A stretch of DNA of 64,000 nt from Methylobacterium sp. 17Sr1-1 (GTDB lineage Bacteria; Pseudomonadota; Alphaproteobacteria; Rhizobiales; Beijerinckiaceae), in assembly GCF_003173775.1 (NCBI RefSeq), contig NZ_CP029552.1, positions 5,149,001 to 5,213,000 on the forward strand, read 5' to 3'. Every line of letters begins with the position of its first letter. Within the stretch, counting starts at the first letter, position 1. Below the pieces are notes generated by a model. It made no database searches and was not told the origin of the DNA. It saw only the letters and a program-made list of their open reading frames with translations. The translations under genes were made by a program, and so were the position numbers. This document shows, piece after piece, positions 1 through 64,000 of the stretch.

Positions 1-11
1 CATCCGCCTGA

Positions 12-278
12 ATGTCAGCCGATAAGGCGGCCGCTGCTCTGTTGCGGATCGCGACAGCCGATCTCGCCGATGCGCGCATTCTCGCGAACATGCGATCCCG
101 CAATGCACCATATCTCTGCTCACAAGCTGCGGAAAAGATCGTGAAGGCGGTTCTCACCGCCGAAGGCATTCACGCGAGCCGAACCGTCGCTCACAGGATC
201 GACTTGATGGTCGACCTGTTGCCCGACGCCAATGCGCTGCGCGACGTGGCTGACCGGTTCGGCATCGACCTCACCTGA
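12..278 (+). CDS. Short HEPN-domain protein
   Basis: The 88-residue product resembles the N-terminal part of HEPN proteins of the MNT-HEPN type: a helix with ADARIL, the QAAEKIVKAVL signature around residues 38-48, and a later TVAHRIDLMVDLL helix. HEPN proteins with nucleotidyltransferase partners usually act as toxin-antitoxin pairs or RNases. Family members are commonly about 120-130 residues, so this one looks cut short at its C-terminus by a TGA. The ATG directly follows a TGA at 9-11 that could close an upstream gene, and a nucleotidyltransferase would be the expected partner, but that lies outside the window. Domain assignment is fairly good; function is inference. Confidence 0.6.
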   Translation: MSADKAAAALLRIATADLADARILANMRSRNAPYLCSQAAEKIVKAVLTAEGIHASRTVAHRIDLMVDLLPDANALRDVADRFGIDLT

Positions 279-375
279 CGCCGTCGCCCCCGCTTGCAAC
301 CCGCCCCGGTTGCCCGCAATGATCCGCGCCCCGATCCCCGCGCATCCGGCGCGGCCCTGCCCGAGCGAGCCCGCG

Positions 376-1554
376 ATGCGCATCTACCAGCCCGGAAGCG
401 AGGCCGAGGCCGCCACCCTGATCGGTGAGGCGGCGGCGCGGCGCGAGCGGCTGCGGCTCGTCGGCGGCGGCACCCGGGCGGGGATCGGCCGGCCGGCGCA
501 GGACGAGGCGACGCTCTCGGCGGCGGGCCTCACCGGCATCACCCTCCACGAGCCGGCCGAGCTCGTCATCGCGGCTCTCGCCGGCACGCCGCTCGCCGAG
601 GTCGAGGCGCGGCTGGCCGAGGGCGGCCAGATGCTGCCCTTCGAGCCGATGGACCACCGCGCGCTGCTGGGCACCTCCGGCGCGCCGACGATCGGGGCGG
701 TGGCCGCCGGCAACATCTCGGGGCCGCGGCGGATCGCCGGGGGCGCCGCTCGCGACAGCCTGATCGGCGTGCGCTTCATCAACGGGCGCGGCGAGGCGGT
801 GAAGTCCGGCGGCCGGGTGATGAAGAACGTCACCGGGCTCGACCTCGTGAAGCTGATGGCCGGCTCCTGGGGAACGCTCGGCTTCCTCACCGAGGTCACC
901 TTCAAGGTGCTGCCGGTGCCCGAGCGCACCGCCACCCTGGTGCTGGCCGGCCTCGACGATGCCCGCGCCGTCGAGGCGATGAGCTTGTGCCTCGGCTCGC
1001 CGTTCGAGATCACCGGCGCCGCCCACCTGCCGGAAGGGATCGACGGCCCGGCGCGCACGCTCCTGCGCATCGAGGGCTTCTCGGCTTCGGTCGACTACCG
1101 CCTCGGCGAGCTGACGCGCCTGCTGCGCCGCGTCGGTAAGCCGGACGCGATCGAGGGAGAACCCGCTTCTGCCCTGTGGCGCGCGGTGCGCGACGTGCTG
1201 CCCTTCGCGGGCGGCGACGAGGCGGTCTGGCGCCTCTCGACCGCGCCGAACCGCGGCCCCGCCGTCGCGGCGGCCGTAGCGGCAGCCCGTCCGGCGCGCT
1301 GGTTCTACGACTGGGGCGGCGGCCTCGTCTGGCTCGCGACGCCGGCGACCGGGGATGCAGGCGCGCGCGACGTGCGGGCGGCCCTCGGCGGCGCCGGTCA
1401 CGCGACGCTGGTGCGCGCGCCCGATGCCGTGCGGGCGGCGGTGCCGGTCTTCGAGCCCCTGTCCGAGCCGCTGATGCGGATCACCGCCGGCCTCAAGGCC
1501 GCGCACGATCCCGCCGGCCTGTTCAACCCGGGGCGGATGTACGCCGGGATCTGA
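376..1554 (+). CDS. glcE: FAD-binding glycolate oxidase subunit GlcE-like
   Basis: The predicted protein has 392 residues. An N-terminal PCMH-type FAD-binding domain is visible: GGGTRAGIG near residues 30-38, then AAGNISGPRR, then GRVMKNVTGLDLVKLMAGSWGTLG around residues 140-165. The C-terminus ends in the family-typical FNPGRMYAGI. GlcE is the smaller flavin-binding subunit of glycolate oxidase (GlcDEF), which oxidises glycolate to glyoxylate at the membrane. Length agrees with the family. I chose the ATG at 376 because conserved sequence begins there; an in-frame start at 232 would overlap the HEPN gene. glcD and glcF are not adjacent, although GlcD and GlcE subunits are normally co-encoded. 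Confidence 0.85.
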   Translation: MRIYQPGSEAEAATLIGEAAARRERLRLVGGGTRAGIGRPAQDEATLSAAGLTGITLHEPAELVIAALAGTPLAEVEARLAEGGQMLPFEPMDHRALLGTSGAPTIGAVAAGNISGPRRIAGGAARDSLIGVRFINGRGEAVKSGGRVMKNVTGLDLVKLMAGSWGTLGFLTEVTFKVLPVPERTATLVLAGLDDARAVEAMSLCLGSPFEITGAAHLPEGIDGPARTLLRIEGFSASVDYRLGELTRLLRRVGKPDAIEGEPASALWRAVRDVLPFAGGDEAVWRLSTAPNRGPAVAAAVAAARPARWFYDWGGGLVWLATPATGDAGARDVRAALGGAGHATLVRAPDAVRAAVPVFEPLSEPLMRITAGLKAAHDPAGLFNPGRMYAGI

Positions 1555-1593
1555 GGATCCGGCATCGACCATCGAGGGAGCGGCCAGACGATC

Positions 1594-2019
1594 ATGAGCG
1601 TCATCTCGCATGTCTGCCTCGGCACCGCCGATCTCGCCCGCGCCGTTCCGTTCTACGCCGCCCTGTTCGAGGAGTTGGGCCTGAAGCTCCGCTTCCACGA
1701 GCCGGCGAACGGCTGGGCCGGCTGGATGCCGCGGGACGCCGACCGGCCCCTCGTGATCGTCGGTCGGCCGTGGAACGGCGAGGCCCCGAATCCGGGCAAC
1801 GGGCACATGACGGCGCTGACCGCCCGCTCGCGCGCGAGCGTCGACCGGTGCCACGCCCTGGCGCTGGCGGCGGGCGGCACCTGCGAGGGTCCGCCCGGGC
1901 TGCGGCCGCACTATCACTCGGCCTATTACGGCGCCTACTTCCGCGATCTCGACGGCAACAAGCTCTGCGTGGTGTGCCACCGGGCCGGAGGGGATGATGA
2001 GCGCGAAGGGGATGCGTGA
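1594..2019 (+). CDS. VOC-family (glyoxalase/dioxygenase fold) protein
   Basis: The 141-residue protein has the single vicinal-oxygen-chelate fold pattern. It begins ISHVCLGTADLARAVPFYAALFEELG, with a candidate metal-ligand His at residue 6, and ends with a DLDGNKLCVV strand typical of the last beta strand of the fold. Family members include glyoxalases, dioxygenases and antibiotic-binding proteins; the substrate cannot be read from sequence. It follows glcE by 39 nt on the same strand, so co-transcription is possible. The last dozen residues are polar and probably disordered. Confidence 0.8.
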   Translation: MSVISHVCLGTADLARAVPFYAALFEELGLKLRFHEPANGWAGWMPRDADRPLVIVGRPWNGEAPNPGNGHMTALTARSRASVDRCHALALAAGGTCEGPPGLRPHYHSAYYGAYFRDLDGNKLCVVCHRAGGDDEREGDA

Positions 2020-2100
2020 CGGCCCGGTCCGCTGCTACGGGGAACCGTGCGCGACCCCGGCGCGATGGACCCGATCCGATCCCATGCGTTCCTGCCCTCC

Positions 2101-3000
2101 ATGACGTTCCGCCTCGCCCATCTCACCGATCCGCATGTCGGGCCGCTGCCCCGCCCGCGCCTGCGTCAGCTGATGAGCAAGCGCGCCACCGGCTGGGTCA
2201 ACTGGAGCCGCGGCCGCAAGCTCACCCACGACATGGAGATCCTGGCCGCGCTGGTCTCCGACCTGCGTGCCGCCGCGCCCGACCACATCGCCTGCACGGG
2301 CGACCTCTGCAACATCGGCCTGCCGAGCGAGTGGGAGACCGCCCGCACCTTCATGGAGGCCTTGGGCGAGCCCGGCTTCGTCAGCTTCGTGCCCGGCAAC
2401 CACGACGCCTACGTGCGCGGCTCGCTCCGGGGCCTTCTCGACGCCGTCGGGCCCTGGACCCGGGACGATGCCGGACGCGACAAGACGTTTCCCTACCTGC
2501 GCCGGCGCGGACCGCTGGCCCTCGTCGGCCTGTCCTCGGCGATTCCGACCGCGCCCTTCGTGGCGAGCGGGCGCCTCGGCTCCGAGCAGATCCGGGCCGC
2601 CGAAAAGCTGCTGGCGGATCTCGCCGCCGAGCCGGAGCGGCCGTGCCGGGTGGTGATGATCCACCATCCCCCCCATGTCGGCGGCGCCAAGGCGGGGCGC
2701 AACCTCACCGACGCCCACGCCTTCGAGGCGATGATCGGCCGGGTCGGCGCCGACCTCGTGCTGCACGGCCACAACCATGTCGGCTCGGTCGCCTTCCTGA
2801 TGGCGCCCGGCGGGCGGCGCGTGCCGGTGATCGGCGCCCCCTCGGCCTCGGCCCGCGGCGGCGCGCTCAAGCACTGCGCCGGCTACCACCTCTACGAGAT
2901 CGAACGCACGGCCACCGGCTACGCCCTCACCGCCACCTTGCGCGGCCTCCTGCCCGAGGGGGGGCTGGGCGATCTCGGCACCCTGACCCTCAAGGCGTGA
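2101..3000 (+). CDS. Calcineurin-like metallophosphoesterase
   Basis: The 299-residue product has the full set of metallophosphoesterase motifs in order: LTDPHVG (Dx[H]) near residues 7-13, TGDLCN near 65, PGNHDAY near 98, a HHPPH block near 190 and HGHNHVG near 225. These residues bind two metal ions and cleave phosphodiester or phosphomonoester bonds. No signal peptide or membrane segment is visible, so it is probably cytoplasmic. Start ATG 2101 places the conserved FRLAHLTDPH strand at the N-terminus; an upstream GTG or ATG would add an unconserved tail. The natural substrate is unknown; cyclic nucleotide phosphodiesterases are the closest general class. Confidence 0.85.
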   Translation: MTFRLAHLTDPHVGPLPRPRLRQLMSKRATGWVNWSRGRKLTHDMEILAALVSDLRAAAPDHIACTGDLCNIGLPSEWETARTFMEALGEPGFVSFVPGNHDAYVRGSLRGLLDAVGPWTRDDAGRDKTFPYLRRRGPLALVGLSSAIPTAPFVASGRLGSEQIRAAEKLLADLAAEPERPCRVVMIHHPPHVGGAKAGRNLTDAHAFEAMIGRVGADLVLHGHNHVGSVAFLMAPGGRRVPVIGAPSASARGGALKHCAGYHLYEIERTATGYALTATLRGLLPEGGLGDLGTLTLKA

Positions 3001-3160
3001 TCCCTAAGGTCTAACCCGGCCGCAACATTTCAGGCGAGCGGACGTTCTCCCGCCGACGCGCCCCCGCTCTTCAGGGGACGCCGGTGTTGCGGCAGGGGAG
3101 GCGGCGCGGCCGCCCGCGGCGGGGCTTCGCGTCCCGGCCCCGAGGAGCGAGGTCACTCCG

Positions 3161-5437
3161 ATGGCGGACGAAGCAGGCGACGTCAGAGCGCAGGTCGCGA
3201 ACGCGCGGGCGGAGGATGTAGGCCGGGGCGTCGCCCGTGTCAGCGCAGCCTTGCTCCAGAGCCTCGGGCTTCAGGAGGGCCAGCCGATCGAGATCATCGG
3301 CAAGCGCCACACCACGGCGCTTGCCATCGCGCTCGGCCAGGAGGACGAGGGCCTGAGCATCATCAGGCTCGACGGCCTCCAGCGCGTCAATGCCGGCGTC
3401 GGCTCCGGCGACCACGTCGAGATCCGCAAGGCCGAGGTGCGTCCGGCGACCCGGGTGGTGCTGGCCCCGGCCCAGAAGAACCTGCGCCTGCAAGGCTCGG
3501 GCGAGGCCCTGCGCCGCACCTTCTACCGCCGGCCGCTGGTCTCAGGCGACGTGATCTCGACCTCGGTCCCCTCGCGCTTCAAGCGCGAGGACGTGCCCGA
3601 GGAACTGCGCCAGATGCTCAGCCTGCCGGCCTATGGCCTGCAGGAGATCCGCCTCGTCGTGGTCTCGACCCAGCCGGCCCGCGGCATCGTCCAGGTCACC
3701 GCCGAGACCGAGGTCGAGCTGCGCCCGCTCTACGAGGAGCCGAAGGAGGTGCGGCGCGCCGACGTCACCTACGACGACATCGGCGGCTTGGGCACCACCG
3801 TCGATCAGGTGCGGGAGATGGTGGAGCTGCCGCTGCGCCATCCCGAGCTCTTTCAGCGCCTCGGCATCGATCCCCCGAAGGGCGTGCTGCTCTACGGGCC
3901 CCCCGGCACCGGCAAGACGCTGCTCGCCCGCGCCGTGGCGAACGAGACCGAGGCGCAGTTCTTCCACATCGCCGGCCCGGAGATCATGGGCAGCCAGTAC
4001 GGCGAATCCGAGCAGCGCCTGCGCCAGATCTTTTCCGAGGCCCAGCGCAACGCGCCCGCCATCATCTTCATCGACGAGATCGATTCGATCGCCCCGAAGC
4101 GCGAGGAGGTCCGCGGCGAGGTCGAGCGGCGCATCGTGGCGCAATTGCTCACCCTGATGGACGGCCTCGAGCCGCGCCAGAATATCGTGGTGATCGGCGC
4201 CACCAACCGGCGCGACGCCATCGACGAGGCGCTTCGGCGCCCCGGCCGCTTCGACCGGGAGATCATCATCGGCGTGCCCGACGAGCCCGGCCGGCGCGAG
4301 GTCCTGACCATCCACACCCGCGGCATGCCGCTCGGCGACAACGTCGATCTCGACGAGATCGCGCGGACCACCTACGGTTTCGTCGGCGCCGACCTCTCGG
4401 CGCTCGCCCGCGAGGCGGCGATGGACGCCTTGCGCCGCGTCCTGCCGCAGATCAACCTCAAGGAGGGCATCCCGCACGAGATCCTGGAGCAGCTCCAGGT
4501 CTGCCGCGAGGATTTCTTGAACGCGTTGAAGCGGGTGCAGCCCTCGGCGCTCCGCGAGATCATGATCCAGGTCCCGAACGTCACCTGGGACGATGTCGGG
4601 GGCCTCGGCGACGTGCAGACCAAGCTGCGCGAGGGCGTCGAGCTGCCCTTGCGCAACCCGGAGGCGTTTCGCCGCATCGGCATCCGCCCGGCCAAGGGCT
4701 TCCTGCTGTTCGGACCGCCCGGCACCGGCAAGACCCTGCTCGCCAAGGCGGTGGCCCGGGAGGCGCAGGCGAACTTCGTCGCCACCAAGTCCTCGGACCT
4801 GCTCTCGAAATGGTACGGCGAATCCGAGCAGCAGGTCTCGCGCCTGTTCGCCCGCGCCCGCCAGGTCGCCCCGACGGTCATCTTCATCGACGAGATCGAT
4901 TCGCTCGCCCCGGTCCGCGGCGGCGGCCTCGGCGAGCCCGCGGTGACCGAGCGGGTGGTCAACACCATCCTCGCCGAGATGGACGGCCTGGAGGAGTTGC
5001 AGGGCGTGGTGGTGATGGCCGCCACCAACCGGCCGAACCTCGTCGATCCGGCCCTGCTGCGCCCCGGCCGCTTCGACGAGCTCGTCTACGTGCCGGTGCC
5101 GAGCATCGCCGGGCGCCGCCACATCCTGGGCATCCACACCCGCGCGATGCCGCTCGCCGACGACGTCGACCTCGACGGGCTCGCCGAGCGCACGACCCGC
5201 TTCACCGGCGCCGACCTCGAGGACCTGACCCGCCGGGCCGGCCTGATGGCGTTGCGCGAGAACCTGGCGAGCGAGCGGGTGACGCAGGCGCATTTCGACG
5301 CGGCGTTGCGCGAGACCCGCGCCTCGGTGACGCCCGAGATGGAGCAGGATTACGAGACGATGCTGCGCACCCTCAAGCAGGAGGGCCCGCAGCGCCAGCC
5401 GATCGGCTTCGTGCCGCTTCGGCAGGCGGCCGAATAG
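3161..5437 (+). CDS. CDC48/VCP-family double AAA+ ATPase
   Basis: The 758-residue protein has the complete CDC48 architecture: an N-terminal double-psi-barrel-like substrate domain (about residues 10-185), D1 with Walker A GPPGTGKT near 246-253 and IIFIDEID Walker B, and D2 with a second GPPGTGKT near 518-525 and VIFIDEID. Each AAA domain also keeps its arginine-finger region (RRPGRFDRE, LRPGRFDEL). CDC48 proteins unfold and extract substrate proteins. The length matches archaeal VAT/CDC48. It stands alone between a phosphoesterase and a transpeptidase, so context gives no hint of its clients. The start follows a GAGGAGCGAGG purine-rich stretch. Confidence 0.93.
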   Translation: MADEAGDVRAQVANARAEDVGRGVARVSAALLQSLGLQEGQPIEIIGKRHTTALAIALGQEDEGLSIIRLDGLQRVNAGVGSGDHVEIRKAEVRPATRVVLAPAQKNLRLQGSGEALRRTFYRRPLVSGDVISTSVPSRFKREDVPEELRQMLSLPAYGLQEIRLVVVSTQPARGIVQVTAETEVELRPLYEEPKEVRRADVTYDDIGGLGTTVDQVREMVELPLRHPELFQRLGIDPPKGVLLYGPPGTGKTLLARAVANETEAQFFHIAGPEIMGSQYGESEQRLRQIFSEAQRNAPAIIFIDEIDSIAPKREEVRGEVERRIVAQLLTLMDGLEPRQNIVVIGATNRRDAIDEALRRPGRFDREIIIGVPDEPGRREVLTIHTRGMPLGDNVDLDEIARTTYGFVGADLSALAREAAMDALRRVLPQINLKEGIPHEILEQLQVCREDFLNALKRVQPSALREIMIQVPNVTWDDVGGLGDVQTKLREGVELPLRNPEAFRRIGIRPAKGFLLFGPPGTGKTLLAKAVAREAQANFVATKSSDLLSKWYGESEQQVSRLFARARQVAPTVIFIDEIDSLAPVRGGGLGEPAVTERVVNTILAEMDGLEELQGVVVMAATNRPNLVDPALLRPGRFDELVYVPVPSIAGRRHILGIHTRAMPLADDVDLDGLAERTTRFTGADLEDLTRRAGLMALRENLASERVTQAHFDAALRETRASVTPEMEQDYETMLRTLKQEGPQRQPIGFVPLRQAAE

Positions 5438-5562
5438 GCGACAGTGTCATCGCGCGGCCTGTGGCGGATTAGCACCACGGGTCGGGCGGCGATTGTTTCC
5501 GCCCTGTTTTCGCCACAGCCCGGCGGCCAACCCGTTCGATGTTTTTCGAACGGGAGGGGACC

Positions 5563-6147
5563 ATGACCCGTCTGACCGCACCGCGGCGCCGCTTGAGGCC
5601 GATCCTGGCGGCGACAGCCCTGCTGAGCCTCGCGGCGCCGGCCCACGCCATCGGCCTGCTCGAGCGCGGGCCGATCGCCGACTTCCTGACGGTGTTTCGC
5701 CAGCAGGGCGTGCCGCGCCAGACCATCGGCTGGAACAGCCCCTACAAGCCCGGCACGGTGGTGATCTCGACCAGCCAGCGCCGGCTCTACTACATCCTGC
5801 CGAACCAGGAGGCCGTGCAGTACGGCGTCGGCGTCGGCCGCGAGGGCTTCTCCTGGGCCGGCACCAAGACCGTGACGATGAAGAAGGAATGGCCGTCCTG
5901 GCGCCCGCCGGAGCAGATGATCAAGCGCCGCCCCGACCTGCCGCGCTACATGGCCGGCGGCAACGACAACCCGCTCGGGGCGCGTGCGCTCTATCTCGGC
6001 TCCTCGCTCTACCGAATCCACGGCTCGAACGAGCCGGAGACGATCGGCGCGGCGGTGTCCTCGGGCTGCATCCGCATGACCAACCGGGACGTGATCGACC
6101 TGTACGATCGCGTGAAGGTGGGGACGAAGGTGGTGGTGTTGCCGTAG
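5563..6147 (+). CDS. L,D-transpeptidase (YkuD family), exported
   Basis: The predicted 194-residue protein starts with an Arg-rich n-region and hydrophobic core ending in APAHA (cleavage expected near residue 29). The mature part holds a YkuD domain: VVISTSQRRLYY, then YGVGVGREGFSW, and the catalytic segment HGSNEP followed by SSGCIRM with the nucleophilic Cys. These enzymes form 3-3 peptidoglycan cross-links or attach lipoproteins to peptidoglycan in the periplasm. GGGAGGGG sits just upstream of the chosen ATG. It is monocistronic as far as the sequence shows; a palindromic repeat begins about 27 nt after its stop. Confidence 0.9.
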   Translation: MTRLTAPRRRLRPILAATALLSLAAPAHAIGLLERGPIADFLTVFRQQGVPRQTIGWNSPYKPGTVVISTSQRRLYYILPNQEAVQYGVGVGREGFSWAGTKTVTMKKEWPSWRPPEQMIKRRPDLPRYMAGGNDNPLGARALYLGSSLYRIHGSNEPETIGAAVSSGCIRMTNRDVIDLYDRVKVGTKVVVLP

Positions 6148-6174
6148 GGTTCGTTCTTTCGGGTTTATCCGGAT

Positions 6175-6283
6175 GCGAAGCGGCTGTGTCGGCGTTGTGC
6201 TGATAGATGGAGCCGCTTCGCGGCACTTCTCGCGCTGGATCCCGGATCTCCTTCCGCTTACGCTGCAGTCGTCCGGGAAAGGG
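6175..6283. repeat. Truncated copy of a palindromic repeat (copy C)
   Basis: The inner hairpin stem GCGAAGCGGCT (6175-6185) pairs perfectly with AGCCGCTTCGC (6211-6221). The right arm then continues to GTCCGGGAAAGGG at 6283, closely matching the right arms of the copies at 6610-6780 and 57601-57773. The outer part of the left arm is missing. The element ends only 10 nt before the GIY-YIG start codon. Confidence 0.8.
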
Positions 6284-6293
6284 CGGTGCGCGC

Positions 6294-6557
6294 ATGGCGA
6301 AGGGCGGCTTCGTCTACATGCTGGCGAGCGGGCGCAACGGCACGCTCTATCTCGGATCGACGGCTGATCTGTGCCGTCGCATCTATGAGCATCAGCAGGC
6401 TCATACGCCCGGATTCACGACTCGCTATGGCGTACTAAACTTGGTCTGGCACGAGCAGTATGCACTCATCGTTGATGCCCGACATCGCGAATACGCGCTC
6501 AAGAATTGGCGCCGTGCGTGGAAAATCGCGCTGTTCGAAACGATGAACCCGGAATAG
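6294..6557 (+). CDS. Small GIY-YIG-type nuclease-like protein
   Basis: The 87-residue protein is almost entirely a minimal GIY-YIG domain: FVYMLAS at residues 5-11, TLYLGSTADLCRRIYEH near 16-32 and the RAWKIALFETMNPE end. This is the UvrC/YhbQ-like class of small stand-alone GIY-YIG proteins, which are divalent-metal-dependent nucleases; cellular roles are mostly unknown. Related proteins normally continue about ten residues after NPE, so the TAG here may trim the tail. ATG 6294 is chosen because the conserved strand begins immediately after it; the longer reading would translate the upstream repeat. The ORF is bracketed by two palindromic repeats, copy C 10 nt before and copy A about 50 nt after. 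Confidence 0.75.
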   Translation: MAKGGFVYMLASGRNGTLYLGSTADLCRRIYEHQQAHTPGFTTRYGVLNLVWHEQYALIVDARHREYALKNWRRAWKIALFETMNPE

Positions 6558-6609
6558 CGTGATTTGTCAGCCGACTTGAACAATTAAACAAAGTGCATTT
6601 CCGCCTCAC

Positions 6610-6780
6610 CCCTCTCCCGGACGACTGCAGCGAAGCGGAAGGAGATCCGGGACCCAGCAGAAGAAGTGCCGCGAAGCGGCTCTGTATGCTGCACCGTTGC
6701 AGACATAAAGACGCTTCGCGACTTTTTGCGCTGGATCCCGGATCTCCTTCCACTTCGTTTCAGTCGTCCGGGAAAGGGAG
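6610..6780. repeat. Palindromic repeat, full copy A
   Basis: A left arm of about 75 nt (from CCTCTCCCGGACGACTGCAG to CGAAGCGGCTCTG) and a right arm (from ACGCTTCGCG to GTCCGGGAAAGGG) are inverted copies of each other, separated by a loop of roughly 25 nt containing TGCACCGTTGCAGACA. The same arms and loop occur at 57601-57773. It lies between the convergent GIY-YIG and D-lactate dehydrogenase-like genes, where it could fold as a long transcript hairpin. Confidence 0.85.
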
Positions 6781-6836
6781 AGCCTTGTGACGAACGTCCG
6801 CTTACAAGCTCGATCTCATCGTGGAAAGAAGGCCGC

Positions 6837-8255
6837 CTACACCGCCACGACCTTCCCCGGGTTCATGATGTTGTCCGGATCGATCGCCCGCTTCAGTGTC
6901 CGCATCAGGTTCAGCGCCTCCGGCCCGTGCTCCAGCTCCATGAAGCGCATCTTCTTCTGGCCGATGCCGTGCTCGCCGGTGCAGGTGCCCTCCATGGCGA
7001 TGGCGCGGGCGACCAGGCGCTCGATGAAGCCGGTGACCCGGGCGATCTCGTCGGGATCGTCCATCATCACGAGCGGCGAGGTGTGGAAGTTGCCGTCGCC
7101 GACATGGCCCGCGATCGGCGCGGTGATGCCGCTCTCGACGATGTCGCGCTTGGTCTCGTCGACGCATTCGGCGAGCCGCGAGATCGGTACGCAGACGTCG
7201 GTGGCGATGACCCGCGCCCCCGGCCGCAAGCCGACCGCCGCCCAGTAGACGTCGTGGCGCGCCTGCCACAGCCGGGTGCGGTCCTCCGGCTTCGTCGCCC
7301 ACTCGTAGGGACCGCCCTCGAACTCCGCCGCGATCTCGCCGAAGCGCTCGGCCTGCTCGCGCACGCTGGCATCCGTGCCGTGGAACTCGACCAGCAGCAG
7401 CGGGGTCTCCGGCAGGGTCAGCTTCGAGTAAGCGTTGCAAGCCGCGACCTGGACCTCGTCGAGGAGCTCGATCCGCGCCACCGGCAGGCCGGACTGGATC
7501 GTCACGATGACCGCGTCGCAGGCCGCCTTGATGCTCGGGAACGGGCACACGCCGGCGGAGATCGCCTCCGGGATGCCGGCGAGCTTGAGGGTCAGCTCGG
7601 TGATGATGCCGAAGGTGCCCTCGGAGCCCACCAGCAGCCGGGTGAGGTCGTAGCCGGCGGAGGTCTTGCGCGCCCGCGGGCTGGTGCGGACGATGTCGCC
7701 GTTCGGCATCACGGCGGTGAGCGACAAGACATTGTCCTTCATCGTGCCGTAGCGCACCGCGTTGGTGCCCGAGGCCCGCGTCGCCGCCATGCCGCCCAGC
7801 GACGCGTCGGCGCCCGGATCGATCGGGAAGAACAGGCCCTGGTCGCGCAGGTGCTCGTTCACGGCTTTGCGGGTCACGCCGGGCTGGACCACGCAGTCGA
7901 GGTCCTCGGCATGGACCGCCAGCACCTTGTTCATCCCGTTCATGTCGATCGAGATGCCGCCGAACGGCGCGTTGACGTGGCCCTCGAGCGACGTGCCGGT
8001 GCCGAAGGCGACGACCGGCATCTTGTGGGCGGCGCAGACGCGCACCACCGCCTGCACGTCCTCGGTGCTCGTGGCGTAGACCACCGCGTCCGGCGGCTGG
8101 TTGGCCACCCAGGTCAGGGTGCTGGCATGCTGCTCGCGCACCGCCTGCGAGGTGACGACGCGGTTGCCGAAGAGCGAGGTCAGCTCGCGGATGACGGCAT
8201 CCACGGTCTCCGGGGACGGGCGCTCGCGGGTGGGAACAGGGCTTGGGGCGTTCAT
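6837..8255 (-). CDS. FAD-linked D-lactate dehydrogenase / GlcD-like oxidase
   Basis: The 472-residue flavoprotein belongs to the FAD_binding_4 / FAD-oxidase_C family. The PCMH FAD domain shows PVVAFGTGTSLEGH and GADASLGGMAATRASGTNAVRYG with GYDLTRLLVGSEGTFG. The C-terminal catalytic half shows HVGDGNFH and the signature GEHGIGQKK near the end, finishing IMNPGKVV. Such enzymes oxidise D-lactate or related 2-hydroxy acids and pass electrons to the respiratory chain; D-lactate dehydrogenase (cytochrome) is the best match, with GlcD as the alternative. Start MNAPSP at 8255 is preferred over an upstream in-frame ATG at 8396 because the extra residues look unconserved. It is divergent from the thioesterase gene. 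Confidence 0.88.
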   Translation of the reverse strand: MNAPSPVPTRERPSPETVDAVIRELTSLFGNRVVTSQAVREQHASTLTWVANQPPDAVVYATSTEDVQAVVRVCAAHKMPVVAFGTGTSLEGHVNAPFGGISIDMNGMNKVLAVHAEDLDCVVQPGVTRKAVNEHLRDQGLFFPIDPGADASLGGMAATRASGTNAVRYGTMKDNVLSLTAVMPNGDIVRTSPRARKTSAGYDLTRLLVGSEGTFGIITELTLKLAGIPEAISAGVCPFPSIKAACDAVIVTIQSGLPVARIELLDEVQVAACNAYSKLTLPETPLLLVEFHGTDASVREQAERFGEIAAEFEGGPYEWATKPEDRTRLWQARHDVYWAAVGLRPGARVIATDVCVPISRLAECVDETKRDIVESGITAPIAGHVGDGNFHTSPLVMMDDPDEIARVTGFIERLVARAIAMEGTCTGEHGIGQKKMRFMELEHGPEALNLMRTLKRAIDPDNIMNPGKVVAV

Positions 8256-8482
8256 GGCGGGTCTCCCGGACGGTGTGGCGACCGGGCGGACCGGCCTTTT
8301 GCCGGCCACTCTAGCAGCCGTGTCCCGGCCGGCATATCCGGGCGCCCGGTCACGGAGAAGTGCGCTCCGGGGCTGACACCTTGCCCCAAGGTGCAACGCA
8401 TCCGGGGATGCATCCCTCGCCCAAGCGTGGTACGTCCCTGGGCGCCCTTGTCATCCCGCTTGCGCTCACCGGGAGCCCCACA

Positions 8483-9046
8483 ATGGCTGACGACCGTCCC
8501 GCTTCGGTCTTCTTCTTCGCGCCGTTCGTGTCGTCCACGATGGCGATCGAGCCGGGCTGGATCGACTACAACGGCCACCTGAACATGGCCTACTACCACG
8601 TCCTGTTCGACCGGGCGGTGGACGAGGCGTTCGGCGTGGTCGGCCTCGGGCCCGACTACATGGAGACCGGGCGCGGCACGACCTTCGCCGCCGAGGTCCA
8701 CGTGCGCTACCGCCGCGAGCTGGTCCTCGACGATCGGGTGCGGGTGACGCTGCAGCTCATCGCCTTCGACGAGAAGCGGATCCACTTCTATTCCGAGATC
8801 CGCCACGCCACCGAGGGCTGGGTCGCCGCCACCTCGGAGAACCTGTCCCTCCACGTCGACCCGATGACGCGGCGCGTGGCGCCGTTCCCGGAGGACATCC
8901 AGGCCAACCTCTCGGTCATGCTCGGCTCGCATGCCCGGCTGCCGCGGCCCGACGATCTCGGCCGGGTGATCGGCATTCCGGACCGCAGCCACCCGCGACC
9001 GGAGGCGATCGCCTTCGCAGCCGCCGGGGCGCGGGTCAGGCACTGA
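8483..9046 (+). CDS. Thioesterase-like (hot-dog fold) protein
   Basis: The 187-residue protein carries the 4-hydroxybenzoyl-CoA thioesterase-type pattern DYNGHLNMAYY near residues 31-41, followed by ETGRGTTFAAEVHVRYRRELVLDDRVRV. Members hydrolyse acyl-CoA or carnitine thioesters in the cytoplasm; the substrate is not predictable here. ATG 8483 begins just after a poorly conserved leader that in-frame upstream starts would include. It is divergent from the D-lactate dehydrogenase-like gene across about 230 nt that must hold both promoters; I could not identify them with confidence. Confidence 0.82.
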   Translation: MADDRPASVFFFAPFVSSTMAIEPGWIDYNGHLNMAYYHVLFDRAVDEAFGVVGLGPDYMETGRGTTFAAEVHVRYRRELVLDDRVRVTLQLIAFDEKRIHFYSEIRHATEGWVAATSENLSLHVDPMTRRVAPFPEDIQANLSVMLGSHARLPRPDDLGRVIGIPDRSHPRPEAIAFAAAGARVRH

Positions 9047-9055
9047 GGCCCGGGC

Positions 9056-9139
9056 GGCGCGTCAGCGCCGCGGAACCAACACTGTGGCGCGTCGGCGCCG
9101 CGCAACCGACAGTGTAGCGCGTCAGCGCCGCGGGACCAC
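9056..9139. repeat. 30-bp tandem repeat, about 2.8 copies
   Basis: Units begin at 9056, 9086 and 9116 with an exact 30-nt period, each containing (G/A)GCGCGTC(A/G)GCGCCGCG followed by an ACCA/ACCG-rich tail. The third unit carries the stop codon and last codons of the minus-strand small secreted protein. In the second unit that stop triplet reads CGA on the minus strand. The array lies between convergent genes. Confidence 0.85.
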
Positions 9140-9370
9140 GATCGGCGCGGGCGGCGGCGGCGTGGCCTGCTGGCTCCGGATCTGCCCCTGGAGCTGGTTG
9201 GTCTCGAACCGGTTCTGCTGCTGGATGCTCCGCGTCTCGGCACCGGACGTGATCGAGCGGTTGATCCCCTCGACGGCCTGCTGGGAGCGGTTGGCGGGCA
9301 CCTGGTTCTGCGCCAGCGCCGGGAGCGGCGCGGCGGCGAGCGCGAGGATGAGAAGGGCGTGGGCGCGCAT
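9122..9370 (-). CDS. Small secreted Gln/Asn-rich protein, unknown function
   Basis: The 82-residue ORF starts with a clear Sec signal peptide (MRAHALLILALAAAPLPALA, cleavage about residue 20). The short mature region is rich in Gln, Asn, Arg and Ser (NQVPANRSQQ, RSIQQQNRFETNQLQGQIRSQQ) and ends in a proline stretch and VVPRR. I recognise no domain. The signal peptide and codon use make it a credible gene. Its stop lies inside a 30-bp tandem repeat, so past repeat expansion may have moved its C-terminus. It is divergent from uvrD, with 133 nt between the start codons. Confidence 0.65.
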   Translation of the reverse strand: MRAHALLILALAAAPLPALAQNQVPANRSQQAVEGINRSITSGAETRSIQQQNRFETNQLQGQIRSQQATPPPPAPIVVPRR

Positions 9371-9503
9371 CGGGGTCCTTTCCCTGTCGGGTTGGTCGCT
9401 GCGGGAACGACGCCGGGGCTCTCGCAAGGTTCCGGCCTCGCACCCGAGACGTATGCGCTCCCCACCCTCGACGCCGTTCGCGTTTTGGTCCAGTGATGCG
9501 GGC

Positions 9504-11861
9504 ATGACTCGCGACTTCCCGGCCGGGACTGCCCCCACCTCGATCTCCGCCCGCGCCCGCGCCGCGGTGGTGCCGCAGGACGCCTCCTACCTCACGGGGC
9601 TCAATCCCGAGCAGCGCCGCGCCGTCGAGGCGACGGAGGGGCCGGTGCTGGTGCTGGCCGGCGCCGGCACCGGCAAGACCCGGGTGCTGACGACCCGCAT
9701 CGCCCACCTGATCTCGACCGGGCGCGCCCGGCCCTTCGACATCCTGGCGGTGACCTTCACCAACAAGGCCGCCCGGGAGATGAAGGAGCGCATCGGCACG
9801 CTGATCGGTCCGGCCGGGGAGGGGATGCCGTGGCTCGGCACCTTCCACGCCATCGGCACCAAGATCCTGCGCCGCCACGCCGAACTGGTCGGCCTGCGCT
9901 CCGACTTCACGATCCTCGGCACCGACGACCAGCTGCGGCTCTTGAAGCAGGTGATCGCCGCGGCCGATCTCGACGAGAAGCGCTGGCCCGCCCGCAGCCT
10001 CGCCGGCACGATCGACGGCTGGAAGAATCGCGGCCTCGGCCCCGAGCAGGTGCCGGCGGGCGAAGCCTCGGCCTTCGGCTTCGGCAAGGGGGGTGGGCTC
10101 TACGCCGCCTACCAGGAGCGCTTGCGGGCGCTCAACGCCGTCGATTTCGGCGACCTGCTGCTGCTCTGCCTTCGGCTGTGGCGCGAGAATCCGGACGTAC
10201 TCACCAATTACCAGCAGCGCTTCCGCTACATCCTGGTCGACGAGTACCAGGACACCAACGTCGCCCAGTATCTCTGGCTGCGCCTGCTCGCGCAAGGGCA
10301 CCGCAACGTCGCCTGCGTCGGCGACGACGACCAGTCGATCTACGGCTGGCGCGGCGCCGAGGTCGACAACATCCTGCGCTTCGAGCACGATTTTCCGGGT
10401 GCCCTGGTGGTTCGGCTGGAGAACAACTACCGCTCGACCGGCCACATCCTGGCCGCGGCTTCCGTGCTGATCGCCCATAATGAGGGCCGCCTCGGCAAGA
10501 CCCTGCGCACCGACAGCCCGGAGGGCGAGAAGGTCACGGTCACCGGCGCCTGGGACTCGGAGGAGGAGGCGCGCCTCGTCTGCGAGGAGATCGAGAGCCT
10601 GCAGGCCAAGGGCCACAAGCTCGCCGAGATCGCCGTGCTGGTGCGCATCTCGGCGCAGATGCGCGAGATCGAGGACCGCTTCGTCCAGCTCGGCCTGCCC
10701 TACCGGGTGGTCGGCGGCCCGCGCTTCTACGAGCGGGCCGAGATCCGGGACGCGCTGGCGTATCTTCGCATCGTCGCCAACGGCTCCGACGACCTCGCCT
10801 TCGAGCGGATCTTCAACACGCCGAAGCGCGGCCTGGGCGACGCGACGCTCCAGGCTCTGCACGGGCTCGCCCGCCGCGCCAAGGTGCCGCTGCTCCAGGC
10901 CGCCCGCATGATGAGCGAGACCGAGGAGCTGAAGCCCAAGCCCCGCTCCACCGTGCGAGCGCTGTGCCAGAGCTTCTCCCGCTGGGCCAAGCTCCTGGAG
11001 GACCAGCCGCACACCGAGGTGGCGCAGACGATCCTGGAAGAGTCCGGCTACACCGAGATGTGGCAGAAGGAGCGCACCGCCGACGCCGCCGGCCGGCTCG
11101 AGAACCTGAAGGAGCTGGTGCGCTCGATGGAGGAGTTCCCGGACCTCGCCGGCTTCCTCGAGCACGTCTCCCTCGTCATGGACGCCAACGAGGCCGAGGG
11201 CGGCGACCGGGTGAGCCTGATGACGCTCCACGCGGCGAAGGGCCTGGAATTCGACACCGTGTTCCTGCCCGGCTGGGAGAACGGCCTGATGCCGAACCAG
11301 CGCGCCCTCGACGAGAGCGGGCGGGCGGGCCTGGAGGAGGAGCGGCGCCTCGCCCATGTCGGCCTGACCCGGGCGCGCAAGCGCGCCAAGATCTCCTTCG
11401 CGGTCAACCGGCGCATCCACGGCCTGTGGTCCTCGACGGTGCCGAGCCGCTTCATCGACGAGTTACCCGAAGCGAGCGTCGCGGTGCTCGACGCGCCGGC
11501 CAGCTTCTCGCAGGGGCCCTCGCGCTTCGACCGGCAGGCCCCGGCCTTCGGCTCGTCCTACTCCACCCCCGGCTGGCAGCGGGCCCAGGCCCAGACTGCC
11601 GGCCAAGATCGCTACAATCAGGATCGGTTCGGCGGGGGAGGGCGGAACAATTCGCCCGGCCGGCGCGGGCCGCAGCAGATCGAGGGCACGCTGGTGGCCA
11701 AATCCACCGGCACCCCGTCGGCCTTTGAGCCGGGCGCACGCATCTTCCACACCAAATTCGGACCGGGCTCGGTGGCGGCCGTCGACGGCAACAAGCTCAC
11801 CGTTGACTTCGACAAGGCCGGCCGGAAGATGGTCCTCGACAGCTTCGTCCAGCCGGGCTGA
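9504..11861 (+). CDS. uvrD: ATP-dependent DNA helicase UvrD/PcrA (SF1A)
   Basis: The 785-residue protein contains the SF1 helicase motifs in order: Q-motif region LNPEQRRAV, Walker A GAGTGKT near residues 53-59, VTFTNKAAREM (Ia), VDEYQDTN (II), VGDDDQSIYGWRGA (III), NYRSTGHIL (IV), LMTLHAAKGLEFDTVFLPG (V) and HVGLTRARKRA (VI). A Gly/Asn/Arg-rich linker leads to a C-terminal PcrA-type tudor-like domain (FHTKFGPGSVAAVDGNKLTVDFD). UvrD unwinds DNA 3'-5' in nucleotide excision and mismatch repair. Length is normal. ATG 9504 is the first start in this frame consistent with the family; the longer reading frame would overlap the neighbouring repeat. Confidence 0.95.
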   Translation: MTRDFPAGTAPTSISARARAAVVPQDASYLTGLNPEQRRAVEATEGPVLVLAGAGTGKTRVLTTRIAHLISTGRARPFDILAVTFTNKAAREMKERIGTLIGPAGEGMPWLGTFHAIGTKILRRHAELVGLRSDFTILGTDDQLRLLKQVIAAADLDEKRWPARSLAGTIDGWKNRGLGPEQVPAGEASAFGFGKGGGLYAAYQERLRALNAVDFGDLLLLCLRLWRENPDVLTNYQQRFRYILVDEYQDTNVAQYLWLRLLAQGHRNVACVGDDDQSIYGWRGAEVDNILRFEHDFPGALVVRLENNYRSTGHILAAASVLIAHNEGRLGKTLRTDSPEGEKVTVTGAWDSEEEARLVCEEIESLQAKGHKLAEIAVLVRISAQMREIEDRFVQLGLPYRVVGGPRFYERAEIRDALAYLRIVANGSDDLAFERIFNTPKRGLGDATLQALHGLARRAKVPLLQAARMMSETEELKPKPRSTVRALCQSFSRWAKLLEDQPHTEVAQTILEESGYTEMWQKERTADAAGRLENLKELVRSMEEFPDLAGFLEHVSLVMDANEAEGGDRVSLMTLHAAKGLEFDTVFLPGWENGLMPNQRALDESGRAGLEEERRLAHVGLTRARKRAKISFAVNRRIHGLWSSTVPSRFIDELPEASVAVLDAPASFSQGPSRFDRQAPAFGSSYSTPGWQRAQAQTAGQDRYNQDRFGGGGRNNSPGRRGPQQIEGTLVAKSTGTPSAFEPGARIFHTKFGPGSVAAVDGNKLTVDFDKAGRKMVLDSFVQPG

Positions 11862-12255
11862 AGCGGTCCCGCGGGCACCGTCCGCGGGCCAACCGGGAGC
11901 GGCGATCAGGTGGCGATCTCATCCGGCAAGCCTGTCCTCATCGCCCGCCCCGCCGTCGCTCGTACCGCTTCCGCGCCCATCCCCTCCACCTCTGTGTGGT
12001 TTTCATCACAATCCGTCGCCCCATCCGCGTCCCCTCCGGTTTCGCAGGGGCATGGTGCGGCGCGACAATTGCTCGTTCATCATCGACTGCTTACCTTGTC
12101 GGGTGAAACAGGCGGACTTGTCCACCGCCTGCGTCAACCCCGACCGGAACCGTTGCAGCCCGCGAGGCTTTGAGTCGTCACAAGAACACAGGAGATCAGG
12201 GACACGAGAGGGCACACCAATATCGGCACCGCAAGTCCAGTGGGAGTGTTGATCC
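11862..12255. other. Intergenic region between uvrD and phoH-like gene
   Basis: No convincing gene is present in these 394 bases. Reading frames open here have no family signal and lack the codon bias of their neighbours. A purine-rich stretch (AGGAGATCAGGGA, about 12189-12201) is 50-60 nt before the phoH-like GTG and is too far away to be its ribosome site. The promoter for the phoH-like gene should lie here, but none is clear. Confidence 0.5.
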
Positions 12256-12972
12256 GTGAAGAGACGACGCGCACGACTTGAACTGGTTGATGACCGCCCG
12301 ATCCGCGTCCACCGCACGCGCTTCGAGGAAGAGCGCAACCCGCCACCGATCCAGCCGATGACGGCCCGTCAGGCCGAGTATCTGGAAGCCCTCGGGTCCC
12401 ACCCGCAAGTCATCGTCCTCGGTCCCGCCGGCACCGGCAAGACCTACATCGCCGGCACCCGCGCCGCCGACCAGCTGCGCCAGCGCCGGGTCGCCAAGGT
12501 GGTCATCACCCGGCCGAACGTGCCCTCCGGCCGCTCCCTCGGCTTCTTCCCCGGCACCCTCGAGGACAAGATCGCCCCCTGGGTCGCCCCCCTGACCGAG
12601 ACCATGAAGGAGCGCATGGGCGAGGGCGCCTTCGAGATCGCCGTCAAGGCCGGCGACATCGAGGTCGTGCCCTTCGAAGTGATGCGCGGCCGTACCTTCA
12701 AGAACTGCCTGGTGATCCTCGACGAGGCCCAGAACACCACCCCCGCCGAGATCAAGATGTTCCTGACCCGGATCGGCGACGACACCCAGGTCATCATCAA
12801 CGGCGACGTCTCCCAGACCGACCTGCGCGAGACCTCGGGGCTTCGCACGGTGATCCACCTGGTCAAGAGCCGGATGATGCCGATCCCGATCGTCGAGTTC
12901 GGCCTGGATGACATCGTGCGCTCGGGGATCTGCGCCGAATGGGTGCGGGCCTTCGAGGAAGCGCGGGTGTGA
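12256..12972 (+). CDS. PhoH-family ATPase
   Basis: The 238-residue protein has a PhoH domain: PMTARQAEYLEAL near residue 35, Walker A GPAGTGKT near 56-63, ITRPNVPSGRSLGFFPG, then Walker B-like CLVILDEAQNTTPAEIKMFLTRIG and GDVSQTDL. PhoH proteins are ATPases related to superfamily 1 helicases and have been connected with RNA metabolism and phosphate stress; the precise role is unresolved. This is a short form with only the ATPase core and a basic N-terminus (KRRRARLEL), without the KH or PIN domain seen in some relatives. The start is a GTG; no ATG lies upstream before conserved sequence. Confidence 0.88.
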   Translation: MKRRRARLELVDDRPIRVHRTRFEEERNPPPIQPMTARQAEYLEALGSHPQVIVLGPAGTGKTYIAGTRAADQLRQRRVAKVVITRPNVPSGRSLGFFPGTLEDKIAPWVAPLTETMKERMGEGAFEIAVKAGDIEVVPFEVMRGRTFKNCLVILDEAQNTTPAEIKMFLTRIGDDTQVIINGDVSQTDLRETSGLRTVIHLVKSRMMPIPIVEFGLDDIVRSGICAEWVRAFEEARV

Positions 12973-12981
12973 GATCGCGAC

Positions 12982-13010
12982 GCCTGCCCGGCTGGAGAAG
13001 TCGGGCAGGC
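12982..13010 (+). terminator. Hairpin after the phoH-like gene
   Basis: GCCTGCCCG (12982-12990) pairs with CGGGCAGGC (13002-13010) around an 11-nt loop, starting 10 nt after the PhoH stop. The following TTCG is only weakly T-rich, so it may be an imperfect intrinsic terminator. Confidence 0.55.
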
Positions 13011-13333
13011 TTCGAATAGAGAACGGCATCGAGAGAGCGATGTCGAGCACCTGCATCGATCATTGATCGTCTGCGTGACTCGCAAAGCTGAGTTCGAGGA
13101 GCGCCTGATCGCCGGCCCCAATATATTCCTCCATCCTCCTCGCGCCCTCATCCTGAGGTCGTGAGTGGGGGAGCTGGGGCGATGCGGGCTGGGCATTCCT
13201 CAGCGCCTGACGTCCGGGTCCTATCGCCGCAACGGCGGCACCCGTGACGGAATCTGCCCCAGCGCCAGCAACCATCGCGTGCCCGAACGCTTCCTAGGGT
13301 CGACCGACTTTCTCGCTCCCCCAGGACGCATCC
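13011..13333. other. Intergenic region between phoH-like gene and NAD(P)-binding gene
   Basis: These 323 bases contain no supported gene. A short CCTCATCCTGAGGTC sequence near 13146-13160 resembles one arm of the dispersed intergenic repeat seen at 46800-46892, so this may be a half copy. The promoter for the downstream gene should lie within the last 100 nt. Confidence 0.45.
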
Positions 13334-13990
13334 ATGCCCCATCTCCTCGTCATCGGCGCCAGCCAGGGCATCGGCCTGGAGACGGTCAAGGCGGCGCTCG
13401 CCGCAGGGCACAGGGTGCGGGCCTTCGCGCGATCCGCGAACAAGATCGAGCTGTCCGATCCGAATCTCGAACGCTTCCCCGGCGACGCCCTGTCGACGGC
13501 CGACGTCACGGCCGCGCTCGACGGGGTCGATGCCGTGGTCCAGGCCCTCGGCGTGCCGGTCCGCGACCTGTTCGGGCCGGTGCGGCTGTTCTCGGACGCC
13601 ACCAACGTGCTCGTGCCGGCGATGGAGAAGGCGCGCGTGCGCCGGCTGGTGGCGGTCACCGGCTTCGGCACCGGCGACAGCCGCGCGGCGATCGGCCCGC
13701 TGCAGCGCCTGCCGTTCCGCCTCGTCTTCGGCCGCGCCTACGACGACAAGGACGCCCAGGAGATCCGGATCCGCCAGAGCGGGCTCGACTGGACCTTCGT
13801 GCGCCCCGGCGTGCTCACCGGCGGGCCCGCGACCGGGCGCTACCAGGTGCTCGACCGGCCGTCCTCGTGGAAGAACGGGCTGATCGCCCGGGCGGACGTG
13901 GCGCAGTTCATCACCCGCGAGATCGCGAGCAACGACCATGTCGGGCGCGCCGTCGTGCTGATCCACCACCCGCTCCCGCTCCCGCTCTGA
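13334..13990 (+). CDS. NAD(P)-binding Rossmann-fold protein (atypical SDR)
   Basis: The 218-residue protein begins with a strand and dinucleotide-binding loop, HLLVIGASQGIG (residues 3-14), then has DAVVQALG and RRLVAVTGFGTGD, and a C-terminal SGLDWTFVRPGVLTGGP block. These are features of the NAD(P)H-binding, NmrA-like atypical SDR group. Members are reductases, isomerases or redox sensors; the substrate is unknown. The SOUL-type gene follows about 20 nt later on the same strand, so the two may form an operon. The ending HHPLPLPL is low-complexity. Confidence 0.82.
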   Translation: MPHLLVIGASQGIGLETVKAALAAGHRVRAFARSANKIELSDPNLERFPGDALSTADVTAALDGVDAVVQALGVPVRDLFGPVRLFSDATNVLVPAMEKARVRRLVAVTGFGTGDSRAAIGPLQRLPFRLVFGRAYDDKDAQEIRIRQSGLDWTFVRPGVLTGGPATGRYQVLDRPSSWKNGLIARADVAQFITREIASNDHVGRAVVLIHHPLPLPL

Positions 13991-14010
13991 CCGCGCAAGA
14001 ATTCGCTGCC

Positions 14011-14628
14011 ATGGACAAGATCCTCTACTACGCCGTCACGCTGATCGAATCGGTCCTCGGGGTGTTCGGGATCCGTGCGTTCTACGACCAGCCCCGCTAC
14101 GCGGTGGTCGAACGGCTCGATCGCGGCGTCGAGATTCGGGACTACGAGCCGCGGCTCGCGGTCGAGACCGACGCGCGCGGCCAGGGCGACGGCGAGGCGT
14201 TCGGGCGCCTCTTCCGCTACATCACCGGGGCGAACCAGGCCGGCGACCGCATCGCCATGACGGCGCCAGTCATGACCGCGCCGGTGGAGGCCGGCGGCCG
14301 GCACATCGCCATGACGGTGCCGGTGGAGCAGGGGACGGGCGGCACGATGCGGTTCTTCCTGCCGCACGCCGTCGCGGCTGCCGGCGCGCCGCAGCCGACC
14401 GAGCCCGGCGTGCGCCTCGTCAAGGTGCCGCCGGAGCGGATCGCGGCGCTGCGCTTCTCCGGCCGCATCACGCCGGAGGCCCGCGCCGCGCAGGAGCGCA
14501 TCCTGACCGAGGTGCTGCGCGCCGCCGGCCGGTCTCCGGCCGCGCCACCGTTCTTCATGGGGTACGACCCGCCCTTCGCGCTGCCGTTCCTGCGACGCAA
14601 CGAGGTGGCGGTGCGGCTCGGCGGGTGA
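14011..14628 (+). CDS. SOUL-type heme-binding protein
   Basis: The 205-residue protein shows the SOUL/HBP pattern. A hydrophobic N-terminal helix (ILYYAVTLIESVLGVFGI) is followed by YAVVERLDRGVEIRDYEPRLAVET, AFGRLFRYITGAN, the family signature IAMTAPVMTAPVE, and the C-terminal FMGYDPPFALPFLRRNEV. SOUL proteins bind heme or other tetrapyrroles and are common in photosynthetic organisms; their exact bacterial function is uncertain. Start ATG 14011 gives the N-terminal helix, which could be a membrane anchor. It sits about 6 kb from the photosynthesis cluster, which is suggestive but not evidence of a shared role. Confidence 0.85.
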   Translation: MDKILYYAVTLIESVLGVFGIRAFYDQPRYAVVERLDRGVEIRDYEPRLAVETDARGQGDGEAFGRLFRYITGANQAGDRIAMTAPVMTAPVEAGGRHIAMTVPVEQGTGGTMRFFLPHAVAAAGAPQPTEPGVRLVKVPPERIAALRFSGRITPEARAAQERILTEVLRAAGRSPAAPPFFMGYDPPFALPFLRRNEVAVRLGG

Positions 14629-14711
14629 TCGTCCCGTCTCGCGTGGCGCCGGTCAGGCTCTCGGAGACCGGCGACGAGCGTGGCGGGACGGAAGATCCGT
14701 TCCCCCGCCGC

Positions 14712-16274
14712 CTACTTCTCAGCCCGGCTCGGGCTCTTCAGCTGCCCGTAGACCACGCCCGAGAAGCTGCCGATCGTCGTCGGCCAGTCGAGCCCGGTCT
14801 TGTCGTGGTCGGCGACCTGGCAGAAGGTGGCGGTCAGCCCGTTGACGAGGTCGGCCGAACTCGCCTGCGGCGCGGCCTGGCGCACGGCCGGCAGCAGGGT
14901 CGCGACGCGGGGCAGCATCTGCTCGGCCTTCAGGTCCTTGAGCTGGCCTGCCGCATCCGCGGTCTTCAGCGCCTCGGCGAGCGTCGGGTTCGACACCGTC
15001 TCGCAGGGGGCGTTGCCCGCGAGCATCGTCTGGGTCTCGGCACGGAGCTTCGCTACCTGGCCGGGCTCGGCGGTCGGCGGGGCCTGGTTGCCGAAGGTCT
15101 GGCGGACGTAGTTCGTGACGTTGGCGATCTCCGCGTCGGTCATGCCGACGCCGACCGCCGGCATCGCCGCGTACTCGCCCTTGGCGTCGAGGCCGCCGAG
15201 GATCACCCGGATCACCGTCTCGGGGCCCTTGGCCAGCACCGCGCCGTTGCCGGCGAGCGGCGGGATCGCGCCCGGCTGGCCCTGGCCGTCCGGCCGGTGG
15301 CAGGCGACACAGCGGTTGAGGTAGGTGTCGGCGCCCGGCGCCGCGGAGGCCGACTTGAAGTCGGACTTCACGTCCGGCGTGTAGGTCGGCTTGGGCGCCA
15401 GCGTCTTGAGGTAGATCGCGATGGCGCGCACGTCCGCATCCGTCATCTTGCTCAGGCTCTCCTCGATCACCTGACGCATCGGCCCGGCGACGACGCCGGC
15501 GCGGCCCGGGGCGGCGCCGGTCTTGAGGTAGGTCGTGAGCTGGTCCTCGCTCCACTTGCCGAGGCCCTGGTTGTCGTCGCCCGACAGGTTCGGGGCGTAC
15601 CAGCCGTCGATCGTCCCGCCCTCGAGGTAGCCGCTCCACTGCGAGGCGCCGACGAGCTTGCTGCCGTTGTGGCAGGCGCCGCAATGGCCCGGGCCCTCGA
15701 CCAGGTAGGCGCCGCGATTGACCTCGTCGCTCGCCTTCGGGTCGGGCTTGAAGCGTCCCTCCGTGAAGAAGGCGAGGCGCCAGGCGAGCAGCCCCTCGCG
15801 GATGCTGAACGGGAAGGCGATGTCGGTGGGCTTGCGCGGCGCGTTCACCGGCTCGAGCGAGAACAGGTAGGCCTTGATCGCCGCCACGTCCTCGTCGGAC
15901 AGGCGGGTGTACCAGGGGAACGGGAAGGCGGGGTAGAGGTAGCTGCCGTTCTTGGTGATGCCCTGGTGCATCGCGCGTCTGAAGTCGTCGTCGCTCCAGC
16001 TGCCGATGCCGGTCTGCTTGTCCGGGGTGATGTTCGGCGTCGCGAGCTTGCCGATGCCGCCGGGGAAATTGATGGTGAGGCCGCCCGCATAGGGCTTGCC
16101 GCCCGGCGCGGTGTGGCAGGCGACGCAATCGCCGGCCGTCGCGAGGTAGCGGCCCTTCTCCACGAGGTCGGAGGAGGCCGGCTGCGCCAGCGCCGTGCCG
16201 GCCGCGAAGGCGAGCGCGCCGGAGCCGAGCAGGGCGGTGAGCGTGCGACGACGGGTGACGGGCTGGCGGCGCAT
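14712..16274 (-). CDS. Triheme cytochrome c, dehydrogenase-subunit type, exported
   Basis: The 520-residue protein has an Arg-rich signal peptide ending in GTALAQP (cleavage about residue 30) and three c-type heme motifs: CVACH near residues 50-54, CGACH near 200 and CVACH near 330. Order and spacing match the cytochrome subunit of membrane alcohol, gluconate or aldehyde dehydrogenases, which pass electrons from a periplasmic dehydrogenase to quinone or an oxidase. After the third domain an additional region of about 120 residues with two Cys (APCETV, ATFCQV) is not a heme motif. No dehydrogenase subunit is adjacent. The small membrane-protein gene ends only 17 nt upstream of this start, so the two are probably co-transcribed. 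Confidence 0.88.
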   Translation of the reverse strand: MRRQPVTRRRTLTALLGSGALAFAAGTALAQPASSDLVEKGRYLATAGDCVACHTAPGGKPYAGGLTINFPGGIGKLATPNITPDKQTGIGSWSDDDFRRAMHQGITKNGSYLYPAFPFPWYTRLSDEDVAAIKAYLFSLEPVNAPRKPTDIAFPFSIREGLLAWRLAFFTEGRFKPDPKASDEVNRGAYLVEGPGHCGACHNGSKLVGASQWSGYLEGGTIDGWYAPNLSGDDNQGLGKWSEDQLTTYLKTGAAPGRAGVVAGPMRQVIEESLSKMTDADVRAIAIYLKTLAPKPTYTPDVKSDFKSASAAPGADTYLNRCVACHRPDGQGQPGAIPPLAGNGAVLAKGPETVIRVILGGLDAKGEYAAMPAVGVGMTDAEIANVTNYVRQTFGNQAPPTAEPGQVAKLRAETQTMLAGNAPCETVSNPTLAEALKTADAAGQLKDLKAEQMLPRVATLLPAVRQAAPQASSADLVNGLTATFCQVADHDKTGLDWPTTIGSFSGVVYGQLKSPSRAEK

Positions 16275-16291
16275 GAAACAATCCTCCGGGG

Positions 16292-16561
16292 TTAGTGGGC
16301 GGCGGAGCGCAGCCGCAGCCAGAGATCGGCGACATGGGCAGCGCCCGCCCCCGCGAGCGCGGCGGCGAGCCAGAATCCGGACGCGCCCGCGAGCACGGCG
16401 CGCAGGGCCACCATCAGGCAGGCGCCCGAGGCGAGGTTGACGAGGAGCGCCCCCCGCTTAGGCCCGCCCCGGCGGCGCCACAGGACGATCAGGACGGCCT
16501 CCGCGGCGACGATCAGCAGCGCGGCGTCGACGATGTGGCCGCTGGCAAGGAGGTCCGGCAC
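16292..16561 (-). CDS. Small three-helix membrane protein, unknown function
   Basis: The 89-residue ORF predicts three membrane segments (about residues 10-27, 38-60 and 63-80) with Arg-rich loops (WRRRGGPKRG, LRLRSAAH) that favour a defined topology. I recognise no family. It lies immediately upstream of the triheme cytochrome c gene on the same strand with a 17-nt gap, so a role linked to that cytochrome at the membrane is plausible but unproven. Confidence 0.65.
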   Translation of the reverse strand: MPDLLASGHIVDAALLIVAAEAVLIVLWRRRGGPKRGALLVNLASGACLMVALRAVLAGASGFWLAAALAGAGAAHVADLWLRLRSAAH

Positions 16562-16807
16562 GCGTCAATCCTCCTGACCGCATCGACGATGCGCAGTCGA
16601 TCGTGGAAATTACCGAGCAGACGGGGGAGTCCAATCCTGCAAACTCGGGACATAGGGTGGCATTCGCCGAAATCGCCCCACGGTTCACGATGTCGCATCT
16701 GCGGAGATCCGGTCTAGAACAATCGAATTTTTTGCGACCCAAGCAACGGGTGCGGTACCGGGTCCGTCGGATCTGTGCCGATCCCGGCGGATGCTGCGTG
16801 AGGGGGA

Positions 16808-17296
16808 TCAGAACGGCCCGTTCAGCCGCACGATCGACCAGTTGAGCATCGCGGCGGTCCCGACCCAGACGAGGTAGGGCACGAGGAGCAGCGCGCCGAG
16901 GCCGGTATGCCGCCCCACCACCAGGATCAGCACGGCCACCGACAGCCACAGGGCTGCCACCTCGATCAGCGCCCAGTCCGGCCGTTGCAGGCGGAAGAAC
17001 ACGCCGCTCCAGGCGATGTTGAGGACGCCGTTCACCGCGAAGGCGGCCAGCAGCCAGACCCGCTCGGGCCCCTCCGGCGCCGCGTTCCAGGCCAGCACGC
17101 CGGCGATTGCCGCGAGCGTGAAGATGGTGGTCCAGACCGGGCCGAAGGCCCAGTCGGGCGGCTTCCAGGACGGCACCTGCAAGGAGCGGTACCAGGGACC
17201 CAGCGTGGTGAGCCAGGCGCCCGCCGCCGCCACCACGATGGCCGAGACCGCCGCCACCACGATCGGGCCCCAGCCCCCGCTTAAGTTCTCGATCAC
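16808..17296 (-). CDS. tspO: TspO/MBR-family membrane protein
   Basis: The 162-residue product has five predicted membrane helices and the TspO/MBR signature: WYRSLQVPSWKPPDWAFGPVWT near residues 37-58, NIAWSGVFF near 105 and WVGTAAMLNWSIVRLN at the end. TspO binds tetrapyrroles such as protoporphyrin. In Rhodobacter it acts as an oxygen-dependent negative modulator of photosynthesis gene expression. The GTG start overlaps the stop of bchP in a GTGA arrangement, so it is the last gene of the bchG-bch2-bchP-tspO operon and would be translated by coupling. Confidence 0.9.
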   Translation of the reverse strand: MIENLSGGWGPIVVAAVSAIVVAAAGAWLTTLGPWYRSLQVPSWKPPDWAFGPVWTTIFTLAAIAGVLAWNAAPEGPERVWLLAAFAVNGVLNIAWSGVFFRLQRPDWALIEVAALWLSVAVLILVVGRHTGLGALLLVPYLVWVGTAAMLNWSIVRLNGPF

Positions 17297-18477
17297 GGCG
17301 AGACCCAGCGGAAGAGGTGGGCGAGATCCTTGAAGAAGATCCGAGCATGCGCTGCGGGTTTGGCCCGCACCAGTTCCTTGTTCATGTAGGCGTCCCAGGT
17401 GAGCGACTGCACGTCGGGATCGCGGCAGATGCTGACGAAGCGCTCGCGCAACGCGTCGTTGCGGTACCAGACGCCCTGCATCAGCCGCAGGATCCAGAAC
17501 ACCCGGCCATGCGCCTTGAGGAAGCGGCGCCGTGCCTGGGCGAGCGCGCGGGGCTTGCCGCTGGCGAGGAAGTCGTGGGCTGCTTCCGCGGCGAGGCGCC
17601 CGCCGAACATGGCGTAGTAGATGCCCTCGCCCGAGGCCGGGGCGACGAGGCCCGCGGCGTCGCCGGTGAGCAGCACGTCGCGGCCGTTGTCGAAGCGGGA
17701 GAGCGGCTTGAGCGGCAGCGGCGCGCCCTCGCGGCGGACCGTCTCGCCGAGATCGAGTCCGGTGGCGGCGCGAAGCCGCCCGACCGCGCCGCGCAGCGAG
17801 AACCCCTTGCGGGCGCTGCCGGTGCCGATGCTGAGCGTGTCGCCGTGCGGGAAGATCCAGGCGTAGAAATCCGGCGACAGGACGCCCTGGTAGTAGACGT
17901 CGCAGCGCGTCGCCTCGACGGCGCCCGCGCCGGCCGGCGGCGTGCGCACGATCTCGTGGTAGGCGAAGACCTGCCGCATCTTGCCGTGCGCCGGGATCTC
18001 CTGGCGCCCGACCGCCGAATTGGCGCCGTCGGCCCCGATGACGAGGCGGGTGCGGATCGTCGCCTCGCCGCCCGCTGCATCCCGGTAATGCACCGTGACC
18101 GGACCGTCTTCCGTGCGGGCCAGGCGCAGGTAGGTGCCGGTCACCCGCTCGGCGCCGGCCAGGACCGCGCGCACCCGCAGCCACTCGTCGAACGGCCCCC
18201 GGTCGACCATGCCGACGAAACCCTCGCCGACCGGCATGTCGACCGCGCGGTCCCGCGGCGAGACCATGCGGGCGGAGCGGATCTTCGCCACCAGCAGCTC
18301 GTCGGGGATGGCGAAGTCGCGGATCAGCCGCGGCGGGATCGCGCCGCCGCAGGGCTTGATGCGCCCGGCCCGGTCGAGCAGCACGACCCGGCGTCCGAGC
18401 CGCGCGAGATCGGTCGCCGCCGTCGCCCCGGCCGGTCCCCCTCCCACCACCACCGCGTCGACGATTCCCTCGTCCAT
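17293..18477 (-). CDS. bchP: Geranylgeranyl (bacterio)chlorophyll reductase
   Basis: The 394-residue flavoprotein begins with an FAD Rossmann motif (VVVGGGPAGATAATDLARLG, about residues 8-27). It continues with RIKPCGGAIPPRL and has the second FAD motif DVLLTGDAAGLVAPASGEGIYYAMFGG near 280. BchP reduces the geranylgeranyl tail of bacteriochlorophyll to phytyl using NADPH. It lies directly between bch2 and tspO. The ATG at 18477 gives the canonical short N-terminus; the gap from the bch2 stop is 46 nt. Confidence 0.93.
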   Translation of the reverse strand: MDEGIVDAVVVGGGPAGATAATDLARLGRRVVLLDRAGRIKPCGGAIPPRLIRDFAIPDELLVAKIRSARMVSPRDRAVDMPVGEGFVGMVDRGPFDEWLRVRAVLAGAERVTGTYLRLARTEDGPVTVHYRDAAGGEATIRTRLVIGADGANSAVGRQEIPAHGKMRQVFAYHEIVRTPPAGAGAVEATRCDVYYQGVLSPDFYAWIFPHGDTLSIGTGSARKGFSLRGAVGRLRAATGLDLGETVRREGAPLPLKPLSRFDNGRDVLLTGDAAGLVAPASGEGIYYAMFGGRLAAEAAHDFLASGKPRALAQARRRFLKAHGRVFWILRLMQGVWYRNDALRERFVSICRDPDVQSLTWDAYMNKELVRAKPAAHARIFFKDLAHLFRWVSP

Positions 18478-18523
18478 GGCCGTGCCTCCGGGTTGTCCGG
18501 GCCGGGTCCGGCCGGATCTGTTC

Positions 18524-19864
18524 TTAGACGGCGTGCCGCACCGACAGGCTTTCGATCGCCCGCGCATCCCGTTCCGGCCGCCCGATCCGGGCGGCCAGCC
18601 CGGCGGCGACCAGGAACAGCGCGGCCTCCGTCACGAACACCGTCGCGTAGGCCGGCACCACGGTGCCGAAGGCCAGCCGCGCGAGGTCGACGCCCGCCGC
18701 GCCGAGGAAGCCGCCGAGCCCAAAGGCGACACCTTGCGCCGCGCCCCACACCCCCATGCGGGTGCCGTGGCGGCTCTCGCCGTCGGGCGCGCCGCCGCTG
18801 CCGGCGAGCGCCATCATCTGGCCGATCGCCGCCACCGCGAAGATGCCGTTGAACAGGCCGAGCCCGACGACGCAGGGACGCAAGGGGACGCCGGGCCCGG
18901 CATAGCCGCAGGCCGCGATCGCCGCGAGCGCGGCGGCCGAGCCGAGGCAGCCGGTGACGGTCCACAGGCGCAAGGAGGCGAGCGGCCCGCGCCCGTTGGC
19001 GGTGACGAGGGCGACGACGATCATGCCGACGAGCACCCCGCCGTTCTGCAGGCCCGAGAGCTTGGTGGTGGCGCCCGGCGACAGCGCGAAGACGAGGCCG
19101 GCGAAGGGTTCGAGGATCAGCTCCTGCGCGCTGTAGGCGAGCATCGCCAGGAAGACGAAGACCGTGAAGCGCCGCGCCTCCGGCTCGGCCCAGACCTCGG
19201 CGAGCACGCGCGCGAAGGGCCGCGGCGGCGCGTCTCCGGCGGAGGAGGAGGCGGGGGCCCGCGCCGGCTCGACGCCCCAGAGCGCGCCGAGCGCCACCAG
19301 GAAGGCGATCAGCGACACGCCGCTCGAGACCGCGACGAGGCGGGAGCCCGAGAACGGATCGAGCAGGTGCCCGGCGGTCGGCGCGGTGACGACAAAGCCG
19401 GCGATCATCATGATCCAGACGATCGTCGCGGCGGCCCCCCGGCGATGGGGCGCCACACCGGTGGAGAGCAGCACGAGCAGCGAGGTGCCCGCCGCCCCGA
19501 CCCCGATGCCGACGGCGAGGAAGGACACGACCAGAAGCCCGTAACCCGCCGCCGGATGGCTCGCGACGAGCGCCGTGCCGAGGGCGGCGCCGGCGCCGCC
19601 GAGCGCCAGCAGCGCCATGCCGCCGACGATCCAGGGCGTGCGGCGGCGGCCGAGATCCGAGCCGTAGCCCCAGCGCGGGCGCAGCACCTGCACGGCGTAG
19701 TGCAGGGCCACCAGCCCGCCGGGCAGGGCGGCCGGCAGTGCCAGCTCCACCACCATCACGCGGTTGAGGGTCGAGGTGATCAGCACCACGATGGCGCCGA
19801 GCGCGGTCTGGACGAGGCCGAGGCGGACGATGGTGCCCCAGCCGAAGGTCGCCGGGCCGCTCAT
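18524..19864 (-). CDS. BCH2/PucC-family MFS-type pigment assembly protein (Bch2)
   Basis: The 446-residue protein predicts about 12 membrane helices and matches the BCH2 family: GLVQTALGAIVVLITSTLNRVMVVEL at the N-terminus, RRRTPWIVGG, and LEPFAGLVFALSPGATTKLSG in the middle. This family (Bch2, LhaA, PucC) assists assembly of reaction centre and light-harvesting complexes or pigment delivery. Position between bchG and bchP is that of the 'bch2' gene in purple bacteria. Its ATG overlaps the bchG stop (ATGA). LhaA at 32099-33505 is a paralogue in the same cluster. Confidence 0.9.
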   Translation of the reverse strand: MSGPATFGWGTIVRLGLVQTALGAIVVLITSTLNRVMVVELALPAALPGGLVALHYAVQVLRPRWGYGSDLGRRRTPWIVGGMALLALGGAGAALGTALVASHPAAGYGLLVVSFLAVGIGVGAAGTSLLVLLSTGVAPHRRGAAATIVWIMMIAGFVVTAPTAGHLLDPFSGSRLVAVSSGVSLIAFLVALGALWGVEPARAPASSSAGDAPPRPFARVLAEVWAEPEARRFTVFVFLAMLAYSAQELILEPFAGLVFALSPGATTKLSGLQNGGVLVGMIVVALVTANGRGPLASLRLWTVTGCLGSAAALAAIAACGYAGPGVPLRPCVVGLGLFNGIFAVAAIGQMMALAGSGGAPDGESRHGTRMGVWGAAQGVAFGLGGFLGAAGVDLARLAFGTVVPAYATVFVTEAALFLVAAGLAARIGRPERDARAIESLSVRHAV

Positions 19865-20775
19865 GCGGGACCCCCACTCAGGGCGAGCGCCGCGGTGAGC
19901 ATGCCGAGCACGTAGAGGAGGGTGCCGGTACCGTTGTACCAGGCGGCCCACCGGTGCGGATCGCCGAGGAAGCGGCGCATCAGCAGCCCCTGGCCGGCGA
20001 GCAGGGCGGCGACGAGGGCGGCGTGCCAGGGCGCCCCCCAGGCAAAGAGCAGGATCACCACCACCGCCTGCGGCGCCGCCATGACCAGGCAGGCGAGGCG
20101 GGCGGCGCGGTCGGCGCCGAGCTGGACCGGGAGCGAGCGGATGCCCGTGCGCCGGTCCCCTTCCATCGACTTGAAGTCGTTCAGCGTCATGATGCCGTGG
20201 GCGCCGAGGCTGTAGAGGGCGGCGAGCCCGATGATCCGCCCGTCCGGCAGGGCGCTGCCCATCACGGCGGCGCCGGTGAACCAGGGCAGGCCCTCGTAAG
20301 CGAGGCCGCAGGCCGCGTTGCCCCACCAGCCGTCGCGCTTCAGCCGCACCGGCGGCGCGCTGTAGAGCCAGGCGAGGGCGAGCCCGAAGATCGCCGCAGC
20401 CAGCACGAAGGGCCCGAGCAGGGCGGCGACCGCGAGCGACAGGACCGTCCAGGCCATCGCCACGTAGAGGCCCCAGCGGCCGGGAATGCGGCCCGACGGG
20501 ATCGGCCGGTTCGGCTCGTTGATCGCGTCGACGTGCCGGTCGAACCAGTCGTTCGCCGCCTGGCTGGTGGCGCAGACCAGCGGCCCCGCGAGCAGGATGC
20601 CGGCGATCACCACGGGCCAGCGCCCCTGGACCGGGCTTCCCGACGAGACCACCCCGCAGGCGAAGGCCCACATCGGGGCGAACCAGGTGATCGGCTTGAG
20701 CAGTTCCAGAAGCGCCCGGGGTACTGGTCCCGCCGGGGGCGCGATCAGGGGCTTGGTCAGGGGCTCGGTCGTCAT
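19861..20775 (-). CDS. bchG: Bacteriochlorophyll synthase (esterifying prenyltransferase)
   Basis: The 304-residue UbiA-type membrane prenyltransferase has about eight helices and both Asp-rich motifs: the NDWFDRHVD segment near residues 75-83 and NDFKSMEGDRRTG near 200. It joins geranylgeranyl or phytyl diphosphate to bacteriochlorophyllide. It is the first gene of bchG-bch2-bchP-tspO on the minus strand. A TGT-N12-ACA operator lies 30-50 nt upstream. On the minus strand this site contains TTGACA at 20810-20805, spaced so that transcription could start almost at the ATG. Confidence 0.95.
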   Translation of the reverse strand: MTTEPLTKPLIAPPAGPVPRALLELLKPITWFAPMWAFACGVVSSGSPVQGRWPVVIAGILLAGPLVCATSQAANDWFDRHVDAINEPNRPIPSGRIPGRWGLYVAMAWTVLSLAVAALLGPFVLAAAIFGLALAWLYSAPPVRLKRDGWWGNAACGLAYEGLPWFTGAAVMGSALPDGRIIGLAALYSLGAHGIMTLNDFKSMEGDRRTGIRSLPVQLGADRAARLACLVMAAPQAVVVILLFAWGAPWHAALVAALLAGQGLLMRRFLGDPHRWAAWYNGTGTLLYVLGMLTAALALSGGPA

Positions 20776-20801
20776 GCCGCGAGGGTGGGACGGCCCCGGG
20801 C

Positions 20802-20825
20802 GAGTGTCAAGCGCGCTTTACACTC
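20802..20825. promoter_or_regulatory. PpsR/CrtJ-type operator upstream of bchG
   Basis: TGT at 20805-20807 and ACA at 20820-20822 are separated by exactly 12 nt, and the flanking bases extend the palindrome to 24 bp with one mismatched pair. TGT-N12-ACA is the known PpsR/CrtJ recognition sequence. The minus-strand TTGACA inside it is a good -35 candidate for bchG, so binding would occlude the promoter. Confidence 0.85.
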
Positions 20826-20855
20826 TCGTCCACGCCGTCGCGAAGACGTGCGCGC

Positions 20856-22310
20856 TCACTCAGCGCCGTCATCCGCCTCTTCCGTTCCGTCGAGGTCGCC
20901 GAGGCCGTAGCGGCGCATCTTGGCGTAGAAGCCCTGCCGGCTGAGGCCCAGCATCTCGGCCGCCGAGGCGCGGTTGTCGTGGGTGATGCGCAGGGCCGCC
21001 TCGATGCAGAGGCGCTCGATCAGGTCGGTGGTCTCGCGCACCAGGGCCTTCATCGACACGCGGCCGACGAGCTCGGTCATGTGCTCGACCGAGCGCGGCA
21101 ATTCGCGCCCGCCCGGCGCCACGGCGGCGACGCGGCGGGGCAGGGTGCGCAGGGTGAAGCCGAAGCAGGGCCGGTCGCCGCCCGGCACCGAGACCGCCGC
21201 GACCTCGACCTCGTCGAGCGCGCCGAACTCGCCCCGCACCACGGTGGCGAAATGGCGCACCGAGCCGTGCTCGGTCAGGGTCGTGAACAGGGCGGCGATC
21301 TCGGTGCCCTCGCGCCCGAGCCAGCGCTCCAGCGATTCGCCCTTGGCCTGATGCTCGGTGGCGAGCTGGGCGAGGTCGAGGAAGGCGGCGTTGGCGCCGA
21401 TGATGCGCCGGTCGCGGTCGGTGACGACGAAGCCTTCGGGCATCGCCTCGATCACCTCGAGCGCGCCCGAGCGCGGCGCCACCGGATGCGGGGCCGGATT
21501 GAGGGCGGCGAGGCGGACCAGGATGTTCATCCCGGCCTCCTCGCGAAACAAAGTGGCGGAGACCCGCGCTTCGCCGCGCCGCTGGGCGAGGCGGGCGGTC
21601 AGATCCTCCGCCTGCCCGGTGAGGCGCAGGCCCACCAGCAAGGCCTGGACGGCGCGGGCGCCTTCGGGCTCGAACAGGTCGACGAGGTCGCGCCCGACGA
21701 TGCGCTTGACCGCCCGGCCGAGGAGCCGGGCGGCGGCCGGGTTGATCTCGGTGACGCGGCGCGTGCCCGCATCGACGATCAGGATCGGCTCGCCGGCGAG
21801 CTGGAACAGCACGCGGTAGCGGGTCTCGGCGCTGCGCAGGCGGGCATAGTCGCGCTCCAGGGCCTGCTGCGATTCGGTCAGGCGCTGCTGCAGGGCCGAG
21901 AGCGCCCGGAGATCCCGGCCGATCACGATGATGCGGTCGTCGTCGGGCACGCGCAGGGCCGCGTAGCGGATCGGCACGTCGACGCCGCCCTGCGCGGAGG
22001 GGTGGTTGACCTGGCGCCAGCGCGTGACCGCGTGGGGGGCGGCGTCCTCGATCAGGCTCAGGACCTTCGGCCGGCTCTCCGCCGTCACGGTGTCGATCCA
22101 GCGCCGGCCGAGCCAGCTGTCGCCCGCCTCCTCGTACAGGCCGTCGGCGCCGAAGGCGGCGTCGCGGATCACGCCTTCGCCGTCGACGACGAGGGACACG
22201 TCGCTGGCGGCAGCGACGAGGCTACCCGTCATCCGGGGATCGAGGCGGGAGACGGCGTCTCGCAGCACCGCGAACGATTCCTTCGCAGCAGGGCTCAGGG
22301 GTCTGTTCAA
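20856..22310 (-). CDS. ppsR: Redox-responsive photosynthesis repressor PpsR/CrtJ
   Basis: The 484-residue protein fits PpsR/CrtJ. An N-terminal region and PAS-type domains (around residues 30-140, 155-270 and 285-400; note YRVLFQLAGEPILIVDAGTRRVTEINPAAARLLGR) come before a C-terminal Fis-type helix-turn-helix with NRASAAEMLGLSRQGFYAKMRRYGL. PpsR represses bch, crt and puc genes by binding TGT-N12-ACA. The interdomain Gln-rich linker (LQQRLTESQQALERDY) is also typical. Cys455 (LIERLCIEAAL) lies near the HTH, as does the redox Cys of PpsR. It is co-oriented with and 38 nt downstream of aerR. Several matching operators lie in this window. Confidence 0.93.
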   Translation of the reverse strand: MNRPLSPAAKESFAVLRDAVSRLDPRMTGSLVAAASDVSLVVDGEGVIRDAAFGADGLYEEAGDSWLGRRWIDTVTAESRPKVLSLIEDAAPHAVTRWRQVNHPSAQGGVDVPIRYAALRVPDDDRIIVIGRDLRALSALQQRLTESQQALERDYARLRSAETRYRVLFQLAGEPILIVDAGTRRVTEINPAAARLLGRAVKRIVGRDLVDLFEPEGARAVQALLVGLRLTGQAEDLTARLAQRRGEARVSATLFREEAGMNILVRLAALNPAPHPVAPRSGALEVIEAMPEGFVVTDRDRRIIGANAAFLDLAQLATEHQAKGESLERWLGREGTEIAALFTTLTEHGSVRHFATVVRGEFGALDEVEVAAVSVPGGDRPCFGFTLRTLPRRVAAVAPGGRELPRSVEHMTELVGRVSMKALVRETTDLIERLCIEAALRITHDNRASAAEMLGLSRQGFYAKMRRYGLGDLDGTEEADDGAE

Positions 22311-22348
22311 GGGTCACCAACACACGCCGACCGTATCGAACAGGTCTT

Positions 22349-23149
22349 TCAGCAGGCTCTAATCCGCAGATCAAGCAAGCTTTGCACGATTCCGGGTGCA
22401 TCGCGCGCATCGTCGACGACCGCGTCGGCGCCGGCGAGCCGGATTCGGTCGGGCCGGCCGTGGAAGGCGGGGCCGCCGACGATCACCTGCAGGTCGCGGT
22501 TGCGCGAGGCGCGCCGCAGCACCGGCACCGCCGCGACCAGCCGATCGAGGCAGACGTCGCAGGAGAGCGCCAGGCCGATCACGTCGAACCACTCGGTCCG
22601 CAGGCGCTCCAGGGCGTCGGCGAGATGGGGGTCGAAGCTCGTCGTCACCTCCCAGCCGGCCTCGGCGAAGAAGTGGGCCGCCAGCGTCAACCCGAAGGTA
22701 TGGGTCTCGCCCGGCGCCGGCACCAGCAGGACCCGCCGGCTCGCCGGATCGACCGGATGCGGGTCGAGGGACAGCGTCTCGAGGTCGTGGACGAGGCGGC
22801 GCAGGCGGGCCATCGCGGTCGTCACCTGGACGAAGTCGCAGAGGTCCTCCTCCCACAGCCGGCCGATATGCCGGGCGGTGGGGGCGAGGAGCCCGGTCAG
22901 CACCTCCTCGAGGCTCATGCCGTCCGCGATCAGGCCGCGGATCTCCGCCAGCACGTCGCGGTCTTCGGGCAGCAGCAGCAGGGCGCCGAGGCGGCCGATA
23001 TCGTCGGCCCCGCTCAGGCGAGCCGGAAAACGGCGCACCGGCCGTTCGCTGCGGTGGGCGAGCATCAGCCGGGGAATGATCTCGGCCTCGACGACCTGAG
23101 CGAGATCGTCCCGCCAGCGCAAGCGCCTTTGTACTCCCCCGGAGTTCAT
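22349..23149 (-). CDS. AerR/PpaA-type cobalamin-binding anti-repressor
   Basis: The 266-residue protein ends in a B12-binding-like Rossmann region: VLLVPAPGETHTFGLTLAAHFFAEAGWEV near residues 150-178, FDPHLADALERLRTEWFDVIGLALSCDVCLDRL, and VIVGGPAFHGRPDRIRLAGADAVVDDA. This is the AerR/PpaA (SCHIC-type) family, which in Rhodobacter senses light through cobalamin and counteracts CrtJ/PpsR. It precedes ppsR on the same strand, as in other purple bacteria. ATG 23149 is chosen over a far upstream start because the preceding sequence is the regulatory region shared with bchF. Confidence 0.88.
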   Translation of the reverse strand: MNSGGVQRRLRWRDDLAQVVEAEIIPRLMLAHRSERPVRRFPARLSGADDIGRLGALLLLPEDRDVLAEIRGLIADGMSLEEVLTGLLAPTARHIGRLWEEDLCDFVQVTTAMARLRRLVHDLETLSLDPHPVDPASRRVLLVPAPGETHTFGLTLAAHFFAEAGWEVTTSFDPHLADALERLRTEWFDVIGLALSCDVCLDRLVAAVPVLRRASRNRDLQVIVGGPAFHGRPDRIRLAGADAVVDDARDAPGIVQSLLDLRIRAC

Positions 23150-25283
<2,134 letters not shown>

Positions 25284-25287
25284 GACC

Positions 25288-26797
25288 ATGCAGCTCACGC
25301 TCTGGACCTACGAGGGGCCCCCTCACATCGGTGCGATGCGGGTCGCCACCGCGATGCGCGGCCTGCACTACGTGCTGCACGCGCCGCAGGGCGACACCTA
25401 CGCCGACCTGCTCTTCACCATGATCGAGCGGCACGGCGCCCGCCCGCCGGTGACCTACACCACCTTCCAGGCCCGCGACCTCGGCTCCGACACCGCCGAG
25501 ATCTTCAAGCAGGCGGTCGCCGCCGCCTATGACCGCTTCCGCCCGCAGGCGATGATCGTCGGCGCCTCCTGCACCGCCGAGCTGCTGCAGGACGACCCGG
25601 CCGGGCTGTCGCGGGCGCTCGGCCTGCCGATCCCGGTGATCCCGCTGGAGCTGCCGGCCTACCAGAAGAAGGAGAACTGGGGCGCCTCCGAGACCTTCTA
25701 CCGCGTCGTGCGGACGCTCGCCGGCCCGCGCACCGACCCAGCCCGGATCCAGGCCAGCTGCAACATCCTCGGGCCGACCTCGCTGGGTTTCCGCCACCGC
25801 GACGACCTGCGGGAGGTGCGCGGGCTCCTCGGGGAACTCGGCATCGTGGTGAACGTCGTGGCGCCGCTGGGCGCCACGCCGACCGATCTCGGGCGCCTCG
25901 GGAACGCCGCCTTCAACGTCGTCCTCTATCCGGAAGTCGCGCGCAGCGCCGCGCAATGGCTGGAGCGCACCCACGGCCAGCCCTTCGTCGAGACGACGCC
26001 GATCGGCGTGAAGGGCACGACCGCCTTCGTCGAGGCGGTGGCGGCGCTCGCCGGAATCGATCCGGTACCGGTCCTCGACGGGGAAGGCTCGCGCCTGCCC
26101 TGGTACTCCCGCTCGGTCGATTCGACGTACCTGACGGGAAAGCGCGTCTTCGTCTTCGGCGACGCCACCCACGCGGTCGCGGCGGCCCGGGTCGCTTCGC
26201 GCGAGATCGGCTTCTCCGTCGTCGGGCTCGGCACCTACTCGCGCGAATTCGCCCGCGAGGTGCGGGCGGAAGCCACCGCCCACGGCATCGAGGCGCTGAT
26301 CACCGACGATTACCTGGCGGTCGAGGCGGCGATCGCGGCGGCGCAGCCGGAACTGGTGCTCGGCACCCAGATGGAGCGCCACATCGCCAAGCGTCTCGGC
26401 ATCCCCTGCGCGGTGATCTCGGCGCCGATGCACGTGCAGGACGTGCCGGCCCGCCACGCGCCGCAGATGGGCTTCGAGGGCGCGAACGTCCTGTTCGACA
26501 CCTTCGTCCACCCGCTGATGATGGGGCTGGAGGAGCACCTGCTGGCGATGTTCCGGGACGACCCGGAATTCCATGACGGTGTCGCCCCTTCTCACCTCGG
26601 CGGCCGGCCGCGCGAGGAGGCCGCGACGGTCCTCGTCGCGGCGCCCGTCACCGCCGACGTGCCGGTGGTCTGGTCGATCGAGGCCGAGCGCGAGCTGAAG
26701 AAGGTCCCGTTCTTCGTGCGGGGCAAGGCCCGCCACAACACCGAACGCTTCGCCCGCGAGCGGGCGCTCCCGCTCATCACCGTCGAGACCCTGTACG

Positions 26798-26823
<26 letters not shown>
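25288..26823 (+). CDS. bchB: Light-independent protochlorophyllide reductase subunit B
   Basis: The 511-residue protein starts with the diagnostic [20 protein letters not shown]. It carries [12 protein letters not shown] near residue 95 and the [10 protein letters not shown] and [27 protein letters not shown] blocks, and the small C-terminal BchB domain ([18 protein letters not shown]) closes it. It pairs with BchN to form the catalytic component. ATG 25288 follows TAGGACC of the bchN stop. The 3' end overlaps the annotated start of bchH by 26 nt. Confidence 0.96.
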
Positions 26824-31400
<4,577 letters not shown>

Positions 31401-31401
<1 letters not shown>

Positions 31402-32102
31402 TGACCAGCTCCACCTACGCCACCCGCCGGGCCCAGCTCGAAACCTATTTCGACCGCACCGCCGTCGAGGCCTGGGCGCGGCTGACCTCCGACGCGCCGG
31501 TGAGCCGGATCCGCGCCACCGTGCGGGCCGGCCGCGACGCGATGCGGGCCGAGCTCCTGTCCTGGCTGCCGGCCGACCTCACCGGGCGGCGCCTGCTCGA
31601 TGCCGGCTGCGGCACCGGCGCGCTCGCCGTCGAGGCGGCGCGGCGCGGCGCCGAGGTCGTCGCCGTCGACGTGTCGCCGACGCTGGTCGATCTTGCCCGC
31701 GAGCGCACCGCGAGCCTGCGGCTCCCGGGCCGCCTCGATTTCCAGGTCGGCGACATGCTGGACGAGGGGTGGGGCCGCTTCGACCACGTCGTGGCGATGG
31801 ATTCGCTGATCCATTACCGCACGCCCGACATCGTCCGGGCGCTGGCGGCGCTCGCCCGCCGCACCGACGCCTCGCTCCTCTTCACCGTCGCGCCGCGCAC
31901 CCCGCTGCTCACCGTGATGCACGCCGCCGGCCGCCTCTTCCCCCGCGGCGACCGGGCGCCGGCGATCGAGCCGGTCGGCGAGGGCTCGTTACGCCGCCGC
32001 ATCGCCGCCGATCCGGGCCTCGCGCCCTTCACGGTGGCCCGCAGCCGCCGGGTCGATTCCGGCTTCTACCTCTCGAACGCCCTGGAGCTGGCGCGCCGAT
32101 GA
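31401..32102 (+). CDS. bchM: Mg-protoporphyrin IX O-methyltransferase
   Basis: The 233-residue SAM-dependent methyltransferase has motif I LLDAGCGTGALAVEAARRGA near residues 63-82 and the BchM-type N-terminus YFDRTAVEAWARLTSDAPVSRIRATVRAGRD. The ending SRRVDSGFYLSNALELAR is also family-typical. It methylates the C13 propionate of Mg-protoporphyrin IX, providing the substrate for AcsF. TGATG overlap with bchL and ATGA overlap with lhaA indicate translational coupling in the operon. Confidence 0.95.
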
Positions 32103-33505
32103 GCACGGCCCACCGCCTCGCCCGGGCGCTCGCCGCGCTCGGGCCCCGCTACCTGCCCTTCGCGGATGCCGCGACCGCCGAGCTGCCGCTCGGCCGGCTC
32201 CTGCGCCTGTCGCTGTTCCAGGTCACGGTCGGGATGGCGGCGGTGCTGCTGATCGGCACCCTCAACCGGGTGATGATCGTCGAGCTCGAGGTGCCGGCCT
32301 GGATCGTCGCCGTGATGCTGGCGCTGCCGCTGCTGGCCGCTCCCTTCCGGGCGCTGATCGGATTCCGCTCCGACACCCACCGCTCGGTGCTGGGCTGGAA
32401 GCGGGTGCCCTACTTGTGGTTCGGCACGCTGCTGCAATTCGGCGGCTTCGCCATCATGCCGTTCGCGCTGCTGATCCTGTCGGGGGACACGACCGGGCCG
32501 ATCGTGATCGGGCAAGCCGCGGCGGCGCTGGCCTTCGTGCTCGTCGGCGCCGGCCTCCACACCACGCAGACGGTGGGGCTCGCGCTCGCCACCGACCTCG
32601 CGCCGGCCCATGCCCGCCCGAAGGTGGTGGCGCTGCTCTGCGCCATGCTGCTGGCCGGCATGATGGCGAGCGCCGTGGTGTTCGGGCTGGCTTTGCACGC
32701 CTTCTCGGCGATCCGGCTGATCCAGGTGATCCAGGGCGCGGCGCTCGCGACGCTGATCCTCAACGGCATCGCCCTGTGGAAGCAGGAGCCGCGCGATACC
32801 TCCCGCAAGGCCCAGGCACCGCGCCGCTTCGGCGATGCCTGGCAGGCCTACGCGGCCCAGCCGCAGGCGCGCCGGCGCCTGATCGCCACCGGGCTCGGCA
32901 CGGCGGGGTTCAGCATGCAGGACATCCTGCTCGAACCCTATGGCGGCCAGATCCTGCACCTGCCGGTCGCCGCCACGACCGCGCTGACCGCGGTGCTCGC
33001 CGTCGGCGGCGGGGCGGGGCTCATCACCGCGGCGCGCTGGCTCAACCGCGGCGGCGATCCGTTCCGGGTCGCGGCGGCCGGCGCGGTCGTCGGCATCGCG
33101 GCCTTCTCGGCGGTGGTCTTCGCCGCGCCCTTGAGCTCCGGCAGTCTCTTCGCCTGCGGCGTGGCGCTGATCGGCGTCGGCGGCGGCCTCTTCGCCCACG
33201 GCACGCTCACCGCCTCGATGGCGGGCGCGCAAGCTGAGCAGACCGGGCTGGCGCTCGGCGCCTGGGGCGCCGTGCAGGCCTGCGCCGCGGGCCTCGCCAT
33301 CGCGGCGAGCGGCATCCTGCGCGATCTCGGCTCGGCGCTCGCGGTCTCGGGCCGCCTCGGCGAGGCGCTCGCAGAGGCCTCCACCGGCTACCTCGTCGTC
33401 TACCACATCGAGATCGGGCTCCTGTTCGCCACCCTCGTGGCGATCGGGCCGCTGGTGCGCCGGCCCGGTCGCGCCCCGCTCACCGCCCGTCCGGCCCTGT
33501 CCTAG
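32099..33505 (+). CDS. lhaA: LhaA/PucC-family light-harvesting assembly protein
   Basis: The 468-residue protein has about 12 membrane helices and BCH2-family motifs: RLSLFQVTVGMAAVLLIGTLNRVMIVEL, RSDTHRSVLGWKRVPYLWFG, TGFSMQDILLEPYGGQILHL-like segment (GTAGFSMQDILLEPYGGQ) and GGGLFAHGTLTASM. LhaA assists assembly of light-harvesting complex 1 around the reaction centre. Position directly after bchM and before puhA matches purple bacteria. It is a paralogue of the Bch2 gene at 18524-19864. A dispersed repeat overlaps its stop codon. Confidence 0.92.
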   Translation: MSTAHRLARALAALGPRYLPFADAATAELPLGRLLRLSLFQVTVGMAAVLLIGTLNRVMIVELEVPAWIVAVMLALPLLAAPFRALIGFRSDTHRSVLGWKRVPYLWFGTLLQFGGFAIMPFALLILSGDTTGPIVIGQAAAALAFVLVGAGLHTTQTVGLALATDLAPAHARPKVVALLCAMLLAGMMASAVVFGLALHAFSAIRLIQVIQGAALATLILNGIALWKQEPRDTSRKAQAPRRFGDAWQAYAAQPQARRRLIATGLGTAGFSMQDILLEPYGGQILHLPVAATTALTAVLAVGGGAGLITAARWLNRGGDPFRVAAAGAVVGIAAFSAVVFAAPLSSGSLFACGVALIGVGGGLFAHGTLTASMAGAQAEQTGLALGAWGAVQACAAGLAIAASGILRDLGSALAVSGRLGEALAEASTGYLVVYHIEIGLLFATLVAIGPLVRRPGRAPLTARPALS

Positions 33506-33592
33506 AGCAGCGCGCACGCGCGCCACTCTAAGTTTTTGATTTTGCTGCATTTTCTTCCGCGAACCGGTGTCCAGTTCGTCAGAAACTGCTCT
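33504..33592. repeat. Dispersed intergenic repeat between lhaA and puhA
   Basis: The stretch starts with AGAGCAG and ends with the inverse CTGCTCT. Inside are an alternating GCGCGCACGCGCGC run, a T-rich stretch and CGCGAACCGGTGTCC. It resembles intergenic repeats common in Rhizobiales genomes (recognised by eye, not searched). It overlaps the lhaA stop codon and ends just before the puhA ribosome site AAGGAGG at 33596-33602. Confidence 0.65.
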
Positions 33593-33606
33593 GGAAGGAG
33601 GCCATT

Positions 33607-34398
33607 ATGCCCAAGGGTGCCCTCACAGGTTATCTCGACGTCGCGCAAGTGGTGCTCTACGCCTTCTGGATCTTCTTCGCGGGTCTCGTCTTCTACCTGC
33701 GCCGCGAGGACCGCCGCGAGGGCTACCCGCTCGAATCCGAGACCCATGGCGGCCTGAAGGGCTGGGACTGGCTCTTTCTGCCGTCCCCAAAAACCTTCCT
33801 GATCGCCGACGGCTCGGCGGTGCTGGCGCCGCGCCCGCATGAGGGGCCGGTCGGCGAACTCAGGGCGGTCAAGCTCGAACCCTGGCCCGGCGCCCCGATC
33901 GTCCCGACCTCGACCGACGATTCCCGCCTCGCCGACGGCGTCGGCCCCGGCGCCTACGCCCTGCGCGCCGAGCGGCCGGACCTGACCTGGGAGGGCAAGA
34001 CCCGCATCGTGCCGATGCGCGTCGCCGACGAGTTCACGGTCTCGGCGGACGATCCGGATCCGCGCGGCCTGCCGGTCTACGGCGCCGACGGGGTGCTGGC
34101 CGGCACCGTCACGGAGATCTGGGTCGATCGCGGCGAGTCGCTGCCGCGCTACTACGAGATGGAGATCGAGGGCGCCCGCGACCGCACCGTGCTGATCCCG
34201 GTGACCTTCGCGGACCTGCACCGCTTCAGCCGGGAGAAGAAGATCGTCGTCGCGGCCCTGCTCGCCCGTCAGTTCGCCGGCGTGCCCCAACACCGCGACC
34301 CCGACAGCATCACCCTTCGGGAGGAGGAGCGGGTCATCGCCTATTACGGCGCCGGCACGCTCTACGCCACCGACGCTCGCCAGGAGCCGCTGCTGTGA
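33607..34398 (+). CDS. puhA: Photosynthetic reaction centre H subunit
   Basis: The 263-residue protein has one N-terminal membrane helix (VVLYAFWIFFAGLVFYLRREDRREGYPLE, about residues 16-44) and a cytoplasmic beta domain with FHDGEG-like segment replaced by FTVSADDPDPRGLPVYGADGVLAGTVTEIWVDRGE. The C-terminal part includes ALLARQFAGVPQHRDPDSITLREEERVIAYYGAGTLYA. The H subunit caps the L/M core and helps proton delivery to QB. A strong AAGGAGG site lies 4 nt before the ATG. Confidence 0.96.
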   Translation: MPKGALTGYLDVAQVVLYAFWIFFAGLVFYLRREDRREGYPLESETHGGLKGWDWLFLPSPKTFLIADGSAVLAPRPHEGPVGELRAVKLEPWPGAPIVPTSTDDSRLADGVGPGAYALRAERPDLTWEGKTRIVPMRVADEFTVSADDPDPRGLPVYGADGVLAGTVTEIWVDRGESLPRYYEMEIEGARDRTVLIPVTFADLHRFSREKKIVVAALLARQFAGVPQHRDPDSITLREEERVIAYYGAGTLYATDARQEPLL

Positions 34399-35018
34399 CG
34401 GACGCTCTTCCTCACGGGCTGCCCGGCCCGCTGCCGAAGGGCGAGCGCCTGCTGTGGCAGGGCCGCCCGATGCTCCTCAGCCTGGCGCGCCGCGCCTTCC
34501 ACGTCGATCTCGTGGCGGTCTATTTCGGCGGGCTCGCGCTCTACCAGGCGGTCTCGGCCGGGCGGACCGCGGCGGCCTGGCCGGTCCTGCTCGCCGGCGC
34601 GCTGGCGCTCGCGATCCTGTTCCTCCTCGCCTGGGGCGCCCGCCGCACCACGGTCTACACCCTGACCGACCGGCGGCTGATGCTGCGCATCGGCATCGCG
34701 CTCCAGATGGACATCAATCTCCCGCTCAAGGAGATCGAGAGCGCCGCCTTCCGCCGGCTCAGCGACGGCAGCGGCGACCTGCCGCTGCGGCTCAAGCCCG
34801 GCGTGCGGCTGGCCTACCTGCATCTCTGGCCGCATGCCCGGCCCTGGCGCCTGTCCCGGCCCGAGCCGATGCTGCGCTGCGTGCCGGACGCCGAGGCGGT
34901 CGCCAAGCGCATCGCCGCGGCGCTCGCCGAGGCGAACGGCCAGCCGGTGCAGGCCCTGCCGCCCGCCGCCGAGACCGCCTCCGTCCTCCCCGGCCGCCTC
35001 GCGGCGGCGGGCCACTAG
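34395..35018 (+). CDS. puhB: Photosynthetic complex assembly protein PuhB
   Basis: The 207-residue protein starts PLPKGERLLWQGRPM, has two membrane helices (about residues 38-57 and 63-82), then a PH-like domain starting TTVYTLTDRRLMLRIGIAL. PuhB is needed for efficient reaction-centre and LH1 assembly in Rhodobacter. Its GTG overlaps the puhA stop (GTGA). puhC follows 10 nt after its stop. Confidence 0.92.
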   Translation: MTDALPHGLPGPLPKGERLLWQGRPMLLSLARRAFHVDLVAVYFGGLALYQAVSAGRTAAAWPVLLAGALALAILFLLAWGARRTTVYTLTDRRLMLRIGIALQMDINLPLKEIESAAFRRLSDGSGDLPLRLKPGVRLAYLHLWPHARPWRLSRPEPMLRCVPDAEAVAKRIAAALAEANGQPVQALPPAAETASVLPGRLAAAGH

Positions 35019-35028
35019 GGAGGGGCGG

Positions 35029-35493
35029 ATGGCGCAAAATCTCGCAGGTGGTGACATTCCGGTCCCGCGGGTCCTCCTGCGCAATGCCGGCCTCCTCGTC
35101 GCCTTCTCGCTGGCGGCGGTGGCGATCGGACGGTTCGGCGGAATCGGCACCACGCAGATGCCCCCGGCCCAGGCCGTCCAGGTCCTGGATCTCACGGTCG
35201 AGGACCGGCCGGATGGCCGGGTGGATCTCCGCAACGCCGCGGACGGCCGCCTCGTCGCGGAGGTGCAGCCCGGCGAGGACGGGTTCCTGCGCGCCACCCT
35301 GCGGGTGATGGCCCAGGCGCGGCTGCGCGAGGGCCTGTCGCGGACCCCGCCGTTCCGGCTCACCCGCTGGGACAACGGCACGCTCTCGCTCGACGACGTC
35401 GCGACCGGCCGGCGGATCAACCTCGAAGCCTTCGGGCTCGGCAATGCGGCCGCCTTCGCGCGGCTGCTCGAACAGGGGAGGGGCGCATCGTGA
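35029..35493 (+). CDS. puhC: Photosynthetic complex assembly protein PuhC
   Basis: The 154-residue protein has one N-terminal membrane helix ([19 protein letters not shown], about residues 22-41) and a periplasmic domain with [44 protein letters not shown]. This matches PuhC, which supports reorganisation of the core complex. The ATG is preceded by GGGAGGGG. The last codons overlap the start of the following small gene in a GTGA arrangement. Confidence 0.9.
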
Positions 35494-35792
35494 TGCACTG
35501 GTTGGGCGGCCGACGCCGCATCGAGGTGCCGTGCACGGTCGAGATCGAGCAGACCGCCGAGAGCCTGCACGCCCACGTCACGCTGGACGGCGGACTGCTC
35601 ATCGCCCCGGGCGACGAGGTCACGGTGCACGACGCGCCGACCTCGGTGCCCTACGGCGACCGGATCGTGGTGCGCCGCACCGCGACCGTGGTGCGCGCCG
35701 GCGCCGTCGAGCGCCTGTGGACCCGCATCGCCGGCCATTTCGAGCTCACCGAACTCTACGAAGTCAGCTTCTCGGAAAGGACGCGGCTATGA
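35490..35792 (+). CDS. Conserved-context protein of the puh-acsF operon, unknown function
   Basis: The 100-residue product has no membrane helix or recognisable motif. It is mostly beta-strand-like and ends in a short helix ([71 protein letters not shown]). It overlaps the puhC stop (GTGA) and the acsF ATG (ATGA), so it is translationally coupled on both sides. Position between the core assembly factor PuhC and the oxygenative cyclase AcsF makes a role in cyclase or reaction-centre assembly likely, by inference only. ATG 35493 is an alternative start. Confidence 0.75.
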
Positions 35793-36850
35793 GCGCGACG
35801 ACCCTGAAGAGCCCGAACGAGAGCACCCAGTCGGCGCAGGCGACGACGTTCCTGAGCCCGCGCTTCTACACCACGAACTTCGAGGAACTCGACCGCACCA
35901 CCATCGAGCCGGTGCGGGCCGAGTGGGACGTGCTGATCGCCGAGATGCGGAGCGATCCGAACAAGCGCCACTTCGTGCGCAACTCGGACTTCGACCTCGA
36001 CCTGTCCGGCCTCGACCCGGAGCTGCGCAAGGAATTCCTCGATTTCCTCGTGTCGTCGATCACCGCCGAGTTCTCGGGCTGCGTGCTCTACGCCGAGATG
36101 CGCAAGCGCGCCAAGAACAAGGACATCCGCGAGCTGTTCGGCTTCATGAGCCGCGACGAGGCGCGCCACGCCGGCTTCATCAACGACACGCTGAAGGATT
36201 TCGGCGTCGGCATCGATCTCGGCTTCCTGACCAAGGCCAAGAAGTACACCCATTTCCGGCCGAAATTCATCTTCTACGCCACTTATCTCTCGGAGAAGAT
36301 CGGCTATGCCCGCTACATCACGATCTTCCGCCACCTCGAGCGCCATCCGGACAAGCGCTTCCACCCGATCTTCAAGTGGTTCGAGAAGTGGTGCAACGAC
36401 GAGTTCCGCCACGGCGAGGCTTTCGCGCTCCTGATGCGCGCCAACCCGAAGCTGCTCACCGGCATCAACTATTACTGGATCAAGTTCTTCCTGCTGGCCG
36501 TCTTCTGCACGATGTACGTGCGCGACCAATGCCGGCCGGCCTTCCACAAGGCGCTCGGGGTCGACCCGAAGGAGTACGACTTCCAGGTCTTCGCCATCAC
36601 CTCCGAGATCTCGCGCCAGGTGTTTCCGCTCACCCTCGACATCGAGAATCCGGGCTTCCGGGTCGGCCTCGAACGGCTGCTCTCTTGCGCCCGCGGCATC
36701 GAGGAGGCGAAGGCGCAGGGCGGCATCGTCGGCAAGCTCAAGCATACCGGCTACGCCGCGAAGGCGGCTTTCGCCTTCGGGCGGCTGATGGCGATGCCGG
36801 CCAAGGCCAACCCGATGCCCGCGCAGATCCGCCTCAGCCCCGCCTGGTAG
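35789..36850 (+). CDS. acsF: Mg-protoporphyrin IX monomethyl ester oxidative cyclase (aerobic)
   Basis: The 353-residue di-iron monooxygenase contains the ferritin-like ligand motifs [16 protein letters not shown] near residue 94, [15 protein letters not shown] near 123 and [16 protein letters not shown] near 205. It forms the isocyclic E ring from Mg-protoporphyrin monomethyl ester with O2. Length and N-terminus ([20 protein letters not shown]) agree with AcsF/CrdI. No oxygen-independent BchE is present in the window. It is coupled to the preceding small ORF and followed after 7 nt by puhE. Confidence 0.96.
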
Positions 36851-36857
36851 CGCCCGC

Positions 36858-37640
36858 ATGTCCGACTACGCCGCGCCGATCCTCTACGCCGTCGTGATCT
36901 GGTGGTTTCTGACCGGGGCGATCCTCTGGCTGAACCACCGGCCACGCCGCACCCACGCCTGGAGCTTCGGCGCGACGACGCTGGCGCTGGCTGCCGCCCT
37001 CTGGGTCGTCGCCTGGAGCGGACGCCAAGAGAGCGAGGCGGGGGCCTACGCGGCCTTCACGGCGGCGTTGATCGTCTGGGGCTGGCAGGAGATGGCCTTC
37101 TACATGGGCTATCTCGCCGGTCCCCGTCGCACCCCGGGGCTCGCCACCGACCGGGGGCTCGCCCGATTCGGCGCGGCCGCGGCGACCAACCTCTGGCACG
37201 AGGCGGCGATCATCCTCGGGTTCGTCGCCATCCTCTGGCTGACGGCGGGTTGCCCGAACCGGATGGCGCTCTGGACCTACCTGGTGCTGTGGGGGATGAA
37301 TCTCAGCGCCCGGCTCAACTTGTTCCTCGGCGTGCGCAACCTCAACGCCGAGTTCCTGCCCGAGCACCTGCGCTATCTCGGCAGCTTCTTTCGCCGCGCG
37401 CCGATGAACGCGCTGTTCCCGGTGGCGATGATCCTCGCCACCGGCTTCCTCCTGGTGCTGCTGCACCCGGCCGTGACCGAGAGCGCCTCGGCCTTCAAGC
37501 GCTCCGGCCACACGATGATGGCGACCCTGATGGCCCTCGCCATCCTGGAGCACGGCTTCCTGATGCTGCCGCTGCCCTCCGCCGCGCTCTGGGGCTGGGG
37601 GCTGCCCGCCCGCCGCCCCGGGGCCGACGCCGCTCCGTAA
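36858..37640 (+). CDS. puhE: Photosynthetic complex assembly protein PuhE
   Basis: The 260-residue polytopic membrane protein has about seven helices. It starts [30 protein letters not shown] and carries the conserved [18 protein letters not shown] and [12 protein letters not shown] and [25 protein letters not shown]. This is PuhE, a modulator of photosystem assembly conserved downstream of puhC/acsF. It starts 7 nt after acsF and is followed by hemA. Confidence 0.92.
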
Positions 37641-37684
37641 GCACAGGAACACCACCACAAGAATACCGTACAAGGGGACGTTCG

Positions 37685-38896
37685 ATGGACTACGACGCGA
37701 TGTTCTCCTCGGCCCTGCAGGGCCTCCACCGCGAGGGACGCTACCGGATCTTCACCGATCTCGAGCGGCAGGCCGGGCGCTTTCCCTACGCCACGCAGCA
37801 CGGCGCGCACGGCACCCGCGAGGTAACGGTGTGGTGCTCGAACGATTACCTCGGCATGGGCCAGCACCCGGCGGTGACGGGGGCGATGCACGAGGCGATC
37901 GACCGCTGCGGCGCCGGTGCCGGCGGCACCCGCAACATCTCGGGCACCAACCACTACCACGTTCTCCTGGAGCAGGAACTCGCCGACCTGCACGGCAAGG
38001 AGGCGGCGCTCCTCTTCACCTCGGGCTACGTCTCGAACTGGGCCGGGCTCGGAACCCTGGCGTCCAAGCTGCCCGGCTGCGTGGTGTTCTCCGACGAGGG
38101 CAACCACGCCTCGATGATCGAGGGCATCCGCTCCAGCCGTGCCGAGCGCCACATCTTCCGCCACAACGATCCCGACGACCTCGACCGCAAGCTCCGCCTC
38201 GTCGATCCGACGCTGCCGAAGCTCGTCGCCTTCGAATCCGTCTACTCGATGGACGGCGACATCGCGCCGATCGCCGAACTCTGCGACGTGGCCGAGGCCC
38301 ACGGCGCCATGACCTATCTCGACGAGGTGCACGCGGTCGGCCTCTATGGGCCCCGCGGCGGCGGCATCGCCGAGCGCGAGGGGCTGATGCACCGCCTCAC
38401 GGTGATCGAGGGCACGCTCGGCAAGGCCTTCGCGGTCTCGGGCGGCTACATCGCGGCATCGAGCGCGCTCTGCGACTTCGTGCGCAGCTTCGCCTCGGGC
38501 TTCATCTTCACGACCTCGCTGCCGCCGACCATCGCGGCGGGCGCCGCGGCGAGCATCCGCCACCTCAAGGCGAGCGGGGTCGAGCGCGCCCGACACCAGG
38601 ACCGGGTCGCGGCGGTGCGCCGGCGGCTCTCGAGCATCGGCATCCCGCTCCTCAACAATCCGAGCCACATCGTGCCGGTGATGGTCGGGGATCCGGTGCT
38701 GTGCAAGCAGATCAGCGACACGCTGCTCGACGAGTTCGCGATCTACGTCCAGCCGATCAACTATCCGACCGTGGCCCGCGGCACCGAGCGCCTGCGCATC
38801 ACCCCGTCGCCGTTGCACAGCGACGCCGACATCGACCACCTGGCGCGGGCGCTCGGGGCGATCTGGGGACGGATCGGGCTGGCGCGGGCGGCGTAG
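37685..38896 (+). CDS. hemA: 5-aminolevulinate synthase
   Basis: The 403-residue PLP enzyme has [13 protein letters not shown] near residue 50, [39 protein letters not shown] (PLP-binding Asp and His) and the Schiff-base Lys in [18 protein letters not shown] near residue 245. It condenses glycine with succinyl-CoA, the Shemin route typical of alphaproteobacteria. It begins 44 nt after puhE and closes the puh operon, linking tetrapyrrole supply with reaction-centre assembly. A large inverted repeat follows and may end transcription. Confidence 0.96.
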
Positions 38897-38912
38897 GACG
38901 CGACGCTTCCTG

Positions 38913-39087
38913 ATCCCTCCCCCCTCTGCGGGGGAGGGTGCCCGGCGGAGCCGGGCGGGAGAGGGGAACCACGCTTCCGGATAGGCCTGAATCGTTCTGA
39001 AGGCCGCTACCTGGATCGGCGTCGCGCCGCCCCTCTCCCGACCCCCGCTGACGCAGGGGCCACCCTCCCCCGCAGAGGGGGGAGGGT
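38913..39087. repeat. Inverted repeat between hemA and bchI
   Basis: A C/G-rich arm (CCTCCCCCCTCTGCGGGGGA region, 38913-38970) is repeated in inverse at 39028-39087 (CCCTCCCCCGCAGAGGGGGG region); each arm also contains shorter self-complementary pieces. The sequence is of the type scattered between genes in many alphaproteobacteria and could act as a bidirectional terminator or transcript end. Confidence 0.75.
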
Positions 39088-39112
39088 TCTTCTGCGCGCG
39101 ACAGTCACGGTC

Positions 39113-39170
39113 TGTCAGGCAATGACGACACAGGTCTGTCACCCAAACAAACCGTCAATTTTATTAGACA
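39113..39170. promoter_or_regulatory. Paired PpsR/CrtJ-type operators upstream of bchI
   Basis: An exact TGT-N12-ACA lies at 39113-39130, and a near match, CGT-N12-ACA with an AT-rich core, at 39153-39170. The centres are 40 bp apart, consistent with cooperative binding by PpsR tetramers at paired sites. The second site is the most AT-rich segment nearby, so the bchI promoter is likely here, and starts within it are unlikely to be translated. Confidence 0.75.
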
Positions 39171-39226
39171 ATCCCGTCGCCCTGGCCGATCCTGCCCTTA
39201 ACCTCCACCCTTCGAGGACGCGAACC

Positions 39227-40342
39227 GTGGCCCCCACCCACTCGGCCCTGTCCCGGCGGGCTCCCAAGCCGGGCTTCTCGACGCCGACCGTCGTGGATCC
39301 CGCCGCGCATCCCGAGGCGATGCCGCGCCCGCCCTATCCGTTCTCGGCCATCGTCGGGCAGGACGCGATGCGGCGCGCGCTCCTCGTCGCGGCGGTCGAT
39401 CCGGCGGTCGGCGGGGTGCTGGTCTTCGGCGATCGCGGCACCGGCAAGTCCACTGCCGTGCGGGCGCTCGCCGCCCTGCTGCCGCCGATGCGGGCGGTGG
39501 CTGGCTGTCCTTACGCCTGCGATCCCGTCAATGCCGCCTCCCTTTGCCCGTCCTGCGCGGCGCGCCGGGCGCAGGGGCTCACGGTCAAGACCGTGCCGGT
39601 GCCGGTGGTCGACCTGCCGCTCGGCGCCACCGAGGACCGGGTCGTCGGCGCCCTCGATATCGGCCGGGCGCTCGGGGCGGGCGAGAAGGCGTTCGAGCCG
39701 GGGCTCCTCGCCCGCGCCAACCGCGGCTTCCTCTACATCGACGAGGTCAACCTCCTGGAGGACCACCTCGTCGACCTGCTCCTCGACGTGGCGGCCTCCG
39801 GCGTCAACACCGTCGAGCGCGAGGGACTGAGCCTGCGCCACCCGGCGCGCTTCGTCCTCGTCGGCAGCGGCAACCCGGAGGAGGGCGAATTACGCCCGCA
39901 GCTCCTCGACCGCTTCGGCCTCGCCGTCACGGTGACGACGCCCACCGACCTCGCGAGCCGGGTGACGATCGTGCGCCGCCGCGACGCCTACGAGCGCGAT
40001 CCCGCCGCCTTCGCGGCCGAATGGTCGGCGGAGGAGGCGCGGCTCGGGCAGGCGATCCTGGCGGCGCGCGCCCACCTGCCCGAGGTCGTGGTGCCGGACG
40101 CTGTGCTGGAGGCCGCCGCCCGCCTGTGCCTGGCTTTGGGCACCGACGGGTTGCGCGGCGAGTTGACCCTGATGCGCACGGCCCGCGCCTCGGCGAGCCT
40201 CGATGGGGCCGGCACCGTGACCCTCGACCACCTGCGCGAGGTCGCCCCGAGCGGTCTGAGCCACCGCCTGCGCCGCAACCCTCTCGACGAGGCCGGCTCC
40301 GAGGCGCGGATCGCCCGGGCGCTCGCCGAGGTGCTCGGGTGA
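39227..40342 (+). CDS. bchI: Magnesium chelatase ATPase subunit I
   Basis: The predicted 371-residue AAA+ protein has YPFSAIVGQDAMRRALLVAAVDP, Walker A GDRGTGKST near residue 71, GLLARANRGFLYIDEVNLLEDHLVDLLLD (Walker B), and the sensor SGNPEEGELRPQLLDRFG. BchI forms the ATP-driven ring with BchD for Mg insertion by BchH. The open frame begins at ATG 39122, but that codon is inside a PpsR operator. I prefer GTG 39227, with GAGGA 8 nt upstream; ATG 39320 would give the shortest version. Its stop overlaps the bchD GTG. Confidence 0.93.
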   Translation: MAPTHSALSRRAPKPGFSTPTVVDPAAHPEAMPRPPYPFSAIVGQDAMRRALLVAAVDPAVGGVLVFGDRGTGKSTAVRALAALLPPMRAVAGCPYACDPVNAASLCPSCAARRAQGLTVKTVPVPVVDLPLGATEDRVVGALDIGRALGAGEKAFEPGLLARANRGFLYIDEVNLLEDHLVDLLLDVAASGVNTVEREGLSLRHPARFVLVGSGNPEEGELRPQLLDRFGLAVTVTTPTDLASRVTIVRRRDAYERDPAAFAAEWSAEEARLGQAILAARAHLPEVVVPDAVLEAAARLCLALGTDGLRGELTLMRTARASASLDGAGTVTLDHLREVAPSGLSHRLRRNPLDEAGSEARIARALAEVLG

Positions 40343-42069
40343 GCGCCGCGCCCGACGCGGCCTGGACCCAGGCCTGCCTCGCGGCATCCCTGGCGGCGAT
40401 CGATCCGGCGGGAACGAGCGTCGTCGTGCGGGCCCGGCCCGGCCCGGTGCGCGAGGCCTGGCTCGCGCGGCTGCGCGCCCTTCTCCCGGAGGGCACGCCG
40501 GTGACGCGCCTGCCCGCCGGCATCGCCGACGATGCGCTCCTCGGCGGGCTCGACCTCCCGGCGACCCTGGCGGCGGGGCATCCGGTGGCGCAGCCCGGGC
40601 TGATCGCCCGCAGCCATGGCGGGGTGGTGGTGGTGCCGATGGCCGAGCGCCTGACCCCCGGCACCGCGGCGCGGATCGCGCAAGCGCTCGATACCGGTGC
40701 CGTCGAGGTCGCCCGCGACGGGATCGCGACCCGGCACCCGGCCCGCTTCGGCCTGGTGCTCCTCGACGAGGGGGAGGGCGAGGACGAGGCGATTCCGGCC
40801 TGCCTCGCCGACCGGGCGGCCCTCCATCTCGACCTCGACGCCGTGCCGCTCGGGGCCGTCGCGACCGCGCCGCCGCTCCCGGACCTCGCGGCTGCCCGTG
40901 CGACCCGGCCCGAGGGCCCGTCCGAGGCAGCCGAGGCGCTCTGCGTCCTCGCGGCACGCCTCGGCATCGCGTCCTTGCGTGCCCCGCTCCTCGCCCTGCG
41001 GGTGGCCCGGCTGCACGCCGCCCTGTTCGGACGCACGGCCCTGGAGGATCCCGATCTCGCCGCCGCCGTCGCCCTGGTGCTCGCGCCCCGGGCCCGCGCC
41101 TGGCCCGATGGCGGGAGCGAGGCGCCGTCCGAACCCCCGTCCGACCCGAGCGAGGCCGAACCGGCGGACCGGGAGGAGAACGACCGGACGGCCGAGAACC
41201 AGGTCCTCGACGACCGCGTCCTCGCGGCCGTCGCGGCAGGCCTGCCGCCGGGCCTCCTCGCCCGCCTGCTCGCCGGCGAGGGCGTCCGGACACGCAATCC
41301 CGGGGCCGGCCGCGCCGGCGCCGCCGCATCGGCGCGACGCGGGCGTGCGGTCGGGGCGAGGCCGGGCGATCCCCGCCACGGCCGCCTCGCCCTGATCGAG
41401 ACCCTGCGGGCCGCCGCACCCTGGCAGCGCCTGCGCCGCGGCGAGGCCGAGGCGCGCCTGCGCATCACCGCCGACGACCTGCGCATCCGCCGCCTGGTGC
41501 AGAAGCGAGAGACCACCACGATCTTCGCGGTCGACGCCTCCGGCTCCGCCGCCCTGGAGCGGCTGGCCGAGGCCAAGGGCGCGGTCGAGTCGCTCCTCGC
41601 CGAGTGCTACGTGCGGCGCGACCGCGTCGCCCTGGTGGCGTTCCGCGGCAGCGGCGCCGACCTGCTCCTCGCCCCGACCCGCTCGCTGGTGCGGGCCAAG
41701 CGCGCCCTCGCCTCGCTTCCCGGCGGCGGCGGCACGCCGCTCGCGGCCGGAATCGAGGCGGCCGGGCGTCTCGCCGCCGCCGAGCGCCGGGCCGGCCGCA
41801 GCGCGACCGTGCTGCTCCTCACCGACGGCCGCGCCAACGTCGCCCGCTCGGGTGCGCCGGGCCGGGCCCAGGCGGGCGCCGACGCGCTCAGCGCGGCAAG
41901 AGCGCTGGCGGCGTCGGGCACCCGCGCCCTGGTGATCGACACCGCCGCCCGCCCGCAGGAGTCGGCCCGGGCGCTCGCCGCCGCCATGGCCGCGCGCTAC
42001 CTCGCCATGCCGCAGGCCGACGCCGCGCGCCTGACCCGGGCCGTGCGCGAGGCCGCCCCGCCGGGTTGA
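40339..42069 (+). CDS. bchD: Magnesium chelatase subunit D
   Basis: The 576-residue protein has an N-terminal AAA-like domain lacking an intact Walker A (the BchI-equivalent loop is degenerate, as is normal for BchD). An acidic and Pro-rich linker (SEAPSEPPSDPSEAEPADREEN) follows near residue 270. The C-terminal von Willebrand A domain has a MIDAS motif, FAVDASGSAALERL, and LLLTDGRANV. BchD is the platform of the chelatase ATPase complex. The GTG start overlaps the bchI stop in GTGA form, and the bchO ATG lies 3 nt after its stop. Confidence 0.94.
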   Translation: MSAAPDAAWTQACLAASLAAIDPAGTSVVVRARPGPVREAWLARLRALLPEGTPVTRLPAGIADDALLGGLDLPATLAAGHPVAQPGLIARSHGGVVVVPMAERLTPGTAARIAQALDTGAVEVARDGIATRHPARFGLVLLDEGEGEDEAIPACLADRAALHLDLDAVPLGAVATAPPLPDLAAARATRPEGPSEAAEALCVLAARLGIASLRAPLLALRVARLHAALFGRTALEDPDLAAAVALVLAPRARAWPDGGSEAPSEPPSDPSEAEPADREENDRTAENQVLDDRVLAAVAAGLPPGLLARLLAGEGVRTRNPGAGRAGAAASARRGRAVGARPGDPRHGRLALIETLRAAAPWQRLRRGEAEARLRITADDLRIRRLVQKRETTTIFAVDASGSAALERLAEAKGAVESLLAECYVRRDRVALVAFRGSGADLLLAPTRSLVRAKRALASLPGGGGTPLAAGIEAAGRLAAAERRAGRSATVLLLTDGRANVARSGAPGRAQAGADALSAARALAASGTRALVIDTAARPQESARALAAAMAARYLAMPQADAARLTRAVREAAPPG

Positions 42070-42072
42070 CCG

Positions 42073-43011
42073 ATGCCTCCCACCGACGACAGGCCCACCT
42101 TCGCCCGCGAGGGCCGCGAATGGCCGAACCGCGAGGCGAGCCGCTTCGTCGCCGCCGGCGGCCTGACCTGGCACGTGCAGGAGGCGGGGACGGGCCCGGT
42201 GCTGCTCCTCGTCCACGGCACCGGCGCGGCGACCCATTCCTGGCGCGGGCTGCTGCCGCTCCTCGCCAGGGACTTCCGGGTCATCGCCCCCGACCTGCCG
42301 GGCCACGGCTTCACCGATCCGCTGCCGACGCCCTCGCTGCCGCGCATGGCCCGGGCCCTCGGCGACCTCCTGCGGGTCCTCGGCGCGGCACCCGAGGTCG
42401 CGGTCGGACACTCCGCCGGGGCGGCGATCCTGGCCCGGCTCTGCCTCGACGGTGTCGTGTCGCCGCGCCTCCTCGTCGGGCTCAACGCCGCGCTGAAACC
42501 TTTTCCGGGCATGGCCGGCTTCATCTTCCCGGCGATGGCCCGCGCCCTGTTCCTCAACCCGGTGACGCCGCGGGTCTTCGCCTGGTCGGCCGACCGGGCG
42601 GCGGTGGAGCGGCTGATCCACGGCACCGGCTCGACCCTCGACCGCACCGGCCTCGACCTCTACCGCCGCCTGTTCCAGACCCCCGGCCACGTCGCCGGGG
42701 CGCTGGGCATGATGGCGCATTGGGACCTGATCCCCCTCGACCGCGAGCTGCCGCGCCTCAAGGCCCCGCTGCTGCTGATCGTCGGCGGGCAGGACCGCAC
42801 CATCGCGCCCGAGGTGTCGTTCGGCCTCGCCGACCGGCTCGGCGGCCGGGCGCGGGTGGAATTGCTGCGCGGCCTCGGGCATCTGGCGCACGAGGAGAAG
42901 CCGGAGGTGGTGGCCGAGCTGATCCGGGCCGGGATGGCTCAGCCGGGAGCCTCGGCACAGGCGGAGCCTGCCACCGACTTTCCCGCTTGCCACCCGCCCG
43001 GCTCGCGATGA
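42073..43011 (+). CDS. bchO: BchO-like alpha/beta hydrolase
   Basis: The 312-residue alpha/beta hydrolase has the oxyanion region LLVHGTGAATHSW near residue 52, nucleophile elbow VGHSAGAAILARL with catalytic Ser near residue 116, and a C-terminal GLGHLAHEEKPE containing the catalytic His. BchO always accompanies bchID in purple bacteria and is thought to assist Mg chelation, though its reaction is not proven. It starts 3 nt after bchD. A PpsR operator begins four bases after its stop. Confidence 0.92.
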   Translation: MPPTDDRPTFAREGREWPNREASRFVAAGGLTWHVQEAGTGPVLLLVHGTGAATHSWRGLLPLLARDFRVIAPDLPGHGFTDPLPTPSLPRMARALGDLLRVLGAAPEVAVGHSAGAAILARLCLDGVVSPRLLVGLNAALKPFPGMAGFIFPAMARALFLNPVTPRVFAWSADRAAVERLIHGTGSTLDRTGLDLYRRLFQTPGHVAGALGMMAHWDLIPLDRELPRLKAPLLLIVGGQDRTIAPEVSFGLADRLGGRARVELLRGLGHLAHEEKPEVVAELIRAGMAQPGASAQAEPATDFPACHPPGSR

Positions 43012-43014
43012 TAG

Positions 43015-43032
43015 TGTCAACTTATGTTGACA
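43015..43032. promoter_or_regulatory. PpsR/CrtJ-type operator overlapping the crtI start
   Basis: TGTCAACTTATGTTGACA is an exact TGT-N12-ACA palindrome, differing from the bchF operator at one core base. The annotated crtI ATG (43024-43026) lies in its centre. It sits in the 12-nt gap after bchO and runs into crtI, so it could serve an internal promoter or block read-through from bchIDO. Confidence 0.85.
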
Positions 43033-44550
43033 ATCGACGAGGCGCCGCCGCGGGTCACGTCCGCCCGGCGCAGACCCCGTGCGGTGGTGATCGGCAGCGG
43101 CTTCGGCGGGCTCGCGGCGGCGATCCGGCTCGGCGCGCGGGGCTACCGGGTGAGCGTGCTCGAGCGCCTGGACCAGCCCGGCGGGCGGGCGCGGGTGCAC
43201 CGGCAGGACGGCTTCACCTTCGATGCCGGGCCGACCATCGTCACCGCGCCGTTCCTGTTCGAGGAGTTGTGGGCGCTCTGCGGGCGATCCCTCGCCGACG
43301 ACGTGACGCTGGTACCGATGCGGCCGTTCTACCGCATCCGCTTCGACGACGGCACCACCTTCGCGATGTGCGGCGAGGCCGAGGCGATGCGTGCCGAGGT
43401 CGAGCGCCTGTCGCCCGGCGAGGCGCCCGCCTACGACCGCTTCATGGCGCTCTCGGACGAGCTGTGCCGGGTCGGGTTCGAGCAGCTCGGCGCGGTGCCG
43501 TTCGGGCGCCTCACCGACATGCTGCGCATCGCCCCCGACCTCCTGCGGATCGGTGGCCATCGCAGCGTGTACGGCCTTGTCTCCTCGGTGTTCCGCGACG
43601 AGCGCCTGCGCACGGCGTTCAGCTTCCACCCGCTCCTCATCGGCGGCTCGCCGTTCCGGGCGAGCGCGCTCTACTGCCTGATCGCCGCCCTGGAGCGGCG
43701 CTGGGGCGTGCATTCGGCGCTCGGCGGCACGGGCGCCCTGGTGCGCGGGATGGTCCGCCTGATCGAGGGCCAGGGCGGCGAGGTGCGCTGCGGCGCCGAG
43801 GTCGAGCGCATCCTGGTGACGAACGGCACCGCGCGGGGCGTGGCTTTGGCCGACGGCACGGAGGTCCCCGCCGATGTCGTGGTGTCGAACGCCGATTCGG
43901 CCGTGACGGCGCTGCACCTGCTGCCGCCGGAGGCGCAAGGCTGGCGCGAGCGGCGGCTCGACCGGGCGCATTCCTCGATGGGATTGTTCGTCTGGTATTT
44001 CGGCACGCGGCGGACCTATCCGGATCTCGCCCACCACACGATCCTGTTAGGTCCCCGCTATCGCGGTCTCCTCGACGACATCTTTTCCCGCAAGGTGCTG
44101 GCCGAGGACATGAGCCTCTACCTGCACCGCCCGACCGCGACCGACGCGAGCGTCGCGCCGCCGGGCCATGACGCGTTCTACGTGCTGGCTCCCGTGCCGA
44201 ATCTCGCCGGTGGGCAGGACTGGGCGCGGCTCGCCGAACCGTTCCGGCAGCGCATCGCCGCACGCCTCGAAGCGACCGTGCTGCCCGGCCTGTCGGAGTC
44301 CCTCGTCACCTCCCGGGTGACGACGCCGCAGGATTTCTCCGACGATTTTCTGGCCTTCCGCGGCTCGGGCTTCGGCCTCGAGCCGATCCTGACCCAGAGC
44401 GCGTATTTCCGCCCGCACAACCGATGCGGCGCGGTACGCCACCTCTACCTCGTCGGCGCCGGCACCCATCCGGGGGCCGGGCTGCCGGGCGTGCTCTCCT
44501 CCTCCAAGATCCTCGATCGCGTGGTGCCGGATGCAGCCGTCTTCGCCTGA
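43024..44550 (+). CDS. crtI: Phytoene desaturase
   Basis: The 508-residue FAD enzyme has the dinucleotide motif VVIGSGFGGLAAAIRLGARG near residues 21-40, then VLERLDQPGGRARVHRQDGFTFDAGPTIVTAP. It ends with the CrtI signature YLVGAGTHPGAGLPGVLSSSKI. It desaturates phytoene toward neurosporene or lycopene for carotenoids. The ATG at 43024 lies inside a PpsR operator and has no obvious ribosome site; in-frame GTGs at 43084 and 43087 are directly before the FAD motif. Its 3' end overlaps crtB by 20 nt. Confidence 0.93.
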   Translation: MLTIDEAPPRVTSARRRPRAVVIGSGFGGLAAAIRLGARGYRVSVLERLDQPGGRARVHRQDGFTFDAGPTIVTAPFLFEELWALCGRSLADDVTLVPMRPFYRIRFDDGTTFAMCGEAEAMRAEVERLSPGEAPAYDRFMALSDELCRVGFEQLGAVPFGRLTDMLRIAPDLLRIGGHRSVYGLVSSVFRDERLRTAFSFHPLLIGGSPFRASALYCLIAALERRWGVHSALGGTGALVRGMVRLIEGQGGEVRCGAEVERILVTNGTARGVALADGTEVPADVVVSNADSAVTALHLLPPEAQGWRERRLDRAHSSMGLFVWYFGTRRTYPDLAHHTILLGPRYRGLLDDIFSRKVLAEDMSLYLHRPTATDASVAPPGHDAFYVLAPVPNLAGGQDWARLAEPFRQRIAARLEATVLPGLSESLVTSRVTTPQDFSDDFLAFRGSGFGLEPILTQSAYFRPHNRCGAVRHLYLVGAGTHPGAGLPGVLSSSKILDRVVPDAAVFA

Positions 44551-45610
44551 TGCGCGTCGTCAGACGCCCTTCGCCGCGTCCCTGGCCCGCGCCGCCGACC
44601 ACGCCGCCTGCCGGGCGGCGATCCGGGCCGGCTCGCGCAGCTTCTACGCCGCCTCGTGGCTGCTGCCCCGGGCGGTGCGCCGCGACGCCTACGGGCTCTA
44701 CGCCTTCTGCCGCCTCTCCGACGACGCGGTGGACGGGGCGGGCGCCCGGGCCGACGCGGTGCCGCGCCTGCGGGCGCGCCTGGCGGCCGCCTATGCCGGC
44801 CGGCCCGCCCATACGGCCGCCGACCGGGCGCTGGCCGAGATCGTGACCCGCCACGCGATCCCCCAGGCCCTGCCCGCCGCGCTCCTCGAGGGCCTCGCCT
44901 GGGACACCGCGGGCCGGCGCTACCCGGACCTCTCCTCCCTCGTCGCCTACGCCGCCCGGGTCGCCGGCTCGGTCGGGGCGATGATGACGCTGCTGATGGG
45001 CGAGCGCTCGCCCGAGGCGCTGGCCCGGGCCTGCGACCTCGGCGTCGCCATGCAACTCACCAACGTCGCCCGCGACGTCGGCGAGGATGCCCGCAACGGG
45101 CGCCTCTACCTGCCCGAATCCTGGCTGCGCGAGGCCGGGCTCGATCCCGACGCGTTCCTGGCGCGTCCCGAGCCGAGCCCGGCGCTGGCCGCCGTCGTCG
45201 CCCGCCTGCTCGCCGCCGCCGACCTCCTCTACGCGCGGGCGGAATCCGGCATCGCGATGCTGCCGCCCTCCTGCCGCCCCGCCGTGCGCGCCGCCGGGCT
45301 GATCTACGCCGAGATCGGACGCGACCTCACGCGCAGCGGGCTCGATCCGGTCACCCGCCGCGCCCGGGTGCCGGGCGCCCGCAAGGCGTGGCTGCTCGCC
45401 CGCGCGGTTCTCACGTCCTCGTCCCGCCGCGCCGAGCGGCCGGCCCTGTCGGAGGCGGCCTTCCTGGTCGAGGCGGTGGCGGCGATGCCTGTGCCTCCTG
45501 CTGCCTCGCGACCGGCCTGGTGGAACCTCGGCGGGCGGGCCGTGCGCGTGCTCGACCTGATCGAGACCCTGCGCGAGCGCGAACGGTTCGGCGGCGCGGC
45601 CCCGTCGTGA
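44531..45610 (+). CDS. crtB: Phytoene synthase
   Basis: The 359-residue trans-isoprenyl diphosphate synthase has the first Asp-rich motif in CRLSDDAVDGAG near residue 62 and the second in TNVARDVGEDARNGRLYLPESWLREAG near residue 177-203. It condenses two geranylgeranyl diphosphates to phytoene, the first committed carotenoid step. The start overlaps crtI by 20 nt, so the two are translationally linked, and the stop overlaps a short membrane ORF in GTGA form. Confidence 0.94.
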   Translation: MQPSSPDARRQTPFAASLARAADHAACRAAIRAGSRSFYAASWLLPRAVRRDAYGLYAFCRLSDDAVDGAGARADAVPRLRARLAAAYAGRPAHTAADRALAEIVTRHAIPQALPAALLEGLAWDTAGRRYPDLSSLVAYAARVAGSVGAMMTLLMGERSPEALARACDLGVAMQLTNVARDVGEDARNGRLYLPESWLREAGLDPDAFLARPEPSPALAAVVARLLAAADLLYARAESGIAMLPPSCRPAVRAAGLIYAEIGRDLTRSGLDPVTRRARVPGARKAWLLARAVLTSSSRRAERPALSEAAFLVEAVAAMPVPPAASRPAWWNLGGRAVRVLDLIETLRERERFGGAAPS

Positions 45611-45756
45611 GCCAGACGCTGTTCGCGCTGCTCGATTTCGGGCTGGTCTTCGGGGCGGTGCTGGGGTTCGGGTTCTGGCAGCTCTGCGTGCTACAGCGGG
45701 ACAGGCGGCGGAGAGCAGCGATGCTCGCGGAGGATACGCCCATGCAGGATCGGTGA
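45607..45756 (+). CDS. Tiny single-pass membrane protein after crtB
   Basis: The 49-residue ORF starts with a GTG that overlaps the crtB TGA (GTGA), the same coupling used through the cluster. It has one hydrophobic segment (LFALLDFGLVFGAVLGFGFWQLCVL, about residues 4-28) followed by a strongly basic patch (QRDRRRRAAM), which predicts an inside C-terminus. I do not recognise the family. Placement at the end of bchIDO-crtIB suggests a membrane role in pigment synthesis or assembly; that is inference. Confidence 0.6.
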   Translation: MSQTLFALLDFGLVFGAVLGFGFWQLCVLQRDRRRRAAMLAEDTPMQDR

Positions 45757-45971
45757 CAGCGTCTCCAACATCCTCGAGCGGCAAAGGACGATCAGATCTC
45801 CTGGCGGTTTTTCCCATCATTTAAGTACTTGCAAACGGCGTTCTCTGATGCTCGCATTTCCCAGGTCCGCTAAGGCAGGCGTGGCGTCCTTCCCAATTGG
45901 CAATGCCGTAGCCACAACGTCTATCTTCAGCATACGTTGTGATTGAGACAGGAGCGAGGTTTCACCTCCGT
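45757..45971. other. Gap after the photosynthesis cluster
   Basis: No gene is supported here. An inverted repeat CACAACGT (45913-45920) and ACGTTGTG (45934-45941) with a 13-nt spacer lies between the two convergent genes, without a T-run. The base composition drops in GC from here on. Confidence 0.4.
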
Positions 45972-46442
45972 TCAGGCTCGCCAAGGCGGGGGTTCGAAGA
46001 GGCTTCCTGCCTGATCTCTGGTTCGCACGTCGGCAGCACAAGCGGAAGTGGCGGCTGCCAGCGCCCGTGCACCAATGGTGGGCGTGCGGCAATAAACATC
46101 GATCCCCGCGGCAGTGAAAATCGTCTTGTCGAACAACGTAACCGCCCATCCAGCCTCTGCGTCACCAGCAACGAAGCACCAGCGGCTTCGTAGAAGGATC
46201 GTCAGCGGCTGAACGCCTCGCCATTGCCACTGCCACCCTTCCTGATCGATAGGTCTGTCCACCCCGATGATGTGGTTGCTCCCATTAGTCTTCTGCACGG
46301 TCACGAAATCGCCGACCGAACCATCCGGCAACATGCAGTACGAAATTGCGCCAGCTTGGTTGCGCCATAAACCGAGCGTAGATCGGACGATATACCAAGT
46401 CCCTTGGGCCAGATCGTCCCTTGATCGTGCAAATTCCGACAA
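45972..46442 (-). CDS. Lipocalin-like protein, possibly 5'-truncated
   Basis: The 156-residue reading frame resembles bacterial lipocalin-like domains: GTWYIVRSTLGLWRN at residues 14-28, CMLPDGSVGDFVTV, IIGVDRP, WQWRG, RWCFVAGDAEAGWAVTLFDKTIF and TAAGIDVYCRTP. Such proteins bind small hydrophobic molecules. The tail (ALAAATSACAADV onward) is less convincing. The only start near the conserved region is a TTG, and no signal peptide is present, so the gene may have lost its 5' end. Its base composition is clearly lower in GC than its neighbours, suggesting transfer. Confidence 0.5.
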   Translation of the reverse strand: MSEFARSRDDLAQGTWYIVRSTLGLWRNQAGAISYCMLPDGSVGDFVTVQKTNGSNHIIGVDRPIDQEGWQWQWRGVQPLTILLRSRWCFVAGDAEAGWAVTLFDKTIFTAAGIDVYCRTPTIGARALAAATSACAADVRTRDQAGSLFEPPPWRA

Positions 46443-47095
46443 CAGATGTCTCCTTTTGTCGTAAAAATTTCCGCCCCCCCGGGCGAGGCGCTGAACTTGA
46501 ATTCCGCAAAGGAAGCAATCGCCCGTGCCAAACTCGGCAAATATAGTATCATAATATAAAATTTCTAAATTTTTGAAAGGCCAAGCCTGTTGGCTTCTGA
46601 TCCGCGCGGATGCCGCAAGCCAGTAGCCCGGGGTGCGGAGGCGTCAGACCACGGGTAGAACAACCACGAGCATCTCGAAAGGCTCCCAGTCACCGCCGTC
46701 GCTCGCTATGGGGCATAAGCGCGGCTGGAGTTTTGTGAGATATACCAAGCCGCGTCCCAGAATCTGTTTGAGTGATGGATTGTTATTATCCCACCTACAG
46801 CCTCATCCCGAGGTGTCAATCGATTGAAAATCGACCGACCTCGAAGGAGAAGTTCATCGAGTTTCACTCCGTTCGCACCTCAGGATGAAGTTGCGGGTGG
46901 GAGAGGAAAGTGTCTCTTGGTGCTGTCCTCGCGATGCAAACAGGCTCTCATAAGAGATCTGATTGATTGCTTTTGACGATCCTGTCGGATCGCTTTCGCA
47001 ATGCAGATTCCGGATTCGCTCAGGTGTGTGGAGTCGTGGGCCCAACCGTGCGGGCTTGGGATACCAGATCCGGAAGTGATCGTCCGGATCTGGTA
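46443..47095. other. AT-rich intergenic region with repeats
   Basis: These 653 bases hold no supported gene. The stretch 46540-46580 is almost pure A/T, the most AT-rich part of the window. At about 46800-46892 an inverted repeat with CTCATCC(C/T)GAGGTG-type arms and a GAAGGAGAAG centre resembles a dispersed Rhizobiales intergenic repeat. The region lies between a possible transferred ORF and chromosomal genes. Confidence 0.5.
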
Positions 47096-47097
47096 TC
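47060..47097. repeat. Perfect 14-bp inverted repeat at the 3' end of the DUF3616-like gene
   Basis: GATACCAGATCCGG (47060-47073) pairs perfectly with CCGGATCTGGTATC (47084-47097) around a 10-nt loop. The stem covers the first two bases of the minus-strand gene's stop codon. No T-run follows, so it may protect the transcript end or be a repeat rather than a classic terminator. Confidence 0.65.
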
Positions 47098-48139
47098 ACT
47101 CCAATTCCAGCACCACGCTCCGGAAGCCCTGCGGCTTGCGCGCCGGGCAGATGTCGCCGTCGTCGCTGATCAGCTGCACCTTCTTGCCGTCCGCGGCGAC
47201 GATCAGGCCCTCGGGCTGGAAGTCGGGGAGCGCAGCCAGCGCCTCCGCCACGCCCGCCACGCGGGAGGGCGCCTCGCCGGCTTGGCCGGACCAGCGGTAG
47301 AGGTCGGCGGCCTCGCCGCCGCTGCCCGAGCCGCCGGCGATCAGGAAATACGCCTTGAGCCCCGGCACGTAGGCGATGTCGCGGATGCCGCGGCCCTTGA
47401 GGTCGAGGGCGACCGGCTTCGCGAGCTTCGGCGCCGCGCCGCCCGCCAGCACCTCGGACGGGTTCTCGAACGGCACCACCAGGGCGTCGTTGTCGGCGTT
47501 GAGCGGGTTGCGCAGGCCCACGAACAGGCCGCGCCCGTCGGGCGTCGGGCTCAGGCCCTCGATGGCAAAGCCCCGTCGCCGCGGGCTCAGGCTCGCCTTC
47601 GTCGCGAGATCGACGGCGATGCGCTCGGACAGGCGCGGGTCGAGGTCGGCGATCGCCTTGGCCAGGCCCTGGAACGGCTTGCCCTTCGGCGTCACTGCCG
47701 GGGTCTTGGGGTCGCCGCCGACGGTGAGGGCGAGCATCTGGCGCGAGGCCTCGCGGGTGCGCCCTTCCGCATCGCGGGCGTGGGAGCCCATCAGCACCAA
47801 GTCGTTGCCGAGCCAGGCCAGCGATTCGAGGTCGGCCGTGGCGGGCTCCTCGCGGCCGCTGGTCGCGAGCGCCGCGTCGAGGTCGCCGCCCTTGAGCATC
47901 AGCGGCGGGCCGGATTCGTCGGCCTTGTAGACGCGCAAGGCGTTGCTCTCGTCGTCGACCACCAGGAAACGGTCGCCGAAGCTGCCGGCCGGGTAGGGAA
48001 CGGCGCCGGAGGCCTCGCACGGGCCCCAATGCATCAGAACCGGCCCGGTCTTCACCTCGGCGCGCGCGCCTTGCGCCGCGAGGCAGAGAGCGAGCACGGA
48101 CACGAATCTCCCCAGGCGTTTCGAGCCCCGGCCCGTCAT
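47096..48139 (-). CDS. Secreted DUF3616-like beta-propeller protein
   Basis: The 347-residue protein has a signal peptide (RLGRFVSVLALCLAAQGARA, cleavage near residue 28). The mature part has repeated strand patterns such as GDRFLVVDDESNALRVYKAD, ADLESLAWLGNDLVLMGSHARDAEG, FAIEGLSPTPDGRGLFVGLRNP, IRDIAYVPGLKAYFLIAGGSG and PEGLIVAADGKKVQLISDDGD. This is the layout of DUF3616 proteins, predicted periplasmic beta-propellers of unknown function. Conserved Asp and Gly residues in the blades could bind Ca2+ or substrate. Confidence 0.75.
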   Translation of the reverse strand: MTGRGSKRLGRFVSVLALCLAAQGARAEVKTGPVLMHWGPCEASGAVPYPAGSFGDRFLVVDDESNALRVYKADESGPPLMLKGGDLDAALATSGREEPATADLESLAWLGNDLVLMGSHARDAEGRTREASRQMLALTVGGDPKTPAVTPKGKPFQGLAKAIADLDPRLSERIAVDLATKASLSPRRRGFAIEGLSPTPDGRGLFVGLRNPLNADNDALVVPFENPSEVLAGGAAPKLAKPVALDLKGRGIRDIAYVPGLKAYFLIAGGSGSGGEAADLYRWSGQAGEAPSRVAGVAEALAALPDFQPEGLIVAADGKKVQLISDDGDICPARKPQGFRSVVLELE

Positions 48140-48276
48140 GGCGATTCTCCCTGGATCGCGGCCCGTCTTCAGCCAGGGCCGTCTTCGCAGTATTTCACGC
48201 AGGCCCGGATCTATTCAATGCTGAGGCGGAAAATTCTTCGTGTGCCCGGGCCGCGCGGCGCCGCGGCGGCGACCCG

Positions 48277-48600
48277 TCAGGCTTCCTCCGGCGCGTCCAC
48301 CCCGCCGTCCCTCTCGCGCTGCGCGGCGACGAAGCGGCGGCGCGCCTCGGCCGCCTCGCGGAACGCCCTCGTGCGGGGCGCCTCGCGCGCCAGCTTGCCG
48401 ATCTCGCGCAGGATCAGCTCGGCCTCGAACGCCGCGGCGCGCTCCGCCGCCGCGGCCCGGCTGTCGGCGCCGTGCGAGGCGGTGTAGCGCTCCAGCCCGT
48501 CGCGGCAGACCGCGACGCGGTATTCCAGCCACTCGATCACGTCGCCGAAGGCCCGGTCGCGGATCTCCGCGGCCGTGGCCCGGCGCTTCTTCTCGCTCAC
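48277..48600 (-). CDS. Small alpha-helical protein, unknown function
   Basis: The 107-residue ORF is strongly charged and helical (EKKRRATAAEIRDRAFGDVIEWLEYRVAVCRDGLERY and AAAAERAAAFEAELILREIGKLAREAPRTRAFREAAEARRRFVAAQRERDGG), with a likely coiled coil. No domain is recognised. The GTG at 48600 opens the conserved-looking helix; a longer reading would overlap the gene upstream. It lies just downstream of the interrupted LuxR-type regulator on the same strand, so it may once have been co-transcribed with it. Confidence 0.55.
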   Translation of the reverse strand: MSEKKRRATAAEIRDRAFGDVIEWLEYRVAVCRDGLERYTASHGADSRAAAAERAAAFEAELILREIGKLAREAPRTRAFREAAEARRRFVAAQRERDGGVDAPEEA

Positions 48601-48683
48601 CCCTCGTCCCTCCGAGGCCTGCACCGAGCGAAGGTCTCGCACATCACGGCGCGATTCGCCGCCTGCGCCGGCCGCGCCCCGGG

Positions 48684-49142
48684 TCACCGTGCAAATCGGG
48701 CGACGAGCGCGATCAGCTCGCCCTGGCTGGTCACGCCGATTTTGGCGAACACGCTCTTGAGCTGGCTACGAGCGGTCGCGATGGCGACGCCGCGCGCTGC
48801 CGCCGCGGCGTCGAGGTGGCCGCTCTCGAACAGCAGGGAGACGAGACCGGCCTCGCCCCGCGTGAGACCGAAGGCCGCCACGAGGTGGTCGGGCGCGATC
48901 CTTCGGCCGCGATCGAGATCGGTCACGGTCACCAGCATTCGGACCGGGAAGCCGGGTCGCGCCGGGCCAAGCGCCAGCGGGGAGACGGTCACGATGTAGG
49001 GCCGCCGCCCGTCCGGACGGGCGACCGCGAGGAACCGGCTCCCCTCCGCCGTCCCGCTTACGAGCGCACGTGCCGCCGCGCAGAGCTGAGCGAAGCGGAG
49101 CTGGTCGGCCGACCGCAGCAGCCGCAGCTGGGTCGTCGTCAC
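48684..49142 (-). pseudogene. LuxR-type regulator, 3' fragment (split by IS630)
   Basis: This fragment encodes about 152 residues ending in a LuxR/GerE helix-turn-helix: FGLTRGEAGLVSLLFESGHLDAAAAARGVAIATARSQLKSVFAKIGV. Joined at the TA target to the fragment 50282-50959, it gives one uninterrupted frame of 378 residues, so the original gene was a LuxR-family transcription regulator with a long N-terminal sensory region. The first codon of this fragment, GTG at 49142, directly follows the TA. It could in principle be translated alone as a DNA-binding domain, but a natural start is unlikely. Confidence 0.85.
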
Positions 49143-50283
49143 TAGTGCATTGACGCATTCAGAGGATTCACGGCAGGCGTGAGGTATGCGAGTCTGAGGT
49201 ATGGCTCAGACTGTCTGCGTGATCCCCAGCGCCGCCGACTTGGCGGACCTGTCCGCCATCGTCGCCGATCGGGCGCGGCCCCTCAAGCATATTCAGCGCG
49301 CCCGCATCGTCCTGCTCTCGGCCGAACGCCTCTCCGTCCTCGACGTCGCCCAGCAGGCCGGCGTCAGCCGACCCGCGGTGTGGCGCTGGCAACAGCGCTA
49401 CGCCGAAGAAGGCGTCGAGGGACTGTTGCGCGACAAGACCCGTCCGCCCGGCAAGCCGCCCCACTCCACCGACACCGTCGCCGAGGTGCTGGCGCTGACC
49501 TGCTCCGAGCCGCCCGGTGAGGTCACCCACTGGACCGGCCGCGCCCTGGCGCAAGCCGTCGGGATCTCGCTGCGGTCCGTCCAGCGTATCTGGGATGCCC
49601 ATCGCCTCCAGCCGCATCGGGTGCGCAGCTTCAAGCGCTCGAACGATCCGGCCTTCGCCGAGAAGGTCGAGGACATCGTCGGCCTGTACATGGACCCGCC
49701 GCGCCACGCCGTCGTGCTCTCGCTCGACGAGAAGAGCCAGATCCAGGCCCTGGAGCGCACCCGTCCGAGCCGATCGCTCATGCCAGGTCGCCCCGAGACC
49801 CAGACCCACGACTACGTCCGTCACGGCACTACGACGCTGTTTGCCGCGCTCAACGTGCTGGAGGGTACCGTGATCGGCCGCTGCATGCAGCGTCACCGCC
49901 ACGACGAGTTCCTGCGCTTCCTCAACACCATCGAGGCCGCGGTGCCGGCCGGCAAACTGATCCATGTGATCCTGGACAACTATGCCACCCACAAGCACCC
50001 GAAGGTGCGAGCCTGGCTGGCCCGGCATCCGCGCTGGATCTTCCACTTCACCCCGACCTCGGCCTCGTGGATGAACGCGGTCGAGGGCTTCTTCTCCGCC
50101 CTGACCCGGCGAAGGCTGAAACGGGGCAGCTTCAGCGGGATCGTCGACCTGCAAGCAGCGATCAACCGCTACATCGCCGAGCACAACGACAGGCCGAAGC
50201 CCTTCGTCTGGACCAAGCCGGCCACGGCCATCCTCGATGCCGTCAATGGCAAAGCTGCACTATCCGAATGAGTCAATGCACTA
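49143..50283. mobile_element. IS630-family insertion sequence with TA target duplication
   Basis: The element runs from GTGCATTGACGCATTC (49145 onward) to GAATGAGTCAATGCAC (ending 50281). These ends are inverted copies with one mismatch in the first 16 bases. TA flanks both sides (49143-49144 and 50282-50283), the target duplication expected for IS630. It contains one transposase gene. Length is 1137 bp. It disrupts a LuxR-type regulator, and removing it together with one TA restores the reading frame. Confidence 0.93.
49201..50271 (+). CDS. IS630-family transposase
   Basis: The 356-residue protein has an N-terminal helix-turn-helix region (ERLSVLDVAQQAGVSRPAVWRWQQRY, about residues 36-61) and a second DNA-binding segment (GISLRSVQRIWDAHRLQPHRV). 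The DDE nuclease core has VVLSLDEKSQIQALE (first Asp), HVILDNYATHKHPKV (second Asp) and SASWMNAVEGFFSALTRR (Glu about 36 residues later). All catalytic residues are present, so it looks active. The stop codon lies in the right terminal repeat. Confidence 0.95.
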   Translation: MAQTVCVIPSAADLADLSAIVADRARPLKHIQRARIVLLSAERLSVLDVAQQAGVSRPAVWRWQQRYAEEGVEGLLRDKTRPPGKPPHSTDTVAEVLALTCSEPPGEVTHWTGRALAQAVGISLRSVQRIWDAHRLQPHRVRSFKRSNDPAFAEKVEDIVGLYMDPPRHAVVLSLDEKSQIQALERTRPSRSLMPGRPETQTHDYVRHGTTTLFAALNVLEGTVIGRCMQRHRHDEFLRFLNTIEAAVPAGKLIHVILDNYATHKHPKVRAWLARHPRWIFHFTPTSASWMNAVEGFFSALTRRRLKRGSFSGIVDLQAAINRYIAEHNDRPKPFVWTKPATAILDAVNGKAALSE

Positions 50284-50959
50284 GGATGCCGTCACGGGCG
50301 CTGGACAGGGCCAGCAGGGCGGAATTGGCGAAGGCGAGCCCGCCATCGCCGTGCAGGATCGCGGCCGGCTGCGGCAATCCCTCGAGATAGGCCTCGAACT
50401 CGCTCTCGAGCGGCGCCGTACCGGTGAGCGTGCCGAGGCGGTGGGCCGTCGCGACGGCGCGGCGCAGGTGGCGCATCAGCTCGTGGAAGAGCGGGACCTG
50501 CTCGCCCGAGAACGGGCCGGTCCGCGCCGAGCCGGAGAAGGCAAAGGCGTAGGTCAAGTCCTCGGCCGGCCGGCAATACCCCGTGGCGTGGAAGCGGATG
50601 CCGATCCGGTCGGCCTCCCACCGAGAGAAATCCGGGTAGTTCTCTGCCGTGAAGACCGGGTCGAGACCGTCGAGGTAGTGGTCGGCCCCCGGCCGGGCCC
50701 GCTCGAACAGGGCCTGGGGATTCTCCGCGTGATAGTGCTCGGCGTACTCGGACAGGATGCGGTCGAAGGGTAGGTCGCGATACCCCGCCATCGCGGAGGC
50801 CAGCACCTCGGGACGGTCCGCCCGATGCAGCACCGCCGTGACCCCGTAGGCTCCGAGTCGCTCGGCGACCGCGCTCGCCACCGAAATCCACGGTTCATCG
50901 CCCAGGGGCACCCCGTGGATGCGCAAGATCAGGCGGCTGAGTTCGTCGTCGAGCGACAT
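50282..50959 (-). pseudogene. LuxR-type regulator, 5' fragment (split by IS630)
   Basis: This 226-codon fragment starts ATG at 50959 (MSLDDELSRLILRIHGVP) and has the predicted sensory region of the regulator, including ERLGAYGVTAVLHRADRPEVL and a PAS-like stretch near its end (QPAAILHGDGGLAFANSALLAL). After the insertion it reads a few codons into the element and stops. The sensor half may still be made without its DNA-binding domain. The intact protein would have been 378 residues. Confidence 0.85.
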
Positions 50960-51191
50960 GCCGGTCCGGATGTGGCGTCGCCGCGGAAACGCGGCTGGAT
51001 TGCGTCAAGCCGAGTCTATCCCATTCCAGGCCGGCACGAAACAATCGAGCCGGTTCATTCCGCAATGCATCGCCCCATCGAGGTCGCACCATTCGGGCCG
51101 CGAGCGGCCAGATCCCTCGCGCATACCCCAGATGGAGGATGCTGGAACAGCTCGTCACGCTACGACTGGAGCGTGATTTAAGGAGACAGCA

Positions 51192-51431
51192 ATGATGATC
51201 CGCGCTTCGATACTGATGCTCGCAGTCCTTCTGCCGGTTACCGGGGCTTCGGCACAGCAAGGACGACCGGCACAGGCTGGAATGCGAACCTGCCAGGAGA
51301 TTCATCAAGGTTGCGTGGCGCGATCGGACCCGCGTTACGCCGCCGGGTGCGACGGGTATTACGAGGAAGCCAAGCGGACCGGGATCTGGCCGCCATTCCG
51401 GCAGAACCCGGCTTTCGCCTGCGCTCGCTGA
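51192..51431 (+). CDS. Small secreted protein with four cysteines
   Basis: The 79-residue product has a signal peptide (IRASILMLAVLLPVTGASAQQ, cleavage about residue 22). The mature part holds Cys residues in TCQEIHQGCVARSDPRYAAGCDGYYEEAKRTG and FACAR, which may form disulfides. A strong AAGGAGA lies just before the ATG. I recognise no family. It stands alone, convergent with lpdA of the branched-chain dehydrogenase operon. Confidence 0.6.
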   Translation: MMIRASILMLAVLLPVTGASAQQGRPAQAGMRTCQEIHQGCVARSDPRYAAGCDGYYEEAKRTGIWPPFRQNPAFACAR

Positions 51432-51497
51432 AGCGCGACCCCGCTTCGCTGGCGGGGCCGCCCCACACGCATGGCTCCGCCTTGCAGCAGTCGCGCG

Positions 51498-52886
51498 TCA
51501 GATGTGCAGGGCCTCGCCGAGGGCCCGCAGGTTCGCTTCGTGAAAAGCCTCGCCGAGGGTTGGGTGGGCGTGGATCGTGCCGGCGATGTCTTCCAGACGC
51601 GCCCCCATCTCCAGGGCGAGGCCGAACCCCGCCGCCAGTTCCGAGACGCCGGCGCCCACCGCCTGGATGCCGAGCAGCAGGTGGTTGTCGGCCCGGGCCG
51701 TCACCCGCACGAAGCCGTCCTCGGCGCCGAGCGTCATGGCGCGGCCGTTGGCGGCGAAGGGGAACAGGCCGGTGCGGATCTCGTGGCCGCCCGCCCGGGC
51801 CTCCTCCGGCGAGAGGCCGGCCGAGACCACCTCCGGATCGGTGAAGCAGACCGCCGGGATCGCCACCTTGTGGAAGGCGCGGCGGCGCCCCGCCACGAGG
51901 TCGGCCACCATCTCGCCCTGCGCCATGGCGCGGTGGGCGAGCATCGGCTCGCCGGTGACGTCGCCGACCGCCCAGACGTTGCGCATCGAGGTGGCGCAGC
52001 GCTCGTCGATGCGGATGAACGGCCCGCTCATGTCGAGGTCGAGCCGGTCGAGCCCGAGATCCTGCGTGCGCGCCTTGCGGCCGACCGCGACCAGGATCAC
52101 CTCCGCCGGGATCGTTCGGGCCTCGCCGCCGACCTCGACGGCGAGCGCATCGCCCGAGAGACCGGTCGCCTTGGCGCCGAGGAGCACCTCGATCCCGAGG
52201 GCGCCCAGGCGCCGCGCCACCGGCCGGGTCAGCTCGGCATCGTAGGCCGGCAGGATCCGCTCGGCCATCTCGACCACCGTGACCTTGGCGCCGAGCTTGG
52301 CGAAGGCGGTGCCGAGTTCGAGGCCGATATAGCCGGCGCCCACCACCGCCATCGTGGCGGGGACCTTGGGGAGCGACAGGGCCTCGGTCGAGGAGATGAC
52401 GCGCCCGCCGAAGGGGATGTGCGGGAGCGCCGCCGGGATCGAGCCGGTGGCCAGGATCACGTGCTCGGCCCGCACCCGCTCGGGACCGGTATCGGTCTCG
52501 ACGAGGCAGGTCTTGCCGTCGGCCATCTGCCCGCGCCCGCGCAGGATCTTGACCCCGCCGCGCTTGAGGAGCGACGCCACCCCGGTATTGAGCCGCCCGA
52601 CGATGCCGTCCTTCCACGCCACCGTGCGGGTGAAGTCGAGGTTCGGCGGGCCGGCCGAGAGGCCGAAGGGCGAGGCATCCTCGGCCTGGAGCACGGCCGC
52701 GTGAAAGGCCTCGGCGGCGTGGATCATCGCCTTCGAGGGGATGCAGCCGACGTTCAGGCAGGTGCCCCCGAGCCGGTTCTCCTCGACCAGGACGGTGTCG
52801 ATGCCGTGCTGGCCGGCGCGGATCGCCGCGACGTAGCCGCCCGGGCCGCCGCCGAGGACCAGGAGCTTGGTGGTGATCTCGCCCAC
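51498..52886 (-). CDS. lpdA: Dihydrolipoyl dehydrogenase (E3)
   Basis: The 462-residue flavoprotein has the N-terminal FAD motif [18 protein letters not shown], the redox-active disulfide in [15 protein letters not shown] near residues 40-50, and the NAD motif [26 protein letters not shown] near 180. The C-terminal dimer domain has [19 protein letters not shown]. It reoxidises dihydrolipoamide of the E2 component and reduces NAD+. It is the last gene of bkd E1a-E1b-E2-E3; the E2 stop is 3 nt upstream. Confidence 0.95.
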
Positions 52887-52889
52887 GGG

Positions 52890-54281
52890 TCAGGCCTCCA
52901 TGAACAACGTCGCGGGCGTCTCGAGCAGGCCCTTCAGCGCCTGAACGAACAGGGCGGCGTCGTAGCCGTCGACCACCCGGTGGTCGAAGGACGCCGAGAG
53001 GTTCATCGTCAGGCGCGGCACGAAGGCGCCGTCGCGCCAGACCGGGCGCATCACCTGCTTGTTGACGCCGATGATCGCCACCTCCGGCCGGTTGATCACC
53101 GGCGTCGTCACGATGCCGCCGAGCGCGCCGAGCGACGTGATGGTGATGGTCGAGCCCGAGAGCTCGTCGCGGGCGGCCAGCCCGTTGCGGGCGGCCTCCG
53201 CCAGGCGGCGCACCTCGGCGGCCGAGTTCCACACGTCGCGGGTCTCGGCGTGGCGCAGCACCGGCACCATCAGGCCCGACGGGGTCTGGGTCGCGATGCC
53301 GACATGGATCCCCGCATGGCGGTGGATCACCTCCGCCTCGTCGTCGTAGTGCGCGTTCATCTGCGGGAAGTCCGGCAGGGCGCGCACCAGGGCCTGGACC
53401 AGGAACGGGATCAGCGTGAGCTTCGGGCGACTCGTGCCGTGGCGCTGGTTGAGGGCGGCGCGCAGTTCCTCCACCGCCGTCACGTCGACCTCCTCGACGT
53501 AGGAGAAATGCGCGACGCGGCGCTTGGCGTCGGCCATGCGCTGGGCGATGCGCCGGCGCAGGCCGATGACCTTGATCTCCTCGACGCCGGTGCGGGCGAC
53601 GCGGCCGGCGGGCGCGGGGGCGGCGTCCTCCGGCGGGGCGTTGAGGAACGCGTCGAGATCGTCGTGGCCGATGCGCCCCGCCGGACCGGTGCCGCGAACC
53701 TGGCGCAGGTCGATGCCGGCATCGAGCGCGCGCCGGCGCACGGCCGGGGAGGCCACCGGCTTCTCGCCGGCGGGGCGGGGCGGGCCGGAGGAGGGCGCCG
53801 CGGCGGGCCGCGGGGCGGGCGCCGCGGGCTTGGCCGGCACCGGCTTCGGCGGCTCGGCCGGCTTCGGGGCCAAGGCGACGCTGGTTGCCGCGGCGGACTG
53901 CGGAGCCGGCGCGGGCTGGGCCGGCTCCAGGCCGTCCGCGGCCGGGACCAGGGCGGCGGCCGGCTGGCCGGCGGCCGCGTCCTGCGCCTTCGCCACCTCG
54001 GGCGTCACCGCGACGCCGGATGCCGGCGCGGAGTCCCCGCCCTCGACCTCGAGCCGCACCAATTCGGCGCCGACCGCCAGCATCTGGCCGGCCTCGGCGC
54101 CCAGCGCCGCGACGGTGCCGCTCACCGGCGACGGGATCTCGACGGTGGCCTTGTCGGTCATCACGTCGGCGAGCGGCTGGTCCTCGCGGACCACGTCCCC
54201 AACCTTGACGTGCCAGGCCGAGACCTCGGCCTCGGCCACGCCCTCGCCGATATCCGGCAGCTTGACGATGCGAAAGCCCAT
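52890..54281 (-). CDS. bkdB: Branched-chain 2-oxoacid dehydrogenase E2 (acyltransferase)
   Basis: The 463-residue protein has a lipoyl domain with lipoyl-Lys in DVMTDKATVEIPSPVSG near residue 44 and a long Ala/Pro linker. A peripheral-subunit-binding domain (ASPAVRRRALDAGIDLRQVRGTGPAGRIGHDDLDAF, about residues 175-210) precedes an acyltransferase core ending with ASFDHRVVDGYDAALF, the HxxxDG active site. The four-gene order and separate E1 subunits point to the branched-chain complex rather than pyruvate dehydrogenase, though close relatives are hard to tell apart by eye. Confidence 0.9.
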   Translation of the reverse strand: MGFRIVKLPDIGEGVAEAEVSAWHVKVGDVVREDQPLADVMTDKATVEIPSPVSGTVAALGAEAGQMLAVGAELVRLEVEGGDSAPASGVAVTPEVAKAQDAAAGQPAAALVPAADGLEPAQPAPAPQSAAATSVALAPKPAEPPKPVPAKPAAPAPRPAAAPSSGPPRPAGEKPVASPAVRRRALDAGIDLRQVRGTGPAGRIGHDDLDAFLNAPPEDAAPAPAGRVARTGVEEIKVIGLRRRIAQRMADAKRRVAHFSYVEEVDVTAVEELRAALNQRHGTSRPKLTLIPFLVQALVRALPDFPQMNAHYDDEAEVIHRHAGIHVGIATQTPSGLMVPVLRHAETRDVWNSAAEVRRLAEAARNGLAARDELSGSTITITSLGALGGIVTTPVINRPEVAIIGVNKQVMRPVWRDGAFVPRLTMNLSASFDHRVVDGYDAALFVQALKGLLETPATLFMEA

Positions 54282-54284
54282 GAG

Positions 54285-55298
54285 TCAGCCCTCCATCGCG
54301 GCGCGCAGGGCCCGGCCGACGCGCTCGGGACCGGGGAAGTAGGCCCATTCCTGGGCGTGCGGGTAGGGCGTGTCCCAGCCCGCGACCCGGACGATCGGCG
54401 CCTCCAGGTGGTAGAAGCAGGATTCCTGCACGAGCGCGGCGAGCTCGGCGCCGAACCCGGACGTCAGGGTCGCCTCGTGGGCGATGACGCAGCGCCCGGT
54501 CTTGCGCACCGAGGCCTCGATCGTCTCCATGTCGAGGGGGAGCAGCGTGCGCAGGTCGATCACCTCCGCGTCGATGCCCGTCTCGGCCGCGGCGGCCTCG
54601 GCCACGTGCACGATGGTGCCGTAGGCCAGCACCGTGACGGCGCTGCCCTCCCGCCGGATCGCCGCCTTGCCGAGGGGCACGGTGTAGTGCCCGTCCGGCA
54701 CCTCGCCGAGGTCGTGGCGGGCCCAGGGCGTCACCGGCCGGTCGTGGTGGCCGTCGAAGGGACCGTTATAGAGGCGCTTCGGCTCCAGGAAGATCACCGG
54801 GTCGGGATCCTCGATCGCCGCGATCAGGAGGCCCTTGGCGTCGTAGGGATTCGACGGGACCACGGTCTTCAGGCCCGCCACGTGGGTGAACAGGGCCTCG
54901 GGGCTCTGGCTGTGGGTCTGGCCGCCGAAGATGCCGCCGCCGGTCGGCATCCGCACCACCATCGGGGCGGTGAACTGGCCGCCCGAGCGGTAGCGCAGGC
55001 GCGCCGCCTCCGAGACGATCTGGTCGTAGGCCGGGTACATGTAGTCGGCGAACTGGATCTCGATGCAGGGCTTCAGGCCGTAGGCCGCCATGCCGACGGC
55101 GGCGCCGACGATGCCGAGTTCGCTGATCGGCGCGTCGAAGCAGCGGCTCTTGCCGAAGCGGGCCTGCAAGCCTTGCGTGCAGCGGAAGACGCCGCCGAAA
55201 TAGCCGACGTCCTCCCCGAACACGACCACGTCGTCGTCGCGCTCCATCGCCACGGCCATCGCGTCGCGGATGGCCTCGATCATCGTGCGGCGCGGCAT
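54285..55298 (-). CDS. bkdA2: Branched-chain 2-oxoacid dehydrogenase E1 beta subunit
   Basis: The 337-residue transketolase-like subunit shows MIEAIRDAMAVAMERDDDVVVFGEDVGYFGGVFRCTQGL, ISELGIVGAAVGMAAYG, EIQFADYMYPAYDQIVSEAARLRYRSGG and the C-terminal transketolase domain with VIDLRTLLPLD and VIAHEATLTSGFGAEL. It forms the E1 heterotetramer with the alpha subunit and completes the TPP site. ATG 55298 lies one base beyond the alpha-subunit stop, so the two are tightly coupled. Neighbours leave little doubt about the complex. Confidence 0.93.
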   Translation of the reverse strand: MPRRTMIEAIRDAMAVAMERDDDVVVFGEDVGYFGGVFRCTQGLQARFGKSRCFDAPISELGIVGAAVGMAAYGLKPCIEIQFADYMYPAYDQIVSEAARLRYRSGGQFTAPMVVRMPTGGGIFGGQTHSQSPEALFTHVAGLKTVVPSNPYDAKGLLIAAIEDPDPVIFLEPKRLYNGPFDGHHDRPVTPWARHDLGEVPDGHYTVPLGKAAIRREGSAVTVLAYGTIVHVAEAAAAETGIDAEVIDLRTLLPLDMETIEASVRKTGRCVIAHEATLTSGFGAELAALVQESCFYHLEAPIVRVAGWDTPYPHAQEWAYFPGPERVGRALRAAMEG

Positions 55299-55299
55299 G

Positions 55300-56846
<1,547 letters not shown>

Positions 56847-56946
56847 GCGCGTCCTCCCGCGACGCTTGATTTGGCTCCCTTGTAGCCCGGTCCGGCCGGA
56901 TGGTCCTCGCCGATTTTCGACGCTAAAGCCGGCTTCCGGAGAACAG

Positions 56947-57501
56947 ATGATGGCATCGAAGGCAGATTCGCCGAACAGGCGTTCCGGGCGCGCACAGGCC
57001 CCCGCGAAGGGCGCGGAGCCGCACCGGCTCGACGACATGGACCGCCGGATCCTCGGCGCCCTGCGGGCGGACGGCCGGCTGACCATCGCGGGCCTCGCCG
57101 AGCGCGTCGGCCTGTCGCAATCGCCGTGCTGGACCCGGCTCAAGCGCCTGGAGGAGGCGGGGCTGATCCGCGACTACGTCGCGGTGCTCGACCACCGGGC
57201 GCTCGGCATCCCCGACGTGGTCTTCGTCGAGGTGACCCTCGACAAGCACGACGATTCGGTGCTGGAGGCCTTCGGCGTCGAGATCCTGCGCATCCCGGAA
57301 GTCCTGGAGGCGCATCTGGTGACGGGCGAGTACGACTACATCATCAAGGTCGCGGTCAGCGGCACCGCGCATTACGAGCGGTTCCTTCGCGAAAAGCTCT
57401 ACCGGATCCGCGGTATCCGCCAGTCGCGCTCGGTCTTCGCGCTGCGCACCCTGAAGCAGGAGGTCTCGGTCGATCCAGTCGCCATCGCCCGGCAGGCGTG
57501 A
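56947..57501 (+). CDS. bkdR: Lrp/AsnC-family regulator, BkdR-like
   Basis: The 184-residue protein has an Lrp-type helix-turn-helix (LDDMDRRILGALRADGRLTIAGLAERVGLSQSPCWTRLKRLEEAGLIRDYVAVLD, about residues 27-80) and a C-terminal RAM ligand domain (DVVFVEVTLDKHDDSVLEAF, VTGEYDYIIKVAVSGTAHYERFL). A 25-residue basic N-terminal extension precedes the HTH. It is divergent from the branched-chain dehydrogenase operon, the same arrangement as bkdR/bkdA in Pseudomonas, so activation by branched-chain amino acids is likely. The name is by position, not tested similarity. Confidence 0.85.
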   Translation: MMASKADSPNRRSGRAQAPAKGAEPHRLDDMDRRILGALRADGRLTIAGLAERVGLSQSPCWTRLKRLEEAGLIRDYVAVLDHRALGIPDVVFVEVTLDKHDDSVLEAFGVEILRIPEVLEAHLVTGEYDYIIKVAVSGTAHYERFLREKLYRIRGIRQSRSVFALRTLKQEVSVDPVAIARQA

Positions 57502-57600
57502 CATGAGCGCCGACGCATCGGCCAGGGTACACGACACTGGCCTATAGCGAAGATTCAGCGCGACTGAGGTCCGTGGGCCAGCAACTCCGTTTCCGCTTCT

Positions 57601-57773
57601 CCCCCTTTCCCGGACGACTGAAACGAAGTGGAAGGAGATCCGGGATCCAGCACGAAAAGGGCCGCGAAGCGGCTCTGAAGTTTGCACCGTTGCAGACACA
57701 AAGACGCTTCGCGACTTTTTGCGCTGGATCCCGGATCTCCTTTCGCTACCGCTCCAGTCGTCCGGGAAAGGGG
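57601..57773. repeat. Palindromic repeat, full copy B
   Basis: The left arm (CTTTCCCGGACGACTGAAAC to CGCGAAGCGGCTCTG) and right arm (GACGCTTCGCGACTTTTTGC to CCAGTCGTCCGGGAAAGG) are inverted copies around a loop with TGCACCGTTGCAGACA, the same loop as copy A at 6610-6780. About 51 kb separates the copies. It lies in the gap between bkdR and the epimerase-like gene. Confidence 0.85.
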
Positions 57774-58180
57774 AAGAAGCGGAAGGAAATGTATCCCCAA
57801 TGGCTCTCGGCTACTCTCAATCCCAGCCGTATCCAACCTTCGCTATAGGCCAGTGTCTTGTTCCGCACGCATCGGCATTGCAGCGGATCAGGATTGCTCC
57901 CGCTCCACAGCTGTCAATCTGCCCGCAAGCCTGTTTGACCGATACATCGATCGTACGGGCATACAGACCGCCATCTCTCCACGTCATCCCGGGACTCGAG
58001 GAAGTCGAGAGCCCGGGATCCATAATCGCTAACGACCCCGGAATAGACTGAGCACAGTCCGCTTCGGCCTCGAACATCAGCGGTTATGGATCCCGGGTTC
58101 CGCTACGCGGCCCCGGGATGACATAGAGAGTGTCCATACGGTTGGGAGGAACAAGCGACGCCATCAGCGGTAGCCACCCC
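57774..58180. other. Repeat-containing gap downstream of bkdR
   Basis: No gene is supported. A second inverted repeat of a different type has arms at 57981-58032 and 58078-58123, each built around GTCATCCCGGG and CCCGGGATCCATAA. This is typical of intergenic repeats scattered in alphaproteobacterial genomes. Together with copy B, most of the 680-nt gap is repetitive. Confidence 0.6.
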
Positions 58181-59017
58181 CTACATCACCCCCCGCAACC
58201 CCTCCCGGTACGTCGGACAGGCCAGCTCCACCCCCAGCTCCTCCCGGATCAGCCGGTTCCGCACCCGCTTGTTCTCGCCGTAGAAGCTGCGCGCCATCGG
58301 GCTCAAGCTGGCCGTGTCGAAATCCACCGCCGGCGGCAGCGGCAGCCCGGCGAGCTCGGCCGCGTAGGCCGTCACGTCCTGCGGCGGGGCGGGCTCGTCG
58401 TCGGTGACGTTGTAGATCGCCCCCGGCCGCGGCCGGTCGAGGGAGGCGGCGAGCGTGGTCGCGATGTCGTCGACGTGGATGCGGTTGAACACCTGGCCCG
58501 GCTTGACGATGCGCTGCGCCTTGCCCTGGCGCAGCTTCTCGAAGGCGTTGCGGCCCGGCCCGTAGATGCCCGACAGCCGAAACACCTGCACCGCCTTGCC
58601 CGTCCGCGCGCCGAGCGCCAGCCAGGATTCCTCCGCCGCCACCCGGTCGCGGGTGCGCTGGTGGGTCGGCGCCGGCGGCGTCGCCTCGTCGATCCAGGCG
58701 CCGCCCTGATCGCCGTAGACCCCGATGGTCGAGAGGTAGCCGATCCAGCGCGCCGGGCCGGCGGCGATCGCGTCAGCGAAGGCCGACAGCACCGGGTCGG
58801 CGCCGGAATCGGGCGGGATCGACACCAGGATCGCATCGGCGCGGCCGAGGTCGTCGGCGATGCGCGGATCGGTCTCGTCGGGCGAGAACACCCGGAGCGT
58901 CACGCCGTCGATGGTGGCGGGCGCCTGGCGGGTCGCCGTGACGCTGCCGAAGCGGGCGCGCTCGCGTGCCACGAAATGGCCGGCCGTGTAGCCGAGCCCG
59001 AAGACGAACAGGTTCAT
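58181..59017 (-). CDS. NAD-dependent epimerase/dehydratase-like (atypical SDR)
   Basis: The 278-residue protein begins with a dinucleotide-binding loop, LFVFGLGYTAGHFV (residues 3-16), has WIGYLSTIGVYGDQGGAWIDE near residue 95 and VFRLSGIYGPGRNAFEKLRQG near 145, with IHVDDIATTLAASLDRP. This matches the YeeZ/NAD(P)-epimerase group of unknown substrate. The GLGYTA loop lacks the usual third Gly spacing of classical SDRs. It lies downstream of queG on the same strand. ATG 59017 is preferred over a TTG nine bases upstream. Confidence 0.82.
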   Translation of the reverse strand: MNLFVFGLGYTAGHFVARERARFGSVTATRQAPATIDGVTLRVFSPDETDPRIADDLGRADAILVSIPPDSGADPVLSAFADAIAAGPARWIGYLSTIGVYGDQGGAWIDEATPPAPTHQRTRDRVAAEESWLALGARTGKAVQVFRLSGIYGPGRNAFEKLRQGKAQRIVKPGQVFNRIHVDDIATTLAASLDRPRPGAIYNVTDDEPAPPQDVTAYAAELAGLPLPPAVDFDTASLSPMARSFYGENKRVRNRLIREELGVELACPTYREGLRGVM

Positions 59018-59053
59018 GTGGCTCAAAAGCCCTGTCTCACGGGAGATGCCGTC

Positions 59054-60229
59054 TTATGCAGGGTGCCGCCCTGCACCCGCCAGAGGGCTCGCCCTCTGGA
59101 CTCCGGAGTTTTTCGCCAAGGCCCACTCGGCCAGCACGTCGGGATCCCCCTCGTCGGGCGGCGGGGCGGGGGGCAGGCGCCCGAGGCGGGCGAGCGCCCA
59201 CACCGCCGTGCCGCGCACCAGGGGCGAGGCGTCGCCGAGCAGGCGCGCCGCCTCGCCGGCAAGCGCCTCATCCCCCGAATTGCCGATGGCGATCAACACG
59301 TTGCGCAGGAAGCGGTCCCGCCCGGTGCGCTTGATCGGCGTTCCGGCAAAGCGCGTGCGGAACCCCGCGTCGTCGAGCCGGGCGAGCTCGGCGAGAGGAG
59401 GGGCCACCAGGTCCTCGCGGGCGAGGAGCCGGGTCTCCCGCGTGGCGGTCGCGAACTTGTTCCACGGGCACACCGCCAGGCAATCGTCGCAGCCGAAGAC
59501 CCGGTTGCCCATCGGCACCCGGAACTCCGGCGGGATCGGCCCCGCATGCTCGATCGTCAGGTAGGCGAGGCAGCGTCGTGCATCCAGCTGGTAGGGCGCC
59601 GGGAAGGCGTTCGTCGGGCAGGCGTCGAGGCAGCGCCGACAGCGGCCGCAATGGTCGCTTTCGGGCGCGTCCACCGGCAGCTCGGCGGTGGTGTAGATGG
59701 CGCCGAGCAGCAGCCAGTTGCCGAAATCCCGCGACAGCAGCACGCTGTGCTTGCCCTGCCAGCCGAGTCCGGCGGCGGCGGCGAGCGGCTTCTCCATCAC
59801 CGGCGCGGTGTCGACGAAGACCTTGACCCCGGCCCCGGCCTTGGCCGCGAAGGCACCGCCCAGCTCCTTCAGCTTGCCCTTGATCACGTCGTGATAGTCG
59901 CGCCGCCGCGCATAGACGGCGATCGACCCGCGGGACGGATCCTGGAGCGCCGCCAGCGGGTCGCCGTCGGGCGCCGCATTGACGCCGAGCATCGCGATGC
60001 TGCGCACCTCCGGCCACAGGCGCGCCGGATCGGCCCGCTCCCCCGTCCGCTCCTCCATCCACGTCATCGTGCCGTGGTGCGAGGCGGCGAGCCAGGCGGC
60101 CAGGCGCTCGGGCAGAGCCGGCACCGCATCGGGCCGGGTGATCGCCAGGGTGTCGAAGCCCAGCGCCCGGGCGCGGGTCTCGAGGAAACGGCGAAGGGCT
60201 TCGGAGGTGAGCGGGGCTTTGCGCGTCAG
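59054..60229 (-). CDS. queG: Epoxyqueuosine reductase
   Basis: The predicted 391-residue protein has the QueG layout: an N-terminal cobalamin-binding region (LGFDTLAITRPDA, GSIAVYARRRDYHDVIKGKLKEL, DTAPVMEKPLAAAAGLGWQGKHSVLLS) and two 4Fe-4S motifs (CGRCRRCLDACPTNAF and CDDCLAVCPWNKF). A HEAT-like C-terminal region (FLRNVLIAIGNSG, VRGTAVWALARLG) follows. It reduces epoxyqueuosine to queuosine in tRNA. No ATG, GTG or TTG fits the N-terminus. A CTG at 60229 overlaps the preceding gene's TGA in the CTGA style, so the start is uncertain. Confidence 0.85.
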   Translation of the reverse strand: MTRKAPLTSEALRRFLETRARALGFDTLAITRPDAVPALPERLAAWLAASHHGTMTWMEERTGERADPARLWPEVRSIAMLGVNAAPDGDPLAALQDPSRGSIAVYARRRDYHDVIKGKLKELGGAFAAKAGAGVKVFVDTAPVMEKPLAAAAGLGWQGKHSVLLSRDFGNWLLLGAIYTTAELPVDAPESDHCGRCRRCLDACPTNAFPAPYQLDARRCLAYLTIEHAGPIPPEFRVPMGNRVFGCDDCLAVCPWNKFATATRETRLLAREDLVAPPLAELARLDDAGFRTRFAGTPIKRTGRDRFLRNVLIAIGNSGDEALAGEAARLLGDASPLVRGTAVWALARLGRLPPAPPPDEGDPDVLAEWALAKNSGVQRASPLAGAGRHPA

Positions 60230-60918
60230 AAGTCCAGATCCGCGTAATGGTCGGCCGGCGCCATCCCGGCCACCCGGTCGGCGAGCAGGCTGCGGAAGGA
60301 GGGGCGCGACTTCACCCGCGCGTACCAGTTCCGTGCCATCTCGTCCTCGTCCCACGGCACGTCGCCGAGATAGTCGACGCAGGACAGGTGCGCCGCGGCG
60401 GCGAGGTCGGCATAGGTCAATTGGCTGCCCGCCAGCCAGTTCCGCCGCGAGATCAGGTAGCCGATGTATTTCAGGTGGTAGCGCACGTTGCTGCGCGCCG
60501 CCCGGATCGCGTTCATGTCCGGCGGGCCGCCGCCGTGCTGCGAGGTCATGAAGCGCTTGTGGATCTTCTCGGTGACGAGGTAGCCGGTCACCTCCTGGTC
60601 GAACTTCTGCAGGAACCAGTCGAGCAGCCGGCGCACCTCGACCCGGGCGGCCGGGGATTCCGGCAGCAGCCGCGACCCGCCTAGCCCCAAGCCCCGGGTC
60701 TCGTCGAGATACTCGGCGATGATGCCGCCGCCCGGCACGGCGAGCCCGCCCTCCTCGACCAGCACCGGGGTGGTGCCGGCCGGGTTCATCATCAAAAAGT
60801 CCTCCCGGCGCTCCCACGGGCGTTCTTCGACGAGCTGGGGCTCCATGCCCATCTCGGCCATGATCAGGCGCACGAAGCGGGAATGCGGGCAGAACGGGGA
60901 GTGGTGGAGCGTCGCCAT
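60226..60918 (-). CDS. Glutathione S-transferase family protein
   Basis: The 230-residue protein has the thioredoxin-like N-terminal domain: HHSPFCPHSRFVRLIMAEMG near residues 5-24, NPAGTTPVLVEEGGLAVPGGGIIAEYLDE near 46-74. The all-helical C-terminal domain has LAGSQLTYADLAAAAHLSCVDYLGDVPWDE. GSTs conjugate glutathione to electrophiles or reduce substrates with it. The CPHS motif in place of a Tyr or CPxC suggests a Ser/Cys-type enzyme. The stop overlaps the candidate queG start. Confidence 0.88.
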   Translation of the reverse strand: MATLHHSPFCPHSRFVRLIMAEMGMEPQLVEERPWERREDFLMMNPAGTTPVLVEEGGLAVPGGGIIAEYLDETRGLGLGGSRLLPESPAARVEVRRLLDWFLQKFDQEVTGYLVTEKIHKRFMTSQHGGGPPDMNAIRAARSNVRYHLKYIGYLISRRNWLAGSQLTYADLAAAAHLSCVDYLGDVPWDEDEMARNWYARVKSRPSFRSLLADRVAGMAPADHYADLDF

Positions 60919-61344
60919 GCGGGGCCGTTTCGCGCTTCGTCTGTTGGCTGGCCTTGAAGGTCGGCTCGCGGTGGGTCGTGTGTGTCAGGATTGACCCCGA
61001 CGTGATTAACGTCCGGTCACCGGCTCATAGAAAACTTTCGGCATCCTTAACACGGGTGACCGGGGCTGGTAACCGAGCCTCAACCTTGTTGGTGCGAGGC
61101 TCCTCCGAGAGGGTGAGAACCCCGGCACGCCCTTCACCACAGGCACTCCACCACAGACTTGCCATAGAGGTGGCGCTGGACCGCCGGCGAGAGCGCGGCA
61201 CGACGCCGGGCCCCGTTTCCAATCTCCGCCGGACGCGGTCGCGACCGCCCGCGGCGCGACCACGAGAGCAGACGACATGACGACGGCGACATCGAGGGTG
61301 GGCGGGCCCGCGCGTGGCATGATCTCTGAGCGGGGAGTGCGGTG
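60919..61344. other. Intergenic region between GST and uppP genes
   Basis: These 426 bases lie between divergent genes and contain no supported ORF; reading frames crossing it have no family signal. Both promoters must be here, but no strong match is visible. The GGGGAG at 61332-61337 is the uppP ribosome site. Confidence 0.5.
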
Positions 61345-62148
61345 ATGGACGTCGCCAGCATCGGCAAGGCCGTCCTGCTCGCCCTCGTCGAGGGCGCGAC
61401 CGAGTTCATCCCGGTCTCCTCGACCGGGCATCAGCTCCTCGTCGGCCACTTCATCGGCTTCGAATCGCCCAACAACACCTTCGAGGTGCTGATCCAGCTC
61501 GGCGCCATCCTGGCGATCGTCGGAGTCTATTTCCGCCAGCTGCTCGACCTGCTGCGGCGTGCGCCCAGCGACCCGAACGCCCGCCGCTTCATCCTGGCGA
61601 TCCTGATCGCGTTCCTGCCCGCCGCCATCATCGGCGGCCTGTTCTCGAAGTACATCAAGTTCTACCTGTTCAACCCCTGGATCATCTGCTCGACCCTGGT
61701 CGCCGGCGGCCTCGTGCTCCTCGTCATCGACGAGACCGAGATCGAGCAGAAATACGACGACGTGCACCAGTTCTCGCTGCCGATGGCGCTGAAGATCGGC
61801 CTGTTCCAATGCCTGGCGATGATCCCCGGCGTGTCGCGCTCCGGCGCCACCATCGTCGGCGCCATGCTGATGGGCTCGGGCAAGCGCGCCGCCACCGAGT
61901 TCTCGTTCTACCTCGCCATGCCGACCATGGCCGGTGCCTTCGCCAAGGACCTGCTCGACAACTACAAGAACCTGTCGAAGGACGATGTCGGGCTGATCGC
62001 CATCGGCTTCGTGGTGGCGTTCCTGTCGGCCCTGTTCGTGGTCCGCAAGCTCCTCAACTACGTCTCCCGGCACGGCTTCTCGCTGTTCGCCTGGTGGCGC
62101 ATCATCGTCGGCGCGGCGGGCTTCGCCGGATTGATCGTGTTCGGCTGA
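61345..62148 (+). CDS. uppP: Undecaprenyl-diphosphatase UppP/BacA
   Basis: The 267-residue membrane protein has about eight helices and the family motifs ALVEGATEFIPVSSTGHQLLVGHFIGF near residues 12-38 and MIPGVSRSGATIVGAMLMGSGKRAATEFSFYLAMPTM near 155-190, which hold the catalytic Glu, Ser, and Arg residues. UppP removes phosphate from undecaprenyl diphosphate for recycling of the peptidoglycan lipid carrier. A GTG three bases before the ATG is an alternative start. Confidence 0.95.
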   Translation: MDVASIGKAVLLALVEGATEFIPVSSTGHQLLVGHFIGFESPNNTFEVLIQLGAILAIVGVYFRQLLDLLRRAPSDPNARRFILAILIAFLPAAIIGGLFSKYIKFYLFNPWIICSTLVAGGLVLLVIDETEIEQKYDDVHQFSLPMALKIGLFQCLAMIPGVSRSGATIVGAMLMGSGKRAATEFSFYLAMPTMAGAFAKDLLDNYKNLSKDDVGLIAIGFVVAFLSALFVVRKLLNYVSRHGFSLFAWWRIIVGAAGFAGLIVFG

Positions 62149-62246
62149 CGACAAGGGGACCGACGTCCCCGCAACGGCACTCGACCATGGGCGGGTCGCG
62201 CGGCTATGTCGTGGTCAGGAAACGACCCGCGCCACGAGGACCCGCC

Positions 62247-64000
62247 ATGGACGATACGACGCTCGCCGCCGCGTTTCCGGCCGCCACGGAGGCGCAGTGG
62301 CGTGCCCTGGTGGACGGGGTGCTGAAGGGCGCCGATTTCGGCAAGCGGCTGGTGCGCCGCACGCCGGACGGCATCCCGGTCCAGCCGCTCTATCCGCCGG
62401 CCGACGCCGCCCCCCAGCCCGGGCGCGCGGCGCCCGGGCGCTGGCGGGTGAGCCAGCGGGTCGACCATCCGGATCCCGCCGAGGCCAACGCGCTCGCGCT
62501 GACCGACCTCGACGGCGGCGCCGACGCCCTGACCCTGGTGATGGCAGGCAGCCCTGCCGCCCGCGGCTTCGGTCTTCCCGGGCCCCAGGCCCTGGAGGCG
62601 GCGCTCGACGGCGTGATGCTGCCGCTGATCGGGCTGCGGCTCGATGCTGGCCCGGCGGCCCCCGAGACCGCCAGGGCCCTCCTCGCCCTGGCAACGGCAA
62701 GGGGCGACGACACGGGCGCCCTCGACATCGATCTCGGCCTCGACCCGGTCGCCGTGCAGGCCGCCACCGGGACCGTGCCGTCCTGGCCCGGTCTCGCCGA
62801 CCTCCTGCGCGAATTCGAGGCGCAGGGCTTCTCCGGCCGCGCCTTCCTGGCCGACGGCCGCCCCTTCCACGAGGCCGGCGCCGGCGAGGCGCTGGAGCTC
62901 GCCTGCCTCCTCTCCGGAGCCCTCGCGACCCTGCGGGCGCTCGAGGCCGGCGGGCACAGCCTGGAGCGCGCCCGCGCCGCCCTGGCCTTCCTGCTCGTGG
63001 CCGATGCCGACGAGTTCCTGACGGTGGCCAAGACCCGGGCCCTGCGCCGCCTCTGGGCACGGGTCGAGGAGGCCTGCGGCCTGACGCCGGCGCCGATCCG
63101 CCTGCATGCCGAGACCGCCTGGCGCAGCACCACCCGGCGCGACCCCTGGGTCAACATGCTGCGGGCGACGACCGCCGTATTCTCGGCGGGCCTGGGCGGG
63201 GCCGACGCGATCACGGTGCTGCCCTTCACCGCGGCGATCGGCCTGCCCGACGCCTTCGCGCGCCGCTGCGCCCGCAACACCCAGCACGTCCTCCTCGACG
63301 AGGCCAACCTCTGGCGCGTCGCCGATCCGGCCGCGGGTGCGGGCGGGTTCGAGGCGCTGACCGACGCGCTCTGCACCGAGGCCTGGGCGCTCTTCCAGGC
63401 GATCGAGCGGGAAGGGGGGATCGCGGAGAGCCTGCGCTCCGGCGCGCTCGCCGGCCGCCTCGCGGCGTTGCGGGACGCCCGCGACACGGATCTCGCCACC
63501 CGCCGCCAGCCGATCACCGGCACCAGCGAGTTCCCGGACCTGCACGAGGCACCCGTGGCGGTGCTCGGCCCAGCCCCGGTCGCCGACGCCCTGCCGGAGG
63601 GGGCGCTGCCGTCCCGGCGCCTCGCGGAGCCCTACGAGGCCCTGCGCGAGGCCTCCGACGAGATCCTGGCCCGCACCGGCCGGCGCCCGCGGGTCTTCCT
63701 GGCCAATCTCGGACCCTTGAGCGCCTTCAACACCCGCGCCACCTTCGCCCGCAACGCCTTCGAGGCCGGCGGCCTCGAGGCGGTGACGAACGAGGGCTTT
63801 GCGGATCACGCCGCCCTGGTCGAGGCCTTCCGGGCGTCGGGCACGACGCTCGCCTGCCTGTGCTCCTCGGACGCGGTCTATGCCGAGGAGGCGGTGCCCG
63901 CCGCCGAAGCCCTGAAGGCGGCCGGCGCCACCACGCTCTTCCTCGCCGGCAAGCCGGGCGAGCTCGAAGCCCCCTTGCGGGCGGCGGGCGTCGCCCACGA
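62247..64000 (+). CDS. mutA: Methylmalonyl-CoA mutase small subunit, 5' part (runs off window)
   Basis: An open frame of 584 codons starts at ATG 62247 behind GAGGA and continues past the window end without a stop. It reads TEAQWRALVDGVLKGADFGKRLVRRTPDGIPVQPLYPP at the N-terminus, typical of MutA. A TIM-barrel region follows with WRSTTRRDPWVNMLRATTAVFSAGLGGADAITVLPF and NTQHVLLDEANLWRVADPAAG, and then the degenerate B12-like domain (RPRVFLANLGPLSAFNTRATFARNAFEAGGLEAV). The DXHXXG cobalamin motif is absent, as usual in the small subunit. It works with the catalytic MutB subunit, expected just downstream, in propionyl-CoA conversion. Confidence 0.93.
   Translation, partial: MDDTTLAAAFPAATEAQWRALVDGVLKGADFGKRLVRRTPDGIPVQPLYPPADAAPQPGRAAPGRWRVSQRVDHPDPAEANALALTDLDGGADALTLVMAGSPAARGFGLPGPQALEAALDGVMLPLIGLRLDAGPAAPETARALLALATARGDDTGALDIDLGLDPVAVQAATGTVPSWPGLADLLREFEAQGFSGRAFLADGRPFHEAGAGEALELACLLSGALATLRALEAGGHSLERARAALAFLLVADADEFLTVAKTRALRRLWARVEEACGLTPAPIRLHAETAWRSTTRRDPWVNMLRATTAVFSAGLGGADAITVLPFTAAIGLPDAFARRCARNTQHVLLDEANLWRVADPAAGAGGFEALTDALCTEAWALFQAIEREGGIAESLRSGALAGRLAALRDARDTDLATRRQPITGTSEFPDLHEAPVAVLGPAPVADALPEGALPSRRLAEPYEALREASDEILARTGRRPRVFLANLGPLSAFNTRATFARNAFEAGGLEAVTNEGFADHAALVEAFRASGTTLACLCSSDAVYAEEAVPAAEALKAAGATTLFLAGKPGELEAPLRAAGVAH

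Follow-up and report, generated by a model that had tools for sequence, protein, structure and literature searches.

The locus described here raises the question of whether a small GIY-YIG nuclease gene and the palindromic repeats on both of its sides belong together. It lies in a stretch of 64,000 nucleotides from Methylobacterium sp. 17Sr1-1 (contig NZ_CP029552.1, positions 5,149,001 to 5,213,000), hereafter called the window. In the initial annotation it was proposed, by comparison with REP sequences and RAYT transposases, that the nuclease could act on, or spread with, these palindromes as a small autonomous unit with non-autonomous copies. The features concerned are the following.

5539..6147, plus strand: upstream flank gene, which we take to be YkuD-like; the site is bordered on one side by its 3' end
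6175..6221, no strand: left small hairpin GCGAAGCGGCT..AGCCGCTTCGC, exact or near at three empty orthologous sites
6210..6283, no strand: left arm of the palindrome, in inverse orientation to the arm at 6610, with its end 10 nt before the ATG
6294..6557, plus strand: small GIY-YIG nuclease ORF of 87 aa, from Pfam match, translation and alignment with relatives
6610..6778, no strand: full palindrome of about 170 bp (palA), 3' of the ORF, with copies at no fewer than 40 genomic places
6671..6719, no strand: central small hairpin of this palA copy, read from the sequence
6837..8396, minus strand: downstream flank gene, presumably FAD-linked oxidase-like, convergent with the upstream gene
57602..57773, no strand: third palA copy, without nuclease by comparison with the PF01541 places
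about 57982..58123, no strand: CGTC-type REP dimer (palB), of the type bracketing GIY-YIG genes in other Methylobacterium genomes

The nuclease gene of the window and its palindromes

The small ORF at 6294-6557, already named as a GIY-YIG nuclease in the initial annotation, belongs to this superfamily by the curated Pfam cut-off (PF01541, E 3.3e-12, 47 bits for a cut-off of 22.6). The match spans residues 5-77, leaving little beyond the GIY-YIG domain in the 87-aa protein. In an alignment of 21 proteins, Y8, Y19, E66 and N85 were invariant and R29 was conserved in at least 90% of the sequences; we take these Tyr, Tyr, Arg, Glu and Asn residues to play the catalytic roles in GIY-YIG enzymes. 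The C-terminal tail of about 10 residues with the motif W-x-DL (WRDL...), which is present in most relatives, is missing from the window ORF because of a TAG at 6555-6557. In relatives at the same locus, the reading continues past this codon into the conserved WRDL tail. Broken copies were also found at this locus, the ORF being interrupted by a stop in G106 (M. terricola) and frameshifted in G016 (M. frigidaeris), with the palindromes still there in both cases. The early TAG and these broken copies suggest that the gene at the window site is decaying while its palindromes persist. With its untagged palA and its early end relative to the relatives, the window copy is not the best example of the system.

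The repeats around the ORF were measured close to the values given in the initial annotation. A distance of 10 nt separates the truncated repeat from the ATG, the gap between the stop and the full copy at 6610-6778 is 52 nt (about 50 had been given), and the left arm is 92% identical to the left arm of the downstream copy, in inverse orientation, over 74 nt (about 90% over 73 nt had been given). The third full copy located 51 kb away was equally confirmed to stand without a nuclease, as PF01541 matches occur at three places in the genome, none of them at this copy. When folded as single-stranded DNA, the region 6604-6784 gave -73.7 kcal/mol as compared to -28.7 for shuffled sequences (z -12.7). 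Collection of the palindrome in its own genome, as proposed earlier, revealed a family of at least 40 places in 6.54 Mb (40 were scored among 109 first-look candidates). The copies end in a common form, CCCCTTTCCCGG and CCGGGAAAGGGG, whose cores are exact in 34 of 40 copies on the left and 35 of 40 on the right. In many copies (outer flanks, L140-L178), a degenerate ...AAGCCAC / GTGGCTT.. extension was observed beyond the shared ends, corresponding either to an older, longer element or to a preferred target.

Matching repeats around related genes

Within the genus, 63 of 111 genomes contain relatives of the protein, with between one and four matches per genome that include fragments; in a sample of the phylum, the number of gene matches per genome reached eight. 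Strong palindromes or inverted repeats were present beside or around the ORF in 29 of the 30 genus loci analysed, the exception being L037. For each ORF, the 160-bp flanks on its two sides were compared in inverse orientation and the best score was taken. A score of at least 40 was obtained for 44 of 66 homologous loci (30 genus loci and 36 of 38 named loci from a public genome scan, with L042 and L043 duplicating L013 and L014), as against a single one among 3057 control positions taken from these loci. Similar results were obtained with the best 30 loci of a search in 397 genomes of the phylum (19/30 vs 0/256 controls), three of which were genus loci already counted. In genomes with several paralogues, inverted arms were found at 31 of 39 loci and at 34 when direct arms were allowed; this is a count without controls, for which 40 loci were taken, one of them ending at a contig end, and two also belong to the best-30 set.

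A collection of plasmid records delivered 31 matches, among which eight of the ten named ones were flanked by repeats (Sinorhizobium meliloti, Azospirillum lipoferum, Neisseria gonorrhoeae, Novosphingobium aromaticivorans, Planktothrix agardhii, Rhizobium sp. CIAT894, Shinella and Sphingobium), with 9 of 180 control windows reaching a score of 40. The Rhizobium tumorigenes record showed no flanking repeats, and the Photobacterium record a single REP located downstream. In three annotated replicon stretches, matching arms were found at 3/3 GIY-YIG genes and at 0/130 other CDS, the three having been chosen as GIY-YIG genes previously seen among the plasmid-collection loci.

After pooling and removal of duplicates, a pair of arms matching in inverted or direct orientation with a score of at least 40 was detected at 113 of 137 loci and in 13 of 1508 control windows; many of the loci share their site by descent and are not independent. 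The expectation that small GIY-YIG ORFs stand beside palindromes in relatives more often than by chance is thus strongly borne out. Neither an arm pair (at a score of at least 34) nor two-sided REPs were found at 20 of the 137 loci, six of which (L015, L019, L021-L024) have kept palA-type palindromes on one side. The bracketed loci are mostly from Proteobacteria, with a handful beyond (Pedobacter, Planktothrix and MAGs labelled Armatimonadota). In several phyla, genes for GIY-YIG proteins of about 90 aa thus lie inside the interval that separates two matching palindromic repeats.

Two of the sites have particular neighbourhoods. On A. lipoferum AZO_p3 (L269 / L278), a GIY-YIG gene with CGTC dimers on either side lies between sufB and sufC in the suf operon. 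On plasmid p1 of Planktothrix agardhii (L273), the gene occurs with direct REP-like dimers, and its neighbours are an MmeI-like restriction-modification gene and the DISARM gene drmA.

Assignment to the CGTC REPs and co-occurrence across genomes

Outside the clade of the window gene, the arms mostly follow the scheme CGTCATyCC-hairpin-GGrATCCA. Four examples of this type (CGTCATTCCCGCGAAGGCGGGAATCCAG, CGTCATTCCGGCGCATGCCGGAATCCAG, CGTCATGCTGAACTTGTTTCAGCATCCAT and CGTCATTCCGGGGCCGCGAAGCGGAACCCGGAATCCAG) all folded into hairpins with an outer stem of 8 bp, leaving CGTC and the tail unpaired, whereas the one palA arm tested folded no better than shuffles (z -0.45). The repeats bracketing most relatives, together with palB of the window, therefore belong to the CGTC REP superfamily, which is defined by the CGTC tag, a stem of 8-9 bp and a CCA tail. 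These closest known repeats had not been named in the initial annotation. A strict CGTC-REP detector placed REPs on both sides at 73 of 138 loci (72/137 deduplicated), as opposed to 6 of 1415 control windows; when a REP on either side sufficed, the counts were 87 of 138 loci (86/137 deduplicated) and 86 of 1415 control windows. All positives fell in the 124 loci outside the window's clade (73/124 two-sided, 87/124 on at least one side). With their different head, palA and the Sphingomonas arms (CCACCCCGGCGAAGGCCGGGGyCCAG) go undetected. In the 72 two-sided loci, the nearest REPs around the ORF pointed their tags outward in 40 cases, inward in 17 and in the same direction in 15, some of the tag-inward loci having whole dimers on each side. 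The HH dimers (tags outside) of CGTC REPs are thus found here, and tag-outward, the arrangement of ORF-less HH dimers, is the commonest orientation around the ORF.

The palA type of the window is longer and, unlike the CGTC REPs in the available part of the survey by Di Nocera, De Gregorio and Rocco (2013; PMC3733652), carries no CGTC tag: its ends read CCCCTTTCCCGG, and the strict detector found nothing at L012-L024. What it shares with them is limited to the ATCCAG at its inner end and the general layout of the palindrome. Judged on these sequence features, palA is a divergent, untagged relative of the CGTC REPs. The tagged palB dimer adjoins the third palA copy. The CGTC pattern has 75 matches in the window's genome, where the single small GIY-YIG gene is a member of the palA clade. 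The palB repeats would be either orphans or mobilised by an enzyme of another clade.

In that survey, bacterial REPs were sorted into GTAG and CGTC super-families. According to the part of it available here, an enzyme is assigned to the GTAG REPs and none to the CGTC REPs, which "apparently lack a dedicated transposase" and include dRS3 of Neisseria and RPE-4/6 of Rickettsia. The few transposase genes found beside CGTC REPs were termed fortuitous, none being reported otherwise, and it was suggested that these families are dying out or rely on borrowed transposases. The same part of its text does not contain the term "GIY". No link between GIY-YIG proteins and REPs was found in the titles and abstract openings of the papers listed by searches of open-licence PMC literature. 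One listed paper mentioned both GIY-YIG and RAYT, in the part available as unconnected rows of a Moraxella gene table.

The distribution of genes and repeats was analysed in 397 genomes of the phylum using the REP pattern GTCATYCCN{8,36}GGRATCCAG, which was present in 107 genomes, while the reversed control pattern occurred once each in two genomes. A profile built from the 21 proteins identified GIY-YIG matches in 239 genomes, of which 112 had a close match (E <= 1e-15); the weaker matches may be UPF0213-like. Of the 112 genomes with a close gene, 52 contained at least two REPs, compared with 24 of the 285 others (OR 9.4, p 2e-16). The same association was obtained per family (29/42 vs 11/52, OR 8.3, p 3e-6). 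The E cut was chosen post hoc from the list; with cuts anywhere between 1e-10 and 1e-25, the odds were 8.6 to 9.4. The REP pattern was matched at most once in 60 of the 112 close-gene genomes, 49 of which have no match at all; since the pattern is narrow, genomes with other REP heads were scored as REP-free. Six genomes (G137, G146, G158, G170, G194 and G501) harbour 119 to 515 CGTC-pattern REPs each, and G146, with 161 of them, has zero GIY-YIG match at E <= 0.001, so that its partner may have been lost or have gone unrecognised.

Movement of the unit and candidate explanations

Filled and empty sites were compared as the initial annotation had proposed. Among the 30 loci identified through orthologues of the downstream gene, seven have retained the window's upstream neighbour. 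The unit is present between the two convergent genes in the window's genome (G000), G016, G036 (M. platani) and G106, with intergenic regions of 597-696 bp, and absent between the same genes in G105, G109 and G002 (90-104 bp). At each empty site a single small hairpin was seen, GCGAAGCGGCT..AGCCGCTTCGC in G109 with near-versions in G105 and G002; in the filled sites this hairpin stands on both sides in inverted orientation, as read by eye from the alignment. Three CGTC dimers of G000 (5113427-5113684, 5139159-5139387 and 5144382-5144596) are absent from the aligned sites of G036, and the palB copy at 5134758 is common to both genomes. Both the gene unit and the ORF-less dimers thus vary between orthologous sites, some of which are filled and others empty. 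The filled and empty sites compared did not reveal any clean target duplication. Among the pairs listed, ORF-less REP pairs of the TGAACTTG type (five genomes, one family) start 53-146 bp apart, and the four REP pairs holding a nuclease gene start 361, 368, 371 and 373 bp apart. From this spacing, the gene unit looks like a REP dimer with an ORF in its gap.

The gene is present in low copy and can remain at one site across several species. It therefore looks less like a busy transposon than like a settled companion of numerous non-autonomous palindromes, in the manner of RAYTs. Of the earlier proposal of a small autonomous unit with non-autonomous copies, the association with palindromes and the comparison with RAYTs and REPs proved apt, while the picture of an autonomous unit fits less well with a low-copy, site-resident gene. 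RAYTs are the movers of GTAG REPs. As in RAYT/REPIN systems (REPtrons), a low-copy enzyme gene lies between inverted REPs, ORF-less inverted dimers are dispersed in number, and enzyme and REP match each other. In contrast to RAYTs, the enzyme is a GIY-YIG nuclease and no HUH/Y1 transposase, and the tag is CGTC instead of GTAG. Pairs of MITEs and autonomous transposons are likewise similar in having an ORF-bearing unit and ORF-less derivatives with the same ends, and I-TevI homing endonucleases share the fold of the nuclease domain; the present family differs from both in the 87-aa protein with little beyond its domain and in the lack of any clean target duplication at the sites compared.

The explanation that we consider probable is that of a REP system similar to RAYT/REPIN, run by an unrelated GIY-YIG nuclease that would cleave and mobilise the repeats. 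The nuclease would recognise the hairpin of its own REP family, in single-stranded or cruciform DNA, and nick it. ORF-less dimers would thereby be copied or moved in trans, and the gene unit itself would move rarely. In the window, palA would represent a diverged family, and the C-terminally shortened ORF may be decaying. As the same pairing of gene and repeat occurs across many bacteria, the GIY-YIG nuclease is the best candidate so far for the agent behind CGTC REPs. The pairing gives the CGTC super-family a specific candidate enzyme, and enzyme–hairpin pairs can be tested singly. To our knowledge, such a system would have no precedent among prokaryotic mobile elements in relying on a stand-alone GIY-YIG nuclease. 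The wider proposal, to which we give even chances, is that CGTC-type REPs, dRS3 of Neisseria included, owe their mobility to GIY-YIG nucleases of their own, as minimal elements with a structure-selective hairpin nuclease of about 90 aa as sole enzyme, which would have evolved independently of RAYTs and spread over several phyla, with one hairpin code per gene clade. The Neisseria locus of the present family is flanked by dRS3-type units, and the arms at most loci outside the window's clade resemble the CGTC REPs in the available part of PMC3733652 in tag, hairpin stem, CCA tail and dimers. If true, this would give a cause for repeats such as dRS3, for which that part of the survey has no enzyme.

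Alternatively, a free-standing GIY-YIG homing gene could have invaded REP dimers or hairpin terminators because insertion there is safe, with other means accounting for the spread of the REPs. This is judged unlikely, as genes and REPs co-occur genome-wide and the REP type tracks the gene and not the site. The loci form many non-syntenic groups. The palA type was found at all 13 loci of the window gene's clade (L012-L024, at three separate sites), and palB-type matches at 14 of 17 other Methylobacterium loci, the exceptions being L037, L039 and L041. For paralogues within one genome (22 genes of 8 genomes, those with strict-detector REPs on both sides), arm similarity was 0.88 for the own pair and 0.58 across genes, a difference not reached in any of 10000 permutations. 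The two genes of G264, which are 95% identical, have one REP type in common. REP and protein similarity were correlated over 87 loci including one duplicate (Mantel r 0.31, 0/2000), and also without the genus and close pairs (r 0.195, 8/2000). These results show that the repeat type follows the gene, paralogues having different REPs and the arms of each gene matching each other. Among possible other movers, the Y1 transposases, the family compared here, are without association to CGTC-type REPs, and the available part of PMC3733652 reports no adjacent transposase gene save the few fortuitous ones.

A second alternative, which appears more doubtful still, is a maintenance enzyme kept by the host for genome stability, which would resolve or trim REP hairpins as SLX1 does on branched DNA, so that adjacency would reflect co-inheritance and not mobility. 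The active site is conserved and mean dN/dS was 0.07-0.18 in nine of ten groups, demonstrating purifying selection on the enzyme, and this agrees with a maintenance function as does the long stay at one locus in several species. A predicted likeness to SLX1 points in the same direction: the structure model resembles the nuclease domains of SLX1/HIGLE, UvrC and I-TevI. UPF0213 proteins (1zg2, 1ywl) are the closest by sequence profile, and 1zg2, SLX1 and HIGLE are among the closest by fold. Unlike UPF0213 and SLX1, however, the family has a core of its own (GTLYxGVT, REKxxKNWRRAWKI) and its repeat context. Moreover, the gene is patchy (63/111 genus genomes) and broken in places, and diverged paralogues each have their own REP at many unrelated insertion sites, all of which is unlike a housekeeping gene. 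L037 (G070), the sole repeat-free genus locus, belongs to the only pair with a raised dN/dS (0.49), which, for this single pair, would fit a joint loss of enzyme and repeats.

Spread of these REPs by Y1/RAYT transposases with the GIY-YIG gene as a hitchhiker would follow the role of RAYTs, mentioned above, in moving GTAG REPs; it is very improbable. A profile search for the Y1 transposase (PF01797) gave no match in the window's genome, and across the 397 genomes CGTC-type REPs occurred with similar frequency in those with and without a Y1 match (43/200 vs 33/197, OR 1.36, p 0.25). The association of GIY-YIG genes with REPs was seen in genomes with a Y1 match (27/52 vs 16/148) and persisted in those without any (25/60 vs 8/137). 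Finally, the mere meeting of small genes and terminator-like repeats in common intergenic space, to which the position of both between genes, convergent ones in the window, might point, is hardly credible and was refuted by the control windows, by the 130 other annotated CDS of the same replicon stretches, none of which is bracketed, and by the matching of each gene's own arms within genomes.
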